Origin: Saprospiraceae bacterium | GTDB taxonomy: Bacteria; Bacteroidota; Bacteroidia; Chitinophagales; Saprospiraceae | Assembly (NCBI GenBank): GCA_020627535.1 | Contig: JAHDGU010000014.1 | Location: 1 to 64,000 of the forward strand | Length of the DNA stretch: 64,000 nt | Direction: 5' to 3' | In this document: positions 1 through 64,000 of the stretch, piece after piece | Layout of the letters: each line of letters starts with the position of its first letter | How positions within the stretch are numbered: the stretch's first letter is position 1 | Notes under the pieces: model-generated | Databases searched by the model: none | The model's input: the letters and a program-made list of their open reading frames with translations, nothing else | What the model was told of the DNA's origin: nothing | Made by a program: the position numbers and the translations under genes

Positions 1-51
1 CTAGAATGACGGTACCAAAAACCGTAGTGTTGCCAATTACACCATGGGTCA
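1..51 (-). tRNA. tRNA-Gln (anticodon TTG), partial at window edge
   Basis: The complement of the first 51 bases folds as the 5' two thirds of a tRNA. It has a seven-base acceptor 5' strand (51-45), a D stem GTGT/ACAC (42-39 with 30-27) around a loop containing GG, and an anticodon stem ACGGT/ACCGT (25-21 with 13-9). The seven-base loop TTTTGGT holds anticodon TTG at 18-16. The variable loop starts at base 8. The T arm and 3' acceptor strand lie beyond base 1. It is on the same strand as and directly downstream of hpt, 47 nt from its stop codon. Confidence 0.9.
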
Positions 52-98
52 ATCGAGTCGGCAAAGTTATATCACTTCTTGGAGACTTTCAAGCACAG

Positions 99-656
99 TT
101 AAGCCATTTTCTTGGGGATCAGCTGGTAGATCTCAGGCAGGTTGCGTCCGTAGCCCATATAGTCTAGTCCGTAACCCACGACAAACTGATTCTCAATCTT
201 AAATCCGACATGGTCTAGCTTGATCTGACTATGGTAGACATCTGGCTTGAGCAGCAAGGTGCATATCTTGGTAGAGAGGGAGCCTTTTTGTGTCAGGCGA
301 TCCACAAGATAGTCAACAGTACGGCCCGTATCTACGATGTCCTCCAAGATGATGACATGCCTGTTCGTGACTTTATCAGAGATATAGCTCTCTTCGATCT
401 CGCCTTGACTCTCCAGACCATCATAGGAGCTGAGCTTGGCAAACTCTAGTTCATGAGGGAAATCAAGTCTTCGCAGGAGATCAGCCGCATAGATATATGC
501 GCCATTGAGAGTTCCAAGGAAGATCGGGTTCATTTGGGCGTAAGCCCCAGTCAACTCTGCAGCAAGATGATCTAGCTCGCCATCGATCTGATCCCGAGTG
601 ATGTATGGTACGAGGTCAAACTCCGAAATAAACTGCTCTGGAAATACACTTCTCAC
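99..656 (-). CDS. hpt: Hypoxanthine phosphoribosyltransferase
   Basis: Purine salvage enzyme that joins hypoxanthine or guanine to PRPP, giving IMP or GMP in the cytoplasm. The 185 aa length fits the family. The PRPP-binding signature VIILEDIVDTGRT lies at residues 101-113, after the LGTLNGAYIYAADL loop (48-61) that usually contributes to phosphate binding. The C-terminal FVVGYGLDYMGYGRNLPEIY segment is the conserved base-binding region. The start codon overlaps the stop of the upstream M28 peptidase gene by 4 nt, so the two are probably cotranscribed and translationally coupled. A tRNA-Gln gene follows. Confidence 0.95.
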   Translation of the reverse strand: MRSVFPEQFISEFDLVPYITRDQIDGELDHLAAELTGAYAQMNPIFLGTLNGAYIYAADLLRRLDFPHELEFAKLSSYDGLESQGEIEESYISDKVTNRHVIILEDIVDTGRTVDYLVDRLTQKGSLSTKICTLLLKPDVYHSQIKLDHVGFKIENQFVVGYGLDYMGYGRNLPEIYQLIPKKMA

Positions 657-2053
657 AATCCGTATTTGTCAATCAAGTAAATCAAACTGGTCATGGCCGC
701 AGCTCCGAGCTCAAGCTCGCGCTTATTCACTGCCTCAAATCGATCCTCTGCGGTGTGGTGATAGTCAAAGTAGCGCTGAGAATCGGGTCTGAATCCGATG
801 AGCAAGCCTTTCTGAGACTTGAGGGGACTAATATCGGCTCCTGATCCTCCCACAGATATGCTGAGTCCATATGGTTGGAGGATATCATTGAATTCGCGCA
901 CTTTGGAGAGCTTTCGCTCAAATACCGATCGATCGCCATCTAAGCTGAAGCCTCTCGGTGTGAAGCCACCGGCATCAGATTCTAGGGCTGCCATGTGAAA
1001 TTCTCCCTTGGCATTGGAGACTTCTGCATATTTACGGCCACCCTGTAGACCATTCTCTTCATTGGCAAATAGCACACAGCGCAAGGTGTTTTTGGGCGAA
1101 AGCCCGAGCGCCTTCATGGTCCTGATGACCTCTAGAGAATGGACACATCCTGCGCCATCGTCGTGTGCTCCTTCACCGAGATCCCAGCTGTCTAGATGCC
1201 CACCGACCAGCAGGATGTTCTCTGGAGTTTCAGTGCCATTGATCTGCCCGATCACATTGTAGGATGTCTTATCGCTCAGCATTTTGGCATCAGAGCGCAT
1301 GTAGATCTGGAGATCAGGATCCGCCCCGAGTGCTTCACTGAGGAGCTCTGCACTACTCGTGGCAATAGCGAGTGCCGGGATCTTCTCTACGCCATCGTCG
1401 TACCACATCCCACCGGTATGTGGCACATCGTCAATCTCCGTAGTCATTGATCGCACCAAGACACCCAGAGCACCATGCTTTGATGCACGACTTGCTCCAG
1501 CTCCTCGCTGATCTACAGCACCGCCATATGCGTAGAAGGTGCGGAGCTGTTTGGGATCCATTGGGCGATTATAGAATACAATCTTGCCCTTCACTTCTGC
1601 AGCACGCTCATCTACTTCATCGAGAGAGTGGACTTCAATGACGGGTGCGGAAAAGCCTGTAGAGACAGAACTCTCACTGTTACCGAGTGCTGTACAGATG
1701 AGATCTTGTGTGCCGAGCAAAGAGCTGTTGACGATCCGAGCTACTTCTGGCTTTGGTCCTCGGCTCCAATGAGGCACTTGACACTCTTGAAGCCACACAG
1801 TATCAAAGCCTAAGGTGTCCATGATTTGCTTCATATACTCTACACCTGCGGCTCCTCCAGGGGAGCCAGATAGCCTGGGGCCGACGTCTTTGGTCAATCC
1901 TCGGAGCCACTCATAGCACTCTGCATGGGTCAGGACCTCGTCATAGATGGCCTTCACTTGAAAGCTTTCTACATCGGTGTCTACCTGAGCGTGAAGCGAG
2001 ACACAGATGACTAGCAGTAGTGCTGTCAGACTCGCGATGGTGTACTGTTTCAT
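653..2053 (-). CDS. Secreted M28 family zinc peptidase
   Basis: Predicted exported aminopeptidase or glutamate-carboxypeptidase-like enzyme of 466 aa. Residues 1-23 form a signal peptide ending HAQ. A protease-associated-type insert appears to occupy about 130-250, and the M28 catalytic domain about 265-460. All five co-catalytic zinc ligand positions are visible: His286 (GGHLDSWD), Asp298 or 299 (HDDGAG), Glu332 and 333 (ANEENG), Asp360 (ESDAGG) and His433 (YHHTAED). No T9SS sorting region is present, so it is probably periplasmic. Its stop overlaps the hpt start. A GGGCGAAAGCCC hairpin repeat copy lies inside the gene at 1090-1105 and a variant at 908-922. Substrate cannot be inferred. Confidence 0.9.
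   Translation of the reverse strand: MKQYTIASLTALLLVICVSLHAQVDTDVESFQVKAIYDEVLTHAECYEWLRGLTKDVGPRLSGSPGGAAGVEYMKQIMDTLGFDTVWLQECQVPHWSRGPKPEVARIVNSSLLGTQDLICTALGNSESSVSTGFSAPVIEVHSLDEVDERAAEVKGKIVFYNRPMDPKQLRTFYAYGGAVDQRGAGASRASKHGALGVLVRSMTTEIDDVPHTGGMWYDDGVEKIPALAIATSSAELLSEALGADPDLQIYMRSDAKMLSDKTSYNVIGQINGTETPENILLVGGHLDSWDLGEGAHDDGAGCVHSLEVIRTMKALGLSPKNTLRCVLFANEENGLQGGRKYAEVSNAKGEFHMAALESDAGGFTPRGFSLDGDRSVFERKLSKVREFNDILQPYGLSISVGGSGADISPLKSQKGLLIGFRPDSQRYFDYHHTAEDRFEAVNKRELELGAAAMTSLIYLIDKYGL
908..922 (-). repeat. GNRA-hairpin repeat, variant stem
   Basis: GAGC-TTTC-GCTC followed by AAA on the plus strand. The other strand reads TTT, stem GAGC, loop GAAA, stem GCTC. The stem differs from the canonical GGC but pairing is kept. 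Inside the M28 peptidase gene. Confidence 0.4.
1090..1105 (+). repeat. GNRA-hairpin repeat, 4-bp stem copy
   Basis: TTTTGGGCGAAAGCCC: stem GGGC/GCCC, loop GAAA, preceded by a T run. Inside the M28 peptidase gene, antisense to its coding strand. Confidence 0.75.
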
Positions 2054-2078
2054 AGCCTTTTTTGTCGTATTATCTTTG
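2048..2078 (+). promoter_or_regulatory. Candidate Bacteroidota-type promoter for the ECF sigma gene
   Basis: A perfect TAnnTTTG -7 box (TATCTTTG, 2071-2078) sits 19 nt after TTTC at 2048-2051, a weak -33 match. Transcription would begin near 2085, about 70 nt before the TTG start at 2158. The upstream part overlaps the start of the divergent M28 gene. Only the -7 box is convincing. Confidence 0.4.
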
Positions 2079-2157
2079 TGAGAAGTAACTTTTTGAATTT
2101 TGTCCGTCTCAATGACGATGCGACAAAGATGATATCTATAAACTGCATCAAACCAAT

Positions 2158-2736
2158 TTGAAAGCTATAAGCTCCATAAAGGAAGCCAAGATCAGTGATG
2201 AGGAGTTGGTGCATCTGTACAAGGAGAGCCAAAATACTCAGTATTTCGAGGAGTTGTACAAGCGACACTCCAACAAAGTATTTGGGAAATGTCTGTCAAT
2301 CCTCAAGGATACAGAATTGGCCAACGACGCAGTACAGGAGATCTTCATCAAGATTTTGCTCAATATGAGCAAATTCAAGGAGGCCTCCAAGTTTAGTACA
2401 TGGATCTATTCGATCACGTATAACTACTGCATTGATACGGTGCGGAGAAGGAAGAAAAACACGCTGATGTTTTCTGGAGATGACGAGAGCCTCGAAGATG
2501 TTGCAGATGAGGTGGAAGATAGTCAGATCCTAGAGACATCCATCAGTCGACTAAAGGTCATCTTGAATAAGATTCCTGTAGGAGACAAAGCCATACTGAT
2601 GATGAAGTATCAGGATAGCATGTCGATCAAAGACATCAGTGCTGTCCTAGACAAATCTGAAAGTGCGGTAAAAATGAAGATCAAAAGGGCCAAGCAGAAA
2701 TTCCGCTTGGTCTATGGTGATAATTATAGTGACTAA
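2158..2736 (+). CDS. ECF-type sigma-70 family RNA polymerase sigma factor
   Basis: A 192 aa alternative sigma factor. Region 2 spans about residues 25-100 (LYKRHSNKVFGKCLSILKD and the FSTWIYSITYNYCIDTVRRR stretch that contacts the -10 region). A short acidic linker follows, then region 4 with a helix-turn-helix at about 145-180 (MSIKDISAVLDKSESAVKMK). The only start compatible with region 2 is TTG at 2158; no in-frame ATG exists between it and the upstream stop. No classical anti-sigma gene is adjacent. Instead a 90 aa unknown protein follows after 12 nt, then an MscS-type channel, suggesting an envelope or osmotic signal as an inference. Confidence 0.9.
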   Translation: MKAISSIKEAKISDEELVHLYKESQNTQYFEELYKRHSNKVFGKCLSILKDTELANDAVQEIFIKILLNMSKFKEASKFSTWIYSITYNYCIDTVRRRKKNTLMFSGDDESLEDVADEVEDSQILETSISRLKVILNKIPVGDKAILMMKYQDSMSIKDISAVLDKSESAVKMKIKRAKQKFRLVYGDNYSD

Positions 2737-2748
2737 GAGATAATCGAG

Positions 2749-3021
2749 ATGCGAAACAATTTTCAAGAGCTGGAAGAGCAGGAACTGCGGCAGAGCCGTG
2801 GTCCATCTACTGGTGCCTACAAGGGTGTCATGGGTGGTATGCGCAGCATGAAGTTTGTGGGTGGCATGTTTGACCACTTCATCCCCAAATTGTTCCAGTT
2901 TTTTGTGACAGTTCTCGGTGGTAGCAAGAAGTCGCAGACTACTCGAATATCACACCATCTATCCGATGACGAGCCTCTACAGTCGTTGGACTCACGCAGA
3001 GACTACCCAAACCGCCAATAA
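2749..3021 (+). CDS. Small unknown protein between ECF sigma factor and MscS-type channel
   Basis: A 90 aa protein not assigned to a family. The N-terminus is acidic and Gln-rich (about 1-16). The middle is Gly/Met-rich with an amphipathic or weakly hydrophobic stretch (about 25-58, containing KFVGGMFDHFIPKLFQFFV) that could lie on a membrane. The tail is charged. There is no signal peptide and no zinc or anti-sigma motif. It starts 12 nt after the sigma factor stop and ends 12 nt before the channel gene, so it is almost certainly in the same transcript. It could be a modulator of the sigma factor or of the channel; the sequence alone does not decide. Confidence 0.65.
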   Translation: MRNNFQELEEQELRQSRGPSTGAYKGVMGGMRSMKFVGGMFDHFIPKLFQFFVTVLGGSKKSQTTRISHHLSDDEPLQSLDSRRDYPNRQ

Positions 3022-3033
3022 AAACCAACCAAT

Positions 3034-3867
3034 ATGTTTGCCTTACAATCTTCTACGTCCAGCATGCTCGGGACGGAACTACTGACTGATATGCTGCGAG
3101 ACCTGGCGTCAGTCGTACCAAATATTGCAATTGCTCTGCTCATTCTTTTTGTTGGATGGATAATTGCCAAGATCGTGGCTTCAGTGGTCAAGAAAATTTT
3201 GCTGACCATCAAGATTGATCAACTCGGCGAGAAGCTTCAGGAAATAGAAATCGTGGAAAAATCTGGAATCAATGTTTCCATCAGTTCATTTGCATCAAAG
3301 CTTGTCTATTATGTGCTGTTTTTCATGTTTTTGGTGGTAGCTGTGGAGAAGCTAGGCGTCAAGGCCATCACTCAGATGATGACAGATATGATTGCTTTCT
3401 TGCCTAATCTACTCGTGGCTATAGCGATCCTGATCTTTGGAGTGCTGTTTGCTGAGGCAATCAGAAAAATGCTCACGACATCTCTGAAGTCTCTCGGAAT
3501 ACCATCCGCTGGTATGATTGGCAAAGCGATCTTCTATTTTCTTCTCATCAATGTATTTGTAGCAGCGATGTCTCAATCCGGCGTAGACACCGACTTTCTC
3601 AGTAGTAATATCACTGTTCTGATCGGAGGATTGGCAGCAGCTTTCGCTATTGCCTACGGACTTGCGTCAAAAACCCTTGCGTCCAACACGATCTCTAGCT
3701 TCTATGCCAAAGATGACATCGAGATCGGTCAGAAAGTATCGATCGGTAATAAAACCGGCCAAGTCATCGAGGTCGGTACGAGAAACATAACCCTCCAAGG
3801 AGATTCCTCAAGAATCATCATCCCATTTAGCCAACTCATGGAAGAGACGATAACAATTCATGAATAA
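3034..3867 (+). CDS. MscS-type mechanosensitive ion channel
   Basis: Small-conductance mechanosensitive channel homologue, 277 aa, inner membrane. It has about four hydrophobic segments: near 27-50 (IAIALLILFVGWIIAKIVAS), 90-110, 123-148 and 165-215. The last contains the Gly/Ala-rich pore helix (IGGLAAAFAIAYGLASKTLA). The start of the MscS beta domain follows (FYAKDDIEIGQKVSIGNKTG, about 230-250, and NITLQGDSSRIIIPFSQL). The large C-terminal cage domain of E. coli MscS is missing, so this is the short conserved-TM-helix variety. It is the third gene of the sigma-factor unit and precedes the DUF3078 gene by 37 nt. Confidence 0.85.
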   Translation: MFALQSSTSSMLGTELLTDMLRDLASVVPNIAIALLILFVGWIIAKIVASVVKKILLTIKIDQLGEKLQEIEIVEKSGINVSISSFASKLVYYVLFFMFLVVAVEKLGVKAITQMMTDMIAFLPNLLVAIAILIFGVLFAEAIRKMLTTSLKSLGIPSAGMIGKAIFYFLLINVFVAAMSQSGVDTDFLSSNITVLIGGLAAAFAIAYGLASKTLASNTISSFYAKDDIEIGQKVSIGNKTGQVIEVGTRNITLQGDSSRIIIPFSQLMEETITIHE

Positions 3868-3904
3868 CTAAGAAAGATTCAAATTAACTAAACACGTAAC
3901 TCGA

Positions 3905-4891
3905 ATGAAAAAATTATTTCTAATCGCGCTATGCGCTATTGTAGGTCTTGGTGCCGCTACCGCGCAGACTATCGAAGAGCTCAAGGCGAGCAAAGCAGGC
4001 AAAGAGGAAATGCTTGCAGCTAAGCAAGCTGAACTTGATGCCCTGGCTGGAGAGATCGCAAGTCTTGTGGATCAGATCAACAAGCTCAGTGGCTGGAGAT
4101 TTGGCGGTGTAGGTATCTTGGGATTTGATCTCAATGGTAACTCTGACTGGACGCTTCTTGATAATCCTGATTCAAGAGCCAGTGGCTGGGGATTCAACTT
4201 TATTGGCTTTGCCAATAGAGATACAGAGAAGTCTTTCTGGAACAATACCCTGACGCTCAATCTTAGACGTACCAACACACAAGCAGATGCTGACGCAGAT
4301 GCTGTCAAGGCGACGACTGATCAGATTGACCTCGCATCTCTCTATGGTTACAAGCTCAGCGACAAGTGGGCCATCACTGCAGAGGGCAAGTACACCACTA
4401 CTCTGCTCAACTTCAACAATCCTGGTAAACTACTTCTATCTGCAGGTCTTACTTGGACACCAATCTCAAACCTAGTAGTGAATATTCACCCACTAGGATA
4501 CGAGATCAACTTCCCAGGAGAACTTTCATCTGTCGCAGGTGCAAAGATTGGTGCTACTTATGCCAATAGTGAACTCATACCGGGTGTGGCATGGACTTCT
4601 GTCTTCAACGCATTTCTTGCCTATGGTGGTGATGACGTCACATTTGACAACGGTCAGACATTCAACTATACTGGTGGTGACTTGACCAACTGGACTTGGG
4701 TGAATGGATTCTCTTTCACTGTCTTTAAAGGACTTGGTGTAGGATTCAATGTAGGTCTTGCCAACAATCGTCAGCAAACTGACCTATGGAGATCTAAAAA
4801 CGCGAATTTATCTAGCGGTGGCAACTTGATCATCGAAGATGAAAATCCTCTCCAGTTGTACTATACTCTAGGTCTAGCATACACGCTATAG
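3905..4891 (+). CDS. DUF3078-like outer membrane protein with N-terminal coiled coil
   Basis: A 328 aa exported protein. The signal peptide (1-21) ends TAQ. Residues about 22-62 are a heptad-like coiled coil (IEELKASKAGKEEMLAAKQA). The rest is rich in alternating hydrophobic/polar beta strands and aromatic residues, as in an outer membrane barrel. The segment with FWNNTLTLNLRR, DLASLYGYKLSDKWAITAEG and the closing ALAYTL-type terminus resembles DUF3078 proteins of Bacteroidota. The coiled coil could reach toward peptidoglycan or a partner. A rho-independent terminator follows at 4923-4959, which closes the transcript that begins with the sigma factor. Confidence 0.75.
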   Translation: MKKLFLIALCAIVGLGAATAQTIEELKASKAGKEEMLAAKQAELDALAGEIASLVDQINKLSGWRFGGVGILGFDLNGNSDWTLLDNPDSRASGWGFNFIGFANRDTEKSFWNNTLTLNLRRTNTQADADADAVKATTDQIDLASLYGYKLSDKWAITAEGKYTTTLLNFNNPGKLLLSAGLTWTPISNLVVNIHPLGYEINFPGELSSVAGAKIGATYANSELIPGVAWTSVFNAFLAYGGDDVTFDNGQTFNYTGGDLTNWTWVNGFSFTVFKGLGVGFNVGLANNRQQTDLWRSKNANLSSGGNLIIEDENPLQLYYTLGLAYTL

Positions 4892-4922
4892 TCCCAGAGA
4901 TCTTATATACGATATATCTTGC

Positions 4923-4959
4923 AAAAGGCCGTGGCATCAGCTGCGGCCTTTTCGTTTTT
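4923..4959 (+). terminator. Rho-independent terminator after the DUF3078 gene
   Basis: Perfect 9-bp stem AAAAGGCCG (4923-4931) with CGGCCTTTT (4944-4952), a 12-nt loop, then CGTTTTT. It also shows that the polA reading frame does not really begin at the in-frame TTG at 4919, since that codon lies just upstream of the terminator. Confidence 0.85.
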
Positions 4960-4975
4960 GTACTACATTCGCTGC

Positions 4976-7741
4976 ATGGAAAAAAAGCTCTTCCTGCTTG
5001 ATGGGCACGCATTGGTTTATAGGGCACATTTCGCCTTTATCAATCGTCCCTTGATCAATAGCAAAGGCGTCAATACATCTGCTATATCTGGATTTACGAG
5101 GACGCTCTGGGATCTGATGCAAAATCAGAAGCCCACCCATATTGGTGTCGCATTTGACCTAAAAGGGCCCACCTTCAGACACGAGATGTATGAGCCCTAC
5201 AAGGCCAATCGAGAAGAGCAGCCTGAAGATATCACCACTGCTCTTACCTACATCAAGCAGATCGTAGAAGGCTTCAACATCCCGATTGTCACATTGCCAA
5301 AGTATGAAGCAGATGATGTCATAGGTACTTTGGCCAAGAAGGCGGAAAAAGAGGGTTTCAAAGTATTCATGGTGACACCAGACAAGGACTATGCACAGCT
5401 TGTGTCGGACAATATCTTCATGTACAAACCCGGAAGACAAGGTGGTGATGTAGAGATCATGGGAGTGCCAGAGATCTGCGCCAAATGGGATATTGATCAT
5501 GTGCTTCAGGTCATAGATGTGCTAGGCCTACAAGGCGATAGCTCAGATAATATTCCCGGGGTGCCCGGTGTAGGCGCCAAGACGGCTTCCAAGCTGCTCA
5601 AGGAGTTTCCGAGTATCGAGGATATCCTGGCCAATACGGACAAGATCAAAGGGAAGCTCCGCGAGAAAGTTGAAGATCATAAGGATCTTGCCATCCTGTC
5701 CAAGGAGCTCGCGACCATCATCATAGACTGTGATATTGACTTTGATGCCGAGACCTACAAGATCCAAGACTTTGATCGTGAGAAGCTTACAAGTTTGTTT
5801 CAAGATCTGGAGTTTCGTACACTGGCAAGAAGTGTACTCCAGCAGTCAGAGCAGCTGAGTCTTTTCAGTACGACTGCAGCGGTAGAGCAAGCTAAGGCTG
5901 CTCCTCAAGAGTATTCGATTGCATCACAGTCTGCTGCTGATCTGGACAAGGAGTACATCTTTGTCGACGATGCAGCTAAGCGCAAGGATCTCATCAAGAA
6001 ACTCAGTGCCTCCAAGGCCTTCGCCGTGGATACAGAGACGACAGGGCTTGACGCTTTCAAGGCTGAGATCGTGGGCTTGTCATTTGCCCTTGAGGCACAT
6101 CAGGGATACTATGTCCCACTATCAGAGGATAGGGCTGTCGCCCAAATGGTCATTGAAGAATTTCGACCCATACTTGAATCCACAGAGCATCTCAAAATAG
6201 GACAGAATATCAAATATGATATGAATGTGCTCCGCAACTATGATGTCCACATGCCTTTGCCGCTTTTTGACACCATGATCGCGCACTATCTGCTAGAACC
6301 CGATCTGCGACACAAATTGGACTATCTCAGCGAGAGTTATCTCAATTATAAGATGATCCCTATCGAAAAGCTCATAGGTAAGCGAGGGAAAAATCAACTC
6401 TCCATGCGGGACATTCCGCAAGAGAAGATCTCCGACTACGCGGCAGAGGATGCCGACATTACCTGGCAGCTGTACGAGCATTTTTTGCCACTCTTGGAGG
6501 AGCAAGAGCTACTGACACTTTTTGATGAGATTGAGATGCCTCTCGTAGTTGCCCTGTCCAAGATGGAGGCCCATGGGGTGAGACTAGATGCGGAGCACCT
6601 CAAGGCATATAGTCAGGAGCTATTGGCTGAGATTCAAAAGATCGAGAAGCGCATCTATGAGCAAGCAGACGGCTCCTTCAACATCGCCTCTCCAAGGCAA
6701 GTCGGTACTGTGCTTTTTGATAAGCTTAAGATCCCTTATCGCTGGCGCAAGACGAGTTCTGGCCAGTACAGCACCAATGAGGAAAAGCTCAATGAACTTG
6801 CTCCAGAGAACCCTATCATCCAAGACATCTTACTCTTTAGGAAATACAGCAAGCTCCGATCTACCTATGTAGAGGCGCTACCTCTCATGATCAACGAGCG
6901 CACAGGGCGTATCCATAGTAGCTTCAATCAGGCTCGAGCCGCCACGGGACGCTTAAGTTCGGAGAGTCCCAACTTGCAGAATATTCCGATCAAGGACAAG
7001 GCAGGCAGAGAAATTCGAAATGCCTTCATTCCTAGAGATGATGAGCACATTCTGCTAGCAGCAGATTACTCTCAGATCGAGTTGCGCTTGATCTCTGAGC
7101 TCAGCGGTGATGAGGCGATGAAGGAAGCATTCATCAAGAATCAAGATATACATCGTGCGACTGCGGCGCGTGTGTATAATGTAGCTTATGATGAGGTGAG
7201 TGCGGACCAGAGGCGCAATGCCAAGACCGTCAACTTTTCCATCATCTATGGCGCAGGCTCGACCAATCTTTCACGTCAGCTCGGTATCTCTCGATCAGAA
7301 GCCAAAGACTTGATTGAGGCATACTTTGAGCAATATGCAGGTCTCAAAGCCTACATGGATAAGAATGTAGCCGATGCCAGAGAGCATGGCTACGTGAAAA
7401 CGCTCAAAGGCCGAAAGCGCGTCTTGAGAGATATCAACTCGCGCAATGGTATGCTACGTAGCAATGCTGAGCGCATGGCGATCAATACCCCAGTACAAGG
7501 TACAGCAGCCGATATGATCAAGCTCGCGATGATCAATATTGATCGCAAATTTGATGAAGCAGGCCTAGTCTCTGAAATGATTCTCCAAGTACATGATGAG
7601 CTTGTATTTGATGTAGTCAAGTCAGAGCTTGATGAGGTCAAGAAAATCGTGAAAGAGGAGATGGAAGGCGCCATCTCTGGACTCGAAGTACCTATAGTGG
7701 TCGAGATGGATACAGGAAATACTTGGCTAGAAGCCCACTGA
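4976..7741 (+). CDS. polA: DNA polymerase I
   Basis: A 921 aa three-domain replicative repair polymerase that removes RNA primers and fills gaps. Residues 1 to about 290 are the 5'-3' exonuclease (FLLDGHALVYRAHF start, DKDYAQL, helix-hairpin-helix GVPGVGAKTA). About 335-520 is a 3'-5' proofreading domain that looks active (VDTETTGLD near 350, IKYDMNVL, YAAEDADIT). The rest is the polymerase with motif A (LLAADYSQIELRL, about 693-705), motif B (RRNAKTVNFSIIYGAG, about 745) and motif C (LQVHDELVF, about 870). ATG 4976 is chosen because upstream sequence is a terminator. The lpxD homologue starts 1 nt after its stop. Confidence 0.97.
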   Translation: MEKKLFLLDGHALVYRAHFAFINRPLINSKGVNTSAISGFTRTLWDLMQNQKPTHIGVAFDLKGPTFRHEMYEPYKANREEQPEDITTALTYIKQIVEGFNIPIVTLPKYEADDVIGTLAKKAEKEGFKVFMVTPDKDYAQLVSDNIFMYKPGRQGGDVEIMGVPEICAKWDIDHVLQVIDVLGLQGDSSDNIPGVPGVGAKTASKLLKEFPSIEDILANTDKIKGKLREKVEDHKDLAILSKELATIIIDCDIDFDAETYKIQDFDREKLTSLFQDLEFRTLARSVLQQSEQLSLFSTTAAVEQAKAAPQEYSIASQSAADLDKEYIFVDDAAKRKDLIKKLSASKAFAVDTETTGLDAFKAEIVGLSFALEAHQGYYVPLSEDRAVAQMVIEEFRPILESTEHLKIGQNIKYDMNVLRNYDVHMPLPLFDTMIAHYLLEPDLRHKLDYLSESYLNYKMIPIEKLIGKRGKNQLSMRDIPQEKISDYAAEDADITWQLYEHFLPLLEEQELLTLFDEIEMPLVVALSKMEAHGVRLDAEHLKAYSQELLAEIQKIEKRIYEQADGSFNIASPRQVGTVLFDKLKIPYRWRKTSSGQYSTNEEKLNELAPENPIIQDILLFRKYSKLRSTYVEALPLMINERTGRIHSSFNQARAATGRLSSESPNLQNIPIKDKAGREIRNAFIPRDDEHILLAADYSQIELRLISELSGDEAMKEAFIKNQDIHRATAARVYNVAYDEVSADQRRNAKTVNFSIIYGAGSTNLSRQLGISRSEAKDLIEAYFEQYAGLKAYMDKNVADAREHGYVKTLKGRKRVLRDINSRNGMLRSNAERMAINTPVQGTAADMIKLAMINIDRKFDEAGLVSEMILQVHDELVFDVVKSELDEVKKIVKEEMEGAISGLEVPIVVEMDTGNTWLEAH

Positions 7742-7742
7742 T

Positions 7743-8690
7743 ATGGATTTTTCTCAAGCGATACCCGTCAAGCAGCTAGCCGATAGATTTTCGGCCCATT
7801 TGCATGGAAATGCGGATCTCTTTGCCACAGGGATCAACGAGATTCACAAAGTCCGTCCTGGGGATATATGCTTTGTAGATCATCCCAAATACTATGACAA
7901 GTGCCTAAAGAGTGCAGCTACAATTATTTTCATAGACAAAGAAGTGACTGTACCTGAGGGCAAAGCTGTCCTTGTGATGGAGAGTCCTTTTGAGGCGTAC
8001 AATGAACTCGTGCTCGAGCACAGACCTCATTATACGCAGCTGTCACAGATAGACCCAAGGGCCAAGGTGGATCCGACGGCAACGATCGAGGCCGGTGTGA
8101 TCATCGGTCCACACTGTGAGATCGGCGCTCATACCGTGATTCAATCTGGCGTGGTGCTCCAGGAGCACTGCTATATCGGCAAGCATTGCCTGATTCAGTC
8201 AGGCGCGATACTAGGCTCCGATGCATTCTACTTCAAAAAATCCGAGGAAGGATATACCAAGTGGAGATCTGGAGGGCGTGTCATCATCCAAGACCATGTA
8301 GACATCGGTGCCAACTGTACGATCAATAAAGGTGTCTCAGGTGATACTCTCATAGGTCGGGGATCAAAGCTGGATTGCTTGGTCCACGTAGCACATGGAA
8401 CGGTCATCGGTGAGAGGTGCTTAATTGCTGCACAGGTTGGTATCGCAGGGAAGTGTCAGATCGGAGACGATGTCACCCTATATGGACAGGTAGGAGTCGC
8501 TCATGGATCACATATTGCCTCTGGCACTGTCATCCTGGCGCAGTCAGGTGTGGCGAAGAGCTTGAGCAAAGACACCTACTTTGGTTCACCTGCCCGTCCT
8601 GTGAGAGAAAGTCTCAAGGATTTGGCAGCAGTCAAGCGTATCCCATGGATGTATGAAAAGCTCAAGTCTCTCCTTCGCTCTGCCGACTAG
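7743..8690 (+). CDS. lpxD: UDP-3-O-acylglucosamine N-acyltransferase homologue
   Basis: Acyltransferase of lipid A synthesis that adds the N-linked 3-hydroxyacyl chain to UDP-3-O-acylglucosamine. At 315 aa it is somewhat shorter than E. coli LpxD. An N-terminal uridine-binding domain (about 1-95) is followed by a left-handed beta helix of hexapeptide repeats (about 100-290), with PRAKVDPTATIEAGVIIGPH as the first coils. The likely catalytic histidine is in LVHVAHGT at about 214-217. Bacteroidota often carry more than one LpxD-like gene, so this could be the paralogue rather than the essential copy. It is 1 nt downstream of polA and probably cotranscribed with it. Confidence 0.8.
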   Translation: MDFSQAIPVKQLADRFSAHLHGNADLFATGINEIHKVRPGDICFVDHPKYYDKCLKSAATIIFIDKEVTVPEGKAVLVMESPFEAYNELVLEHRPHYTQLSQIDPRAKVDPTATIEAGVIIGPHCEIGAHTVIQSGVVLQEHCYIGKHCLIQSGAILGSDAFYFKKSEEGYTKWRSGGRVIIQDHVDIGANCTINKGVSGDTLIGRGSKLDCLVHVAHGTVIGERCLIAAQVGIAGKCQIGDDVTLYGQVGVAHGSHIASGTVILAQSGVAKSLSKDTYFGSPARPVRESLKDLAAVKRIPWMYEKLKSLLRSAD

Positions 8691-8809
8691 CGCGCATTGT
8701 CACACGACAATAGGCACATCTTTAAGTATTCCTTCACAAGATGAGATAAGCTTGACTTAAATCGCCCCAGGGAAGGCATGCCCCGAGAGGAACGGACGTT
8801 TTTAGGTCA

Positions 8810-9088
8810 ATGAAGTCAATTTCCATAGATCTAAAAATCAAGTTTTTGGTGCTGAGCCTCTTGGCCCAAATCATATTTTTTATGATATCGAGGTTGGCCG
8901 AGATGAACTTTAGCCAGTTCTTGGACTTCGTCACTGTCTCGTGGGTCAGTATTTGCTTGATATCTGCCTTGGGGATCATATTTACGGTCAAGCAGATTGT
9001 AGAGACGAGGCTATTTGGATTACAGACGGCCTTGCTTTGCCTTTACTTCTTGATCGCACCTGTGATCGTAGGAGAGCTTTGTTTTTAG
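8810..9088 (+). CDS. Small three-helix membrane protein
   Basis: A 92 aa protein of no recognised family. Three hydrophobic segments are clear, near residues 10-27 (FLVLSLLAQIIFFMI), 38-60 (VSWVSICLISALGIIFTV) and 69-89 (LQTALLCLYFLIAPVIVG). Short charged links between them follow the positive-inside pattern. It stands alone, 119 nt after lpxD and convergent with the desaturase gene (1 nt between stop codons). The strong hydrophobic periodicity supports a real gene, but no homology is evident to me. Confidence 0.5.
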   Translation: MKSISIDLKIKFLVLSLLAQIIFFMISRLAEMNFSQFLDFVTVSWVSICLISALGIIFTVKQIVETRLFGLQTALLCLYFLIAPVIVGELCF

Positions 9089-9089
9089 C

Positions 9090-9932
9090 TTATAGCTTCT
9101 CTTCCTCGGCATACTCGATTCGTGATCGGTACCCGACGAATGGATGTGCCAGTAACTTGCCCATATGGCTGGCATCTTGCTCATCCATGTAGGTATCCAG
9201 GCCATAGATGAGCTTGTCATTATCGACCGCGACATAGGTACCGAAGAGGCGATCCCACAGCGAAAAAATATTGCCATAATTGGTGTCACTGTAGGGTTGT
9301 CTGTAGTGATGGTGTACGCGATGCATAGCCGGCGTACAGAAGATCCACTTCACTACATTGTCCACTGCAAGAGGAAGATTGTAGTTGCTATGATTGAATT
9401 GTGAGAGTACCACGGACATGGACTGATACAAGAAGATCAACCATACTGGTGCACCGACAACGATCACTGCGATACAAGTGAAGACAAATCGGATCACACT
9501 CTCTCCTGGATGATGTCGATTGGCCGTCGTGGTATCCACATGCTGATCTGTATGATGGATGAGATGAAACTGCCACATCCACTTCACTTTGTGCTCAGTG
9601 TAGTGTGCAGTATATGCACCGATGAGATCCATGAGCAGTAGTCCTACAATCAGCTGAGCCCAAAGCGGCATATCGATCCATTGTAGGAGGCCTACACCTT
9701 GATCACTGACGAGTGAACTGCTCCACACGAGCACAAATGCCATAGACAAGTTGACCAAGATAGTCGTCAAAGTAAAGAAGACATTGAGAGCTGTATGCTT
9801 CACTTTACTATATCCCTTACGGGAAAATGGAGCAAAATTTTCCAGTAGAAGGAAGAATGCCAAGCCACCTACGATCAAGAAAGATCTATGTGGAGTAGGC
9901 ATATCGGAAAAGTAAGCTACTATTGATTCCAT
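9090..9932 (-). CDS. Sterol desaturase / fatty acid hydroxylase family protein
   Basis: Integral membrane di-iron oxygenase, 280 aa. Four to five hydrophobic segments frame the histidine clusters of the family: HYTEH at about 110-114, HLIHH at about 123-127, and HRVHHH at about 217-222. These ligate two irons and hydroxylate or desaturate a lipid C-H bond. Substrate (sterol, carotenoid or fatty acid) cannot be told from the sequence. The gene is convergent with the small membrane protein and followed upstream by the redoxin gene on the same strand 51 nt away, so it may or may not share a transcript. Confidence 0.88.
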   Translation of the reverse strand: MESIVAYFSDMPTPHRSFLIVGGLAFFLLLENFAPFSRKGYSKVKHTALNVFFTLTTILVNLSMAFVLVWSSSLVSDQGVGLLQWIDMPLWAQLIVGLLLMDLIGAYTAHYTEHKVKWMWQFHLIHHTDQHVDTTTANRHHPGESVIRFVFTCIAVIVVGAPVWLIFLYQSMSVVLSQFNHSNYNLPLAVDNVVKWIFCTPAMHRVHHHYRQPYSDTNYGNIFSLWDRLFGTYVAVDNDKLIYGLDTYMDEQDASHMGKLLAHPFVGYRSRIEYAEEEKL

Positions 9933-9983
9933 GACATTTTTGTTGGCTACGAAGCAAGATACAAAGTCACATGAAGATCATGA

Positions 9984-10538
9984 CTATTTCCACTTGATAT
10001 TGCATCCCGCGCTAGGGTATTGTTTTGCTGGCGCCTCTTTGCCGGCGACAAGCATATCCATAGCACTACGTAAGTCTGCTCCATCTAGAGACTCCGAGTT
10101 TCCAGGTCTTGAGCCATCGAGGCGACCTCTGTAGTACAGCTTATCGTCTTGGTCAAATAGGAAGAAGTCCGGCGTACAGGCAGCGTCATAGGCACGAGCA
10201 ACATTTTGCGACGCATCGTACAGATAGGGAAAGTTGTACCCAACCTCCTTGGCATGTTGCTTCATCTTGTCAGGACCATCCTGCGGATAGTTGTTGACAT
10301 CATTGGATGAGATGGCTACCACGCTTATACCTTGATCTCGGTAGTCGTTCGTCACTTTGATGAGTTCGTCATTGACATGAATCACGTACGGGCAGTGATT
10401 GCAGATGAACATCACAAGCGTGCCATTTTCTCCTTTGACATCTTGGAAGTTGATCGTCTCGTCGGTGACTGTATCTGGTAGGCTAAAGGCTGGTGCAAGA
10501 GTGCCAAGTGCCATCATGTTTGACTCAGTAAGTGCCAT
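9984..10538 (-). CDS. Thioredoxin-fold peroxiredoxin-like protein (AhpC/TSA, PRX-like)
   Basis: A 184 aa thioredoxin-fold protein of the cytosolic AhpC/TSA-like type. The redox motif is CNHCPYV with Cys46 and Cys49, after the APAFSLPDTV opening strand typical of the superfamily. A third cysteine is in AACTPDFFLFD (about residue 126), the cis-proline region. No signal peptide or membrane anchor is evident. Proteins like this are usually annotated as thioredoxin family; a specific substrate is not known. It has a same-strand neighbour 42 nt upstream (M15 peptidase). Confidence 0.88.
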   Translation of the reverse strand: MALTESNMMALGTLAPAFSLPDTVTDETINFQDVKGENGTLVMFICNHCPYVIHVNDELIKVTNDYRDQGISVVAISSNDVNNYPQDGPDKMKQHAKEVGYNFPYLYDASQNVARAYDAACTPDFFLFDQDDKLYYRGRLDGSRPGNSESLDGADLRSAMDMLVAGKEAPAKQYPSAGCNIKWK

Positions 10539-10580
10539 AGTTTGAGTTTTTGACTTTGATATTGATCCTACGAAAATAGA

Positions 10581-11399
10581 TCATCTACACGATGGATCAA
10601 TTCCGAGCACGTATTTGTTCAATACATCGATTTGCTTCGCAGCTTCATCTCCCAAAAATCCGCTGTAGTCTGCATTACTCATTCTTTCTGCTGCTTGCTT
10701 GGTCATTTGTCGAGCGATCGGCAAGTAGGACCAGTGCCATTTTTCTTCCTCGTAGCCTGTACGCCCATGGCTTTTATCTGTGTACACTTGACAAAAGCCG
10801 TACTGAGATGCATGTGTCTGGAGCCATTGAAACTCTCGCAGCCCCTTTCCATAGCTGAAGTACTCATTGGTAAGTGCATTGATATCAATGTCCGTGCCCC
10901 AGTGATGCCGACTAGAGCCTGGCATACTAGAGTATTCAAGGATTTTCATTGCCCTACTCAGAGGTTCAGGATGAGACTCTGGTAGTTTTTGGCCATCTAC
11001 CAGGCGGTCCCCACGCCATTTGGCTTCCCAGATGAGCTTTTGGCGATCAAAGTTTCTCATTGCGGAGATGATGACAAGATCAATGCCGTCGTCTCTGGCG
11101 TGATCCGCCATTTGCCGGAAGGCCTCATAGCATGCTGATCGGAGATACATCCCTGATCGTGAAGCATATGGAGCCTCAATCTCCACGAAGTCATCATGCC
11201 GTCGCTCATTCACCTTTCCAAGGATCTCGTGGTGAGGATAGAGGACAATTGTATCAGGGGCAATGGTGATGTCTTCAGTTTTGACTTGGGTTTCCTCTTT
11301 GGCGGCATTGTTCTTATCATCAGTTTCAGGCACTTGCTGACAAGCTGCTGAGAGGATCATGAATATGACGCACAGAATTCGGACCGTAGAAGCTTGCAT
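10581..11399 (-). CDS. M15 family peptidase lipoprotein (D-Ala-D-Ala carboxypeptidase type)
   Basis: A 272 aa predicted lipoprotein; lipobox LSAAC puts the lipidated Cys at residue 20. The VanY/DdcY-type metallopeptidase fold is shown by SRHHWGTDID (zinc ligands His165 and Asp172 in the SxHxxGxxxD pattern) and EKWHW (Glu219 base and His222 ligand). Substrate is likely the peptidoglycan stem peptide. The N-terminal linker (about 21-50) is charged and low complexity. A weak GNRA-like hairpin (TTTGCCGGAAGGC, 11111-11123) lies inside. The start overlaps the region just upstream of the divergent haem-binding gene. Confidence 0.85.
   Translation of the reverse strand: MQASTVRILCVIFMILSAACQQVPETDDKNNAAKEETQVKTEDITIAPDTIVLYPHHEILGKVNERRHDDFVEIEAPYASRSGMYLRSACYEAFRQMADHARDDGIDLVIISAMRNFDRQKLIWEAKWRGDRLVDGQKLPESHPEPLSRAMKILEYSSMPGSSRHHWGTDIDINALTNEYFSYGKGLREFQWLQTHASQYGFCQVYTDKSHGRTGYEEEKWHWSYLPIARQMTKQAAERMSNADYSGFLGDEAAKQIDVLNKYVLGIDPSCR
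11111..11123 (+). repeat. GNRA-hairpin repeat, weak variant (GGAA loop)
   Basis: TTT then GCC-GGAA-GGC. The loop is GGAA rather than GAAA and the T run is only three long; inside the M15 peptidase gene. Could be chance. Confidence 0.25.
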
Positions 11400-11411
11400 A
11401 TATTTAAACCT

Positions 11412-11879
11412 ATGACAAAAAGACCAAAGTCAGGATCCAATCGCACTCGTCTGATCTTACTCGCAGCACTTCTGGTGTTATGCTTGATTCAGTTTATTCC
11501 TGTAGATCGATCTGTACCCGAGATATCGGCGGCCTCAGATTTTCTTGCACAAACCTCAGCGCCAGCATCGATTGCTGCTTCGCTCAAGGCTGCGTGCTAT
11601 GACTGCCATAGTCACGCGACGACATATCCTTCATACAGCTACATCGCTCCAGTGAGCTTCTGGATACAAGGACACATCAAGGGTGGTCGAGAGAAGCTCA
11701 ATTTCTCGACCTGGGAGTCTTTAGAACCATCGAAGAAGTCTCATAAAATCGAGGAGTGCATCGAAGAAATTGAAGATGGTCATATGCCTCCTAGCTCTTA
11801 CAAGCTGGCACACTCTGAGGCCAAGCTCACTGCAGAGCAGAAAGCGGTCTTGATCGACTGGCTCAAGAGCCAAGGCTAA
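11412..11879 (+). CDS. Haem-binding domain protein (CxxCH)
   Basis: A 155 aa protein with an N-terminal membrane anchor or signal (about 12-30, LILLAALLVLCLIQFIPV) and one CxxCH haem-attachment motif (CYDCHSHATTYPSY). A helical C-terminus carries HMPPSSYKLAH, where Met or His may be the distal ligand. This matches the haem-binding domain family of Bacteroidota, probably periplasmic. An upstream in-frame ATG at 11394 would overlap the start of the divergent peptidase; ATG 11412 is preferred because its N-terminus is a normal charged lead-in to the hydrophobic segment. MnmG follows 39 nt later. Confidence 0.82.
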   Translation: MTKRPKSGSNRTRLILLAALLVLCLIQFIPVDRSVPEISAASDFLAQTSAPASIAASLKAACYDCHSHATTYPSYSYIAPVSFWIQGHIKGGREKLNFSTWESLEPSKKSHKIEECIEEIEDGHMPPSSYKLAHSEAKLTAEQKAVLIDWLKSQG

Positions 11880-11881
11880 GC

Positions 11882-11913
11882 TTGTCTCAGGCACATGTCT
11901 TGCAGTACCTTTG
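11882..11913 (+). promoter_or_regulatory. Candidate promoter directly before mnmG
   Basis: Perfect TAnnTTTG -7 box (TACCTTTG, 11906-11913), with TTG at 11882-11884 after a 21-nt spacer. The box ends only 5 nt before the ATG at 11919, so if used it would give a leaderless or nearly leaderless mRNA. Confidence 0.4.
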
Positions 11914-11918
11914 CAAGC

Positions 11919-13784
11919 ATGTTTCCCACATACGATGTCATAGTAGTCGGGGCCGGTCATGCTGGCTGTGAGGCAGCCGCCGCAGCGGCCAATATGGGCT
12001 GTCGTGTCATGCTCGCCACCATGAATATGCAGACCATCGCTCAGATGAGCTGCAATCCTGCCATGGGAGGAATCGCTAAAGGACAGATCGTAAGAGAAAT
12101 CGATGCGATGGGCGGTTATTCTGGCATCGTCACAGATGAGACGATGATTCAGTTTCGCATGCTCAATCGCTCCAAAGGTCCGGCGATGTGGAGTCCAAGG
12201 GCACAGAGTGATCGCAATCTATTTGCACGAAAGTGGAGAAATCTGCTAGAAGAACACCCCTTGATTGACTTCTGGCAAGAGATGGTGACAGGTCTCATAG
12301 TCCATGATGACAGAGTCTCAGGAGTCCGTACAGGTCTTGGCCTAGAGATACCAAGTGAGACAGTCGTATTGACCAATGGTACCTTCCTCAATGGTCTGAT
12401 CCATATCGGAGAGAAGCAGTTTGGTGGTGGACGAGCAGGTGAGCGAGCGGCTAGAGGGATCACAGAGCAGTTGATGGAGCTCGGATTTGAGCATGGACGT
12501 ATGAAAACTGGGACTCCTCCAAGGCTTGATGGTCGCACCATAGACATGGAGCAACTTGAGGTGCAGCCAGGAGATGATCCGGCGGCCAAGTTTTCATTCA
12601 CAGATACGACACCACTTGAGGATCAGATTCCCTGTCATGTCGCCTATACCAATCCGAAGGTGCATGATCTCCTCAAGGAGGGCTTTGATCGCAGTCCCAT
12701 GTTTAATGGACGCATCAGAGGTCTCGGGCCAAGGTACTGCCCATCCATAGAAGACAAGATTGATCGATTTGCAGATCGAGACCGGCATCAGTTGTTCGTA
12801 GAGCCAGAGGGCAGAGATACCTGTGAGATCTACCTCAACGGATTCTCATCTTCACTCCCAGAAGAAGTCCAGTACGAAGCTCTCAAGAGTGTACCTGGCT
12901 TTGAAAATGTCAAGATGTTCAGGCCAGGATATGCAATCGAGTATGACTATTTCCCGCCGACCCAATTGAGCAGTAGTCTTGAGACCAAAGTGGTCAAGGG
13001 GCTATTCTTTGCAGGTCAGATCAATGGCACGACAGGCTACGAAGAAGCGGCGTGTCAAGGCTTGATGGCTGGTATCAATGCCGCCAGACGAGTCAAGGAC
13101 GAAGAGTCAATTGTACTATTGAGATCCGAGGCATATATAGGTGTCCTGATCGATGACCTCATCAACAAGGGTACGGATGAGCCGTACAGGATGTTTACTT
13201 CTAGAGCGGAGTTTAGAATCCTGCTTCGACAGGATAATGCTGACATCAGACTGACGCAGCTGGCGGCTGATATTGGGATGCAGCACATGGATGAGCGAGT
13301 GGTGCGTGTCCGCCAAAAACAAGAAGATATCAAGGAGATCTTCCGTATCCTCGAGAGACAAAGTCTCGTACCTGAGGAGCTCAATCCACTACTCCAGCAT
13401 CTTGGAAGTACAGAAGTCAAGCAGAGCTTGAAGGCTCATAAAGTCCTGTTAAGGCCGAACCTTCATCTTAGAGAACTCCGTTCCATCAGCGAATCTTTGA
13501 ATCAACAGCTCTCGGCTTTTGATACAGAAACTGTGGAAGAAGCTGAGATCCAACTCAAGTACGAAGGATATATCCGTAAGGAACAAGAAATGGTAGACAA
13601 GATGACAAGGCTAGAAGAAGTGAGACTATCAGATCAGTTAGACTATCATCAGTTTGGCGCACTTTCGGCAGAAGCCAGAGAAAAACTCACAAGCATCAGA
13701 CCTAGTACCATAGGACAGGCAAGTCGGATCTCTGGTGTATCTCCTTCGGATATTTCTATTCTCCTCGTACATCTAGGAAGATGA
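11919..13784 (+). CDS. mnmG: tRNA uridine-34 carboxymethylaminomethyl modification enzyme, FAD subunit
   Basis: With MnmE it installs the (carboxymethyl)aminomethyl group on U34 of several tRNAs. The 621 aa length fits the family. The FAD-binding Rossmann motif [14 protein letters not shown] is at the N-terminus. The signature [20 protein letters not shown] follows, and [10 protein letters not shown] and [17 protein letters not shown] are further family hallmarks. The C-terminal helical domain (about 550-621) binds MnmE and tRNA. ATG 11919 is chosen over 11895 because homologues begin next to the Rossmann strand. It is followed after 4 nt by an unknown secreted protein. Confidence 0.97.
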
Positions 13785-13788
13785 TCGC

Positions 13789-15252
13789 ATGAAGCATATC
13801 TCTACACTCTTTCTTGTCCTTGTAGTGCTGCTCAGTAGTACACAAGTCATGATGGCTCAGTTTGAAGCACCGAGCAAAGAAGAAGTTCGTACTGTGAAGG
13901 TCCTCAATGATTGCGTCCAGTTTACGAACGAGAGCATCCATGGGATGCTCATAGTACACCGCTTACTGGAAAATTTCAATCAAAAGCTCAACCTATACGT
14001 CGACCTTGAGGGTCAGCAACTCAATTTTTACAGCAACGCAGACCTCCCAGCCAACATATTTGAAGATCCAGACGCATGGTTTTATGATGTGTCTCCACTC
14101 ACCTGGTACAATAAGGCTCTTGAGGGTTCGAACAGTCTGCCGACAAAATACCGCGATCGCATCAATCCGAGACTCGCAGAGCTCAAGTCTATCATCAAGG
14201 CTACCAATCAGCTCAGATTTGAACTTGAATATGCACTACGCAAGGTTGAATCTGACAAAGCTGCTCTTCCGTCCGTTTACGAAAAGCTTGAAGCCGGTGT
14301 GAAACTGTACAATCAGTTTTTTGTAGTGCGCAATGCCATGGAGGAGGCACTGCAATCCATATATGACGAGATGCAAGTAAGACTACAGACAGATGGCTTC
14401 TATGATAGCTATACGGGTCTTAGGTCCCTTCATCGCAACTATCTCAACGGCGCGAGACATTACAGATTCAAGGAGAAAGAGAGTATCCCACCGATCAATG
14501 TGAAACTTGCTGCCAATCTCAAGAGCATGCCACAGGCAGATCAATTGAGATTTCTGGGAACGTCAGCGGGGCGCTCAGGGAGACCATCTGATAAGATTGG
14601 CCTCATCTCTGCGCAAGTGAAAGAGTATATGAGGATCAATAGTGAGTTTCTCACGGATGAGCGCACACCTGACAAGTACAAGCAGTACGGTGACTATTAC
14701 TACTACCACAATATCCAGGTACTGTCTCAATTCAATCGCTACGGGAATGGAATTGTGCATGAGATCAATGAGCTGATACGCATCACACAGCAGCCATATC
14801 TCATGATGATCGAGGAACCTCACATCTTCAAGGTCATCTATCCACAAAAGCTGGAAGAGTCGGAAATCAAGGATATCGAAGTGCCACTCGCCAATGTAAT
14901 TCCTGATCTGCTGGAGGATCGTGAGATTGTCAGACGACAAGAAGCTCTCAAGATCGATGGCGACTATGTAGATATTGAGATCTACGATCATCAGAAATTG
15001 GATAGAGATATCGTCAGTATCAACTTCAATGGGGAGTGGATCCTCGAGGACTTTACGATCACGGACAAGCCCAAAAAGATGAGACTCAAGCTCAATCACG
15101 AAGGGGTGAACTACCTTGTCTTGCATGCTGTCAATCAAGGTGTCATACCACCGAATACCATGGCACTAGTCTACACGATCAATGGGAAGAAAAATCGGAT
15201 CATCCTCAACTCAGATCTTGAAGAAAGCGAGCTTATCGAGCTTACACGTTAG
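13789..15252 (+). CDS. Unknown secreted helical protein
   Basis: A 487 aa protein of no recognised family. It has a signal peptide (about 1-23, ending MAQ). Residues about 30-300 look largely helical with many charged pairs and a Tyr-rich patch (DKYKQYGDYYYYHNIQVL, near 295-312). The last about 100 residues look beta-rich (VDIEIYDHQKLDRDIVSINF and the segment around PPNTMALVYTINGKKNRI), like a small Ig-like domain. It begins 4 nt after mnmG and its stop overlaps the convergent MerR gene stop by 4 nt. Likely periplasmic or surface; function unknown. Confidence 0.85.
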   Translation: MKHISTLFLVLVVLLSSTQVMMAQFEAPSKEEVRTVKVLNDCVQFTNESIHGMLIVHRLLENFNQKLNLYVDLEGQQLNFYSNADLPANIFEDPDAWFYDVSPLTWYNKALEGSNSLPTKYRDRINPRLAELKSIIKATNQLRFELEYALRKVESDKAALPSVYEKLEAGVKLYNQFFVVRNAMEEALQSIYDEMQVRLQTDGFYDSYTGLRSLHRNYLNGARHYRFKEKESIPPINVKLAANLKSMPQADQLRFLGTSAGRSGRPSDKIGLISAQVKEYMRINSEFLTDERTPDKYKQYGDYYYYHNIQVLSQFNRYGNGIVHEINELIRITQQPYLMMIEEPHIFKVIYPQKLEESEIKDIEVPLANVIPDLLEDREIVRRQEALKIDGDYVDIEIYDHQKLDRDIVSINFNGEWILEDFTITDKPKKMRLKLNHEGVNYLVLHAVNQGVIPPNTMALVYTINGKKNRIILNSDLEESELIELTR

Positions 15253-16148
15253 TTCTCTTCAGCGCTATTGTGCACCGTTTTGGCGAGTTCTTTGAGATGT
15301 GTCACGTCTGTAAGTACTGAGATACGACTTCCAAGCTCTTCTTCATATAGCATATAGCCGGATACCCAAAGCTTGCTCTTGGGAAACTCCTTGTCCATGG
15401 TTGATAGATAGCGACGCACAGACTCTTCACTGCTTGAGCCATTGAGCATGAGTAGGATGACATCGGGATCACCATAGCCTTTCTTGATGAGACCGAGTTC
15501 GAGCTCTGAGATTGGTGCACCAAGATTTATCGAGTTGTATCCATACTTCCTGAGATAGTAGTCTGCGAGAAGAAGAGCAAGGTCTTGCTCCTCTGCCTTA
15601 TTGGAAAATAGTAAGACGCGTGGCAGATTGGGTCCACTGGGTTGACTCAGACTATCGATCTGCTTGATGATCTTCTGCTTGATGATCTGTATGAGAAACT
15701 TTTCGTGATACTGCTCAAAGGAGTCTGCGATCCAGAGTAGGTTGATTTTCTCGAGTAGTGGATAGATGACTTGGAATAAGCACTGCTCAAAACCGAGTTC
15801 GTCAGTCTTGTGATTTAGAATACGCTCTACTTTGTAGCGGTCAAGTTGTAAGACGGAAAGAACCAGGGCGTCGTTTTGTCCATCAAGACCTTCTTTGACT
15901 TGCATCAATTCCTCAACACGAGCCACGAGCTCCTCCTCGCTGAGTTGAGCAATCTTGGAGATTTTGACACCTTGTTGATTCAGATAGACGACCTTGAGCA
16001 GGTGTTGTAGGTCCTCATTCAGATAATATCTGATGTTGGTCGCAGTGCGTTTAGGTTTGAGCAGGCCATAGCGCTTCTCCCATATACGGAGAGTGTGCGC
16101 TTTGATCCCAGAGATTCGCTCGAGGTCTTTTATGGAGTACTCAGCCAA
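15249..16148 (-). CDS. MerR family regulator with a degenerate cobalamin-binding-type domain
   Basis: A 299 aa transcription factor. The MerR helix-turn-helix is at about 3-70 (IKDLERISGIKAHTLRIWEK). A helical linker follows, then a Rossmann-like domain at about 175-290 resembling the B12-binding domain of CarH/LitR light-responsive MerR proteins. In those, ExHxxG supplies the cobalamin His ligand. Here the corresponding stretch reads AEEQDLALLLADYYLR, without His, so B12 and light sensing by the usual route are unlikely. It is divergent from bshA across 120 nt, which may contain its operator. Target genes are unknown; self and bshA are the obvious candidates. Confidence 0.85.
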   Translation of the reverse strand: MAEYSIKDLERISGIKAHTLRIWEKRYGLLKPKRTATNIRYYLNEDLQHLLKVVYLNQQGVKISKIAQLSEEELVARVEELMQVKEGLDGQNDALVLSVLQLDRYKVERILNHKTDELGFEQCLFQVIYPLLEKINLLWIADSFEQYHEKFLIQIIKQKIIKQIDSLSQPSGPNLPRVLLFSNKAEEQDLALLLADYYLRKYGYNSINLGAPISELELGLIKKGYGDPDVILLMLNGSSSEESVRRYLSTMDKEFPKSKLWVSGYMLYEEELGSRISVLTDVTHLKELAKTVHNSAEEN

Positions 16149-16233
16149 AAAAAAATCTTTCGTTATTTCGTCCGCACGACTTAACCTATCGATCTAGCGG
16201 GCGTTATTTAAATAGCAAGATAAAAAAGTATTT

Positions 16234-16262
16234 GTTTATACTTTAGTTCACATTAAGTAAAC
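16234..16262 (+). promoter_or_regulatory. Possible operator between MerR gene and bshA
   Basis: An AT-rich 29-nt stretch begins GTTTA and ends TAAAC, with dyad symmetry only in the outer 5 bases, placed between the divergent MerR gene and bshA just before the bshA GTG. MerR proteins often bind spaced dyads like this. Weak evidence. Confidence 0.2.
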
Positions 16263-16268
16263 AAAAAG

Positions 16269-17411
16269 GTGAAAATAGGCATTGTTTGCTATCCGACTTA
16301 CGGAGGTAGCGGAGTTATAGCGACGGAACTAGGTCTAGGCCTGGCGGCAAAAGGGCATGAAGTTCACTTCATCACTTATCGCATGCCTGTAAGACTCAAT
16401 GGTTTTCAGCAGAATATTTTCTATCATGAAGTGACGCCGATCGACTATGCCTTGTTTGATTTTTCGCCCTACGAGTCATCCCTCGCTAGTAAGATTGTCA
16501 ATGTTGTGCTCAATGAAGATTTGGATATCTTGCATGTGCACTACGCCGTACCCCATGCCACAGCAGGCTATCTGGCCAAAAAGATACTTCTGGAAAGAGG
16601 CAAATACATACCTGTCATCACTACACTGCACGGGACAGATATCACTTTGGTAGGTATCGATCAGAGTATCGCCCCGGTGATTGAGTTTAGCATACAGCAA
16701 TCAGACGGTGTGACATCAGTGTCACAGGATCTCAAAGATGAGACCTTACGGCAGTTTCAAATTCATAAGGAGATCCAAGTCATCCCCAATTTCATAGACT
16801 TCAAGAGATTTGGCCCTAGCAACAAGTCACACTTCAGGGAGCTCGTCGCACCTCAGGGAGAGAAGATACTTATTCACATATCCAATTTCCGAAAGGTCAA
16901 GCGCATACAGGATGTCGTAAGCATGTTTGAGATTGTCAGAGATGTCTTACCTGCCAAGCTCCTGCTTGTGGGTGACGGTCCTGAACGAGGCTATATCGAG
17001 TCACTCGTGAGGGACAAAGGGCTATCAGACAGTACCAGATGTCTCGGTAAGCAAGATGCTGTGGAGGAGTTGCTAGCCATCTCTGACATATTCGTCCTAC
17101 CATCCGAGAAAGAAAGCTTTGGTCTTGTGGCGCTAGAGGCAATGGCGTGCGGTGTACCTGTCATCAGTTCCAACGCAGGTGGCATTGGTGAGGTGAATAC
17201 GCATGGAGAGACGGGCTATCTGAGTGAGATCGGTGATTATGAAGACATGGCGCGCAATGCACTCTCACTTCTATTAGATGATTCAAGACTTGCTGCCTTT
17301 CGGCAAAATGCCATGACGAGGGCTCAGGATTTTGGTCTCGATAAGATCTTGCTCCAGTACGAAGCTTATTACTCAGAAGTCGTCGAAGCCCGTCGCTCAG
17401 CCCTAGCGTAG
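16269..17411 (+). CDS. bshA: N-acetyl-alpha-D-glucosaminyl L-malate synthase
   Basis: First enzyme of bacillithiol synthesis, joining GlcNAc from UDP-GlcNAc to L-malate. It is a 380 aa GT4 glycosyltransferase. The N-terminal donor/acceptor region carries GIVCYPTYGGSGVIATELG and HEVHFITYRMPVRLNGFQQN, both typical of BshA. The GT4 E(x7)E element is in EKESFGLVALEAMACGVPV. The start is GTG at 16269, since no ATG precedes the conserved first strand. Other bacillithiol genes are not in the window. A variant hairpin repeat lies at 17295-17308. Its 3' end overlaps the end of the convergent porZ-like gene by 9 nt. Confidence 0.93.
   Translation: MKIGIVCYPTYGGSGVIATELGLGLAAKGHEVHFITYRMPVRLNGFQQNIFYHEVTPIDYALFDFSPYESSLASKIVNVVLNEDLDILHVHYAVPHATAGYLAKKILLERGKYIPVITTLHGTDITLVGIDQSIAPVIEFSIQQSDGVTSVSQDLKDETLRQFQIHKEIQVIPNFIDFKRFGPSNKSHFRELVAPQGEKILIHISNFRKVKRIQDVVSMFEIVRDVLPAKLLLVGDGPERGYIESLVRDKGLSDSTRCLGKQDAVEELLAISDIFVLPSEKESFGLVALEAMACGVPVISSNAGGIGEVNTHGETGYLSEIGDYEDMARNALSLLLDDSRLAAFRQNAMTRAQDFGLDKILLQYEAYYSEVVEARRSALA
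17295..17308 (-). repeat. GNRA-hairpin repeat, variant stem GCC/GGC
   Basis: GCC-TTTC-GGC followed by AAAA on the plus strand. The stem is swapped relative to the canonical GGC/GCC, with pairing and the flanking A/T run kept. Inside bshA. Confidence 0.45.
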
Positions 17412-19709
17412 GTATAATATCTTGGCAATCAAGCCATCAGGATCTGCTAGGATGTCAGTGGTGCTGCTCATTACGAGGTAGACACCCGATGCAACTTCAG
17501 TACCGCTGAGATCGCGACCATCCCAGACTGCCTGACCACCATTGGCTCTCAGCTCTGTGACAATCTTGCCAGAGATGTCTGTGATCTTCACAAGAGCATC
17601 TTCTGCCAATCCTGCAATGGCCACAGGACCTTCATAGTCAGGCTGGACGGGATTGGGAAAGACCTTCGCACTCTTGTCGTGAAAAGCTCTGCCTGCTATA
17701 GCATCCGAGCGATAAGATATCAGTCCTGCCGTCGTGGCGATAAATACTTCGCCATTATTATCATTAATCGCAAGGTCCGAGATCTGATCGGATGGGAGAG
17801 GACTGTTTTGGGTCGTGAAGTGATGAATCTGTGTCTCACCACTCGGTGACTGGACAAATACACCATTGTCTGTCCCAAACCACTTGCGATTGGCTCCATC
17901 GACGGCGATAGAATTGATTTTCTCCGTTTCGAGTAAAAAAGCGATGAAGCCGTCTTGATCCACTTTTCTTCTCGAGCCTCGACAGTCACTGCTAAATGGA
18001 TCTCCGCATTCAAATATCACAGGCCCTTGATCTGTACCCACCCATGCATCACCATCTCTGTCGATGGCGATATAGGTCACATTATTGGTCTGTAGTTCGC
18101 TATTACTTGAGGTGTATCTTTTGACGCGATCATCATTGGGATCATCCATATCTCCTTCGTCAAAGACGATGAAGCCACCACCTTGACCACGCTCAAGGAT
18201 CCACTTATATCCACGTAGATCTGTGTCAAGCTGCGCGACTAGGGTGCTCGGTAAGGTGAAGCTTTGCCAGCTACCGTCTGATTTGAATACTGAGAGAGGC
18301 CTTGCGGCCAAATAATTGCTAAGCCATAGATTGCCCTCCAGATCAAAAGACATTCCGCTCACGCGTTCAGAATTGGCGGTACCTGGCGTACCGTCCAAAG
18401 TAGAGTTGGATTGATCATAGATCATAAAATCCTCTCCTCCTCGGTATTCGGCAAGCCCTCCTCCATAGGATCCGGCATAGACCAGATCGGGATTGTTGGG
18501 ATGAGGCAGTACATAGAGGATATCTATCAGATCGGTCATGGCGAAGCTTGGATTGTCGAGATCATTGACATTGGTCCATAGCCCATCAGTATCAAGTATG
18601 GAAAATCCAGCCCGATTGAAGAGAAAATTAAATGACGATGTCACTCCGCCCGTGGCGAGATACACCTGATCATCCTGGACATACACATCGTATGTCCGAT
18701 TGGTGAAAGGGCTGTTGAGCCTAAAATTGTCGCATCCACCATCGGCCTTAGTACTCCTAAATCCGCGAAAGTCGTCGGCATGCCAGATATTACCACTTTC
18801 ATCTTGGATGGCATAATGTGGACGAGAGACACATCCATTATTGATCTGACTGAGAGAGCCGTCTGGAGATAGCTTGACGATCCTACCGTTGCAATTGCCA
18901 CAGTCATAGCCGATCAGGAGATCACGACCATCGCTACTCATGAAGCTAGCCTCATAGCCGGATTGCTGATCAAATAGCTGGAAGCTCAGTGGACTCTCCT
19001 CGCGATAGACACTACCGTCGACCACAGCATACATACGCTCCTCATAGACTTCGAGATCCAAGGATTCGTAGACAGCTGGGAGGCCATACTCTGATCCCAT
19101 GAGCTCCCACAGTGCGAAGTCTGCAGGATTGAAGCTCGGAGAGATCGGTGCTCTGTAAATTCCTTCTTCTGTGGCAGCGTAGTAGTAATCATCTCGGATG
19201 ACCACAGAGTAGACGGAGATCGGTGTAAATGCGGTAAACCCAAACTCACGTCGCTCGAGATTGAGCTCGACGATGCCAAAATCAGTTGAAAAATATGCCT
19301 TGGTTCTATCTGCGATGTAGATATCATTGATCAGCCTAGAACCTGTGATATTGTTGTTGGTAACGATGCTATTGAGATTGACGATCTCATCTTCAAATAC
19401 CAAATCAATGCTACTATTGGCGTATGCTATGATGAGCAGTTGATCAAAGGGAGAGAATCGGATGGTCTGCAAGAGAGTCTCATTCAAGCCATCAACTGTC
19501 GTCAAAAAATCGATGGATCCATCTTCCTTAGCAAGCCTAGCAATCGCTTCTTGGCTCATAAAGTAGATGTAGTCATCGCTCTGTGTCACATCTTCGGCAT
19601 TGGAGTAAGGAAAGTAACTTTTCCATTCACCGATTGCGGTATTACTCTGAGCACTGACAGTTTGAAATGTCAGCAAAGCAAGAATCATTGAGATCAGGGA
19701 CTTGTGCAT
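17403..19709 (-). CDS. porZ: PorZ-like two-domain beta-propeller protein with T9SS sorting region
   Basis: A 768 aa exported protein (signal peptide 1-20, ending SAQ). It opens with GEWKSYFPYSNAEDVTQSDD, similar to the PorZ start in which a two-component-regulator-type propeller binds in the T9SS attachment complex with PorU, PorV and PorQ. Repeated propeller blades run to about residue 660. The last ~90 residues are a T9SS-type C-terminal domain (VFPNPVQPDYEGPVAIAG, then DISGKIV and the final KILYLR). PorZ is proposed to deliver A-LPS for cargo attachment. It could instead be another T9SS-sorted propeller protein; the length and N-terminus favour PorZ. Confidence 0.75.
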   Translation of the reverse strand: MHKSLISMILALLTFQTVSAQSNTAIGEWKSYFPYSNAEDVTQSDDYIYFMSQEAIARLAKEDGSIDFLTTVDGLNETLLQTIRFSPFDQLLIIAYANSSIDLVFEDEIVNLNSIVTNNNITGSRLINDIYIADRTKAYFSTDFGIVELNLERREFGFTAFTPISVYSVVIRDDYYYAATEEGIYRAPISPSFNPADFALWELMGSEYGLPAVYESLDLEVYEERMYAVVDGSVYREESPLSFQLFDQQSGYEASFMSSDGRDLLIGYDCGNCNGRIVKLSPDGSLSQINNGCVSRPHYAIQDESGNIWHADDFRGFRSTKADGGCDNFRLNSPFTNRTYDVYVQDDQVYLATGGVTSSFNFLFNRAGFSILDTDGLWTNVNDLDNPSFAMTDLIDILYVLPHPNNPDLVYAGSYGGGLAEYRGGEDFMIYDQSNSTLDGTPGTANSERVSGMSFDLEGNLWLSNYLAARPLSVFKSDGSWQSFTLPSTLVAQLDTDLRGYKWILERGQGGGFIVFDEGDMDDPNDDRVKRYTSSNSELQTNNVTYIAIDRDGDAWVGTDQGPVIFECGDPFSSDCRGSRRKVDQDGFIAFLLETEKINSIAVDGANRKWFGTDNGVFVQSPSGETQIHHFTTQNSPLPSDQISDLAINDNNGEVFIATTAGLISYRSDAIAGRAFHDKSAKVFPNPVQPDYEGPVAIAGLAEDALVKITDISGKIVTELRANGGQAVWDGRDLSGTEVASGVYLVMSSTTDILADPDGLIAKILYLR

Positions 19710-19760
19710 GTACGAGTATTTTCTCTGCCAGTATTAACTCAGCACTGAGAGCATATATTG

Positions 19761-20351
19761 TCAGTTGGTCTCCTGATAAAGTCGTTTTGAGAGGATGAAT
19801 TCTCTCACATCTTCGCGCACGAGATATCGTATAGACTTACCTTCTTTAATCCGCTGACGGATATGGCTCGCTGAGATGCTCAGTAGTGGAGCTTCAAGGA
19901 TATGTATCGAGGGATGATCTTGAAATGCGTCTGTCTCGTATCCAGGTCGCGCATAGACATAGATCTGGTGGTTGCGAAGAATCATCTCATAGTTTTTCCA
20001 TCGATGGAAGCTCTTGAGATTGTCCCCACCCATGACAAGAGCGAACTCTCGCTCTGGATACTTTTCAGTTATGTAAGCCAGTGTGTCCACTGTGTAAGAT
20101 GGTTTTGGGAGCGAAAACTCTATGTCGCTGGCTCGGAGTTTGGGGTGATCTCCTATGGCAAGATGCATCATCTCCAGTCGATCATAGTCCTTGGCTAGAG
20201 ATTTTTTCTCTTTGAAAGGATTGTGCGGTGAAATGACCATCCATACTTCAGAGATGTCATCTAGACCCTGTATAAAGTCCGCGATGATGAGATGTCCGAC
20301 ATGGACTGGATTGAATGACCCGAAGAAGAGTGCTGTTTGAGACTTTGACAT
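19761..20351 (-). CDS. nadD: Nicotinate-nucleotide adenylyltransferase
   Basis: Converts nicotinate mononucleotide plus ATP to deamido-NAD in NAD synthesis. At 196 aa it is a normal size. The nucleotidyltransferase motif FGSFNPVHVGHLIIADF lies at the N-terminus (HxGH = HVGH) and the C-terminal SISASHIRQRIKEGKSIRYL carries the second ATP-binding motif (ISxSxIR). It lies downstream of dnaN on the same strand with 6 nt between, so they are probably cotranscribed. Confidence 0.95.
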   Translation of the reverse strand: MSKSQTALFFGSFNPVHVGHLIIADFIQGLDDISEVWMVISPHNPFKEKKSLAKDYDRLEMMHLAIGDHPKLRASDIEFSLPKPSYTVDTLAYITEKYPEREFALVMGGDNLKSFHRWKNYEMILRNHQIYVYARPGYETDAFQDHPSIHILEAPLLSISASHIRQRIKEGKSIRYLVREDVREFILSKRLYQETN

Positions 20352-20357
20352 CTGAGA

Positions 20358-21473
20358 CTAGTATCCCATCATCACAGGCATGACCAGCATGAGGAGCTCC
20401 TCTTCGTCATTGTTGTCAGCAGGAACAAGCACACCAGCCCGATTGGGCTCACTGAGGTGAAAGTGAATCTCTTCTGTCTCCAGGATATTCAGCATCTCGA
20501 TGAAAAACTTGGCATTGAAGCCCATGGTCAATGGGTCACCATTGAAGGTACAGACCAGTTGCTCTTTTGCCTCATTGGAGAAATCTAGATCCTGCGATGA
20601 GATCGTCAATCCATCTTCTTGTATGTTGAAGATCACCTGATTCGTACTCTTGTTCGCGTAGATAGCAAGTCTCTTGAGAGATTGCAATAGATCAGTTCGC
20701 TTAGCGATCAGCTCTAGTGGGTTCTCTGAAGGAATGACAGCATTGTAATCAGGATATCTGGCGTCTATCAATCTACAGATGACAGAGGTGTCATCATAGC
20801 GAAAAAAGACGTTTTTGGCATTATATGCCACATTGACATCGCCTTCATTGAGAAGTGCGCTATTGAGCAAGCTAAGAGATTTTTTGGGCACGATGAAAGA
20901 GCCAGCCTTGGTTGCGTCGATGCCTCGCAGTGTATATCTCACGAGCTTATGAGCGTCTGTCGCCACGAATGTGATCTTACCTTCATCGATATCGAAGAAG
21001 ACACCCATCATCGCCTGACGCAGCTCGTCATTACTTGTTGCAAAACTTGTCTTGGCCATAGCGCCCTTTAACGCTTGGGCTGATAGGGTGAGGCTCTCAG
21101 TATTATCATCACTCGGGAGCGTAGGATATTCACTTGGATCTCCTCCAGAAAGCTTGTAGGTTCCAAAGGAAGAGGTAATCTTGACAGCGAAGTTGTCATC
21201 ATTGACGTGAAACTTCAGAGGCTGCTCTGGTAGTGCCTTAAGCGTATCCATCAGGATTTTTGCAGGCATGGTACAGGCTCCTTTATCCTTGGACGAGGGC
21301 TGAGCGCTCGTAATGATTGTAGTCTCGAGATTGCTCGCCGTGATCGTCATCTGATCACCATCTATGTCAAAGAGAAAATCCTCCAATATGGGCATCGCTG
21401 GATTGGATCCAATGGCGCCACCGCATACTTGCAATTTGCTCAAGAGCTGGGAAGAAGAAATGGTGAAATTCAT
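20358..21473 (-). CDS. dnaN: DNA polymerase III beta sliding clamp
   Basis: Ring clamp that holds DNA polymerases and repair enzymes on DNA. The 371 aa length and three repeated clamp domains fit. Visible hallmarks are the start MNFTISSSQLLSKLQVC and the C-terminal ending MLVMPVMMGY, the usual clamp end (MPMR/L-type). Internal strands such as TSFGTYKLSGGDPSEYP match domain 1. A TAnnTTTG box precedes the gene by 25 nt. dnaA, recF and gyrB are not adjacent, so the window gives no support for an origin here. It is divergent from the M16-like gene, with 66 nt between starts. Confidence 0.97.
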   Translation of the reverse strand: MNFTISSSQLLSKLQVCGGAIGSNPAMPILEDFLFDIDGDQMTITASNLETTIITSAQPSSKDKGACTMPAKILMDTLKALPEQPLKFHVNDDNFAVKITSSFGTYKLSGGDPSEYPTLPSDDNTESLTLSAQALKGAMAKTSFATSNDELRQAMMGVFFDIDEGKITFVATDAHKLVRYTLRGIDATKAGSFIVPKKSLSLLNSALLNEGDVNVAYNAKNVFFRYDDTSVICRLIDARYPDYNAVIPSENPLELIAKRTDLLQSLKRLAIYANKSTNQVIFNIQEDGLTISSQDLDFSNEAKEQLVCTFNGDPLTMGFNAKFFIEMLNILETEEIHFHLSEPNRAGVLVPADNNDEEELLMLVMPVMMGY

Positions 21474-21498
21474 ACTTTTGGGCTCTGTCTGAAATGCA

Positions 21499-21506
21499 CA
21501 AAATTA
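21499..21506 (-). promoter_or_regulatory. Candidate -7 box of the dnaN promoter
   Basis: The complement reads TAATTTTG, a perfect TAnnTTTG, ending 25 nt before the dnaN ATG. No clear -33 TTTG was seen. Nearby TTATCCATC and TGTGGACAG each match DnaA boxes at only 7 of 9 positions, so DnaA control is speculative. Confidence 0.3.
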
Positions 21507-21539
21507 TCCATCTGTGGACAGCTCTCAGAACTTTTTTTG

Positions 21540-22820
21540 ATGAAAGAAAACCCACGGGCTACTGCCCCTCTGATCTCCACGATCCAAAAGATCAACTTCC
21601 CTATCATACAAGCTCAGCGCATGGTGTGCGGAGCGGATCTATATGCTGAGTTACATGCGGGATATGAAGTCTGCAAGCTTCAGTTGAGCTTTTTGGCCGG
21701 AAGGCCCCAAGAGGCACAAAGACTAAGCTCAAGATTTGCGGCCATGATGCTCAAGGAGGGCACGACTTTGAGAAGCTCAGAAGAATTGGCTGAGCTCTTT
21801 GATGAGTATGGTGCTTCTATCCAGACGAGTTTTACTCTTGATCGTGTCTATCTCACCCTTTACTGCCTATCAAGGCATCTTGACATCTTGATACCGGTAT
21901 TGGTGAGCTTGATCAATGATTCCAATTTTCCTGACGATGAGCTTGCAAGGCTCAAAGAACAGAGCCAACAAAAGTTGCTGTACGATCTCGCAAAGCCAGA
22001 CATTGTCTCATATCGCAAGGTGACCGAAATGCTTTTTGGCGAAAGCCATCCCTACGGCTACAATAGCTCTGAAGAAGATATCGCGAAGATCACGCGAGAC
22101 AGCCTACTAGAGCACTATGGCAGGACGATACGTGGTAGCGTGGATAAGATCTATGTCGCCGGTCATGTCCAGGATCATCATATCGAGATCCTGGATTCGC
22201 TGCTTGGACCTCAGCGTGTGGAATGCATGGATGCCAAAGATGATATTGAGATGCTCAAAGATGAGCATGAAGCTCAAGTGACATTACCTGGGATGGAGCA
22301 AATGTCCATCAGGCTTGGTCGCAAGACATTTGCCAAGCGTCATGAAGATTACATGGGTCTCAGTCTGCTCAACACCATCCTTGGAGGATACTTTGGTTCT
22401 CGTCTCATGTCTCAAATCAGAGAAAATATGGGACTCACATATGGTATCCACTCGTCTCTGGAGTCATATGCAACCGCAGGTTGCCTACTCATCAGCGCAG
22501 ATGTCAATGAGGTAAATCATCGCAAAGCTCTGGATGCCATCAAGGCTGAAATGATCAAACTCCAGGAGCATCTTATCCCAGATGAGGAACTCGATCTGGT
22601 GCGCAATTACATCAAGGGTATTCTCCTAGGACGCAGTGATGGAGCATTTAAGCGTATCAGATCTGTGATCAATGTCGTGGAAAATCAGCTTAGCCTTGAT
22701 TACTATGATCGGTATCTCGACTATCTTGAGCGCGCCAATAGCACAGAACTGCGTGATTTGGCTCGAATTTATCTAAATCCGACCGACTATTATCAAGTAA
22801 TTGTCGGAGATTTGGGCTGA
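21540..22820 (+). CDS. M16 (insulinase/pitrilysin) family protein lacking the zinc motif
   Basis: A 426 aa cytoplasmic-looking protein with the M16 peptidase fold. Hallmarks of the domain are visible: EQSQQKLLYDLAKPDIVSYR, HPYGYNSSEEDIAKITRDSL, ILGGYFGSRLMSQIRENMGL and TYGIHSSLESYATAGCLLIS. The inverted zinc motif HxxEH that should sit near the N-terminus is absent (the region reads TLRSSEELAELFDEYGASIQ), so it is probably a non-catalytic partner subunit. The usual catalytic partner gene is not in this window. ATG 21540 is chosen over an earlier in-frame start that would overlap the dnaN coding region. A canonical hairpin repeat (22034-22047) lies inside. mreB starts 10 nt after its stop. Confidence 0.82.
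   Translation: MKENPRATAPLISTIQKINFPIIQAQRMVCGADLYAELHAGYEVCKLQLSFLAGRPQEAQRLSSRFAAMMLKEGTTLRSSEELAELFDEYGASIQTSFTLDRVYLTLYCLSRHLDILIPVLVSLINDSNFPDDELARLKEQSQQKLLYDLAKPDIVSYRKVTEMLFGESHPYGYNSSEEDIAKITRDSLLEHYGRTIRGSVDKIYVAGHVQDHHIEILDSLLGPQRVECMDAKDDIEMLKDEHEAQVTLPGMEQMSIRLGRKTFAKRHEDYMGLSLLNTILGGYFGSRLMSQIRENMGLTYGIHSSLESYATAGCLLISADVNEVNHRKALDAIKAEMIKLQEHLIPDEELDLVRNYIKGILLGRSDGAFKRIRSVINVVENQLSLDYYDRYLDYLERANSTELRDLARIYLNPTDYYQVIVGDLG
21691..21706 (+). repeat. GNRA-hairpin repeat, GGAA-loop variant
   Basis: TTTT then GGCC-GGAA-GGCC. The loop GGAA is still GNRA and the stem is a perfect 4 bp. Inside the M16-like gene. Confidence 0.35.
22034..22047 (+). repeat. GNRA-hairpin repeat, canonical copy
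   Basis: TTTTGGCGAAAGCC, sense to the M16-like gene, where it encodes part of LFGESH. Confidence 0.8.
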
Positions 22821-22830
22821 CTACGAGACT

Positions 22831-23862
22831 ATGAAACTTTTCAGTTTGTTTTCACAAGAGCTGGCCATCGATCTCGGCACAGCTAATACACTCATCATAC
22901 AAGATGGCGTGACCGTGGTCAATGAGCCATCGATCGTGGCCATTGACTGGAAGACAGGTGAGACGATAGCCGTGGGCCATCGCGCGATGCTTATGCATGA
23001 AAAGACGCATGAAAACATCAAGACAATCAGACCGCTCAAAGATGGTGTGATTGCCGATTTTCAGGCGGCCGAAAACATGATCAAGGGGATGATCAATATG
23101 CTTGGTACCAAGCGTAGATTTTTCACACATCTCAAAATGGTGATTTGTATTCCTTCAGGAATAACGGAGGTTGAAAAAAGAGCTGTTTTTGATAGTGCCG
23201 ATCATGTAGATGCCAAGGAGGTCTACCTGATCCATGAACCAATGGCTGCTGCTCTGGGAATTGGACTAGATGTGGAGGAGCCAGTCGGTAACATGATCAT
23301 TGATATTGGTGGAGGTACTACAGAGATTGCAGTCATCGCGCTTTCGGGTATTGTCTGTGATCAATCATTGCGGATCGCGGGAGATGAGTTTACCAAGGCG
23401 ATCATTGAGCACATCAAGAAAAATCACAACGTACTCATAGGTGAGCGGACGGCGGAGCAAATCAAGATCAATGTCGGTAGTGCATTGCCCGTTCTGGAAA
23501 ATCCACCACCTGACTACTCCGTGAACGGTCGTGATCTGGTGACCGGAATCCCCAAGCAGGTGACTATCTCTCATCAAGAGATCGCCCAGTGTCTCAACGA
23601 ACCAATCTCTCAGATCGAAGAAGCTATCGTTAAGGCACTTGAGACGACACCCCCAGAGCTTTCGTCAGATATATATAGTACAGGGATCTATCTTACAGGA
23701 GGTGGAGCGCTGCTGCGAGGACTGGACAAGAGAATCTCCGAGCGGACGAAGCTGGAGGTACACGTTGCTGACGACCCGCTGTTGGCGGTCGTGAAGGGCA
23801 CTGGTATTGCCTTGAAAAATACCGGTAGATACACATTCTTGATACCACGCAAGAGCCTCTAG
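22831..23862 (+). CDS. mreB: Rod shape-determining actin homologue MreB
   Basis: Bacterial actin that organises the lateral cell wall elongation machinery under the inner membrane. The 343 aa length fits. It opens with an amphipathic membrane-anchoring start (MKLFSLFSQELAID), followed by the ATP-binding phosphate-1 motif IDLGTANTLI. The GNMIIDIGGGTTEIAVIAL and TGGGALLRGLDKRI motifs mark phosphate-2 and adenosine binding. ATG 22831 is preferred over an upstream in-frame alternative because it gives the standard N-terminus. It heads the mreBCD-PBP2 cluster; 48 nt separate it from mreC. Confidence 0.96.
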   Translation: MKLFSLFSQELAIDLGTANTLIIQDGVTVVNEPSIVAIDWKTGETIAVGHRAMLMHEKTHENIKTIRPLKDGVIADFQAAENMIKGMINMLGTKRRFFTHLKMVICIPSGITEVEKRAVFDSADHVDAKEVYLIHEPMAAALGIGLDVEEPVGNMIIDIGGGTTEIAVIALSGIVCDQSLRIAGDEFTKAIIEHIKKNHNVLIGERTAEQIKINVGSALPVLENPPPDYSVNGRDLVTGIPKQVTISHQEIAQCLNEPISQIEEAIVKALETTPPELSSDIYSTGIYLTGGGALLRGLDKRISERTKLEVHVADDPLLAVVKGTGIALKNTGRYTFLIPRKSL

Positions 23863-23910
23863 AGCTTCTATATTGCTGATCGCTTTTTTGCGAACTTTGC
23901 CCCTCGATCT

Positions 23911-24726
23911 ATGAGAGAGTTGTTAGATTTCTTGGGCAAGAGGAGCTACGTACTTCTGTTTATTATACTCGAGGCCATAGCTCTCAGCCTGATTATCAAT
24001 TTCAACGCACATCAGAAACTCATCTTCGAGCACAATGTGGACGTGGGTTTTTCAAAAGTGAAAGCAGCGAATCAATCTGTCTCGGATTACTTCGGGCTGC
24101 GCAAGGCGAACTCAGAGATCATGCAAGAAAACGCGTCTTTGAGATCTGAGCTCAAAATCCAAAGTTATCGCCTGTCGACACCCGATGATACCACAGTTTT
24201 TCGTGCAGACTATCGCTACATATCCGCTAGATCCATCCAAAGTTCAATCGGACGGGCAGACAATTTTTTGTTATTAGATCAAGGAAGTGAGTCGGGTATA
24301 GAGTCAGGTGATGGCGTAGTCACAGAAGATGGTGTGATCGGTATCGTGCACTCAGTCACCAGTGACTATGCGCGTGTTATGAGCTGTCTTCATCGAGAGA
24401 GTAGAATCAGTGCCAAGCTTGATGGACAAGACTACAATGGATATGTCATCTGGCGCCCATATGATCATCGATTTGCTCGACTCATGGGTATCCCCAAAAA
24501 TGCGCGCGTCTCCGTGGGTACTAAGTTAGTCACGGGCAACAGCATCATATTTCCAGAAGGGCATCCTGTGGGGGAAGTCGTCGATGTCAATTTAGAGGCG
24601 GGAAGCAACTTCTACGACATCAAGATCTCTTTGTCCGCTGATATGTCTGCAATCCAGGCGGTCTATGTGTGTAGACACAAGGACAAGGATCAATTGAAAA
24701 TGCTGTTAGGGGAGGGCTCGAATTGA
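23911..24726 (+). CDS. mreC: Rod shape-determining protein MreC
   Basis: A 271 aa inner-membrane protein with a short cytoplasmic start and one transmembrane helix (about 13-31, YVLLFIILEAIALSLIINF). A periplasmic coiled coil follows (about 55-90), then a beta-barrel domain with DGVVTEDGVIGIVHSVTSDY. It couples MreB to PBP2 and the elongasome. A possible -7 box (GAACTTTG, 23892-23899) lies 11 nt before its ATG. The stop overlaps the mreD start by 4 nt. Confidence 0.93.
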   Translation: MRELLDFLGKRSYVLLFIILEAIALSLIINFNAHQKLIFEHNVDVGFSKVKAANQSVSDYFGLRKANSEIMQENASLRSELKIQSYRLSTPDDTTVFRADYRYISARSIQSSIGRADNFLLLDQGSESGIESGDGVVTEDGVIGIVHSVTSDYARVMSCLHRESRISAKLDGQDYNGYVIWRPYDHRFARLMGIPKNARVSVGTKLVTGNSIIFPEGHPVGEVVDVNLEAGSNFYDIKISLSADMSAIQAVYVCRHKDKDQLKMLLGEGSN

Positions 24727-25241
24727 AAGGCATACTTGGCAAATACTTGTGGCAGTTTTTACTGCTTTACTTTTTGCAGACTCTGGTCTTCGGGAGACTG
24801 GAGCTGGGGCTTGATGGTATGCCTAGTTTCATCCTTTTGATCTATCCCTTGGCGATACTGATCTTGCCGATGCGAGTGGCCAAGGAACTCTGTCTTGTGA
24901 TCGGATTTGTCCTGGGCTTCCTCGTAGATCTTTGGTATCAGACCCCAGGAGTACATGCGGCCAGCCTCACCTTGACAGCCTTCCTGCGGCCGTATGTCTA
25001 TAGTTTACTCCTCGATGATGCTGAGATTCGGCACAATATGAATATGGACCGCATGGACTTGAAGCTATCCAGTTATATAGCCTACATGCTATTGATGTAC
25101 TTTATACACTGTCTCGTATTTTTCCTACTACAGGATTTCACTTTTGAGCGGTTTGGTGTGGCACTGGTGAGAAGTATATTCAGTACAATCTTTTCTTTCA
25201 TCTTTGCATTTATCTACAGGTTGATCATTCTTTCTCGGTAG
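24723..25241 (+). CDS. mreD: Rod shape-determining protein MreD
   Basis: A 172 aa polytopic inner-membrane protein with about five hydrophobic segments (for example FILLIYPLAILILPMRVA and ELCLVIGFVLGFLVDLWYQT). Such a composition and its place between mreC and the PBP2 gene identify it. The start is a TTG overlapping the mreC stop, a translational-coupling arrangement. The PBP2 gene starts at the next base after its stop. Confidence 0.9.
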   Translation: MKGILGKYLWQFLLLYFLQTLVFGRLELGLDGMPSFILLIYPLAILILPMRVAKELCLVIGFVLGFLVDLWYQTPGVHAASLTLTAFLRPYVYSLLLDDAEIRHNMNMDRMDLKLSSYIAYMLLMYFIHCLVFFLLQDFTFERFGVALVRSIFSTIFSFIFAFIYRLIILSR

Positions 25242-27101
25242 ATGAAGGAGAGCGAAAAATTTAAGTTGGGTATGTTTCAGGCTGTCCTGATCGCTGCGAT
25301 CGGGATACTCGTTATTATTTTGATGAGATATCAGCTATTGCCCAATCGATATCGACTCAAGGCCGAGTATGCCACGCTTGACAAGACGATCAAAGAACCA
25401 GCAAGGGGGCTCATTTTTGATCGCGCTGGAACTCTGCTAGTGAGTAATGGTCCTGTCTATGATCTGCGGCTCAGTTATCAGCAGATTGATCGGCAAATGG
25501 ATACAAGCTTTTTCTGTTCTCTCTTGGACATTGATCGTGATGACTTTGTCCAGATGGCAGAAAAGGATTGGTCAAGTGTCCGCTATGACAAGAATGTACC
25601 CTTTGTCTTCTTGAGCAGGGTTCCAGAGGATAAAGCCTTGCGCTTTCAAGAGTTTCAGTTCATGTTTCCTGGATTTGAGATGGTCTTGCGCTCTGTGCGC
25701 GCGTACCACTCTGAGCATGCCGCTCATGTGCTAGGATATATCAATGAAGTCGATCAAGAGGATCTTGAGAATGCGGCCAATCGATATGCACGAGGAGATT
25801 ATATCGGTGCAAGTGGTATAGAGCTCCAATATGAAGACATGCTCAGGGGAAGTAAGGGGATTGCCTATGAGCTCAAGGATAAGTATGGACGGAATCTCGG
25901 GAGTTTCAATCAGGGTGTCTTGGATAGCGCAGCACGAAGTGGAGAGGATATCATCTTAGGCCTGGATATTGAGATTCAGGCTTACGCCGAAATGTTGCTG
26001 CAAGGAAAAAAAGGCTCAGTAGTTGCGATCGAGCCAAGCACTGGAGATATCCTGTGCATGGCAAGCGCTCCTCATTACAGTCCAGATCTCCTATCGATGA
26101 CAGCAGATCGCGGGGACAATTATGATCGACTGGCCGCTGACAGTAGCCAGCCTTTTTTTAACCGTGCGATCATGGCTAGATATCCCCCAGGCAGTATCAT
26201 CAAGCCAGTTCTTTCGCTCATTGCTTTGCAAGAAGGGTTGACGTCAGAGAATGAGGTTATTGAGTGCTATGGTAGTTATGATTATCGTCACTTCAGCTAT
26301 GGTTGCCATGATCACAATCATAGGACTGATTTGCGCTATGCCTTGGAAACTTCTTGCAATAGCTACTTTTTTGATTTGTATCGCAGGATCTTGGAACAAA
26401 ATGGTTTTGCTCAGGCTGCGGAGGGATATGAAGGCCTTCGATCGTCTTTGCGTGCCTTTGGCCTTGGGGATCAGCTCAGTCTAGATTTACCAGGTGAGAA
26501 GTCTGGATTTCTGCCAGAGGTTTCCTACTATGACAAGCTATATGGAGCAGGCAAGTGGCGATCGACATATACGATTAGCCTTGGTATCGGTCAAGGAGAG
26601 ATCGAACTAACGACTTTGCAGATGGCCAATCTAGCTTCCATCATTGCCAATCGGGGTCACTACCACTATCCACACATGGTCAAGTCATTTGCTATGTCAG
26701 ATGGCACTATAGAGCATCTAGAATACCCTACTAATAACGTAGGCATAGAGTACCAGCATTTTTTACCTGTCATAGATGGGATGGAGCGAGCGGTCATCTC
26801 TGGCACATCGACCAGTGCAGCTATAAAAGATATCGAGGTGTGTGGCAAGACAGGAACGTCTCAGAATCCGCATGGCAAAGATCACAGTGTATTTTTTGCA
26901 TTTGCGCCCAAGCGCGACCCTAAGATTGCGATCGCCGTCTACATCGAAAACGGGGGCTGGGGTGCGACGTATGCCGCCCCTATCGCGGGCCTAGTCATGG
27001 AAAAATACCTGAAGGGGTCTATAGACAAAAACAAAGTTTGGCTAGAACAAAGGATACTCCAAGCCGACCTTATCAATGACAAAACAGTACTCGCTCAATG
27101 A
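25242..27101 (+). CDS. mrdA: Penicillin-binding protein 2 (peptidoglycan transpeptidase)
   Basis: Cross-links new peptidoglycan in the elongation machinery. It has 619 aa, with one N-terminal transmembrane helix (about 11-28), a PBP dimerisation domain (about 45-210) and a transpeptidase domain. The active-site motifs are SxxK (Ser in GSIIKPVL, about 318), SxN (TSCNSYFFD) and KTG (CGKTGTSQN, about 534). It directly follows mreD. rodA, which normally comes next, is not here; dihydrofolate reductase overlaps its stop instead. Confidence 0.96.
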   Translation: MKESEKFKLGMFQAVLIAAIGILVIILMRYQLLPNRYRLKAEYATLDKTIKEPARGLIFDRAGTLLVSNGPVYDLRLSYQQIDRQMDTSFFCSLLDIDRDDFVQMAEKDWSSVRYDKNVPFVFLSRVPEDKALRFQEFQFMFPGFEMVLRSVRAYHSEHAAHVLGYINEVDQEDLENAANRYARGDYIGASGIELQYEDMLRGSKGIAYELKDKYGRNLGSFNQGVLDSAARSGEDIILGLDIEIQAYAEMLLQGKKGSVVAIEPSTGDILCMASAPHYSPDLLSMTADRGDNYDRLAADSSQPFFNRAIMARYPPGSIIKPVLSLIALQEGLTSENEVIECYGSYDYRHFSYGCHDHNHRTDLRYALETSCNSYFFDLYRRILEQNGFAQAAEGYEGLRSSLRAFGLGDQLSLDLPGEKSGFLPEVSYYDKLYGAGKWRSTYTISLGIGQGEIELTTLQMANLASIIANRGHYHYPHMVKSFAMSDGTIEHLEYPTNNVGIEYQHFLPVIDGMERAVISGTSTSAAIKDIEVCGKTGTSQNPHGKDHSVFFAFAPKRDPKIAIAVYIENGGWGATYAAPIAGLVMEKYLKGSIDKNKVWLEQRILQADLINDKTVLAQ

Positions 27102-27592
27102 TCATATCATCCATAGTCGCCTCAGATATCAACGGAGCCATTGGTAAGGATGGAGATATTCCGTGGCACTTACCAGCAGATCTGAAGTACTTCAAACGCA
27201 CGACGATGAAGCATCCGATCATCATGGGACGTAAATGCTACGAGTCTATCGGGCGCCCTTTACCTGGTAGAGACAATATCATCATCACAAGGAGGCGCGG
27301 CTATCAGGCTCCAGGATGCGAGATCTATCATAGTATAGATGAGGCTTATCAGCAGATGATCTTGCGCAGATGTGAAGAAGTGTTTGTCATTGGTGGCGGG
27401 GAGATCTACAGCCAGACTGAGGCTCATTGGGATCAACTCTATTGGACCCTGGTGCATACAGAGGTCAGTGACGCTGATACTTGGTTTAAACTAGAGCGCC
27501 CAGAACTCTGGGATCTTGTCTGGACTGAAAGGCATGAATCTGACGAAAAGAATACACACTCCTATACTTTTCAAAAATTCTTGAGACAGTAG
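27098..27592 (+). CDS. folA: Dihydrofolate reductase
   Basis: Reduces dihydrofolate to tetrahydrofolate with NADPH. A 164 aa protein with the standard fold: IVASDINGAIGKDGDIPWHL at the N-terminus, carrying the substrate loop, the DLKYFKRTTMKHPIIMGRK strand with a conserved cofactor-binding region, and VIGGGEIY near 105-112. The ATG overlaps the stop of the PBP2 gene (ATGA), so it belongs to the same operon. Confidence 0.96.
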   Translation: MIISSIVASDINGAIGKDGDIPWHLPADLKYFKRTTMKHPIIMGRKCYESIGRPLPGRDNIIITRRRGYQAPGCEIYHSIDEAYQQMILRRCEEVFVIGGGEIYSQTEAHWDQLYWTLVHTEVSDADTWFKLERPELWDLVWTERHESDEKNTHSYTFQKFLRQ

Positions 27593-27640
27593 GTCACAAA
27601 GTCCGCTTCCCAGCACATATATCCTCAAAGCGTGCAGGGT

Positions 27641-28963
27641 ATGAGAGAAGATTTTGTGCATTTTCTGTGGAAATCTAGGATGATACCCTTCCTGGATCTA
27701 AAGACCACGACGGGATCTCAAGTCACCATACAGGAATGGGGTACATGCAATGAGGATGCTGGACCGGATTTTTTAAATTGCAAGATTCGGCTAGAAGATC
27801 AGGAGTGGTGTGGCAATATCGAGATGCATGTCAAGTCCTCCGACTGGACAGCTCACAAGCATGAGGATGATCCATTCTACGATTCGGTGATATTACATGT
27901 AGTCTGGCATCATGATCAGCAGGTATATACGAGTTCTGGTCAGAAGATCCACACAGTAGAGCTGCGTCATCAAGTATCACACACACTACATGATCGGTAT
28001 TGTCAGATGATCAAGCCTCAGGATAGGCTACCCTGTACTGAGCATATCTCAGAGATGGACGGAATGAGGATACGTCAGTGGTTTCATCGGCTATTTATCG
28101 AGCGAATGGAAAGCAGGTATGATGACATCATGACACTGGTGAAAGAGTCAAGGAATGACTGGGAGGAAGCGTTTTACAAGCAACTATGTCAGTACTTTGG
28201 AGGCCATAAGAACAAACTGCCTTTCTTGATGCTCGCTCGAGCTACTCCTCTGAGCCTCATCAGGAAGTATAGAGACAGTGCTCTACAGCTAGAAGCTCTC
28301 CTGTATGGCCAGGCTGGCATGCTCAGTACACGCCTCGCAGATACATATCCTCAAGAGCTACTCAAGGAATACGAGTATCTCAGATGGAAGCACCAATTAG
28401 AGCCTCAGGCTCCAGAAATGTGGAAGTACTTGCGCATGCGACCAGCGGGATTTCCCAGTGTACGCATATCGCTGCTCGCGGATTTGCTGCGTCGGCATGT
28501 GCATCTCTTCAGGTCTTGTAGCGAAGCTAAAGATGCGGCTCAGGTCTATGAGTTATTCTTGGGATGCGAGACTCATGAATACTGGGATGATCACTATGTA
28601 TTTGATAAGCTGAGTCCCTACAAGACCAAGCGACTAGGTAAGTCTGGTGTGCGTAATCTGCTCATCAATGTCATCGTGCCCTTTGTCTTCTCATATGCAA
28701 AAGCTCATGGTAGACTTCATCTCGTAGACAAGGTACTAGAGTGGCTCTATGATGAGCCAGCCGAGAGCAATCGTGTGGTCAACGACTGGAAAAGAGAGCT
28801 CGATATGAAGCTATCTGCTGCCACGAGTCAATCCATCATCCAACTGCATCAAAACTACTGTCATCAAAGAAGATGTATGGACTGTGCGATAGGATGTGAC
28901 ATCATGAAACAGATTTACATGATTCAGGAACCAGAGGCATATTATCTCAGTGCCTCAGCATAA
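27641..28963 (+). CDS. DUF2851 family protein
   Basis: A 440 aa cytoplasmic protein matching the DUF2851 family, which is common in Bacteroidota and of unknown function. The conserved opening (DFVHFLWKSRMIPF), a GTCNEDAGPDFLNCKIRL stretch and EMHVKSSDWTAHKHEDDPFY are recognisable. The C-terminal end has a Cys cluster (CHQRRCMDCAIGCDIMK) that could bind metal. ATG 27641 is chosen over the upstream GTG because the alignment begins there. The lpxK gene starts 17 nt after. Confidence 0.85.
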   Translation: MREDFVHFLWKSRMIPFLDLKTTTGSQVTIQEWGTCNEDAGPDFLNCKIRLEDQEWCGNIEMHVKSSDWTAHKHEDDPFYDSVILHVVWHHDQQVYTSSGQKIHTVELRHQVSHTLHDRYCQMIKPQDRLPCTEHISEMDGMRIRQWFHRLFIERMESRYDDIMTLVKESRNDWEEAFYKQLCQYFGGHKNKLPFLMLARATPLSLIRKYRDSALQLEALLYGQAGMLSTRLADTYPQELLKEYEYLRWKHQLEPQAPEMWKYLRMRPAGFPSVRISLLADLLRRHVHLFRSCSEAKDAAQVYELFLGCETHEYWDDHYVFDKLSPYKTKRLGKSGVRNLLINVIVPFVFSYAKAHGRLHLVDKVLEWLYDEPAESNRVVNDWKRELDMKLSAATSQSIIQLHQNYCHQRRCMDCAIGCDIMKQIYMIQEPEAYYLSASA

Positions 28964-28980
28964 GGAAGTAGCTTTGAGGA

Positions 28981-30048
28981 GTGTTTCGCTATAGAGTCGT
29001 ACAGATCCTTCTGCTGCCCATCTCACTGATCTATGGTATCAGTGTCAGCTTGCGCAAGCTCCTATACAGATGGGATATTCTCAAGAGTACCTCTTTTAAT
29101 CTACCAGTGATCTCTGTAGGCAATATGAGTATCGGTGGTACGGGCAAATCGCCGCACATCGAGTATCTCATTCGCATGCTCAAGGACCATATCAATGTGG
29201 CCACCCTCAGTCGGGGGTATGGCCGACAAAGCAAGGGTTTTCGCTGGGTCAAGGCTTCAGACAGTAGTCTAGACGTCGGAGATGAGCCTCTTCAATTTGC
29301 AAAGAAGTTTCGCAATGTCGCCGTAGCGGTGGGTGAGAATCGGGTTCTCGCGGTCGTGCAAATGATCAAGGAACTACCGATGATACAGACCATCTTGCTC
29401 GATGATGCATATCAGCATCTCGCGATTGATCCCGGATTCAATCTTCTGCTCACAGAGTATAGTAGACCGTATCACAGCGATATTCTTTTGCCATCAGGTA
29501 GACTGAGAGAGTGGAGATCTGGAGCGAGTCGAGCAGATGCAGTCATCGTGACCAAGTGCCCTGAGCTCTCAGATCCGATTGATGGGGAAGCATGGCGTAC
29601 CCGCCTTGACCTCCACCCTGAACAGAAGCTTTTTTTCAGTCGATATCGATATGGAAAGCCGTACTTCATCCTAGACGAGGATATCACTCTGGAGCTCCAT
29701 GGAGGTCAGGATGTACTTGTCGTTTCTGCTATTGCCAATACGGACTATCTACTAGACTATCTTAATCCGCGCTGTAATGGTCTTAAGGCTATCGACTTTG
29801 AAGACCATCACTACTTCAATGCTTACGAGATCGGACAGATAGAAAGGAGCTACATACATTTTAGCGAAAGCGAAAAACTGATAATCACAACAGAAAAAGA
29901 TGCCACAAGGCTGTTGCTGCACAGGGATATTATCGTAGCAAAGAAGTTGCCCATATTCGTCCTGCCTGTTGAAGTAGAGTTTTGTGGACCGGAATCCGAG
30001 AACTTTGATGATACGATCAAGGACTTTATCAGAGAGTTTGAAGCATGA
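28981..30048 (+). CDS. lpxK: Tetraacyldisaccharide 4'-kinase
   Basis: Phosphorylates the 4' position of the lipid A precursor. A 355 aa membrane-associated kinase: a hydrophobic N-terminus (FRYRVVQILLLPISLIYGIS) anchors it, then a P-loop-like VGNMSIGGTGKSP (about 46-58), and the family motif ILLDDAYQHLAI. The start is GTG at 28981. The stop overlaps the start of the next barrel gene (ATGA). Confidence 0.94.
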   Translation: MFRYRVVQILLLPISLIYGISVSLRKLLYRWDILKSTSFNLPVISVGNMSIGGTGKSPHIEYLIRMLKDHINVATLSRGYGRQSKGFRWVKASDSSLDVGDEPLQFAKKFRNVAVAVGENRVLAVVQMIKELPMIQTILLDDAYQHLAIDPGFNLLLTEYSRPYHSDILLPSGRLREWRSGASRADAVIVTKCPELSDPIDGEAWRTRLDLHPEQKLFFSRYRYGKPYFILDEDITLELHGGQDVLVVSAIANTDYLLDYLNPRCNGLKAIDFEDHHYFNAYEIGQIERSYIHFSESEKLIITTEKDATRLLLHRDIIVAKKLPIFVLPVEVEFCGPESENFDDTIKDFIREFEA

Positions 30049-31667
30049 GGCGCCTTCGAAGCATAGCACTGATAGCCTTTGCCGTGCAGGTGGGTCTAGC
30101 CCAAAAGAGTCCTATACTTCTCGATGATGAACAGTACGAATTTGTAGAGCGACTGAGAATACTTGATACCGCGAAGTCTCAAGTCTTATTTCCTGTCTAT
30201 CCTCAAGGTCGTCATGAAATCCATAGTTTACTCGAGGCACAAGGAGGTGTACAGGCAGAGCGCTTTCGCGCAAAAAACAATGATGTACTCGAATCGAAGA
30301 AGTCTGTCAAACCGGTTGCCAAGCATTTTTATCAATCTCCTGCGATATTTTATGAAGTAAATCGACCAGCGCTTAAGCTGCGTGTCAATCCGATCTTGCA
30401 CTTTGCCATGGGAAGCTCAGACCGCAGTGATGATCCACTTTGGTTAAATCAGCGTGGGATAGAAATCAGAGCTGCTATCGATGACAGATTTTATCTACAG
30501 ACCAGAGTCCTTGAGACACAAGCTGGATTGCCTGGCTATATCAGAGACTATGTCGATGCGTATGAAGCGATTCCTGGACAGGGTCTTTACAAGCCGTTTA
30601 GCAGCTCACTCTTTGGTGTGGATCAAGGATACGACTATCTCAATGGAGATGGTCAGCTCGGGATCGCATTGTCAGAGCATGTGGATATCAGTATCGGTCA
30701 TGGTAAGCACTTCATAGGCTCAGGAATGAGATCACTGCTCTTGAGTGACTTTGCTGACAACTATACATATCTCCGACTCAATACCCAGGTCTGGAAGCTC
30801 AGATATACCAATATCTATGCGGAGCTGACGGCGGACTCACCACTAGCCAGTAGAGGCTTTGGCCTACTTCCCAAGAAGTATATGACGGCTCATCATCTTG
30901 GTTTTCAGATTGGAAGCGATCTATATCTTGGTCTCTTTGAGTCTGTGGTCTTCAGTAGGAACAATCAGTTTGAGTTTCAGTATCTAAATCCGATCATCCT
31001 CTATCGCATTATCGAGCAGAAGCTGGGAAGTCCGGATAACGTACTTCTGGGCCTTGATATGCGGATTGATTTGCTGCCGCGGACGAGTTGGTATGGACAG
31101 ATCGTCTTTGATGAGTTACAAGTGTCGAGACTTTTTGACGGAAGTCAATGGTGGGGAAACAAATTTGCCACCCAGATGGGCGTCAAGCACATGGATCTGC
31201 TAGGTGTGAGCAATCTTGATGTGCAGATCGAGTGGAATCGAGCAAGGCCATTCATTTATTCGCATATTGACAGTAGCGCGACCTACACCCATGCTGCTCA
31301 GGAGCTTGCGCATCCGCTTGGAGCCCACTTCGATGAATTGCTTTTTCGATTGACTTATAGACCTATGGCATCTGTGCGTCTCCAATTGTATCAACTTCAA
31401 GCCAGAGTAGCTGGCACCAATGCAGAGGACAATGTAGGTTCTGATCCACGATTATCCAATGTGTCACGCTATAGCGAATTTGGGGTAGGTTTTTTTGATC
31501 TCGGGCATGAACGACTTTCTATCACACGCCTCACAGCTAGCTATGAATGGAAGCCAGGCCTCTACGTGGAGACGGAAATCCAGCATCGCCAGCGAGATGA
31601 GCTATCAGAATTCCTCTGGAGTCTTGGTCTGCGCTGGAATATGACGCAACGCATTCAACTCTTTTGA
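30045..31667 (+). CDS. Outer membrane barrel of the Wzi/RemB-like type
   Basis: A 540 aa exported protein with signal peptide (about 1-19). The rest is beta-strand rich with many aromatic residues and a GQLGIALSEHVDISIGHGKH type hairpin. It resembles capsule-assembly Wzi family barrels and the gliding protein RemB of Bacteroidota (VFSRNNQFEFQYLNPIILYR region). It would bind or organise surface polysaccharide. A hairpin-repeat variant is at 30260-30275. It overlaps the lpxK stop and ends directly against the convergent M14 gene. Family assignment moderately supported; precise role unknown. Confidence 0.65.
   Translation: MRRLRSIALIAFAVQVGLAQKSPILLDDEQYEFVERLRILDTAKSQVLFPVYPQGRHEIHSLLEAQGGVQAERFRAKNNDVLESKKSVKPVAKHFYQSPAIFYEVNRPALKLRVNPILHFAMGSSDRSDDPLWLNQRGIEIRAAIDDRFYLQTRVLETQAGLPGYIRDYVDAYEAIPGQGLYKPFSSSLFGVDQGYDYLNGDGQLGIALSEHVDISIGHGKHFIGSGMRSLLLSDFADNYTYLRLNTQVWKLRYTNIYAELTADSPLASRGFGLLPKKYMTAHHLGFQIGSDLYLGLFESVVFSRNNQFEFQYLNPIILYRIIEQKLGSPDNVLLGLDMRIDLLPRTSWYGQIVFDELQVSRLFDGSQWWGNKFATQMGVKHMDLLGVSNLDVQIEWNRARPFIYSHIDSSATYTHAAQELAHPLGAHFDELLFRLTYRPMASVRLQLYQLQARVAGTNAEDNVGSDPRLSNVSRYSEFGVGFFDLGHERLSITRLTASYEWKPGLYVETEIQHRQRDELSEFLWSLGLRWNMTQRIQLF
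30260..30275 (-). repeat. GNRA-hairpin repeat, stem GCGC
   Basis: GCGC-TTTC-GCGC followed by AAAA on the plus strand; stem changed but paired. Inside the Wzi-like gene. Confidence 0.45.
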
Positions 31668-34034
31668 TCAGTGTGAAAGGACCAACTGCTGACTACTAAG
31701 TTGGCGATCACCATCCTTGAGGATGATTGTGTAAACCGTAGCTGAGAAGTACTGAGGTGTACTCATACTGACTTGCGTCAGGGGAGCATCATACTGTTGA
31801 CGATAGACCAGCTTGCCTTGCGTATCGTAGATTTCTACAAGGTCGAAGCTCGCTGAGGACTGCAGTGTGAACTGGCTCGTGACTGGATTGGGGAAGATGC
31901 GAAATTCCAGCCTATCACTCATCTCCGTAGTGCTGCTGAGCACGTCACTGACATATGTGATCTCAAAATCATCGAAGTAGAATCCATCACCAGTGACAAA
32001 TCCATCACTCGCAAAGGTGAAGCGAAGGCTGATCTCCTGACCACTATAGCTGCTCAGGTCTATGGATTCTTGAACCCAGGTGTCTTGTACGCCATCCCAA
32101 AGTGGGATGCCTTCCCTCTGATCAGAGCTACCTAGGCGTGTGTATCGACCACAGAGCGCTTCCCACGATTGTCCTCCATCTGTCGTGACTTCTAGGAGGC
32201 AATAGTCATAGGATGGCTCGATCTCCCAGCGCGACCAAAAACGAAGCGTGATTTCATCTGTCTCAGGTAGTACGATCTGATCGGCAAGCTCTAGTTGACT
32301 GTATTGATTGTCCATGTAGTTTCCATCAGGAGACTCTGTCATACTTGATGGAGCACTGATAAAGTCGGACTCAGTCAGAGACCATGGTGATGTGCTAGCA
32401 GGATCTATCCACTGGTCATCCGTGGTCAATGTATCAGCAAAAACAGTCTCCAGTATCCTTTGGCCGTAGATAAATGTGAAGGTATCGGTCTTAGTATAGC
32501 CCTGACTGGTCTGATGTAGCGCGACAGAGAACTCCTGACCTGCAACCATACTTGCATCTAGATCCATCCACAGGCTATCAGTAATGATATCCAAGTGATC
32601 CAGGCTGTAACTCCTAGCCTCCGCAGGTGTAGATACCAGAGGATCGAGAGACTCGAGCCTGATCGTGTATTCGCTTGCCTGTAGGCCTGCACGCTCGAGC
32701 CGATATTGAAAAGCTGTTCTGAGAGTGGCAACAAAGGGGTCATTTTGGGCACTTACATGTGTATAGTCGAGTGCAAGCTCTGCTGTAGTAAGATTGAGCT
32801 CGAGGCTTTCTTTGCAGAGGCGATCGATCTCAGTCATCGGTGGCCAAAAACCAAAACTTCCAGGACCACTTTCTGGTGTCATGGCAAAAATTTTGGCCTT
32901 TTCTTGCTCTTCGCCATACATCCAATCATCTGAGTCTCCATTGACAGTGTAGCCTACCGTCTCAGTTCCGGTGCCATAGACAAAATTATTGAGCCGTGTC
33001 ATGCTGCGTGACATAGCCGAAAAGCTGGGCTGGTCCGGTGTAGGTGTGTCGCTATAGCCATAAGGATAGATCAGCAAGTTGCCAAAGCTGTGATTGTTGA
33101 GGGCGATGACAAACTCTCGGCTATTGACGTATTCTCGGATCGCTTGGGTTTCTGGTTCTGAGAAGGGAGCAGGTCCTCTATAGGTCTGACTTCTTGGATT
33201 GGGTGAAGAGCCATTGTCGTCAAAGCCCCATTCGTACCCATAATTCCGATTGAGATCTACACCATAGACATCGCTGCCATTGTCTCTGCGATTTTTGCGC
33301 CACAGAGCACCACCATCAGGATTGAGCTCATAGTTATAGATATAGCCATCAGGGTTGACACAGGGTATGAAGTACATCTCCGTCTCATCGACGAGATATC
33401 CGATTCTTGGATTTGAGAGATAATTTTCTAGCAGATACCACATCTGGAAGATGAGCTGGCTCATACTCAAGGGCTCTCTTGCGTGATGGATTGATGTAAA
33501 GAGGACTTCAGGCTCGTCTTCATCTATCATGACATTATCTGAAAACTTGACGCCGTAGATGGGTCTTCCTTCGTGAGTCAGGATTCCGCTGATCTCTTCT
33601 CTGGGACTGACCAATTTGGGGTAGAGTTCGTGCATAAGGTCTAGTGCGGCAAGCATCTCATCGTAACTATAATATCCACCCATGGTCCCGAGAGAGAAGT
33701 TGGAAGGTGTGACGAGATCAAGCAGTTCGGAATTTTCACAATCGTCATTGCGCCATTGTTCTGCTGCCTCTTGACGGCGATAGTATGAGCTTACGTCATC
33801 GATCATTACTCGATATTTGAATCCGGCAGCACGAAGCCTGTCAATCTCAGACTCCTGCAGATCAGTCTCAAGATATGAGTGACCATACCATTGGCCGTGA
33901 TCTATTTCAAGACCGATACGCTGTAGATGGAATCCAGTCTTGCCTTCTAGCGCTATCTGCACACGGTGATAGATCTCTTGAGCACTCATGGATAGGCCAA
34001 TCAGAGAAATGAATATGATGCTTAGTATCCTCAT
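31668..34034 (-). CDS. Secreted M14 zinc carboxypeptidase with T9SS sorting region
   Basis: A 788 aa exported enzyme. Signal peptide ends SAQ. An N-terminal pro-like part (about 18-100) precedes the M14 catalytic domain, with zinc ligands in SIHHAREPLS (HxxE, about 180) and the second His in NNHSFGNLLIY. The catalytic Glu is in MTPESGPGSFGFWPP (about 385). A beta-sandwich with a concanavalin-like fold (about 570-700) and a T9SS C-terminal domain follow (FRIFPNPVTSQFTLQ, YDTQGKLVYRQ). ATG 34034 is chosen over 34067 because the canonical signal peptide starts there. A hairpin repeat sits 14 nt upstream of the start. The stop abuts the convergent Wzi-like gene. Confidence 0.92.
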   Translation of the reverse strand: MRILSIIFISLIGLSMSAQEIYHRVQIALEGKTGFHLQRIGLEIDHGQWYGHSYLETDLQESEIDRLRAAGFKYRVMIDDVSSYYRRQEAAEQWRNDDCENSELLDLVTPSNFSLGTMGGYYSYDEMLAALDLMHELYPKLVSPREEISGILTHEGRPIYGVKFSDNVMIDEDEPEVLFTSIHHAREPLSMSQLIFQMWYLLENYLSNPRIGYLVDETEMYFIPCVNPDGYIYNYELNPDGGALWRKNRRDNGSDVYGVDLNRNYGYEWGFDDNGSSPNPRSQTYRGPAPFSEPETQAIREYVNSREFVIALNNHSFGNLLIYPYGYSDTPTPDQPSFSAMSRSMTRLNNFVYGTGTETVGYTVNGDSDDWMYGEEQEKAKIFAMTPESGPGSFGFWPPMTEIDRLCKESLELNLTTAELALDYTHVSAQNDPFVATLRTAFQYRLERAGLQASEYTIRLESLDPLVSTPAEARSYSLDHLDIITDSLWMDLDASMVAGQEFSVALHQTSQGYTKTDTFTFIYGQRILETVFADTLTTDDQWIDPASTSPWSLTESDFISAPSSMTESPDGNYMDNQYSQLELADQIVLPETDEITLRFWSRWEIEPSYDYCLLEVTTDGGQSWEALCGRYTRLGSSDQREGIPLWDGVQDTWVQESIDLSSYSGQEISLRFTFASDGFVTGDGFYFDDFEITYVSDVLSSTTEMSDRLEFRIFPNPVTSQFTLQSSASFDLVEIYDTQGKLVYRQQYDAPLTQVSMSTPQYFSATVYTIILKDGDRQLSSQQLVLSH

Positions 34035-34047
34035 TATTTGCTGTAGA

Positions 34048-34061
34048 TTTTGGCGAAAGCC
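34048..34061 (+). repeat. GNRA-hairpin repeat, canonical copy in a leader
   Basis: TTTTGGCGAAAGCC in the 89-nt spacer between the M14 and RND genes, 14 nt upstream of the M14 ATG. The only clearly non-coding copy in the window. Confidence 0.8.
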
Positions 34062-34123
34062 TACCAAAGGTAGCAGCTTGCTCTACAGCCAGTATGCAGA
34101 GCCTGTCAAGATCGTCACAGGAC

Positions 34124-36376
34124 TTACACTTTGAGCAGCCGTAGAAGGAGTGGAATCAGAATGAGATCGCTGACCAATGCGGTGAATAGGGTGATTGCGA
34201 TGAGCATGCCGATCGTGTTGCTCGGTGGATAGTTCGAAAATAGGAGAACAAGAAATCCAAAAAAGAGGATGATGCTTGTAATCAAGATAGCCTTGCCCGT
34301 CTCTCTGAATGTGACTTGTAGAGCTTCTTCACGAGATTTTCCTGCCGCAGTCTCCAGCTTGTATTTACTCAGGAAGTGAATCGTATCATCCACAGCGATG
34401 CCGAATATGATTGCAAATACGATGGAGATACCTGCTTCGATCTCTATACCTAGGAACCCTATCAGTGCTCCAGCAAAGAGTAAGGGGAATACATTGGGGA
34501 TCAAACTGATGATGAGAAATTTCCAATCTCTGAATAACAAGAACATGAGGAATGATACCAACGCTAGGGCAATTCCAAGACCCTGAAAGATATTGTCCTT
34601 GATGAAGTCTGCATTCTTGTCAATGAGGACACTTGTGCCAGTCCTTTTGACACTCATGATGGCAGGATCCATATTGGCCTCAATCCACCGATCGAGCCCT
34701 TCTCCGAGTTCTTTGATCTGCTCGGCACCTATATCTACGATATTGCTAGAAACCCTCAGCTTGGTCTCATCCTTGGAGACCAATGACTCGGTGAAGACTT
34801 GCGGTATCTTCTGTGCCAAGGCGACTGACTTATGATACTCGCTGCTATCGGTGGGGAGTTCGAGATTCTTGTTGCCGCTTCTGATCCGGTGAGCCATCTC
34901 GACGTAGCTCACGATGGAAATCGGCCGATTCATGGCGCGCGTGTTGCTAATCTCTGTCTCTAGGGCATCGAGTCCGTGAAGTACATCATAGTCCCAGATG
35001 CTCTTTCCCTCCTGTAATGAGACGGCAAACTCTACTGGTCTGAAGCCGCCGTAGTGCTCCTCAAAAAAGAGAAAATCTTCCGTGATGTCCGTACCTCTTG
35101 GTAGTGTCTTGAGAAGCTTGTAGTCACCACTGACTCTTGAAATTCCCCATGCCACGATACCGAGAAGGATAAGTGAGTAGATGATGATGCGGGACTGGCG
35201 GGCTTTCGCCCAAAAGTAACTCTTGACTATAGGCTCAGCGAGGTGGTCACTGACGCGTCCGACCTTCATACTGATCTCCTTGGGAATCAGTGGTAGAAAA
35301 AGATAGCTGAGTAGAAGGGTCACAGCGTAAGCAATCATCACACCACTGGCAGCATCAATACCGAAGCTTTTGATGCTAGCGATGTTACTGGTGGCAAGCG
35401 TCAAAAAACCTAAGGCCGTGGTGACAGATGTCATTAAGGTCGCTAGACCTATCTGACGGACCGTAAGATTGATGGCATCACGCCTTGATTTTCCGGCCTT
35501 GACCTCATCAAAAAACTTGGTGTAAAAATGCACGATGTCCGAGGTGCCTACAATGACCATGATGATCGGAAACATCGCGGCGAGCGCATTGAGCTCAGAG
35601 CCGATCATCAATATGAAGGATAAAAGCAAAAGGGCACTCAAGCCGATGCTCCAAAGTGCTAAGACGATCGGCATCCACTGGCGAAATATCCAAATCAAAA
35701 TAATGAGCACGAGGACCATGGATACCGCACCGGACATCAGGATCTCGCGCTTCTCAAATTCTACCATCTCCTGCTGGAAGTATGGTCTGCCGAGGAGATG
35801 AACTTCGTCAAATCCAGAAGATGCAATAAGCTGATGTGCCCGATCCATGAGACTATCGCTGCGCTCGTAGGACATGTCAGGCTCGGTCTTAAGGATGGCA
35901 CAAAGAGACTTTTCATCCTTACTGAATAGATATCCCTCGTACATTGGATCGCCGCGCAGATTGGCTACAGACTTTGAAAAATCCGTATCAGACTTGAGGG
36001 AGACAAGTGGCTTGGTAATCGGACCAAAAGGCGTAAGCTTTACATCTCGTAGTAGAGGCAGACTTTGTACAGTCGTCACTCCTGGTATGTCACGGCAGTC
36101 GATGACGAAATCTCTGACCTCTGACAAGAAATTGCGATCAAAGACACCATCTTCTTTGTAGAAAGCTACGAGGAGAAAATTGTCATCTGGCTCAAAGTTT
36201 TCTTTGAATTGGAGAAAGAACTCGAGGTCCTTGTCCTTCTCAGGGAAAAACTGCTCGATCTCGAGATTGAACTGCAGCTTGGGCAAATTAATGGCGCCAA
36301 TAGCGCAGGCAAGTAGAAGGAGTCCGAATAGTCTCCAAAAGAATCGCCGAGAGAAGATGGCTGCAAGTCTTGACAT
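34124..36376 (-). CDS. RND/MMPL-type exporter (patched-like)
   Basis: A 750 aa inner-membrane protein of the RND superfamily in the MMPL/hydrophobe class, with two repeats of about six transmembrane helices each. The first helix (FFWRLFGLLLLACAIGAINL) is followed by a large periplasmic loop (about 40-190). Family blocks LNALAAMFPIIMVIVGTSDI (about 264-283) and GISIVFAIIFGIAVDDTIHF (second repeat) are present; the charged proton-relay Asp residues are there. It probably extracts a lipid or small amphiphile. A 4-bp-stem hairpin repeat lies at 35200-35215. Confidence 0.88.
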   Translation of the reverse strand: MSRLAAIFSRRFFWRLFGLLLLACAIGAINLPKLQFNLEIEQFFPEKDKDLEFFLQFKENFEPDDNFLLVAFYKEDGVFDRNFLSEVRDFVIDCRDIPGVTTVQSLPLLRDVKLTPFGPITKPLVSLKSDTDFSKSVANLRGDPMYEGYLFSKDEKSLCAILKTEPDMSYERSDSLMDRAHQLIASSGFDEVHLLGRPYFQQEMVEFEKREILMSGAVSMVLVLIILIWIFRQWMPIVLALWSIGLSALLLLSFILMIGSELNALAAMFPIIMVIVGTSDIVHFYTKFFDEVKAGKSRRDAINLTVRQIGLATLMTSVTTALGFLTLATSNIASIKSFGIDAASGVMIAYAVTLLLSYLFLPLIPKEISMKVGRVSDHLAEPIVKSYFWAKARQSRIIIYSLILLGIVAWGISRVSGDYKLLKTLPRGTDITEDFLFFEEHYGGFRPVEFAVSLQEGKSIWDYDVLHGLDALETEISNTRAMNRPISIVSYVEMAHRIRSGNKNLELPTDSSEYHKSVALAQKIPQVFTESLVSKDETKLRVSSNIVDIGAEQIKELGEGLDRWIEANMDPAIMSVKRTGTSVLIDKNADFIKDNIFQGLGIALALVSFLMFLLFRDWKFLIISLIPNVFPLLFAGALIGFLGIEIEAGISIVFAIIFGIAVDDTIHFLSKYKLETAAGKSREEALQVTFRETGKAILITSIILFFGFLVLLFSNYPPSNTIGMLIAITLFTALVSDLILIPLLLRLLKV
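35200..35215 (-). repeat. GNRA-hairpin repeat, 4-bp stem copy
   Basis: GGGCTTTCGCCCAAAA on the plus strand (complement TTTT, GGGC-GAAA-GCCC). In the RND exporter gene, where its coding strand gives FWAKAR. Confidence 0.75.
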
Positions 36377-36450
36377 ATTACAGCCTTTAACAAGGTGGAC
36401 CCTCTTCGGTTCGTGCTCTTAGCAGTTGATAGAGCTATTCTAAATAAAGA

Positions 36451-38268
36451 CTAATCTGGTATCCGAAAGCGGATCAACAACTGACCAGGTCCAAGTCTCT
36501 CCGGAGGTGACTGACTATGATCATGTAGTATACCGCGCAGGTTGAAGTTTACTAGATCTCCAGGTTCCGATCCTTGCACATAACTATGCTCTGTAAAGTA
36601 TGCAGCAGACTCGACAGAGTCTCCAAATCCGAAAAGGGGATTGACGAGTTGAGGATCCCCACTCTTTTGATAATCTATGAAGTATGTTGGCAACGCAGCA
36701 TCTGTTCTTGGCAATCTATGATTTATGGCGATACCAGTGATGTAAAACTCATCAGGGTCTTGTCGATCTCGATTGTAAGCATACATGCCGACCACGATTT
36801 CTGGAAATTCTTCAGAGATATTTAGAATTTCGAATTCTTCTTCTTGGTATAAATCACCATTGTCAAGTTTCCAATACATACCATCCTCGACGTCTAGCTG
36901 TTCATCACAAGCAAAGAATAGTCCATCAAGCGAGGCATTAGAAGAGTTGCCATCAAGATTAAATCCTGGTAGGTGAATCGTATTGTTTCCATCTATGACA
37001 TCTAGAAAGGAGATGTAGTAAGGTGTGCCGCAGCTGGTGTGGACCTCGAATTTTCCTTGATCGTCGGTAATTGCATTGATGACTTCACCATAGAATTCTG
37101 AATTCACCAGGCCTATACTCAGAAGAACATTACCAAGTTCTTCTCCGTCACATCCGTAAATCGTACCTGTCACAGTTTCTTGTGATGGTAGGGTGAAATC
37201 ACTTTCTGACAGTCTTAGTGTGACGTCATCTTGACCAGCAGGTATTTCTATGCTCAGGATGCCTGTGCCACAATGCCTGTGCCGTAATGTGATGGTGGTA
37301 TTGACCGAGGACGGGATAACTCCGCCGTGCGTGAGACTGCCAATCGGCCATGAGGCGCTACGACAGTTTCCAGATTCTCCGAAGCAACCCATAATTTTTC
37401 CGACTTGTGGTTCAATAGATTTGGGAATGGCGATACTCAACTCCCGCAGTAGATAAGGTATATCGCAATTCCACCAGGAAAAGTGGCTGAGCTCTGCTGT
37501 CATCTTGTTTCCGGATTTGGTCGCGATGCCTTCTTCCTTCCAAAGTCCTGATTCTTCATCAAAAGACCACATGGGTATTTCGTCAGGTGCTGAGCTTATA
37601 ATATCAGCGGGCAATTCCCAGCTCAAGGTTGCATCCTTATTGATCTGAAGTGCTTTACCATCATGTGACTCCAGCTCGACCTGAAACATACCATAGGTCT
37701 CAAGGATCCTGAGCTCGTTTTCTGTGTTTTGTCCCATGAGATTGCCCGGCATGCGCTCTGTGATACTCTCATCACCGGGATCTAGGTAGTGTGCATACAC
37801 ATTTACGACTCCGTTGTAGGCTTCTTCTCCATCTTTCAGCTCGAAGCCCTCTCCTGCAAGACTCAGTTCTACTCCAGTCGCGATCTGGACTTGGCCTCCA
37901 GTACTGGAGTTGATGCTCGCCGTGAGATTACGCTCAACGAGGACAAAATCATGTCTGAAATTGCCTTCATTGGCGCTACCTATACTGGGATGTGCGGTAA
38001 AATACCCATCATACTCGATGAGTAGGGTAGAGTTTTGTGTAACGGAGGTTTCCATATGATAGAACCCGAGATCGTTTGTTATCGCACTTTGGGTGCCATG
38101 AGATACTCTGACTCCTTCGAGAGCTTCTTTATTTTGATCTTGGATGATGCCAAAGACTTGCACCTTGACAGAGCCAAGTTGCTGTGATGAGTCAATATCA
38201 ATTTCAATGGGTTCGCAAGAGAAGAAAAGTAGGGCAATCAGCAGGGAAAAGGAGAGGAGATTCTTCAT
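36451..38268 (-). CDS. Surface lipoprotein with carboxypeptidase-regulatory-like domain
   Basis: A 605 aa lipoprotein. Lipobox FFSC places the lipidated Cys at residue 18, followed by EPIEIDID, the acidic pattern that directs Bacteroidota lipoproteins to the cell surface. A carboxypeptidase-regulatory-like (TonB-plug-related) domain occupies about 35-110. The central part ends with MWSFDEESGLWKEEG and LSHFSWWNCD, a block seen in large surface adhesin-like lipoproteins. A second regulatory-like domain is at about 350-440. Ligand unknown. A possible promoter box lies before its ATG (TATCTTTC, complement of 38298-38305). Confidence 0.75.
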   Translation of the reverse strand: MKNLLSFSLLIALLFFSCEPIEIDIDSSQQLGSVKVQVFGIIQDQNKEALEGVRVSHGTQSAITNDLGFYHMETSVTQNSTLLIEYDGYFTAHPSIGSANEGNFRHDFVLVERNLTASINSSTGGQVQIATGVELSLAGEGFELKDGEEAYNGVVNVYAHYLDPGDESITERMPGNLMGQNTENELRILETYGMFQVELESHDGKALQINKDATLSWELPADIISSAPDEIPMWSFDEESGLWKEEGIATKSGNKMTAELSHFSWWNCDIPYLLRELSIAIPKSIEPQVGKIMGCFGESGNCRSASWPIGSLTHGGVIPSSVNTTITLRHRHCGTGILSIEIPAGQDDVTLRLSESDFTLPSQETVTGTIYGCDGEELGNVLLSIGLVNSEFYGEVINAITDDQGKFEVHTSCGTPYYISFLDVIDGNNTIHLPGFNLDGNSSNASLDGLFFACDEQLDVEDGMYWKLDNGDLYQEEEFEILNISEEFPEIVVGMYAYNRDRQDPDEFYITGIAINHRLPRTDAALPTYFIDYQKSGDPQLVNPLFGFGDSVESAAYFTEHSYVQGSEPGDLVNFNLRGILHDHSQSPPERLGPGQLLIRFRIPD

Positions 38269-38373
38269 TAGGGGAGAAGTTTAGTTTTATTTACGAAAGA
38301 TAGGCTATCAGAGCTTTCTCCGATCGTCCATAATATTACACACGAGTTTCAGGAGTATTTCGTATAGGAGAAG

Positions 38374-38961
38374 TTGAAATTTTTTGATCCAAATAGATTG
38401 ATTGCAGGTTGCGATGAAGCTGGCCGCGGCTGTCTTGCTGGACCAGTGGTAGCAGCAGCGGTCATTTTGCCGAAAGGCTTCCCGATCAAGAATCTGAGAG
38501 ATTCCAAAAAACTCACGCACCAGAAGAGACTGGAGTTGCGAGAGATCATTTTGGCGAAAGCCATAGACTACAAAGTTGCTATGAGAAGTCCTCGAGACAT
38601 CGAGAGGCAAAACATCCTGTGGGCATCAATCTCGGCGATGCATGATGCGCTTGACGGCCTGACTACGCGACCTGAGCATGTCATCGTGGATGGCAATAGA
38701 TTCAAGCCTTACGGAGCAGTACCGTATACCACTGTGGTCAAGGGAGACGACATCTATGCGTCGATCAGTGCTGCGTCGATCTTGGCCAAGACCTATCGCG
38801 ACGAGCATATGTGCGCCCTGCATCGCGACTATCCTGCCTACAACTGGGAAAGCAACAAAGGATATCCGACTCTGGCTCATCGGCAGGCTATCATGGAATG
38901 TGGATCGTGCGAGCATCACCGCATGACCTTCAAGCTATTGCAGCCGACACTCTTTGACTAG
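38374..38961 (+). CDS. rnhB: Ribonuclease HII
   Basis: Cleaves RNA in RNA-DNA hybrids and single ribonucleotides in DNA. At 195 aa it is a normal size. The catalytic carboxylates are Asp14 and Glu15 (AGCDEAGRG), Asp106 (VIVDGNRF) and Asp143 (ILAKTYRDEHM). The start is TTG at 38374, preceded by an AGGAG-like sequence. It carries a canonical hairpin repeat at 38549-38562 and a variant at 38465-38478. Its stop overlaps the convergent MBL gene stop by 4 nt (CTAG). Confidence 0.95.
   Translation: MKFFDPNRLIAGCDEAGRGCLAGPVVAAAVILPKGFPIKNLRDSKKLTHQKRLELREIILAKAIDYKVAMRSPRDIERQNILWASISAMHDALDGLTTRPEHVIVDGNRFKPYGAVPYTTVVKGDDIYASISAASILAKTYRDEHMCALHRDYPAYNWESNKGYPTLAHRQAIMECGSCEHHRMTFKLLQPTLFD
38465..38478 (+). 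repeat. GNRA-hairpin repeat, variant stem GCC/GGC
   Basis: TTTT then GCC-GAAA-GGC: both sides of the stem changed together relative to the canonical copy 84 nt downstream in the same gene (rnhB). Confidence 0.5.
38549..38562 (+). repeat. GNRA-hairpin repeat, canonical copy
   Basis: TTTTGGCGAAAGCC, sense to rnhB, where it encodes ILAKA. Confidence 0.8.
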
Positions 38962-39599
38962 ACCTGGACGAAGGGATTATTGCGCTTTTCGTAGCCTATG
39001 CTCGTCTTGGGGCCGTGTCCGGGAAATACATTGACCTCGTCATCGAGGATATAGAGATTCTCGCTGATGGACCTGAGGAGCTGATCATGATCTCCGCCTG
39101 GCAGGTCCGTACGGCCGATGCTGTCCCGAAATAGGACATCTCCACCTATGGCTAGTTGTGCACCGTCATAGAAGACGATACTGCCTGGCGAGTGCCCGGG
39201 GCAAAGGATACATCTCAAGCTGTGAGCTCCGATCTGGACCTCGTCTCCATGCTGGAGATAGTCTCCCTTACATCTAGGTCCTTCTTCGTAGCTGATACCG
39301 TACATCTGTGCAGATATCTTGGCAAGCTCCATGACTTGCTCTTCATCTCTGTGATAGCGGGGCTCAAGGCCAAATTGCTTGGTGACGAATGCATTGCCGA
39401 GCACATGATCAATATGGCAGTGCGTATAGAGGAGCTGCGTCAGGCGTAGATCATGACTAGAAAGAAAATCCACAAGCTGCTGTTCTTCAACCGTATTGGA
39501 GCAGCCAGGATCGAAGATGGTGGCCTCATTGGATTCGTCCCAGAGCAAGAATGTATTCTCTTGAAAAGGACCGAAAGTGAATTTCTTGATTTTGAGCAT
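38958..39599 (-). CDS. MBL-fold metallohydrolase (glyoxalase II-like)
   Basis: A 213 aa metallo-beta-lactamase-fold hydrolase. The first strand (KKFTFGPFQENTFLLWD) and the metal motif THCHIDH (HxHxDH, around residue 60) are clear; later ligands are in CPGHSPGS and GHGPKTS. Proteins of this size are usually thiolester or persulfide hydrolases, so a glyoxalase II or persulfide dioxygenase role is possible. ATG 39599 is chosen over 39620. The stop overlaps that of rnhB by 4 nt. Confidence 0.88.
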   Translation of the reverse strand: MLKIKKFTFGPFQENTFLLWDESNEATIFDPGCSNTVEEQQLVDFLSSHDLRLTQLLYTHCHIDHVLGNAFVTKQFGLEPRYHRDEEQVMELAKISAQMYGISYEEGPRCKGDYLQHGDEVQIGAHSLRCILCPGHSPGSIVFYDGAQLAIGGDVLFRDSIGRTDLPGGDHDQLLRSISENLYILDDEVNVFPGHGPKTSIGYEKRNNPFVQV

Positions 39600-39660
39600 A
39601 TGTGTAAGTGTGAAGATCACAAAGAAAAGAAATCCTTTATCTTAATCTTGCGTTTACCCT

Positions 39661-42600
39661 ATGTTGCGAGTACAAATACTATACAGAAGCTGTCTTTTTG
39701 TCTTGATCCTACTAGCATGTACTGATGGGGCTTTCGCCCAAAGGATCAACACAGAGTTTGGCAAGAATCGTGTCCAATATCACGATGACTTCAAGTACTG
39801 GTATGAGTACGAGAGTGAAAACTTTGTAATGCTCTGGTATGGTGAGTCTCGCAATGTAGCTCAGTCTACGATCATGTTGGCTGAGTATGATCATGAGGAG
39901 ATTATCAATATCCTAGAGTATAGTCTGAGGGACAAGATTGAGATCGTGGTTTACTTAGATGTCAGTGATCTTCACCAGAGCAATTTTGGGCTGGATGAAG
40001 AGCTATTTGACAATGATGGAGAGACACACATCATCGGTAATCGCATGTTCGTCTACTTTGATGGTGATCATGAACAGATGAGGAGGCGCATCAGAGAAGG
40101 CATAGCCACCGTCTATTTCAATTCGATCTTATTCGGGAGTAGTCTACAAGATATGGTGCAAAATGCCATTTCACTCGATCTTCCTGAATGGTACAAGGAA
40201 GGTCTGATAGAGTTCGTAGGACAGCCATGGGATTTTGAAAGAGAGGTACGTCTCCGAGAGTATTTTGAGTCTGAAGTGGACTTCGTGGATCTGAGTGTAG
40301 ACTTCCCGAGACTGGCAGGACATAGTTTTTGGTACTTTATCGCTCGCGAATATGGTAATACCGCTATTAGCAACATCATCTATCTCACTAGGATTAGAAA
40401 GGATCTCAATAGTGGGTTTGACTTTGTGCTGAGCAAGCAGCTTGAGGAACTACTGGAAGAGTGGGAGAATTTTTACAGAGAGGATCTTGACATAGGTGAA
40501 GACCATGTGATCAATAATGATCAAGTCATCTATGATCATCGGGTACTCAAAGATGCGGACATACAGAGGATCGTCAGCAGCCAAGATGGCTCTAAATTGG
40601 CCATCATCACCAATGATCTGGGAAAGACAAAGGTGCTGCTCAGGAATGAGTCGGACGGCTCCGTCAAGACGATCTGGAAGCGAGGTCACCGGGCGGCGAT
40701 GATCGAGACAGATCGCAACTATCCGGTCGTAGATTTCTCGCCCAATGGGAAGTCACTATTGGTGATCTATGAGCATAGAGATGTGATCTACTATCGATCG
40801 ATCAATATCGAAACAGAAGAGCTGCAAGAGGGTAGCTTCCCGAATGATATCGAGCGAGTCTACGACGTGGACTTTAGTGATCGGAGCAGATTTTTAATGA
40901 GTGTGAGCATAGATGGATATTCTGAGCTCGTCATATTCACACCGACCAATCGACAATATCGTAGGGTCACTTCTGACTATCACGATGATCTCTCTCCTGT
41001 CCATGGAGAGCTGCTTGATAAAAAAGGATATTTCTTTTCTAGCAATCGTTCTGGATATCTTGCAGAACGAGAAAGAATGGACAGTGAGCTACCTCTAAAT
41101 CATAAGGATATTTATTTTTTATCAAGTGAAGGGACGGAGCTCTACCAGATCACAAATTCGCCATTGATAAATGAGACCAAAGTCGAATACAGAGATGGCC
41201 AATTGTACTATCTATCAGATAAGACAGGTGTCAAGCAGGTATATAGAATAGACCTGAAGAATCTATACTTTGAAGAAAACCTTGAAGTCAAGGCCAAGGC
41301 AAGTATTGCTTGTTATGAAAATAGTGGCTCGTCAATATCTTCCGAAAATCGTGTAAGTGCGCATCAGGAATATATCTACGACTACCAGATTGCAAATAGC
41401 GCGATGATTGATCTCAGTCACAGTCTAGACCGACAGAAGATCAGGAAATATTCTCTGTCAGTACAGGATGACATAGCTTCGAGCAACTATCGGAAAATAC
41501 ATAGCAGTTGGAGGCTCTCTGACTACGAAGACAATGAAGAATTTATTGACCTTCTCGACAGGCTTCGCAGTCAAAATGTCAGTACAGAGCGTGAAGATAA
41601 AGACTTGAAATTTCTCACCAGGTTTGAAGATTTTCCAGGGAGCAAAGTGTCCAATGAGCAAGAAAATGAGGTCGCACTGACCAATCGAAATTACAACCTG
41701 CCTTACCGACCTGTGGTGAGGAGAATCCATGATTTTAGACCAGTGCGAGCAGTGGCATATCGTCTACGATTTGGCATCAAGGATGTGACGACCACTATCA
41801 ATAATGAGTTGCTGTTTGGGGGGCTCAACACTTTTGCGGGTACGAGTGAAGAATTTGAACCTCCGCGAGCAGGATTCTTGATCAAGGGAGAGGCAGAAGA
41901 TGTCTTTGAAGATTACAAATTAATCGGGGGTGCAAGATTTCCTACTGATTTCAATGGCTCGGAATATTTTGTGAGTCTTTCTGACCGCTCCAAGCTTATC
42001 GACAAGACTTACTCTCTCTATCGAAGAGGGAGAAGTTATGATACTACGGTAGACTTTGTCAGTCCTTCCAGAGAACAAGAGACAAATTTTATTGGTACAG
42101 CCGAGTATAGATACCCACTTGATTTTTTCAATTCTATCAGAGCTACTGGTACGTTCCGGACGGACAAGATTACACCTCTGAGTCTCGATGCGAGCAGCCT
42201 ACCGCTATCGCCTACAACAGCACAGAGACTTGGCTTGCGATTGGAGTATGTATTTGACAATAGCTTGAGGATTGATTTTAATCAATTGCGTGGTAGTAGA
42301 GCGAAGTTTTATGTGGAGGCGGTTAAGCGTTTTGACCTTGGCTTATCACGTGGCAGTAGTTTTAGTCTGAGCGAAGGGTTCATGACGAATATTGGACTGG
42401 ACGCTAGACACTACGAAGGATTTCTGAGACACTCTGTCTTCGCCTTGCGAGCAGCAGGCGGTACTTCTTTTGGAACCGAAAAAATTTTATTTCACGCTGG
42501 AGGTGTAGAAAATTGGTTGTTTAATTCATTTGACAATACCATTCCGATCCCAGCGGATGACAGATTTGCCTATCGGACGATCGTCAGTAATATCCGAGGA

Positions 42601-42987
42601 TTTCAATACAATGTCCGGAATGGGAATAGCTTTGCGATCCTCAATGCTGAGGCGAGATTTCCAATCTTCAAGTATCTGTCTAGAAGGCAATTGCGGTCTT
42701 CTTTTCTAAGGAGTTTTCAGGTCATTGGATTTTTTGATACTGGCTCTGCTTGGAAGGGGCTCAATCCTTTTGATGAGGACAATCCGCTCAACACGATCAT
42801 GGTGAATACACAGGATATTGTACAAGTGGAAGCGAGGTATTTTCGACAGCCATTTGTCTACGGCTATGGTTTTGGAGCGAGAGCTCTACTCTTTGGCTAT
42901 CATATCAAGCTGGACTATGGCTGGGGTGTAGACAGTGGTATCAGAAATGATGGGCGACTGTATATTTCATTGGGCACAGATTTTTAG
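39661..42987 (+). CDS. Large outer membrane protein: degenerate peptidase-like domain, propeller and barrel
   Basis: A 1108 aa exported protein. The signal peptide ends GAFAQ (about residue 27), and that site is encoded by a hairpin-repeat copy. About 28-270 resembles the gluzincin-like MA peptidase domains next to TolB repeats (RRRIREGIATVYF, EWYKEGLIEFVGQPWD) but the HExxH zinc motif is not there. About 280-600 looks like a TolB/WD-type beta-propeller (VVDFSPNGKSLLVIYEHRD, FFSSNRSGYLAERER). About 720-1108 is a BamA-like barrel ending YISLGTDF. It could bind a surface ligand; enzymatic activity is doubtful. A CBM9-like gene follows directly. Confidence 0.75.
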   Translation: MLRVQILYRSCLFVLILLACTDGAFAQRINTEFGKNRVQYHDDFKYWYEYESENFVMLWYGESRNVAQSTIMLAEYDHEEIINILEYSLRDKIEIVVYLDVSDLHQSNFGLDEELFDNDGETHIIGNRMFVYFDGDHEQMRRRIREGIATVYFNSILFGSSLQDMVQNAISLDLPEWYKEGLIEFVGQPWDFEREVRLREYFESEVDFVDLSVDFPRLAGHSFWYFIAREYGNTAISNIIYLTRIRKDLNSGFDFVLSKQLEELLEEWENFYREDLDIGEDHVINNDQVIYDHRVLKDADIQRIVSSQDGSKLAIITNDLGKTKVLLRNESDGSVKTIWKRGHRAAMIETDRNYPVVDFSPNGKSLLVIYEHRDVIYYRSINIETEELQEGSFPNDIERVYDVDFSDRSRFLMSVSIDGYSELVIFTPTNRQYRRVTSDYHDDLSPVHGELLDKKGYFFSSNRSGYLAERERMDSELPLNHKDIYFLSSEGTELYQITNSPLINETKVEYRDGQLYYLSDKTGVKQVYRIDLKNLYFEENLEVKAKASIACYENSGSSISSENRVSAHQEYIYDYQIANSAMIDLSHSLDRQKIRKYSLSVQDDIASSNYRKIHSSWRLSDYEDNEEFIDLLDRLRSQNVSTEREDKDLKFLTRFEDFPGSKVSNEQENEVALTNRNYNLPYRPVVRRIHDFRPVRAVAYRLRFGIKDVTTTINNELLFGGLNTFAGTSEEFEPPRAGFLIKGEAEDVFEDYKLIGGARFPTDFNGSEYFVSLSDRSKLIDKTYSLYRRGRSYDTTVDFVSPSREQETNFIGTAEYRYPLDFFNSIRATGTFRTDKITPLSLDASSLPLSPTTAQRLGLRLEYVFDNSLRIDFNQLRGSRAKFYVEAVKRFDLGLSRGSSFSLSEGFMTNIGLDARHYEGFLRHSVFALRAAGGTSFGTEKILFHAGGVENWLFNSFDNTIPIPADDRFAYRTIVSNIRGFQYNVRNGNSFAILNAEARFPIFKYLSRRQLRSSFLRSFQVIGFFDTGSAWKGLNPFDEDNPLNTIMVNTQDIVQVEARYFRQPFVYGYGFGARALLFGYHIKLDYGWGVDSGIRNDGRLYISLGTDF
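39728..39742 (-). repeat. GNRA-hairpin repeat, 4-bp stem copy
   Basis: GGGC-TTTC-GCCC-AAA on the plus strand; codes for the AFAQ signal-peptidase site of the 1108 aa protein. Confidence 0.7.
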
Positions 42988-43671
42988 ATGAGGATTTTGA
43001 TCTTCATGATTTTGGTGTCATTGTGCAATCTTGTCAAGGGGCAGAAGAATGACATTATTCAAAAATATCCAGACCACTATTCTTTGAATAAATGCTGGAG
43101 GCTTTCTAAGTCCAAAATATACCTGCAATCTCCTTGGGCAGAGATTGATGATAATTCTGTCAACTTTCGATCATTTGTCTGGAGGGATCATTTTTATTTT
43201 GAGTTTGATGTAGCAGATGACACACCATGGGTCTTGAGTCATCATAATGATGTAGAGGCCAATGCTGTTGGCTCGGATCGAGTGGAGTTGTTTTTTGGGG
43301 TTGATGCCGAGTTATTGGTTTATTATTCTCTAGAGATGGATCGTGGGGGAAGACTATTTGATAGTAGGGGAGAATCCCTACATCGATCTGGTGAATATCG
43401 CGCGCGGATAGATGTTGAATGGGACATTTCTCCGGTACATCTAGATATCTCGGTGCGGGCGAAGAAAAAGTGCTATTCGCTTCAAGGAACTTTGTCTTTA
43501 TCTTGGCTCAGAGGAAATAAACTGTATCAAGATGACAGAATGTTCCTCGGTGTATTTGCGGCGGACTATAGGGCACAAGATGATGTGATCTGGTTCACAT
43601 GGGTAGACCCGGACCTGCCATCACCGAAGTTCCATGACCCAAGGGTGTTTAAGTGGGTATATATTCAGTAG
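42988..43671 (+). CDS. CBM9-like carbohydrate-binding protein
   Basis: A 227 aa exported protein, signal peptide (1-18, ending VKG). The rest matches the family 9-like carbohydrate-binding module: FEFDVADDTPWVLSHHNDVE, the SDRVELFFG strand and the ending WFTWVDPDLPSPKFHDP. It begins at the base after the stop of the propeller-barrel gene and is probably its partner, perhaps a sugar-binding accessory. The gene ends 9 nt before the convergent esterase-like gene. Confidence 0.8.
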   Translation: MRILIFMILVSLCNLVKGQKNDIIQKYPDHYSLNKCWRLSKSKIYLQSPWAEIDDNSVNFRSFVWRDHFYFEFDVADDTPWVLSHHNDVEANAVGSDRVELFFGVDAELLVYYSLEMDRGGRLFDSRGESLHRSGEYRARIDVEWDISPVHLDISVRAKKKCYSLQGTLSLSWLRGNKLYQDDRMFLGVFAADYRAQDDVIWFTWVDPDLPSPKFHDPRVFKWVYIQ

Positions 43672-43680
43672 TAATTTGGT

Positions 43681-44661
43681 CTATTGATCTGCATCCTTTG
43701 TGAGTAATGTGAGTATCCAATCCAAACATTCTTTTTCATCTATGATAGACCACGAATGAGGATGACGACGCCCATCTGACCGATAACCTGTCTGGAAAGT
43801 TTGAATAAATTCGGCTTCGCTATTTCCCATCATCCTGAGGCGGTTGATTAGTTCTGCTGTGCCGATATAATTGTCATATTTAGGTGTTTGATTTCTATTG
43901 ACGATTCGCCATGATACATCAATGTCATGATATGCGCGTACGGCAACGTTCTTAAGGTGGATTTCATGAGGCGCGCTCACAGGATCTATCGAAAATGGAC
44001 TTAAGTTCTCAAATACTTCAGGACTCGTGCTTGGCGTTCCTCCATAATATTCTTCATAGATATTTTTCACCCAGCGTGCTTCATTGGCGGCTATTTCAGA
44101 TAGGTTTCCTTGAAGTATTTCTTCACTTAATTGCCAAGACAAAAACATATCAATTGGTGAATCAGCCATGAACACAGCACGAGGTAAGATGGGATGCTTT
44201 TTTGGATCTTCGTGACACAACTCTGTATATCTTAGGGCGATACGACCACCATTGGAAAATCCTCCAAGAATAAAATTCTCAGGATCTAGAGAATGCTCAC
44301 TGATGGCATGATCAAGCACCTGCTCAAAGTGCTGAATGAATACGGGATCAGCAGACATTCTCATCCGCCCAGAGTATATGAGCAGGGCAAGCCCTTGCTC
44401 AGTCGCTAGCTCATCAAAGTCTGTGTCCATGATTACGCTCTCCGGCCCCTGACCAAATCCGGGAAGTAAGACCAAAGTGCCAACTGGTTTTCGACCTTTT
44501 GGAGAGGAGAAAAAATAATATCCAAACTCTTCTGAGTCTGAATCAATTGCGATTCGCTCAAGGTTAATCGATTGGGAGATCGAGCTCTGACAAGATACGA
44601 GTATCATGACGATCATGATGCTGAATGTTCTTATGCCAGTGAGCTTTGAGATGATGATCAT
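43681..44661 (-). CDS. Alpha/beta hydrolase lipoprotein (esterase-like)
   Basis: A 326 aa predicted lipoprotein; lipobox LVSC (Cys at residue 24). The alpha/beta-hydrolase nucleophile elbow is GGFSNGG (Ser about 150), with an oxyanion region VLLPGFGQGPES and a late Asp/His probably in AYHDIDVSW and RRHPHSWS. Substrate unknown. The 208 nt to the next gene (44662-44869) hold an AT-rich region with a short -7-like box before the DUF2911 gene (GACCTTTG, 44858-44865); I see nothing else. Confidence 0.82.
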   Translation of the reverse strand: MIIISKLTGIRTFSIMIVMILVSCQSSISQSINLERIAIDSDSEEFGYYFFSSPKGRKPVGTLVLLPGFGQGPESVIMDTDFDELATEQGLALLIYSGRMRMSADPVFIQHFEQVLDHAISEHSLDPENFILGGFSNGGRIALRYTELCHEDPKKHPILPRAVFMADSPIDMFLSWQLSEEILQGNLSEIAANEARWVKNIYEEYYGGTPSTSPEVFENLSPFSIDPVSAPHEIHLKNVAVRAYHDIDVSWRIVNRNQTPKYDNYIGTAELINRLRMMGNSEAEFIQTFQTGYRSDGRRHPHSWSIIDEKECLDWILTLLTKDADQ

Positions 44662-44869
44662 AACTCTCTTATTTCATTTGTTTGTTGACAAAGTTGACAA
44701 GAGTATTTTACAAACTTCCCGAACAATCTTTCAATCTGGAGAACTCATAACGATTGTTAACTACGAATTGCTGTCGTGCCCGATCGATTGATTTTCAATG
44801 TGCGTTAATTCGAGTTAAGCAATATTAATTACGGGCCAAGTGATAATGGCATACTTGGACCTTTGAGTC

Positions 44870-45790
44870 ATGCGAAGAGTAGCTATGAGTTTTTTATGTG
44901 TATTGATGATACTGACAATATCACAAGCACAGTACCAAATTGGACTGGCGCCACGAGTAAGTCCAGATACGGAGATCTACAAGAAAATCGGATATACTGA
45001 AGTACGCATCAGGTATGGTGCTCCTAGTGTCAAGGGCAGAGAGATCTTCGGTGATGTAGAGCCATATGATCATGTCTGGAGAGCTGGTGCCAATGAGGCC
45101 ACTACGTTAGAAATCAGCTCGAACATTGATTTGGAAGCTGGAGTTCTCCCAGCAGGGAAGTATGCACTCTTCATCATTCCAAGAGAACGAGAAAGTTGGA
45201 CTGTCATATTCAACCATCAATCAAAGCAATGGGGAGCCTTTGACTATGACGAGTCGATGGATGCTCTGCGAGTCGATGTGGTGCCTCAGCGATTGAGTGA
45301 GAAGGTGGAAACGCTGCGATATGATATAGAGGCACAAGGCATAACCAGCGGTGCTATCATCATGACATGGTCGGATGTCAAACTTCAGATACCATTCACG
45401 ACCGAGTTTGCCGAAGAACTTGGAACAATACTAGATGAGCGCTTGGCGTCCTCGGATTCTTCAACTCATTGGGTGATCTATCTCCAAGCGGCAGAGGTCT
45501 TGGTCAGTCAGGACAAGGATCTTGATACAGCAGAGAAGTGGCTGGACTTGTCTGACAAGTATGCCGCACCTTCAGAGTCCGGCTGGGACAAGCGATACTA
45601 TCCCATCGCCTATATTAGGTCGCATGCTCTATGGACAAGAGCAAAATTGCTGGCGCTGAAAGGAGACTATTCGACTGCTGCTGCACTCGGTGAAGCGCTA
45701 AGCACAGATAAGGAGCACGAGATGTTCTACAAGAGAAAAGGAGAATCTCAAAACATAAATACTTTGGTTTCAGAGTGGTCCAAGCAGTAA
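44870..45790 (+). CDS. DUF2911 family secreted protein
   Basis: A 306 aa exported protein with signal peptide (about 1-20, ending SQA). The DUF2911 block is clear: IRYGAPSVKGREIFGDVEPY, HVWRAGANEATTLEISSN and PAGKYALFIIPRERESWTVI. A helical, TPR-like C-terminus follows (about 195-306). Function is unknown. Unusually, a GACCTTTG box lies only 4 nt before the ATG. Ends 6 nt before the convergent prfA. Confidence 0.88.
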   Translation: MRRVAMSFLCVLMILTISQAQYQIGLAPRVSPDTEIYKKIGYTEVRIRYGAPSVKGREIFGDVEPYDHVWRAGANEATTLEISSNIDLEAGVLPAGKYALFIIPRERESWTVIFNHQSKQWGAFDYDESMDALRVDVVPQRLSEKVETLRYDIEAQGITSGAIIMTWSDVKLQIPFTTEFAEELGTILDERLASSDSSTHWVIYLQAAEVLVSQDKDLDTAEKWLDLSDKYAAPSESGWDKRYYPIAYIRSHALWTRAKLLALKGDYSTAAALGEALSTDKEHEMFYKRKGESQNINTLVSEWSKQ

Positions 45791-45796
45791 GACTAT

Positions 45797-46894
45797 CTAC
45801 GCACTCTCCCCAGCCTCAAGCTTACTCGCATTCTCGGCGACCCTCAGTGCATCAATGATATCATCTATAGCGCCTTGGACAATTTTATCGAGGCTGTAGA
45901 GCGTCAGATTGATGCGGTGATCTGTGACACGATTTTGAGGATAGTTGTAGGTGCGGATCTTGTCCGATCTATCGCCGGATCCTACAAGTGATTTTCGGGC
46001 TGATGCCACTTTATTCTCATGCGCTTCGCGTTGAGCGTCATAGATCTTTTGGTAAAGGCGCTGGATGGCGATCTCGCGATTCTTGATCTGCGATCTACCG
46101 TCGGTACTCTCTGCTACGATACCTGTAGGGATGTGTGTGAATCGTACACCGGACTCCGTCTTGTTGACATGCTGGCCACCGGCACCACTGGAGCGGAATG
46201 TGTCGACCTTGAGATCAGCCTTGTTGATATTGACATCCTTCATCTCGAGCTTGGGCATGACGACCACTGTAGCTGCGCTCGTGTGCAAACGACCTTGAGA
46301 CTCCGTCTTGGGTACGCGCTGTACGCGATGTGCGCCAGACTCAAACTTGAGCATCCCAAAGACATTGGTACCGTTGACCTCTAGTACGAGCTTGCTATAT
46401 CCTCCGACTGATCCCTCATTGACTTGAAGAGTCTCGACCTTCCAGCCTTGTGACTCAAAGTACTTGCTGTACATCTTGTATAGATCACCAGCAAATATGG
46501 CGGCCTCATCGCCTCCTGTCCCGGACCTTATCTCAAAGATGACGTCCTTCTCGTCTTCTGGGTCTTTTGGGATGAGAAGCATCTTGAGCTCTTGCTCGAG
46601 ATCTACGACTTGAGCTTCTGCTTCTGAGATTTCTTCCTTGGCCATCTCGATCATCTCAGGATCGTCTTCCGTCTCGAGGAGCTCTTTGGACGAGCTGATG
46701 ACGTCTTTGGCGTCGGTAAACTCTGTGTACTTCTCCGTGATGATACTCAGCTCTTTGTACTCTTTGTTGAGGGCGGAGTACTTGTCCATATCACTGACGA
46801 TCGTAGGATCCGAGAGCTGCTCTTGGACGAGGCGAAATCGCTCGACGATATTCTCGAGCTTATCAATAATATTCAATAGAGCTATGAAGATCAC
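45797..46894 (-). CDS. prfA: Peptide chain release factor 1
   Basis: Recognises UAA and UAG and triggers peptide release on the ribosome. A 365 aa class I factor: GGQ motif in SSGAGGQHVNKTESGVRF (about 240) and the PxT-type anticodon-mimic region just before it (RVPKTESQGR, about 195). Homologues begin at DKLENIVERF, so the true start could be a TTG a few codons inside the given ATG. Convergent with the DUF2911 gene. Confidence 0.95.
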   Translation of the reverse strand: MIFIALLNIIDKLENIVERFRLVQEQLSDPTIVSDMDKYSALNKEYKELSIITEKYTEFTDAKDVISSSKELLETEDDPEMIEMAKEEISEAEAQVVDLEQELKMLLIPKDPEDEKDVIFEIRSGTGGDEAAIFAGDLYKMYSKYFESQGWKVETLQVNEGSVGGYSKLVLEVNGTNVFGMLKFESGAHRVQRVPKTESQGRLHTSAATVVVMPKLEMKDVNINKADLKVDTFRSSGAGGQHVNKTESGVRFTHIPTGIVAESTDGRSQIKNREIAIQRLYQKIYDAQREAHENKVASARKSLVGSGDRSDKIRTYNYPQNRVTDHRINLTLYSLDKIVQGAIDDIIDALRVAENASKLEAGESA

Positions 46895-46951
46895 AGCAAG
46901 TAATCAGATTGAGTGATAAAATAAGTGTGAAGGTGCTATATCAAGACTCAG

Positions 46952-47179
46952 CTAATGGATGCTGATCTGCTTCTTGATATTTTGGATCAGCTCAGGGCTG
47001 ACGCATGTGCGCTGAAAATTGCACTTGATGAGATTGCGGAGGTTTTTCTCCTTGTTGAAGACTTGGTTGAGCTTGGGGTCTGAGTCGACTTGGTCCATCA
47101 TCTGCTGCTCTGCTTGCATATCGAGTCCTTTGTCGAAATATAGATTAACCTGGCTTCGAAAGTCGTTCAAGTTATTCAT
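46952..47179 (-). CDS. Probable anti-sigma-like small protein
   Basis: A 75 aa protein directly downstream of an ECF sigma gene. Its pattern resembles the small anti-sigma fold: a first helix with YFDKGLDMQAEQQMMDQV, then LRNLIKC and VSPELIQNIKKQI. The cysteine/histidine zinc ligands typical of ZAS anti-sigma factors are not present (only two Cys, with a Lys-rich region between). Its partner would be the ECF factor at 47223-47852. No transmembrane segment, so signal sensing is unclear. Confidence 0.6.
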   Translation of the reverse strand: MNNLNDFRSQVNLYFDKGLDMQAEQQMMDQVDSDPKLNQVFNKEKNLRNLIKCNFQRTCVSPELIQNIKKQISIH

Positions 47180-47222
47180 CGTTTGAGTTTTTCGCTGTGA
47201 CTAAGATAGTAAACTAATTCAA

Positions 47223-47852
47223 TTATTCTTCTTCCTCACGATTTCTCACTCTCTTCTTTCCTCGCTTGTCCTCATACCCTTTTTCTTCTGCATATTTGGC
47301 CAGCTTCTCCTTGAGCGCATTCCTTGCTCTGAAGAGTCGTGACCGGACAGTCCCAATCGGAATCTCCACGATCTTGGAGATCTCTTCATAGGTGAAGTCC
47401 TCAATATCACATAGTATGATGACCGTCTTGAAATCTTCTGGTAGCTGCTCAAGAGCGATGCTCACCTCATCTCCCATCATCTCATCGAAGATCTCTTCAC
47501 GAAGATCCACGTAGCCTTGACCCTTGGGTGCTTCACTATTGTGAAATGTGGTAAACTCCTCGAAGTCTACTTGCCGTGGGCGATTGGCCTTTTTCCGATG
47601 TTGGTTGATATAGCTATTCCGCAATATCTTAAACAGCCATGCCTTCGCATTCGAGCCAGGCTCATACTTGTCTATAAACCGATAGGCCTTCAGATAAGTT
47701 TCCTGAACGAGATCTGATGCATCGACATCATTGTAGGTATGGTGATAGGCAAAGGTGTGCAGGGCATCAGCATGAGGCAATAGCTCCTCGCTAAATACGG
47801 CGTCTTGCCTGCGCTTCACTTCCGGGTCGATATGATCTTCTTCCTCTGCCAT
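47223..47852 (-). CDS. ECF-type sigma-70 family sigma factor
   Basis: A 209 aa alternative sigma factor. Region 2 is about 25-95 (DLVQETYLKAYRFIDKYEPG, AWLFKILRNSYINQHRKK). Region 4 is about 135-190 (LPEDFKTVIILCDIEDFTYE, IPIGTVRSRLFRARNALKEK). A charged Lys/Arg/Glu-rich C-terminal tail is present. The small anti-sigma-like protein follows after 43 nt on the same strand and is the obvious regulator. Confidence 0.92.
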   Translation of the reverse strand: MAEEEDHIDPEVKRRQDAVFSEELLPHADALHTFAYHHTYNDVDASDLVQETYLKAYRFIDKYEPGSNAKAWLFKILRNSYINQHRKKANRPRQVDFEEFTTFHNSEAPKGQGYVDLREEIFDEMMGDEVSIALEQLPEDFKTVIILCDIEDFTYEEISKIVEIPIGTVRSRLFRARNALKEKLAKYAEEKGYEDKRGKKRVRNREEEE

Positions 47853-47899
47853 ACGGGGCGACGAAATTACTCAATTATTGCTTAGCTCGCCAATCTCGC

Positions 47900-48559
47900 T
47901 CAGAGGGCGACGACTTGGTCTTGTGCAATCGCAAAGACGCGATCTGTGTCCTTGGTCTTCATCACATGCATCCCTGTGAAGTCACCAAAGGCAGGTATGT
48001 AGCTATGGCTTTCGCCAAAAATGAAGGCAGCCAGTCGAAGTGAATTTCTACTGGACGATTTGAGTCTCACTGCAGGATGCACATGACCGCTCACGATATG
48101 TCTAGACTCATCCTTGTTGATCTCAGCGGCATCATGCACCAAGAGCATGTTCCTATACTCAATCTGCGGGATGCATTCTAGCTCTAGCAGATCATAGGTC
48201 TGCTGATCGTAGAAGTCGTGATTTCCCATGACGAGCTGGCAAGGCTGTGGATTATTTTGGCGAAAGCCACCAAATCTCTCGATGGAATGATTGGCCTCAC
48301 TATGAAAAAGATCGCCAAGGAAGATGATCCGATCTGGCTCAAAGAGATCGCACAAAGCTTGCAGACGTGAAAAGTTCTTGTCTGCCACACCGAGCGGTAT
48401 GGGTACGCCATGTTTCCTGAAGTGCTGTGCCTTCCCGAGATGCAGATCACTGATCAGTAGGATCCGATCCTCTGTGAAAAAGAGTGCCTTATCAGGATGC
48501 AAAATGCAATCCGCGCCCTGCAGATGGGTCTCACATAGTCTATCAGATAGTGTGCTCAG
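47900..48559 (-). CDS. pdeM: Ligase-associated DNA damage response endonuclease PdeM
   Basis: Calcineurin-like metallophosphoesterase of the LHR-Lig repair set. Motifs are LLISDLHLGKAQHFRKHG (DxH), FLGDLFHSE (GD), MGNHDFYD (GNHD) and VSGHVHPAVR (GHxH). The conventional TTG start at 48502 gives 200 aa. It would cut off the first conserved strand, since THLQGADCILHPDKALFF is readable upstream. The open frame reaches a CTG at 48559 that overlaps the helicase stop as CTGA, giving 219 aa, which I prefer. The exact start is uncertain. Two canonical hairpin repeats in opposite orientation lie inside. Confidence 0.82.
   Translation of the reverse strand: MSTLSDRLCETHLQGADCILHPDKALFFTEDRILLISDLHLGKAQHFRKHGVPIPLGVADKNFSRLQALCDLFEPDRIIFLGDLFHSEANHSIERFGGFRQNNPQPCQLVMGNHDFYDQQTYDLLELECIPQIEYRNMLLVHDAAEINKDESRHIVSGHVHPAVRLKSSSRNSLRLAAFIFGESHSYIPAFGDFTGMHVMKTKDTDRVFAIAQDQVVAL
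48007..48020 (-). repeat. GNRA-hairpin repeat, canonical copy
   Basis: GGCTTTCGCCAAAA on the plus strand; in pdeM its coding strand gives IFGESH. Confidence 0.8.
48255..48268 (+). repeat. GNRA-hairpin repeat, canonical copy
   Basis: TTTTGGCGAAAGCC on the plus strand; in pdeM its coding strand gives GFRQN. It is inverted relative to the copy 248 bp away in the same gene. Confidence 0.8.
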
Positions 48560-50982
48560 GCCAGTGTCATTTTATCGATGCGGTCAAGTAGTCTCTCCGT
48601 ACTCATCCCTTCTCGCAGTCTATCTACCACGATCGGGAAGGACAAAGGTGTGAATCTCCGTGGTTCTGTCAAGACGATTTCTAGGTCTTGGATGCGTCTC
48701 AGTGTGTTGCGGAGGCGCTCTTCTTCTAGCTGGAAGGTGAGCAGCTCCTCGTAGCTCTGCTTGAAGAGCCAATTGTCAGGATCGTATTCTTTGAAGACAT
48801 CAAAAAGAAGCTCACTGCTGGATTGCAAGTGGCGCTCCTTCTTCTCCCTTCCGGGAAATCCGGTGAAGATCAAGCCGCTGATCTTGGCGATGTCACGGAA
48901 TCGACGTCGAGCCAATTCTGTCATGTTCATGCTGTTGAGGATGTCATCTTCGATACCGCGTGGATCAAAGAGCTCGTGATTGATGAGTTTGTCCACAGGA
49001 ATCTCCTTATCGCTCAAGAGCTCAAAACCGTAGTCATTCATCGCCATGGTGAAGCTGATCGGCATGTGCTTGGAGATACGATTGGCCAAGATGGTAGACA
49101 TGCCTTCGTGGACAGATCGCCCCTCAAATGGGTACATGAGCAGGTGATATCCTTCTTCGCTACGGATATACTCGACGAGAAACTCATTGTCAGCAGGCAA
49201 GTGAGAGATCTCCGACTGTAGGTCAAAGAGTCCTGTGATGGCACTCATTTCGGGTCCTTCTCTCAGACCTGCCGCGGACTCAAAGAGTTTTTTGCGTAAG
49301 TAGTGTGCCAGAGAGCTGCTCAGTGGTACACGGCCTCCTAGCCAGGCTGGTGTCTTACCCTTTTGCTTCCGACTCTTCTTGACGAAGGCGTCTGGTCCTC
49401 GCACAGAGACCAGCTCGAGCGGCTGCCCGGCAAACCAAAAATTGTCACCGACATTGAGCTGTGAGATGAAGAACTCTTCCACGGTACCGAGCTTCTTGCC
49501 ATTGGTATACTTGACATTGAGAGCTGCCTCACTGGTGATGGTGCCGATGGAGAGCTTGTGCCGGAGAGCCAGACGCTTGTCTCTGATGCGATAGACGCCA
49601 TCATGATAAAAAAGTCTTGCATACTCATCATATGCTTGAAGCCCTGGACCGCCATGCTGTAAAAATTCGAGTGCCCAAGTCCATTCATCCAAGTCGATCG
49701 ACTCATAGCAGAAAGTCTGTTGTATTTCCTGATAAATCTCATTTTGGCGAAAGCCACCTCCGACCGCAAGTGTATTGAGATACTGGATGAGCACATCAAA
49801 ACTGCGGATATGCGGCACCTGTGTCTCTAGCGTGCCTTGTTCGATCGCTTCGCGCAGAGCTGCTGCTTCCACCATTTCCAGAGCATGTGTCGGCAAGAAG
49901 TAGATCTTAGACACTGCGCCTGGTCTGTGGCCACTGCGACCAGCCCGCTGAATGAGCCTCGAGACGCCTTTGGGGCTTCCTACTTGCACCACAGCTTCCA
50001 CAGGACGGAAATCCACACCTAGGTCGAGTGAAGAAGTGCAGCACACTAGCTTGAGTCGACCATGATAGAGCTCCTCCTCGACCCACTCTCGCATCTCGCG
50101 ACTCATGGAGCCATGATGCATGGCCATGATGCCGGCAAGATCGGGATAGTGATGCAGGATGGCTTGGTACCAGATCTCGCACTGTCCGCGGGTGTTGGTG
50201 AAGAGAAGGATACTCTGATTGTCCTCGATGATGGGCTCGAGAAGATCGATAAGCTTGAGACCAAGATGACCCGCCCAGGGCATGTCGTCGATCTTATCGG
50301 GCATGAGTGTCTCGATGACGATCTCCTTCCGCTTGGAGGATTGGATGAGTTTCCACTGTCCTTGGCTGTAGCTTTCGCCAAAAAGCGCTTCCGTGGCTTG
50401 GTCCATGTTGCCGATGGTCGCAGAAATCCCCCAAATCCTGAGCTGCGGTGAGAGTCGCCGCATACGAGATATGGCGAGCTGTACTTGCACACCTCTCTTG
50501 GAGCCCACGAGGTCGTGCCACTCATCGACGATGATGGCTTCTAGATTGCCGAAGAGCTTGTCCTGCTTTCCACTGGCCAAGATGACATGAATGCTCTCAG
50601 GTGTGGTGACTAAGATCTGTGGTGGCGATGTGAATTGCTTCTGCCTGTCCTTGGTCGAGGTGTCGCCTGTGCGGACACCGACTTTCCAGTCGAGATCAAG
50701 CTCTTCCACCATACGTGAGCAGGAGAGACTGATCTCCTTGGAGAGTGCTCGGAGTGGTGTGATCCACAGCACTTTGAGGCCCTTGTCCAGGTCTCGCTCT
50801 AGGCCGAGACTGATAGCGCCACCAATGGCCGCATAAGTCTTTCCGCTGCCGGTCGGAGCATTGATGAGTCCGTGCTCTCCGGTGCGATAGGCCATCCAGG
50901 CCTTGCGCTGAAAGGGAAATACCTTCCAGTCACGCTCTGCGTACCAGGCTTCTAGTCGCTGTATGCCGATGGATGATTGCAA
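48556..50982 (-). CDS. Ligase-associated DNA damage response DEXH-box helicase (Lhr-like)
   Basis: An 808 aa Lhr-type superfamily 2 helicase. Motif I is INAPTGSGKTYAAIGG, motif II DEWHDLVG (DEWH), motif III WGISATIG, and motif VI QRAGRSGHRPGA. A large C-terminal part follows with winged-helix and Lhr-core strands, including NVGDNFWFAGQPLELVSVRG. The family acts with PdeM, a dedicated ATP-dependent ligase and an exonuclease in double-strand-break or damage repair. Here only pdeM accompanies it: the next gene upstream (rightward) is a toxin-antitoxin pair. Two hairpin repeats are inside (49742-49755, 50370-50383). Confidence 0.92.
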   Translation of the reverse strand: MQSSIGIQRLEAWYAERDWKVFPFQRKAWMAYRTGEHGLINAPTGSGKTYAAIGGAISLGLERDLDKGLKVLWITPLRALSKEISLSCSRMVEELDLDWKVGVRTGDTSTKDRQKQFTSPPQILVTTPESIHVILASGKQDKLFGNLEAIIVDEWHDLVGSKRGVQVQLAISRMRRLSPQLRIWGISATIGNMDQATEALFGESYSQGQWKLIQSSKRKEIVIETLMPDKIDDMPWAGHLGLKLIDLLEPIIEDNQSILLFTNTRGQCEIWYQAILHHYPDLAGIMAMHHGSMSREMREWVEEELYHGRLKLVCCTSSLDLGVDFRPVEAVVQVGSPKGVSRLIQRAGRSGHRPGAVSKIYFLPTHALEMVEAAALREAIEQGTLETQVPHIRSFDVLIQYLNTLAVGGGFRQNEIYQEIQQTFCYESIDLDEWTWALEFLQHGGPGLQAYDEYARLFYHDGVYRIRDKRLALRHKLSIGTITSEAALNVKYTNGKKLGTVEEFFISQLNVGDNFWFAGQPLELVSVRGPDAFVKKSRKQKGKTPAWLGGRVPLSSSLAHYLRKKLFESAAGLREGPEMSAITGLFDLQSEISHLPADNEFLVEYIRSEEGYHLLMYPFEGRSVHEGMSTILANRISKHMPISFTMAMNDYGFELLSDKEIPVDKLINHELFDPRGIEDDILNSMNMTELARRRFRDIAKISGLIFTGFPGREKKERHLQSSSELLFDVFKEYDPDNWLFKQSYEELLTFQLEEERLRNTLRRIQDLEIVLTEPRRFTPLSFPIVVDRLREGMSTERLLDRIDKMTLA
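49742..49755 (+). repeat. GNRA-hairpin repeat, canonical copy
   Basis: TTTTGGCGAAAGCC on the plus strand; in the helicase gene its coding strand gives GFRQN. Confidence 0.8.
50370..50383 (-). repeat. GNRA-hairpin repeat, one mismatch in stem
   Basis: AGCTTTCGCCAAAA on the plus strand, one base from canonical and losing one of three stem pairs; in the helicase gene, coding strand LFGES. Confidence 0.6.
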
Positions 50983-51051
50983 GATGGAAAGATAGTGTGG
51001 CTGAGGGGATAATGAGGAGAGGGCGGGTATGGTTGCTAGTCGGGTGGAATA

Positions 51052-51086
51052 TGTACCAAAAAACAGAAAATTGGTACACGTTTTTT
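51052..51086 (+). repeat. 8-bp perfect inverted repeat with T run
   Basis: TGTACCAA (51052-51059) and TTGGTACA (51071-51078) pair perfectly over an 11-nt A-rich loop, followed after CG by six Ts (51081-51086). It could be a weak terminator facing right or a DNA-binding dyad in the spacer between the helicase gene and higBA. Low GC in the stem argues for the dyad. Confidence 0.45.
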
Positions 51087-51110
51087 GAATGTGGGACTCT
51101 GGGCACCATT

Positions 51111-51151
51111 TACTTTAGGAGTTTCAAAATACGCAAATTGCATATTTGTGT
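51111..51151 (+). promoter_or_regulatory. Candidate higBA promoter and autoregulatory operator
   Basis: TACTTTAG (51111-51118) is a one-mismatch TAnnTTTG box, with TTTG 23 nt upstream (51084-51087). Just downstream ACGCAAAT (51131-51138) and ATTTGTGT (51144-51151) form an imperfect 8-bp dyad (7 of 8) spaced by 5 nt, a typical size for HigA-type repressor operators. Confidence 0.4.
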
Positions 51152-51163
51152 GTAAATTTGGTC

Positions 51164-51496
51164 GTGCGCATCAATGTAGTCAAGTGGGTGAATGTCTTGC
51201 AAGAAGTGGAGAAAGACAAGGCAATGCTCCGAGCATTTTTGAAGTTTTATAGTAAACTCAGGTCAGCAGAATGGAGAAGTCCAAATGATGTGTTTAAGAC
51301 ATTCAGAACTGCTGATCTTATCCAATATAAGAAGTCAAATCGCATCGTCTTTAATGTTGGCGGAAATAGATATCGCCTAATCGTGGGGTATTACTTTGGA
51401 CAAAGTTTGATCAATCTATATGTGAAGTATGTGGGCACACACAAAGACTATGACGATGTTGATGCATGTGAAGTAAATATGTTTGGAAATGGCTAA
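51164..51496 (+). CDS. higB: HigB-type toxin
   Basis: A 110 aa mRNA interferase of the HigB/RelE superfamily, which cuts ribosome-bound mRNA. The family pattern is readable: AFLKFYSKLRSAEWRSPNDV, then a long helix and RIVFNVGGNRYRLIVGYYFG, and the closing LYVKYVGTHKDYDDVD. GTG 51164 is chosen over the upstream TTG because the conserved part starts there. The stop overlaps the higA start by 14 nt, the usual toxin-first order. The neighbourhood is accessory and lies right behind a repair helicase. Confidence 0.85.
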   Translation: MRINVVKWVNVLQEVEKDKAMLRAFLKFYSKLRSAEWRSPNDVFKTFRTADLIQYKKSNRIVFNVGGNRYRLIVGYYFGQSLINLYVKYVGTHKDYDDVDACEVNMFGNG

Positions 51497-51878
51497 GTCA
51501 ATGTACACAATTATCAGAGATCAAAAACAGTATGATGACTACTGTGACGCGCTAGAGCGCTTGACCAGCTCTGATCAATCTGATAAGCAAGATGAGATTG
51601 AGCTACTATCACTTCTCATAGGTAACTATAATGAGAGAGCCATGGAAAAATATCAGTTTTCTATGGATCCTGTAGAGTTGCTTAAAGACCTACTTGAGGA
51701 GAATCAATTGACTCAAATTGCTTTGGCGAAATCCATCAATACATCTCCGCAGCTCATTAATGATGTGCTGAAATATAGACGGGAGATCACAAAAAAATTG
51801 TCATTAAAGCTAGCCCAAGAATTTGGTGTTTCTCATCTGGCATTTCTGCAGCCGTACAATCTGAAGAAGGCAGGGTGA
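51483..51878 (+). CDS. higA: HigA-type antitoxin
   Basis: A 131 aa antitoxin with a HigB-binding N-terminus (ERLTSSDQSDKQDEIELLSL) and an XRE-type helix-turn-helix at about 78-110 (LTQIALAKSINTSPQLINDV). It overlaps higB and would bind the dyad upstream. Start is uncertain between ATG 51483, 51489 and 51501; the overlap favours an early one. Confidence 0.85.
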   Translation: MEMAKSMYTIIRDQKQYDDYCDALERLTSSDQSDKQDEIELLSLLIGNYNERAMEKYQFSMDPVELLKDLLEENQLTQIALAKSINTSPQLINDVLKYRREITKKLSLKLAQEFGVSHLAFLQPYNLKKAG

Positions 51879-51899
51879 ACTATAGGAATAGGCTTAAAA

Positions 51900-52724
51900 A
51901 TGAGGAGCAAAAGAACAGAGCAACAGTGGCAAAATGTCCTTCATTCTGATGGGCAATCAAGAAAGAAGCAGATTCTACACACCTTAGAAGAAGATAGATA
52001 TAATCAGAAGTTCGTAAGAAGGCACTTCTGTACGATGGACGTTACACTAGCTACTGATTTTGCCAGAAAGTTCGAAACGACCGAGTCTAGAAAGTACTTT
52101 GCATTTAGCGCTATGGTATATGATTATCTGCTGACTAATCATAATGACTCTTGGATCACTTGGTACGTAAGGCCATTTTACTTTGCCTTGATGAGTGGCT
52201 GTAATGAAATTATCATGAGGTTTTGTAGTTTGAGTTGTGAGAAGCGAGTGAAGCCCTCTAAGGATTTTATTGCGTTCATGCCATTTATATATCCTGGCTT
52301 ACTTACTGATGACAAAGATGCACTCAATACTGGCCTGTCTATACTTGACATGAAGATCAAAAAGAATAAAGAAGTAGGCTATTCCAATGCATCCAAAATG
52401 TGTATAATGGGCATAGTTAGAAAAGATTCGAATCTGCTTGTCAAAGGAATACAAAAATTTCAAACCGGTAGGATGAAAGCCCAACTCAGTAGAATGTTCT
52501 TTCCTGTAGAATTTATCTCTTTTGAGGCTACTTTTTACGTACTGATGGCGCAGAGATTGGGTGTGGAGATTGATTTTCAAGTTGATGACATCGTGTTGCA
52601 GTTTCTAAGCCCTGTGAAATCTGCTCCTACGATCCCATATGGCTTCCTTGTGTCCCATTGTCAGAGTGTAGATCTTAATTGGAAATTTGAACCGCTCTTC
52701 CCAGAGATTGATAGAAGGTCTTAG
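51900..52724 (+). CDS. Unknown helical protein next to higBA
   Basis: A 274 aa protein not firmly assigned. It appears almost all helical, with several Trp and Phe in pairs (WITWYVRPFYFALMSGCNEI) and repeated positions like LSRMFFPVEFISFEATFYVL. Size and general pattern recall Imm49-type immunity proteins, but no diagnostic motif is visible and I would not rely on it. It starts 21 nt after higA in the same orientation, so it is probably a third gene of the unit or a passenger. It ends 19 nt before a convergent gene. Confidence 0.6.
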   Translation: MRSKRTEQQWQNVLHSDGQSRKKQILHTLEEDRYNQKFVRRHFCTMDVTLATDFARKFETTESRKYFAFSAMVYDYLLTNHNDSWITWYVRPFYFALMSGCNEIIMRFCSLSCEKRVKPSKDFIAFMPFIYPGLLTDDKDALNTGLSILDMKIKKNKEVGYSNASKMCIMGIVRKDSNLLVKGIQKFQTGRMKAQLSRMFFPVEFISFEATFYVLMAQRLGVEIDFQVDDIVLQFLSPVKSAPTIPYGFLVSHCQSVDLNWKFEPLFPEIDRRS

Positions 52725-52743
52725 TGGAATGCAGGTGAGATCA

Positions 52744-53850
52744 TCAAACCTTCACAATAATATCTTTCCGATACAAGATATACGCACATATCCAAACCGA
52801 AGCCACGACAGATAAAGCAAACAGCAGGCTTCCAAGATAATTTCCACAAGCACTCTGAAAGACATTGGCATAAAGCCAGGCATACAGACTGCTCTCTTCG
52901 ATGTGGATGACGTACAGCATGATCTTGGCAAAGAGTATGGACAGAACATAGCTGATCAGCGCATTTCTGCCAAATACCTTGAATGGAAATGACCATGAGC
53001 CGACAGACTTCACATCAGCGATCCACATGATCAGCGACCAGATGATCAGTAAATATCCCGAGGTATAAAGAACATAGCTTGGCGTCCAAAGTGGCTTGTT
53101 GATCGGGACTACGTGACTGAGTATCCAAGCAGTGAAAATGGATACTACACCCGCCATCGCAATTCTGAAACAAAGCTTGGCGTCTATCTTCTTCGACAAT
53201 ACAAACTTGGATGCAAGATAGCCGAGGATCACTTGGGCTCCAGAGCTGAGAGTGCCAAGCAGTCCTTCAGGATCAAACTTGATCCCAAATCCACCGTACA
53301 TATGCGGCTCACCAACTAGCCAGCGATCAATGGACGTGCCTACATTGCCCTCAAGGCTATAGACGCTCCAGTCTCCACCAAGAGAATGATCTCCAAAGCT
53401 GTAAAGAATGCAATAGTGAGATATCATAAGCAATACAGCAGAGATGGCTAGCCAAGTCGTCTTCCTGATCAGCGTGATCACGAGACCAGCAAGTAAAAAA
53501 GCACAGGCAATCCTCTGTAGTACGCCGAATATCCGAAGCTCTTCAATGCTGCGACCGACAAATGGAAACCAATTGAGAAGTAGACCAATGAGAAAAATTA
53601 AAGATGCCCTCTTTAGAATTTTGATGATAGCGCCTCGTGTATTCGTGACCTTGTGTAGGGAAAAGTACATCGACATGCCCATCACAAATATGAAGGATGG
53701 AAAGACCATATCGGTTGGTGTACATCCGTGCCACTTGGCATGAAGTAGTGGTGCATAGACATAGCTCCACGAGCCAGGAGTATTGACCATAATCATCATG
53801 GCCACCGTAAGTCCTCTGAGGATATCTATGGATTGGTTTCTTGATTGCAT
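52744..53850 (-). CDS. HGSNAT-type membrane acyltransferase (DUF5009-like)
   Basis: A 368 aa polytopic inner-membrane protein similar to heparan-alpha-glucosaminide N-acetyltransferase. The opening NQSIDILRGLTVAMMIMVNT and the AKWHGCTPTDMVFPSFIFVM block, with the catalytic His in KWHG, are typical. About ten hydrophobic segments follow. It would transfer acetyl from cytosolic acetyl-CoA to a sugar on the outer face. The start codon lies only 3 bp from the left terminal inverted repeat of the 312-bp element, so its promoter may be supplied by that element. Confidence 0.88.
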   Translation of the reverse strand: MQSRNQSIDILRGLTVAMMIMVNTPGSWSYVYAPLLHAKWHGCTPTDMVFPSFIFVMGMSMYFSLHKVTNTRGAIIKILKRASLIFLIGLLLNWFPFVGRSIEELRIFGVLQRIACAFLLAGLVITLIRKTTWLAISAVLLMISHYCILYSFGDHSLGGDWSVYSLEGNVGTSIDRWLVGEPHMYGGFGIKFDPEGLLGTLSSGAQVILGYLASKFVLSKKIDAKLCFRIAMAGVVSIFTAWILSHVVPINKPLWTPSYVLYTSGYLLIIWSLIMWIADVKSVGSWSFPFKVFGRNALISYVLSILFAKIMLYVIHIEESSLYAWLYANVFQSACGNYLGSLLFALSVVASVWICAYILYRKDIIVKV

Positions 53851-53853
53851 GAG

Positions 53854-54165
53854 TTCAACCCATTTCGTGCATTAGGAATTTTTTGAATACTCTGCCTGGC
53901 AGATAAGCATCTGATATTGAATGACTTGTCTGGATGAAGATGACATTTTGATTCGTAACATTTACTTTCAGTGAAAAATCATTTTCAACACGAATAATCT
54001 TCCAGAATATATGCACCTGTCGGGTCTTCGTGTATAGCGTATTTCTGCTTCATAATCAGGCACTTATCCTCCTCGCCTTGTCTCGACATGCCTCGTCCGC
54101 TAAGCACCCGATTCTTTTGCATAAATCCACTATCCATCGAAGCCTAATGCACGAATTGGGTTCAA
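53854..54165. mobile_element. 312-bp element with 23-bp terminal inverted repeats (MITE-like)
   Basis: The left arm (53854-53876) and the complement of the right arm (54143-54165) agree at 21 of 23 positions, both ending in the shared GTGCATTAGG. The interior is AT-rich with no transposase and one possible 45-codon frame. No convincing target duplication is visible (flanks read GAG and GCT). It fills most of the 331-nt spacer between the acyltransferase and the NTF2-fold lipoprotein genes, ending 3 nt from the start codon of one and 16 nt from the stop codon of the other. Confidence 0.55.
53985..54122 (-). CDS. Possible 45 aa ORF inside the inverted-repeat element
   Basis: An open frame from ATG (54122-54120) to TGA (53987-53985) gives a 45 aa peptide that includes GMSRQGEEDKCLIMKQKYA. 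No family is recognised and no ribosome-binding site was seen. It may be a remnant or a chance frame. Confidence 0.2.
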   Translation of the reverse strand: MQKNRVLSGRGMSRQGEEDKCLIMKQKYAIHEDPTGAYILEDYSC

Positions 54166-54181
54166 GCTGACTCTAATGTAG

Positions 54182-54658
54182 TCATTCTTTATTCACCCAA
54201 GTAGAATGCATCATTTTCAATCGCCAGCCTTTCTCTGTTTTCACAGCGAGCGCACTTTCAAGCCAATTGCCCTCAAAAAGCAAACTGTCATTTCTGATAA
54301 AGTCTGCATGATTGTGGTAGGCGAGTTGTATAGATTCTCCATACTTATCTACTGAGATATAGTCCATTTTGTTAATCCTGTCAGGACGGTTTTGCCGAGA
54401 CATTTGATCTCTCATAAATTTTTTAATTCGAGCATTATCCCAGACTTCGCCATTTTCTAGGATGACGAAGTCTTGCGTATGATAGTCAAGGAGCCTTGTG
54501 GAGTCTCTTGCTGACCATATGTCATCAAATACACCTTGGACCAGGTCTTTGGCGATTTGGATTTCAGCGGGTGTTATACTTTGCTCTTTAGGGTTTTGAT
54601 TTTTTTGACAACTGAGTAATAGTACAATTGCCGTGATGACGCAGATTCTTTTTGACAT
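54182..54658 (-). CDS. NTF2-fold (SnoaL/DUF4440-like) lipoprotein
   Basis: A 158 aa predicted lipoprotein, lipobox LLSC (Cys17). After a short linker the domain shows the NTF2-like helix-strand pattern DLVQGVFDDIWSARDSTRLL, then YHTQDFVILENGEVW and the final strand WRLKMMHSTW. Such domains bind small ligands or act as scaffolds; there is no catalytic signature. Next to a second NTF2 gene, with 70 nt between. Confidence 0.82.
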   Translation of the reverse strand: MSKRICVITAIVLLLSCQKNQNPKEQSITPAEIQIAKDLVQGVFDDIWSARDSTRLLDYHTQDFVILENGEVWDNARIKKFMRDQMSRQNRPDRINKMDYISVDKYGESIQLAYHNHADFIRNDSLLFEGNWLESALAVKTEKGWRLKMMHSTWVNKE

Positions 54659-54728
54659 AAATTATCGATGCTTTTCCTTCTGATATTAAAGGAATGAAGA
54701 AGATATAATCAGAAAACAACTTAGAATA

Positions 54729-55625
54729 CTAGTTCCTCCTGATCGGATCCAATATCCTAGGCTTATCCTCTTGAGGTAATTGTTTTCTCAGTTCGAGATA
54801 GTCTTTGACCAGATCATTGGGTACAAGAATGGCAAGATTGTAGTGGGCTAGTGACCATGTGTCATCACTATTTCTCACGAGGACACCTGAGCCTCGACAT
54901 TCGCCCATCCACGTGTCAAGCACTTCGTCAAACCATGCCGTGTTTTGATCATCAGAAAAATAGAACTCTCTCTCCCTTGCCTTGAAAGACCAAGCTGACT
55001 CTTTTTCAAAATGCTCGGCAAAGAGACTGGCAATTTCATGTGTGTACCATTTTTCTGTGGCGTCAGTACCTAGAAATATACCGTCAGCCGTCATCGATCC
55101 GAAGTACTTATCTTCATCGGCCACAGCTGCGGCTTGATGCCATTGATCCATGAATTGCTGCAGATCAGCTTCTAGACTGGCGTACTCACAGCTCTTTTTC
55201 CTTGTATCTACGAGATGAATGATCTTCCATCCATCCGTGGACTTTCCAAGGGTGATATTGTTGGATCCACAGTGTGAAATCTGGCCATTGAGGTAGAAGG
55301 TGTAGGGTAACCAAGCCTGAGCTAGCCGATCATCTACATTGATCTCATACTTCCAGATTTTCTCAACTTGATTTCCTGGTGTCAATCGCTGTATACCTTG
55401 AGCAAGGAGCTTGGCGTCGCGATGCTCCGATATGCCACCAGGAATACGTTCGTCTAGCGACACGATCTGGGCTGTTGGATGCATCGTAGCAAGCATCATA
55501 CTCGAGTCGGCCATGTGGATGGCATAGAAGAAGTCGTGAAGGAGCGACTTGATTTGTTGTTCTTCTGTCTGGGCAGATATGACACCTGCTGATAGAAATG
55601 CGAAAGCAAAGAATAGATGCTTCAT
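54729..55625 (-). CDS. Exported protein with two NTF2-like domains
   Basis: A 298 aa protein, signal peptide about 1-18 ending SAQ. Two NTF2-fold units follow, at about 20-145 (FFYAIHMADSSMMLATMHPT) and about 150-275 (LQQFMDQWHQAAAVADEDKY, with a SnoaL-like third strand around GTDATEKW). The second matches the SnoaL_3 type. Function unknown; a role in ligand binding in the periplasm is possible. Its start codon lies 11 nt from the divergent flippase GTG. Confidence 0.8.
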   Translation of the reverse strand: MKHLFFAFAFLSAGVISAQTEEQQIKSLLHDFFYAIHMADSSMMLATMHPTAQIVSLDERIPGGISEHRDAKLLAQGIQRLTPGNQVEKIWKYEINVDDRLAQAWLPYTFYLNGQISHCGSNNITLGKSTDGWKIIHLVDTRKKSCEYASLEADLQQFMDQWHQAAAVADEDKYFGSMTADGIFLGTDATEKWYTHEIASLFAEHFEKESAWSFKAREREFYFSDDQNTAWFDEVLDTWMGECRGSGVLVRNSDDTWSLAHYNLAILVPNDLVKDYLELRKQLPQEDKPRILDPIRRN

Positions 55626-55636
55626 AGCTTTGGACT

Positions 55637-57094
55637 GTGATTGCTCAGTTTGTCAAAAATGTCTCTCTCCTCATCTTCATCAACCTCTTGGTGAAGTTAC
55701 TATATGTCTTTGGGGTAGAGGTCGAGGTACAGAATACCCTCGGCGAAGAACAGTATGGCCTTTATTTCACCTTGATGAATTTCGTTTGGCTATTTCAGAT
55801 CATCACAGATTTTGGCCTTCAGAATTTTAATAACACACACATAGCTGCTCATCCGCAATTGGTCCGTAAGTACTTGCCAAGTATTTTGGGATTCAAGGCA
55901 TTTCTGGCTGTGATTTTTTTGGTCGCGGTAGTACTCGTAGGACTTTTAGCCGGCTATTGGCCAGAGTATGCGCCATTTCTCATGATGATCATGCTCAATC
56001 AGCTACTCATGTCTATGATCCTCTATCTTAGGAGCAATCTGAGTGCCTTAGGCTATTATCGATGGGATAGCTGGTTTTCGGCATTGGATAAGTTTGTTTT
56101 GATACTTCTATTGGCGCCATTTGTAGTCTTGTCCTGGGATATTGAGGCTTTCGCCAAAATGGACTTCGATCTTCTTCTGTTTTTACAGTGTCAAGCGATA
56201 TCTCTTGGTGTTACTGTCTTGCTTTTGTTTCTTCTCATTTTGACGAAAGTCAAGCAAATCGCCTGGCGGTGGAATGGGAAGATGATACGGTACATATGGA
56301 GAGAATCCAGGTGGTACGCGCTGATTGTGTTTCTCATGTTTGCTTATACGAGGCTGGATGCAGTAATGATCGAAAAACTACATTCTCAGGGAAAGGCAGA
56401 ATCAGGAATATATGCCGCTAGCTACCGGCTATTGGATGTCTGTAATATGCTCGGGTTTTTATTTGCCTCCTACTTGATTCCCATGTTTGCCTCTGCGAGG
56501 AAGAGAGTCTTTGAACTCCGGAAGCTTTGGAAGTTTTCTTTCAGACTGCTCGCTGTGATTTATGCAGCAGGTGTCTGTGCATTGCTATTGTCAGGCAAGG
56601 ATTTATTACCGATGTTGTACGATCATGCGACGGCCTATTGGCTTGATGTATATCAATACTTGATTCCTAGTTCATTGGCTTGGGTAGCGGTGTATACGAG
56701 CGGTGCACTCTTGACTTCACAGGAAGTGCTCAAGCCTCAGATATATCTTTTTATGGTAGGAGTCGCGCTCAATGTATTGCTCAATCTTTACTTGATTCCA
56801 GAGTATGGTGCTGAGGGAGCAGCGATTGCTACACTTTCCACGCAGCTGCTCATGGCAGCTGGCTTGCAGTATCTCGCCGCGAGGCACCTAGACCATCAGT
56901 ATGATGAGTCCATGCTCAAGCGATGGATCTTTTTCATTGGCCTGATTGCATCGCTACTCTTTTTTCAAAGCCGCATCGACATCCCGTGGATGATCAAGGC
57001 GATGCTCAGTGGTCTGATTATTGTAGTGACTGGCATAGGTCTGCAAATCATCTCCAAGGATGAGTGGATGGACATACTGCGTCATCGCTCTTGA
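55637..57094 (+). CDS. Polysaccharide flippase (Wzx/MATE-like)
   Basis: A 485 aa polytopic membrane protein with about 12-14 hydrophobic segments. The opening MIAQFVKNVSLLIFINLLVK and the EEQYGLYFTLMNFVWLFQII region match polysaccharide-transport flippases that move undecaprenyl-linked repeat units. The start is GTG. It heads a surface-polysaccharide unit followed 74 nt later by a Wzz-like gene. A canonical hairpin repeat lies at 56146-56159. Confidence 0.9.
   Translation: MIAQFVKNVSLLIFINLLVKLLYVFGVEVEVQNTLGEEQYGLYFTLMNFVWLFQIITDFGLQNFNNTHIAAHPQLVRKYLPSILGFKAFLAVIFLVAVVLVGLLAGYWPEYAPFLMMIMLNQLLMSMILYLRSNLSALGYYRWDSWFSALDKFVLILLLAPFVVLSWDIEAFAKMDFDLLLFLQCQAISLGVTVLLLFLLILTKVKQIAWRWNGKMIRYIWRESRWYALIVFLMFAYTRLDAVMIEKLHSQGKAESGIYAASYRLLDVCNMLGFLFASYLIPMFASARKRVFELRKLWKFSFRLLAVIYAAGVCALLLSGKDLLPMLYDHATAYWLDVYQYLIPSSLAWVAVYTSGALLTSQEVLKPQIYLFMVGVALNVLLNLYLIPEYGAEGAAIATLSTQLLMAAGLQYLAARHLDHQYDESMLKRWIFFIGLIASLLFFQSRIDIPWMIKAMLSGLIIVVTGIGLQIISKDEWMDILRHRS
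56146..56159 (-). repeat. GNRA-hairpin repeat, canonical copy
   Basis: GGCTTTCGCCAAAA on the plus strand; codes for AFAK in the flippase. Confidence 0.8.
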
Positions 57095-57168
57095 GGCTCT
57101 GTATACTTCAGGAGCTCAAGTGGCGTTAGATCTCAGAGCCTGTACATTTGCCAACCGAAACGAAAACC

Positions 57169-58275
57169 ATGGAACAACAATACACACTGCTGGGCTTGCT
57201 CAAGCTATTTTGGAAATGGCGGAAGGCTATCATCCTAGCATGTGCCGTAGCTGGAGTCGTGAGCATCGTTGCTTCACTCAGTCTAGACAATTATTACCAG
57301 GCGAGTACGACCTTCTATCCAGCTAGTCAGGACAATTTCATGCCAGAGAAGGTATTTGGTGGTGGTGTCGATTTTTTTTACGGAAGTAGGGAAGACCTAG
57401 ACCGACTGCTCGCCATCACTCAGTCCAATGATATCAAGGATTTTCTGATTGATAGCTTCAATCTCCACGATGTATATGAGATCGATAGAGATGATCCCAA
57501 GGCATCGCTCAAGGTGCATAAGGCACTAGATGGCTTGCTCACCATCAGTAAGACCAAGTTTAGTGCAGTAGACGTCAGTGTCGAGGATAAGGATCCTAAG
57601 TTGGCCGCCGATATGGCCAATGCCACTAGAGAGAAAGCTAGAGAGCTGCTCCTAGGGATGATGAGTGAAATGCTTCTCAGTACCAAGAATACCATCGAGA
57701 ACGATCTCAGACAAAAAGAAATTCTTGTGGAGCAACTCAAGGACTCAATCCAGCTGTGGCGAGCTCAGTATGGCATCTATGACACCGATGCACAGGCAGA
57801 GGTGCTATCCACCCTTGTCGCTGAGACAGAGTCCAAGCTCAATCGCGAGAGAGCCAAGTTTCAAGAGCTAAGAAATAATCCACTCATCAGCCCAGATACC
57901 ATTGCGATACTTGGAGCTACGCTCAAGGGTTTGGAAAAGGAGTATGAAGCTTTGACTTCTGACAAGAGCAAGTCTAAGTTCAATCTCAACTCCTTTAACA
58001 AAGGAAAAGAAAAGATCAGAGCGATCACCCAGCGTATTGATATTGAAAATACACAGATCAACTACCAGAAGCTCAAAGCTTCTCAGTACAAGATCGCTAC
58101 GGACTTTGATTTCAATGCACTCTTCACGATAGAAGAAGCGACGGTGCCCTATGAGAAGTCAAGACCCCGTAGGTCCATCCTTGTCATCGCTTCTGTCTTG
58201 GCTGCATTCATCCTTTCTTTGATCGCGGTACTGATCTCTGACCTGATCAAATCGGTCAAATGGTCGGAGGTCTAG
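57169..58275 (+). CDS. Chain-length determinant (Wzz-like) protein
   Basis: A 368 aa inner-membrane protein. A first transmembrane helix (about 19-40, ending AVAGVVSIVASLSL) and a last one (about 340-360, LVIASVLAAFILSLIAVLI) enclose a periplasmic region with long coiled coil, as in Wzz/GumC proteins. There is no tyrosine kinase domain. ATG 57169 is chosen over an earlier TTG. Between flippase and ligase it sets chain length. Its end overlaps the start of the ligase gene by 16 nt. Confidence 0.88.
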   Translation: MEQQYTLLGLLKLFWKWRKAIILACAVAGVVSIVASLSLDNYYQASTTFYPASQDNFMPEKVFGGGVDFFYGSREDLDRLLAITQSNDIKDFLIDSFNLHDVYEIDRDDPKASLKVHKALDGLLTISKTKFSAVDVSVEDKDPKLAADMANATREKARELLLGMMSEMLLSTKNTIENDLRQKEILVEQLKDSIQLWRAQYGIYDTDAQAEVLSTLVAETESKLNRERAKFQELRNNPLISPDTIAILGATLKGLEKEYEALTSDKSKSKFNLNSFNKGKEKIRAITQRIDIENTQINYQKLKASQYKIATDFDFNALFTIEEATVPYEKSRPRRSILVIASVLAAFILSLIAVLISDLIKSVKWSEV

Positions 58276-59759
58276 CAGGCACTGATCAGATCCCAGCTCA
58301 GTCGCAGCTGACGAAGGTCAGTTTCTGGGGATTTATGTTGCTGAGTATCGTGTGTCTGGCCGGCTCCATTGTCCTGGAGACTCCCTTGCCTATGATCCTT
58401 CCTGTAGGTCTGGGCGTAGCAACACTAGTCTTCTTCATGCCAAGACTATTCCCTAAGCTGTATTTTATCCTATTGCCCTTCTCGATGGAGGTGAACTTCA
58501 CCGATTCGCTCGGTACAGATCTTCCTACAGAGCCACTCTTGCTGCTGATGGCGGCTCTGGCAATCGTACATATGGTGACCCATGTCAAGCAGATTGATCG
58601 CAGACTGTTTACTCATCCTGTGAGCATTATCATCTCTGCACATCTAGGCTGGATTCTATTGACGTCTTTGCTCGGTACTCAGCAGCTCATAGGCCTCAAG
58701 TTTTTGGCTGCTAAGAGCTGGTATATCGCGGCACTCTACTTGCTTCCGATGTTGTGGTTCAAGATCGATGAGTTGCTGTCTCTGATCAAGTATGGTCTCA
58801 TTGGTTTGATTCCACTGGCAGCATATATCTTGTTCATTCATTCGCAGAGCGGATTTGGATTTGAGGAGGCAAACTTTGTGATGCACCCATGGTTTCGCAA
58901 TCACGTGGTGTATGCAGTTTATCTGCTGCACCTGATACCCTTTGTATACATCTATTGGAGGCGCAGGCGCGAGCGCCACGGCAAAGCACGCTACTGGCTT
59001 TGGATCGGTGTGTTCCTTTCGATAGCGCTTTACTTTAATTATACACGGATTGCGCACATTGGTCTTGTCCTCTTGCCATTTGCCTATCTCGTGATGAGGT
59101 GGCGACTCACGAGGATCGTCCTTCTGTCGGCAGCACTTGGTGTCACAGTGATTGCTGCATGGCTCACAGTTGACAATAAGTACATGGACATGGCTCCCGA
59201 CTATGCTACGACTGTTGCTCACAAGAATTTTGAAGATCTTTTGACCGCAACTTTCAAGGGGAAAGACATCTCGAGCATGGAGCGAATCTATCGCTGGGTG
59301 GCTGGAGGATTTATGATCCAGGATCGGCCCATGACTGGTTTTGGCCCAGGAAGCTTTTATGAGTCCTACAGGCCATATACGGTACATGCCTTCCGCACAT
59401 ATGTCAGTGACAATCCAGAGAGATCTGGTATGCACAATTATTTTCTGATGCTTCTCGTGGAACAGGGCATCCTTGGATTGATCATATTTCTGGGCCTCAT
59501 TGTATTTGCATTGTCACGAGCAGAGCGCCTTTATCATAGCACATCATCTGCACGAGACCGTCAGGTCTGTATTCTGATCTACCTGACTATGGTGATCGTG
59601 GCGCTGGTCCATTTGCTCAATGACCTCATCGAGACCGATAAGATTGGAACATTTTTCTTTTTGGCACTGGCCATGCTCGTGTTGCTTGATGTGAAGCAAA
59701 GCAGAGTAGTCCCAAGTAAGTCTGGCAGTGTCGTGAGGAGTTCATCAAATGGTGAATAA
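58260..59759 (+). CDS. O-antigen ligase family protein
   Basis: A 499 aa polytopic protein of the Wzy/WaaL ligase superfamily with about 11-12 hydrophobic segments. A large periplasmic loop with FMIQDRPMTGFGPGSFYESY (about 360-380) and SGMHNYFLMLLVEQGILGL is the family hallmark. It polymerises or ligates O-antigen units. Third gene of the polysaccharide unit; overlaps the Wzz-like gene by 16 nt. Confidence 0.88.
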   Translation: MVGGLAGTDQIPAQSQLTKVSFWGFMLLSIVCLAGSIVLETPLPMILPVGLGVATLVFFMPRLFPKLYFILLPFSMEVNFTDSLGTDLPTEPLLLLMAALAIVHMVTHVKQIDRRLFTHPVSIIISAHLGWILLTSLLGTQQLIGLKFLAAKSWYIAALYLLPMLWFKIDELLSLIKYGLIGLIPLAAYILFIHSQSGFGFEEANFVMHPWFRNHVVYAVYLLHLIPFVYIYWRRRRERHGKARYWLWIGVFLSIALYFNYTRIAHIGLVLLPFAYLVMRWRLTRIVLLSAALGVTVIAAWLTVDNKYMDMAPDYATTVAHKNFEDLLTATFKGKDISSMERIYRWVAGGFMIQDRPMTGFGPGSFYESYRPYTVHAFRTYVSDNPERSGMHNYFLMLLVEQGILGLIIFLGLIVFALSRAERLYHSTSSARDRQVCILIYLTMVIVALVHLLNDLIETDKIGTFFFLALAMLVLLDVKQSRVVPSKSGSVVRSSSNGE

Positions 59760-59816
59760 GTCTCTCACAGGTCTATTTCTCTGCAACTATATGGATATTC
59801 TTAGCATCTTCATACT

Positions 59817-60362
59817 ATGAGGTGTTTTGTCCTAGTACTCCTTCTTGCAACATCATCGTCTACCAAGCTGTCGGCACAGCATGGAATAGCCTACACGGTT
59901 GCTTTTGACGAGCTGATCGATCGTTTGGACTTGGAGATGAATCTACCTGTCGAGCGCTGGCTCAAACTACAGCCTATTTTGGGAGATGAGTATCTCGATT
60001 ATCAGCTGGTCGTGAGAGATGATAGTCTTGAGTTTCGGGTATTGGTGCTAGAAGATCCGATCCAGGCCATCTATCCGCACATAGAATTTCAGCGCACATT
60101 GACCCATGTAGCGAGCAACGGAGTCATGGATAGCATTCATATTGAGCAGCATATCACGAGTCGACCACAGCCCTATGACTGGTCAGTCCGAGCGGCCTTT
60201 CGGCCAAAAGAAGATTTTTCTACCATGTCGCAGGCAAGACTGTGGGCACAGTACAAAGAAAACAAAGCCCTCGTGCTCATCATTGCACTATATGATAATC
60301 CTGCACACTGGGATGATCGATACTTTGACTTTCTGAAATTTGCAGAACATGGTAAGTACTGA
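59817..60362 (+). CDS. Unknown secreted protein
   Basis: A 181 aa exported protein, signal peptide about 1-20 ending SAQ. The rest is of mixed strand and helix with many acidic residues; no family recognised. It has a variant hairpin repeat at 60194-60209 and overlaps the OsmC gene end-on by 14 nt, so they are likely cotranscribed. Confidence 0.75.
   Translation: MRCFVLVLLLATSSSTKLSAQHGIAYTVAFDELIDRLDLEMNLPVERWLKLQPILGDEYLDYQLVVRDDSLEFRVLVLEDPIQAIYPHIEFQRTLTHVASNGVMDSIHIEQHITSRPQPYDWSVRAAFRPKEDFSTMSQARLWAQYKENKALVLIIALYDNPAHWDDRYFDFLKFAEHGKY
60194..60209 (-). repeat. GNRA-hairpin repeat, stem GGCC variant
   Basis: GGCC-TTTC-GGCC followed by AAAA on the plus strand: changed stem with pairing kept. 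Inside the unknown secreted-protein gene. Confidence 0.45.
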
Positions 60363-60723
60363 AATAGGACAAGATCACTACAAGACAGTTATCAATCTTG
60401 GTTCTCATCAGATCATCGCTGACGAACCGGCCAGTCTAGGGGGTACAGATCTTGGACCTGATCCCAATTCACTTCTGCTTGCAAGTGTAGGAGCTTGTGT
60501 TGCGATCACACTGAGGATGTACGCGGATCGCAAAGAATGGGATCTACAAGGAGTCAAGGTAGAGCTGAATTTGAGACGTGGCGATACAGAAACTATCATT
60601 GAGCGCCGCTTGATTACGAGTGGCGATCTGGATGAAACACAACTTGCAAGATTGCAGAAGATCGCAAGCAAGTGTCCAGTGAGCAAAATGATCACTGGCA
60701 ATGTGCGGATTGTGTCCATCTAG
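60349..60723 (+). CDS. OsmC-family peroxide/thiol protein
   Basis: A 124 aa OsmC-like protein with the two redox cysteines in LASVGACVAITLRM and ASKCPVSKM. OsmC/Ohr proteins reduce organic peroxides, though some have no known substrate. ATG 60349 is preferred over an earlier TTG, giving a 14-nt overlap with the upstream gene. Stop overlaps the convergent reductase stop by 4 nt (CTAG). Confidence 0.9.
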   Translation: MVSTEIGQDHYKTVINLGSHQIIADEPASLGGTDLGPDPNSLLLASVGACVAITLRMYADRKEWDLQGVKVELNLRRGDTETIIERRLITSGDLDETQLARLQKIASKCPVSKMITGNVRIVSI

Positions 60724-61724
60724 AAGCCCTGTACACCATTGACCGTGGTGTACTTGAAACTGAGCTTCTGATCAGGGTAGATCCGCTTGAATGCTGACTG
60801 GACCATCAATGTCCCTTCATGAAATCCACACAGGATCAGCTTTAACTTGCCTGGATATGTATTGATATCGCCCACGGCGTAGATCCCGTCTACATTGGTG
60901 CTGTAGTCGAGCGTATTGACCTCAATCGCATTCTTGTGGAGGTTCAATCCCCAATCTGCTATCGGTCCCAATTTGGGCGAAAGCCCGAAGAGTGGTAAAA
61001 AATTATCGACATCTAGATCAATAACTCCATCTGTCTTGTGATGGATCTGAACACCGGTCAGCACGTCAATTCCAGCGAGGCCGTGCACCTCAGCATCTGT
61101 AATCAATCTGATCTTTCCAGCTTCTGCGAGCGCTACCACCTTCTCCACTGAGTCGAGCGCACCTCTAAAGCTTGATCTTCTGTGCACTAGAGTCAGCTCT
61201 TCACAGATTTCTGAGAGGATGATGGTCCAGTCTAGTGCACTATCACCACCTCCTGCAATCACAAGCTTTTTGCCGCGATATTTTTCTGGATCTCTGACGA
61301 TGTAGTCGACCCCTTTGTCACCTTCAAAATTTGATATATTGGCAAGGGGTGGTTTGCGGGGTTCAAAGCATCCGAGCCCACCGGCTATGCAAATGACCGG
61401 AGCTTTGAGCTTGGTGCCTTCAGAGCTGGTCAGAATGAAATCGCGACCATCCTTTTCGATGGCTTCTGCTCGCTCTCCCAGTGTGAATCCTGGCTTGAAG
61501 GGCTCGATCTGTTCCATAAGTCTGTCAATGAGCTCCCCAGCCAAGATTGAAGGATATCCTGGGATGTCATAAATGGGCTTCTTGGGATAAATCTCGGCGC
61601 ACTGGCCACCAGGAATGGGCAGCGCATCTATCAGATGGCATCGCAGCTTCAGAAGACCTGCTTCAAAGACTGTAAAGAGTCCACAGGGACCTGCGCCGAC
61701 GATGATGATGTCTGTTTCTATCAT
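60720..61724 (-). CDS. Ferredoxin-NADP reductase (thioredoxin-reductase-like type)
   Basis: A 334 aa FAD flavoenzyme. The FAD site is DIIIVGAGPCGLFTVFEAG at the N-terminus and the NADPH site VIAGGGDSALDW (about 160-172) follows. GIYAVGDINTYPG marks the second FAD motif. No CxxC is present, so it is a ferredoxin or flavodoxin reductase rather than thioredoxin reductase. ATG 61724 is preferred over 61733. A 4-bp-stem hairpin repeat lies inside (60972-60986). Confidence 0.9.
   Translation of the reverse strand: MIETDIIIVGAGPCGLFTVFEAGLLKLRCHLIDALPIPGGQCAEIYPKKPIYDIPGYPSILAGELIDRLMEQIEPFKPGFTLGERAEAIEKDGRDFILTSSEGTKLKAPVICIAGGLGCFEPRKPPLANISNFEGDKGVDYIVRDPEKYRGKKLVIAGGGDSALDWTIILSEICEELTLVHRRSSFRGALDSVEKVVALAEAGKIRLITDAEVHGLAGIDVLTGVQIHHKTDGVIDLDVDNFLPLFGLSPKLGPIADWGLNLHKNAIEVNTLDYSTNVDGIYAVGDINTYPGKLKLILCGFHEGTLMVQSAFKRIYPDQKLSFKYTTVNGVQGF
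60972..60986 (+). repeat. GNRA-hairpin repeat, 4-bp stem copy
   Basis: TTT then GGGC-GAAA-GCCC; in the reductase gene its coding strand gives GLSPK. Confidence 0.7.
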
Positions 61725-61830
61725 GTGTATCAATCTTCATGGCAGACAACGAATCTGTACTCTGGTGGGTTCAGATTTGGTCTGGCGGCTGCAAAGCTAG
61801 CATGATCAGAGATGCGCCATCTGCGAGGAT

Positions 61831-61864
61831 AAAAAATGGGCTTGAAACCATCATTCCAAGCCCA
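61831..61864 (-). terminator. Rho-independent terminator of the large T9SS gene
   Basis: On the minus strand TGGGCTTG, 12-nt loop, CAAGCCCA (61864-61857 with 61844-61837), then six Ts (complement of 61831-61836). It lies just downstream of the stop at 61890. Confidence 0.85.
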
Positions 61865-61889
61865 CTTTCATTATCGTCGAAGTCTATGT

Positions 61890-64000
61890 CTAAAGAGTCT
61901 TGATAAACTTGACGCTCTTCTGACCCGTAGGGCTTTCTACTCTTAGGATGTAGGCGCCTGCCTCCATTTGATCTAAGATGGCACTGCTGATTTCTAGTTG
62001 GTTTTTACCAGCCACCAAATTCTCTTGATGTTGACCTCGTAGCTTGCCATGAATATCAAGGATGCTGATCATTGCAGATTCTCCTTGAAGGGCATTGATC
62101 TCGACATAGAGTTGGTCAGTCACAGGATTTGGGGCAATAGATAGATCATAGACCTTTGACTCTGCAGATCTCAGGATAATCTTCCCTATGGCAAGATCTG
62201 GAGTGTATACCTCTGATGCAAGGGCATTGACTGCAAGTTGTAATCCTAGCTGTGCCTGAGCACTTCGCATCTCCATCAAGATATCACCTTCTTGGAGCTG
62301 TCCATCCCAGCTTGAGCTGATCCGCAGAGCACCATGATACTCGTGGTATACAGCATCAAAGGAAGTCTCCGTGATCGTGATGTCAGCACCTGTCACTAGA
62401 GCAAACTGATATCCAGCAATGTCCATATCCTCTGCGACTACCAGACTATGGAGGTATTGGCCGTCTGGCTGCAAACTTGACATGACATTCAGTTGTAGGG
62501 CTTTCTCCGTTCTATCTTCTGCGGCTAGAAGCCCATCATCGATCTTGTAGCTCACATCCCCGGTCTTGATAGCGAGTAGGTTCGCATCTGCCCTGTCAAA
62601 GATGAACTCTGGGATGTCAATACTCGCCTCGAAGCTACCTGCTTCGTAAAAATTCCAGACGGAATTGTTACGGAACTCATCATCCATGCCCAAGAGTACC
62701 CGGCGGATTTCAACGAGGTCAAGAGCACTGATCGTACCATTGGCGTCTACATCTGCTGCAATCATCTTCGCTTTGCTATCCAGCTCTACCATGCCCAAGA
62801 GGTGCTTCTTGATATGTATGATATCTAGTGTGCTGAGATCTCTGGTGGCATCATCAGCTTTCTCAGCATCGATGCGATAGTCTAGTCCTTGCGGCACATG
62901 GCTGAAGTGATACCTTCCGTCTAGATTGCTGTACTCTATTCTATCACTATCGAGATCCTTACTCTGGAGGAATATCTCTGCATCGAGGATCGGCTCATTG
63001 TAATCTGTGCGTACGATCCCGGATATTGTACCATCATTTTGTAGTCCTTCTGGGCATGATGCTCTGATGGAGATATCATCGATGTCCCAAAGTGAGACTG
63101 TTGCTTCATTATCTGTCTCACAGTAGGCAAGTAGCGATATACCGACTGTAGAGCTTTCGCTCAAAAGCATCTCAGGGATAGCAGTCAGATCGTAGGAGTC
63201 TTCTCTCCAAGCATCGTTTTCAGTCCCGCGATCTTCGCTGAAGACCAAAGTGCCGTCCACATAGATCTCAATGATATATCGGCTAGGCCAGTTGTTGGGT
63301 CCAGAGCTGCCTCCTATCCAGTCAAAACTCGATGGCGCATTGTGCACAAAACTGAAAGATTCGAGCTGTACGGGACCATCTTGACCATCAATGAATAGCT
63401 CGATGATCAGCGCTTTGTCTTCGCTAGAGATAGATTCACAGTCAGTGACTGCACTGATACACATGGCCTCGCCATCTTGGCCTTGGACACAGCTATGACG
63501 ATTGACCAGAGGTTCTTCTCTGTAGGCGTTTGAGGCCAGCACATCCACGCATATCGGATTGGGATATGTAGGCTCAAATTCTCCATAGTCGGCAGTTTGC
63601 CCGTTCCCTCCTGTAGCCCGGCAGTCATTGAAATCATAGTTGACAATCTCACTGACTACAAGGACATTTACTGTGAGGAAGCTGTCACAGCCTTCGGATG
63701 TGGTGAAGTTTTGCACATAGCTGCCTTGTTCTGTGTAAGTCTCATCATTGACCACTACGCTATCACCTTGATCGATCTTGAAACTGATAGACTCAAATGC
63801 TGCACCGCATGCAACGACATTGAACTGGAAGTCGCGACGCACTTCACCGACGTACTCGCCATCGATATACTCTTGAGCACATACACCAATCACAAATTGA
63901 CCTGTCACATCAGGGATGCCTGATATGAGTCCGGTCTCAGGATCAATGGAGACAATCGGGTTTCCGGCCATAGGAGCATCAGCACTATATACTGGAGATA
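61890..64000 (-). CDS. Giant T9SS-sorted surface protein with dockerin-like repeats, partial
   Basis: C-terminal 703 residues of a gene that continues past the right edge. No stop or credible start lies within the window end; the frame is open from 64000. The part seen has a putative Ig/cadherin-like segment (IDPETGLISGIPDVTGQFVI), then a beta-sandwich, a carnitine-like DUF/CNA-type strand (GTISGIVRTDYNEPILDAEI) and a pair of dockerin-type repeats (LSTLDIIHIKKHLLGMVELD and DVDANGTISALDLVEIRRVL). A hallmark T9SS C-terminal domain follows (YDLSIAPNPVTDQLYVEINA, SILDIHGKLRGQ, SVKFIKTL). A terminator follows at 61831-61864, and a hairpin variant lies at 63151-63166. Confidence 0.85.
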   Translation of the reverse strand, partial: SPVYSADAPMAGNPIVSIDPETGLISGIPDVTGQFVIGVCAQEYIDGEYVGEVRRDFQFNVVACGAAFESISFKIDQGDSVVVNDETYTEQGSYVQNFTTSEGCDSFLTVNVLVVSEIVNYDFNDCRATGGNGQTADYGEFEPTYPNPICVDVLASNAYREEPLVNRHSCVQGQDGEAMCISAVTDCESISSEDKALIIELFIDGQDGPVQLESFSFVHNAPSSFDWIGGSSGPNNWPSRYIIEIYVDGTLVFSEDRGTENDAWREDSYDLTAIPEMLLSESSTVGISLLAYCETDNEATVSLWDIDDISIRASCPEGLQNDGTISGIVRTDYNEPILDAEIFLQSKDLDSDRIEYSNLDGRYHFSHVPQGLDYRIDAEKADDATRDLSTLDIIHIKKHLLGMVELDSKAKMIAADVDANGTISALDLVEIRRVLLGMDDEFRNNSVWNFYEAGSFEASIDIPEFIFDRADANLLAIKTGDVSYKIDDGLLAAEDRTEKALQLNVMSSLQPDGQYLHSLVVAEDMDIAGYQFALVTGADITITETSFDAVYHEYHGALRISSSWDGQLQEGDILMEMRSAQAQLGLQLAVNALASEVYTPDLAIGKIILRSAESKVYDLSIAPNPVTDQLYVEINALQGESAMISILDIHGKLRGQHQENLVAGKNQLEISSAILDQMEAGAYILRVESPTGQKSVKFIKTL
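63151..63166 (-). repeat. GNRA-hairpin repeat, variant stem GAGC
   Basis: GAGC-TTTC-GCTC followed by AAAA on the plus strand; same stem variant as at 908-922. Inside the giant T9SS gene. Confidence 0.45.

Follow-up and report, generated by a model that had tools for sequence, protein, structure and literature searches.

Among the structured MITEs of bacteria, the ERIC/IRU repeats of enterobacteria are described as small and intergenic, with terminal inverted repeats (TIRs), a target-site duplication (TSD) and a long RNA hairpin able to alter mRNA stability, ERIC itself being 127 bp long with 7-bp TIRs and a TA dinucleotide at its termini (PMC2229807). The same article describes Correia/NEMIS and RUP as MITEs that form long hairpins once transcribed, with RNase III cutting NEMIS RNA, and gives as the proposed mover of RUP the transposase of IS630-Spn1, which has the same ends (PMC2229807). 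In the Bacillus cereus group, bcr1 to bcr3 are reported to be dispersed, intergenic, MITE-like repeats that often lie within transcripts (PMC3446304), and a conserved stem-loop is described for bcr1 (PMC2267715). The function of the fold has rarely been settled in structured bacterial MITEs such as ERIC, NEMIS and RUP. A 5-bp duplication accompanies bcr1, and a 5-bp AT-rich one accompanies the insertion sequence ISAba11; we are not aware that bcr1 has been described with exchanged ends or from more than one family.

The element described here lies in a 64,000-nt stretch of the genome of a Saprospiraceae bacterium (contig JAHDGU010000014.1, positions 1 to 64,000), which we call the window. We consider it highly probable that this is a mobile MITE with TIRs and a 5-bp duplication, in which a hairpin that covaries on one strand is a working part, likely as RNA. 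It works like the structured MITEs ERIC, NEMIS, RUP and bcr1, and has the MITE characters that we tested for, with the exception of a partner enzyme. Like bcr1 to bcr3 it is dispersed and MITE-like, and like bcr1 structured, as far as the published descriptions go; the host of those repeats belongs to the Bacillota. It is not ERIC, because it has an 18-bp TIR, CCC/GGG ends and a 5-bp TSD. Correia/NEMIS and RUP, as their summary description has it, possess TA termini, other TIRs and, in the case of RUP, a proposed parent IS, whereas the ends here are CCC...GGG, the duplication is 5 bp long and a parent was not found. The Bacteroidota have MITEs of their own in MITECca01 (Cardinium) and BrickBuilt (Porphyromonas gingivalis) (PMC9769881, PMC4596501). 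The ends of the former are said to resemble IS982-family IS (PMC9769881), while the latter carries tandem repeats of 23 nt and has TIRs that are close to those of ISPg elements (PMC4596501), and the passages that describe the two contain neither the present TIR nor a genus-spanning conserved hairpin (PMC9769881, PMC4596501). For ISAba11 the duplication given is ATTTA (PMC7885321).

Titles and the starts of abstracts in the open-access literature named no such element, and sequence words in full text led to unrelated papers. As far as these searches go, what is new within the open-access literature searched is the element family, its reach over genera with compensatory change, its strand polarity and the changing of its ends around a fixed hairpin. 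That one hairpin can be traced through 12 genera and two other families, with changes on both sides of most pairs, a clear strand polarity and varying TIRs, makes the purpose of a MITE RNA directly testable, and, while the covariance models R1 and R2 can annotate the family, the missing mobilizing enzyme becomes a defined target.

Limits and Parts of the Element

The original prediction had placed near-perfect 23-bp inverted repeats at 53854-53876 and 54143-54165. These arms are present, with 21 of 23 positions complementary and no third match to their pattern within the window at up to three mismatches (shuffle expectation 0), but the true TIR is only 18 bp long. The element proper is 302 bp, from 53859 to 54160, and begins with the left TIR, CCCATTTCGTGCATTAGG, on the plus strand at 53859-53876 and ends with the right TIR, CCCAATTCGTGCATTAGG on the minus strand, at 54143-54160; both are defined by the pairing of the arms (17 of 18 positions) and by matches to the TIR pattern. 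The outer 5 bp on either side, 53854-53858 and 54161-54165, both read TTCAA and form a direct repeat, the left and right copies of a target-site duplication whose 5-bp length was set by the 30-copy test described below. This duplication had seemed to be inverted because TTCAA is nearly palindromic.

Inside the left TIR, the left half of the element (53877-54023) diverges fast and is missing from the compact elements of other genera. On the minus strand, 54024-54144 is a conserved 121-nt hairpin. Its first two bases (54143-54144) are shared with the right TIR, and the window copy forms 39 of the 41 model pairs. An AT-rich interior had been claimed, and this is true of the left half (GC 0.34) but not of the hairpin half (GC 0.47), the GC of the whole element being 0.41 vs 0.467 for the window. 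ORFs of 60 aa or more are absent from the interior. The other reading that had been offered, a regulatory or transcript-processing hairpin, was right in that a hairpin exists; it is, however, internal and 121 nt long, and is part of a mobile element rather than of this locus.

Dispersed Copies and Target Duplication

The genome that contains the window (G000) comprises 4.09 Mb in 25 contigs, and a search of the whole of it with the element gave 28 main places plus end fragments and remnants. Further copies therefore exist, and a pair unique in the genome and conserved at one locus is not what appeared. At up to three mismatches, the 18-bp TIR pattern had 62 matches in this genome vs 0 for the reversed control, and there are 26 facing TIR pairs, spaced 100-304 bp. 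Of the 27 copies in G000 that have both TIRs, 23 are 293-304 bp long. Two internally shortened copies (L085 and L086) measure 117 and 100 bp, two tandem arrays (C19 and C4) have between their copies a pentamer common to both neighbors, and on C20 one pentamer separates a complete copy from a solitary additional TIR. A second genome of the same genus, G001, also carries the element family; in one of its copies (L158:388-905) the hairpin region has GC-rich short repeats and a run of N.

The duplication was assessed at assumed lengths of 2 to 12 bp in the 30 copies that retain both TIRs, of which G000 supplied 27 and G001 3 (L013, L025 and L026, where a second TIR is not recognizable, were left out), with pentamers shared inside arrays counted for both copies. 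The 5-bp flanks had a mean identity of 0.84 vs 0.66 for shuffled pairings (z 8.3) and were identical in 14 of the 30, and in the same copies lengths of 2-4 and 6-12 showed no excess identity. The left pentamer fits YTNAR in 21 of 30 copies. The most telling duplications are ATGAA/ATGAA (L007), CTAAG/CTAAG (L021) and TAGTA/TAGTA (L093), and, since ATGAA and TAGTA are off the pattern, these are true duplications and not extensions of the TIR. The comparison establishes that insertion came by a 5-bp staggered event. The original prediction of a non-autonomous mobile element (MITE) is thus borne out by the 28 places, the 26 TIR pairs and the 5-bp target duplication. The proposed check of empty sites gave nothing to compare, in that an alignable empty site was not found between G001 loci and G000; of the G001 loci compared, L160 alone aligned over at least 250 bases with the G000 sequence examined, and its intergenic parts were unalignable.

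Neighboring Genes and Orientation

The positions first reported for the two ends are correct: 3 bp separate the TSD from the start codon (ATG, 53850) of an HGSNAT_cat gene (52744-53850), and the right end is 16 bp from a stop codon whose last base is 54182, the flanking gene on that side being DUF4440-like (54182-54658, just under the Pfam cut-off). Upstream of the element, 54182-55625 holds two adjacent SnoaL/DUF4440-type genes, of which the shorter is the one just below the cut-off. The two flanking genes are co-directional and the hairpin strand in the window is sense relative to both.

Is the element, then, a regulatory element or operator of the HGSNAT-like or the DUF4440-like gene? Its sense position between two co-directional genes, near a stop and a start codon, is what such a role would lead one to expect, yet the same element is found next to numerous other genes and in either orientation, and target duplications mark the copies taken together. 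We find this explanation of the element barely credible, and as an account of its origin it is refuted by the dispersed copies, their two orientations and the duplications; the element may have a secondary effect on these two genes.

The gene context of the 30 copies was taken from a heuristic, ORF-based annotation. No copy falls within a larger gene, three overlap ORFs that we judged spurious (93-135 aa), and 29 are bordered on one or both sides by a gene's 3' end. Of the 18 copies flanked by co-directional genes, 7 have the hairpin strand in sense and 11 in antisense, which is no clear bias; a 19th copy, L085, lacks the hairpin and was not counted. Selection on the hairpin within the transcripts of neighbors leaves no sign in these orientation counts. 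Terminators adjoin copies at 3 of 60 flanks vs 0.2 expected from approximate shuffles, an excess made up of few cases. Because there is no clear preference of orientation, a job for the element, be it movement, maintenance or protection, is likelier than one for the neighboring gene, and we consider a role of the hairpin for the element itself the likeliest, with about an even chance of being correct.

A Hairpin with One Polarity

The right half of the element was more conserved than the left in 273 of the 276 pairs formed by 24 aligned copies (mean identity 0.839 vs 0.562). The three exceptions, in which the right half is the more divergent, are close copy pairs (the pair at L021 and two pairs among L005, L007 and L011), and their pattern suggests that copies have exchanged right halves. 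Read on the minus strand, the right half forms one long hairpin. The 121 nt of the window copy have a predicted energy of -39.8 kcal/mol (z -5.85), with none of 200 shuffles as stable, and its opposite strand one of -21.4 (z -1.76), with 11 of 200 as stable. In a first covariation set of 33 sequences, 32 of them distinct (24 from G000, 1 from G001 and 8 from G294), 93.4% of the cells in 41 pairs were paired and both sides had changed at 15 pairs; none of 500 shuffles equaled this on any of five measures, and slid versions reached at most 48.8%.

A transition in a stem leaves a G-U wobble on one strand and an A-C mispair on the opposite strand. The wobble cells numbered 159 G-U vs 16 A-C on the minus strand, a skew of cells and not of events (by pairs, any G-U occurs at 23 of 41 and any A-C at 13 of 41), and this skew indicates that selection acts on the minus strand. 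The window copy scored 109.0 bits against a covariance model vs 40.6 on the other strand. In the G000 sequence examined, R2 found 26 hairpins of at least 87 bits and two weaker ones; it also matched the opposite strand of 25 of the 26, always with a lower score. Rfam had no match to the element at gathering level for the window copy and nine other loci (ten loci or stretches in all); among five loci, RF03344 overlapped one hairpin at chance level (22.8 bits vs a cut-off of 70, E 0.87).

These strand differences bear on two accounts of the hairpin as DNA. According to the first, the element is a plain MITE whose hairpin acts only as DNA, as extended transposase sites or a cruciform, and is kept as defective copies are immobile, with RNA not involved. 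Binding to duplex or extrusion of a cruciform would use both strands equally, yet G-U far exceeds A-C and the covariance models favor one strand strongly. The second account, in which the hairpin is single-stranded DNA on one replication strand in a transposition like that of IS200/IS605, leads one to expect polarity of one strand, as RNA would. Elements of the IS200/IS605 type are not known to have target duplications or TIRs, however, and both are present here, and the hairpin strand agreed with local GC skew at only 12 of 20 places, which indicates no replication-strand bias in what is a weak test (20-kb stretches; a 21st, bearing two opposite copies, was left out). We regard the second account as decidedly improbable. 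The lack of a clear orientation bias together with the lack of replication-strand bias argues mildly against both a role in the mRNA of neighbors and a replication-strand DNA signal. The ends of Tn3- or Tn7-type elements and integron attC sites were also considered, along with IS200/IS605, and were rejected because this element has CCC...GGG ends, a TSD and TIRs.

Spread over Genera and Changing Ends

With R1, strict filters and 8 candidates per genome, which make the counts a lower bound, the hairpin was found in at least 18 of 398 genomes of the family Saprospiraceae and 12 of its 112 genera; E-values are rough, the weakest being near E 7e-4. R2, built on 23 rows of which one was an opposite-strand match, was run on 395 genomes of the phylum and picked out the hairpin in 4, namely our own and three from two other families of the same class. 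The TIR alone, at up to two mismatches, occurs in 71 of 398 genomes of the family, but is a poor marker because most of these have single matches and the reversed control also matches many genomes.

We delimited the ends of the element at 17 loci of other genera, with a score that includes the duplication and hence favors finding one. At 13 of the 17 the element is 156-176 bp long, with little beyond hairpin and TIR; at least 4 of 5 bases are duplicated at 11, and 8 to 19 of 20 TIR positions match. The strand picked by the model folds more stably at all 17 places. A second covariation set, to which 19 loci contribute 21 rows aligned with R1, comes nearly all from other genera and is largely independent of the first. 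It includes two G294 rows (the 482-bp variant, one of them on the opposite strand) and one G162 row, and leaves out the matching loci L171, L174, L178, L187, L094, L095, L097 and L152 as well as the loci of R1's own genomes. In this set 91.1% of cells were paired, both sides had changed at 34 of 41 pairs and none of 500 shuffles was as good; since the alignment was fitted to the model, the fair comparison is with slid controls (at most 42.7%) and shuffles (70.0%). Ten matches from the other families were folded together with their flanks, and in 6 of them the predicted strand was more stable than its complement; one locus there (L264) has TTTAA on both sides and a TIR nearly that of G394.

Around the kept core of the hairpin the ends vary, the TIR being CCCGGATTATGCAATAGG in G394, CCCAGATTTTTCAGTTGAG in G233 and CCTAAAATTTAAAATG in G170. 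Conversely, G138 has elements of about 175 bp (L120, L121, L123, L124, L125 and L147) that bear 5-bp duplications and an almost identical TIR around an interior that is different, though also hairpin-like; R1 had no match at L120 and L121 of G138, nor at one locus of a second, 168-177-bp family in G162. The same TIR with another inside, and the same hairpin with other ends, make it look as if TIR and hairpin are separable in both directions. Size variants occur as well: in G294, L104:5598-6079 and L109:5580-6061 are 482-bp variants about 181 bases longer than the 301-bp copies, the difference lying within the hairpin half, and a variant of this type in L129 has short open frames of 42-90 aa. 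On contig 309 of G165 (L166), a TTAGGG-like junction lies between tandem copies spaced about 315 bp from each other.

The DNA-only account of the hairpin has support in these other genera, where the compact elements are near-perfect hairpins from end to end, continuous with their TIRs; conservation of a working part would, moreover, follow the source lineage, as observed. Against it, the core is kept while the sequence of the TIR changes, and taking this together with the strand evidence we think the account unlikely. A bolder idea is that the elements are RNA-dependent TIR transposons, a widespread lineage of small elements of Bacteroidia that is defined by its RNA hairpin and not by its ends, the hairpin being trans-acting or guide-like in transposition and re-equipped with different TIRs in different genera; this we hold to be quite improbable.

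Comparison of sequences thus demonstrates dispersed copies with an 18-bp TIR, a 5-bp duplication mostly of the form YTNAR and a compensated hairpin of one polarity. As for the hairpin as a working part that is likely RNA, it probably serves a function for the element, because its paired shape has been kept on one strand across related bacteria. It would be that working part, and not a relic, as a single strand of fixed polarity, and RNA is most likely the form in which selection sees this strand. Such RNA would come from transcription of the element, often perhaps by read-through from an adjacent gene.

The Presumed Mobilizing Enzyme

How does the element move? We infer that it depends on a DDE-type transposase acting in trans, the product of another element that is absent from or unrecognized in the assembly; this enzyme would bind the TIRs, move the element and cut the target with a 5-bp stagger. 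A transposase with the same terminal repeats, which the original prediction had suggested looking for, was not found in the draft assemblies, which may lack multi-copy IS. In G000 no facing TIR pairs are more than 304 bp apart other than in the two tandem arrays, and 40 stretches at contig ends (not every end) had no TIR at up to three mismatches. DDE_Tnp_1 (PF01609) was present in 4 of 7 genomes and DDE_Tnp_1_4 (PF13701), below cut-off, in 1 of 7; none of 11 loci with these domains had a TIR at up to four mismatches.

At the start of contig 1 of G000 (L213:1-514) there is a transposase fragment (PF13751), presumably IS1182-like, that shares short stretches with other contig ends and may come from a multi-copy IS that the assembly failed to retain. 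Matches to it occur in 6 of 17 genomes, our own included. We rejected this fragment as the partner, in that its visible right end is unlike the TIR and its distribution does not track the element. Among the matches listed, other genomes show at least two longer facing TIR pairs, in G138 and G321, while G528, G608 and G718 have no facing TIR pair 0.3 to 6 kb apart. The 1722-bp interval in G138 (L119) was also rejected, its 319-aa ORF reading by eye like a secreted protein and not a transposase. The G321 pair, on contig 192 and about 3.4 kb apart, consists of two 3-mismatch matches at chance level, G321 having 13 TIR matches vs 4 for the reversed control.

Other Observations

Elsewhere in the window, a gene for a HigB-like toxin (PF09907) and, after it, one for a helix-turn-helix protein (PF01381) at 51146-51878 likely form a toxin-antitoxin pair, and 48556-50982 encodes a large Lhr-type helicase (PF19306, PF08494). 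In G001, a copy of the element (L093:3465-3571) ends 24 bases before a gene for a small SRP RNA of the Bacteroidales type.
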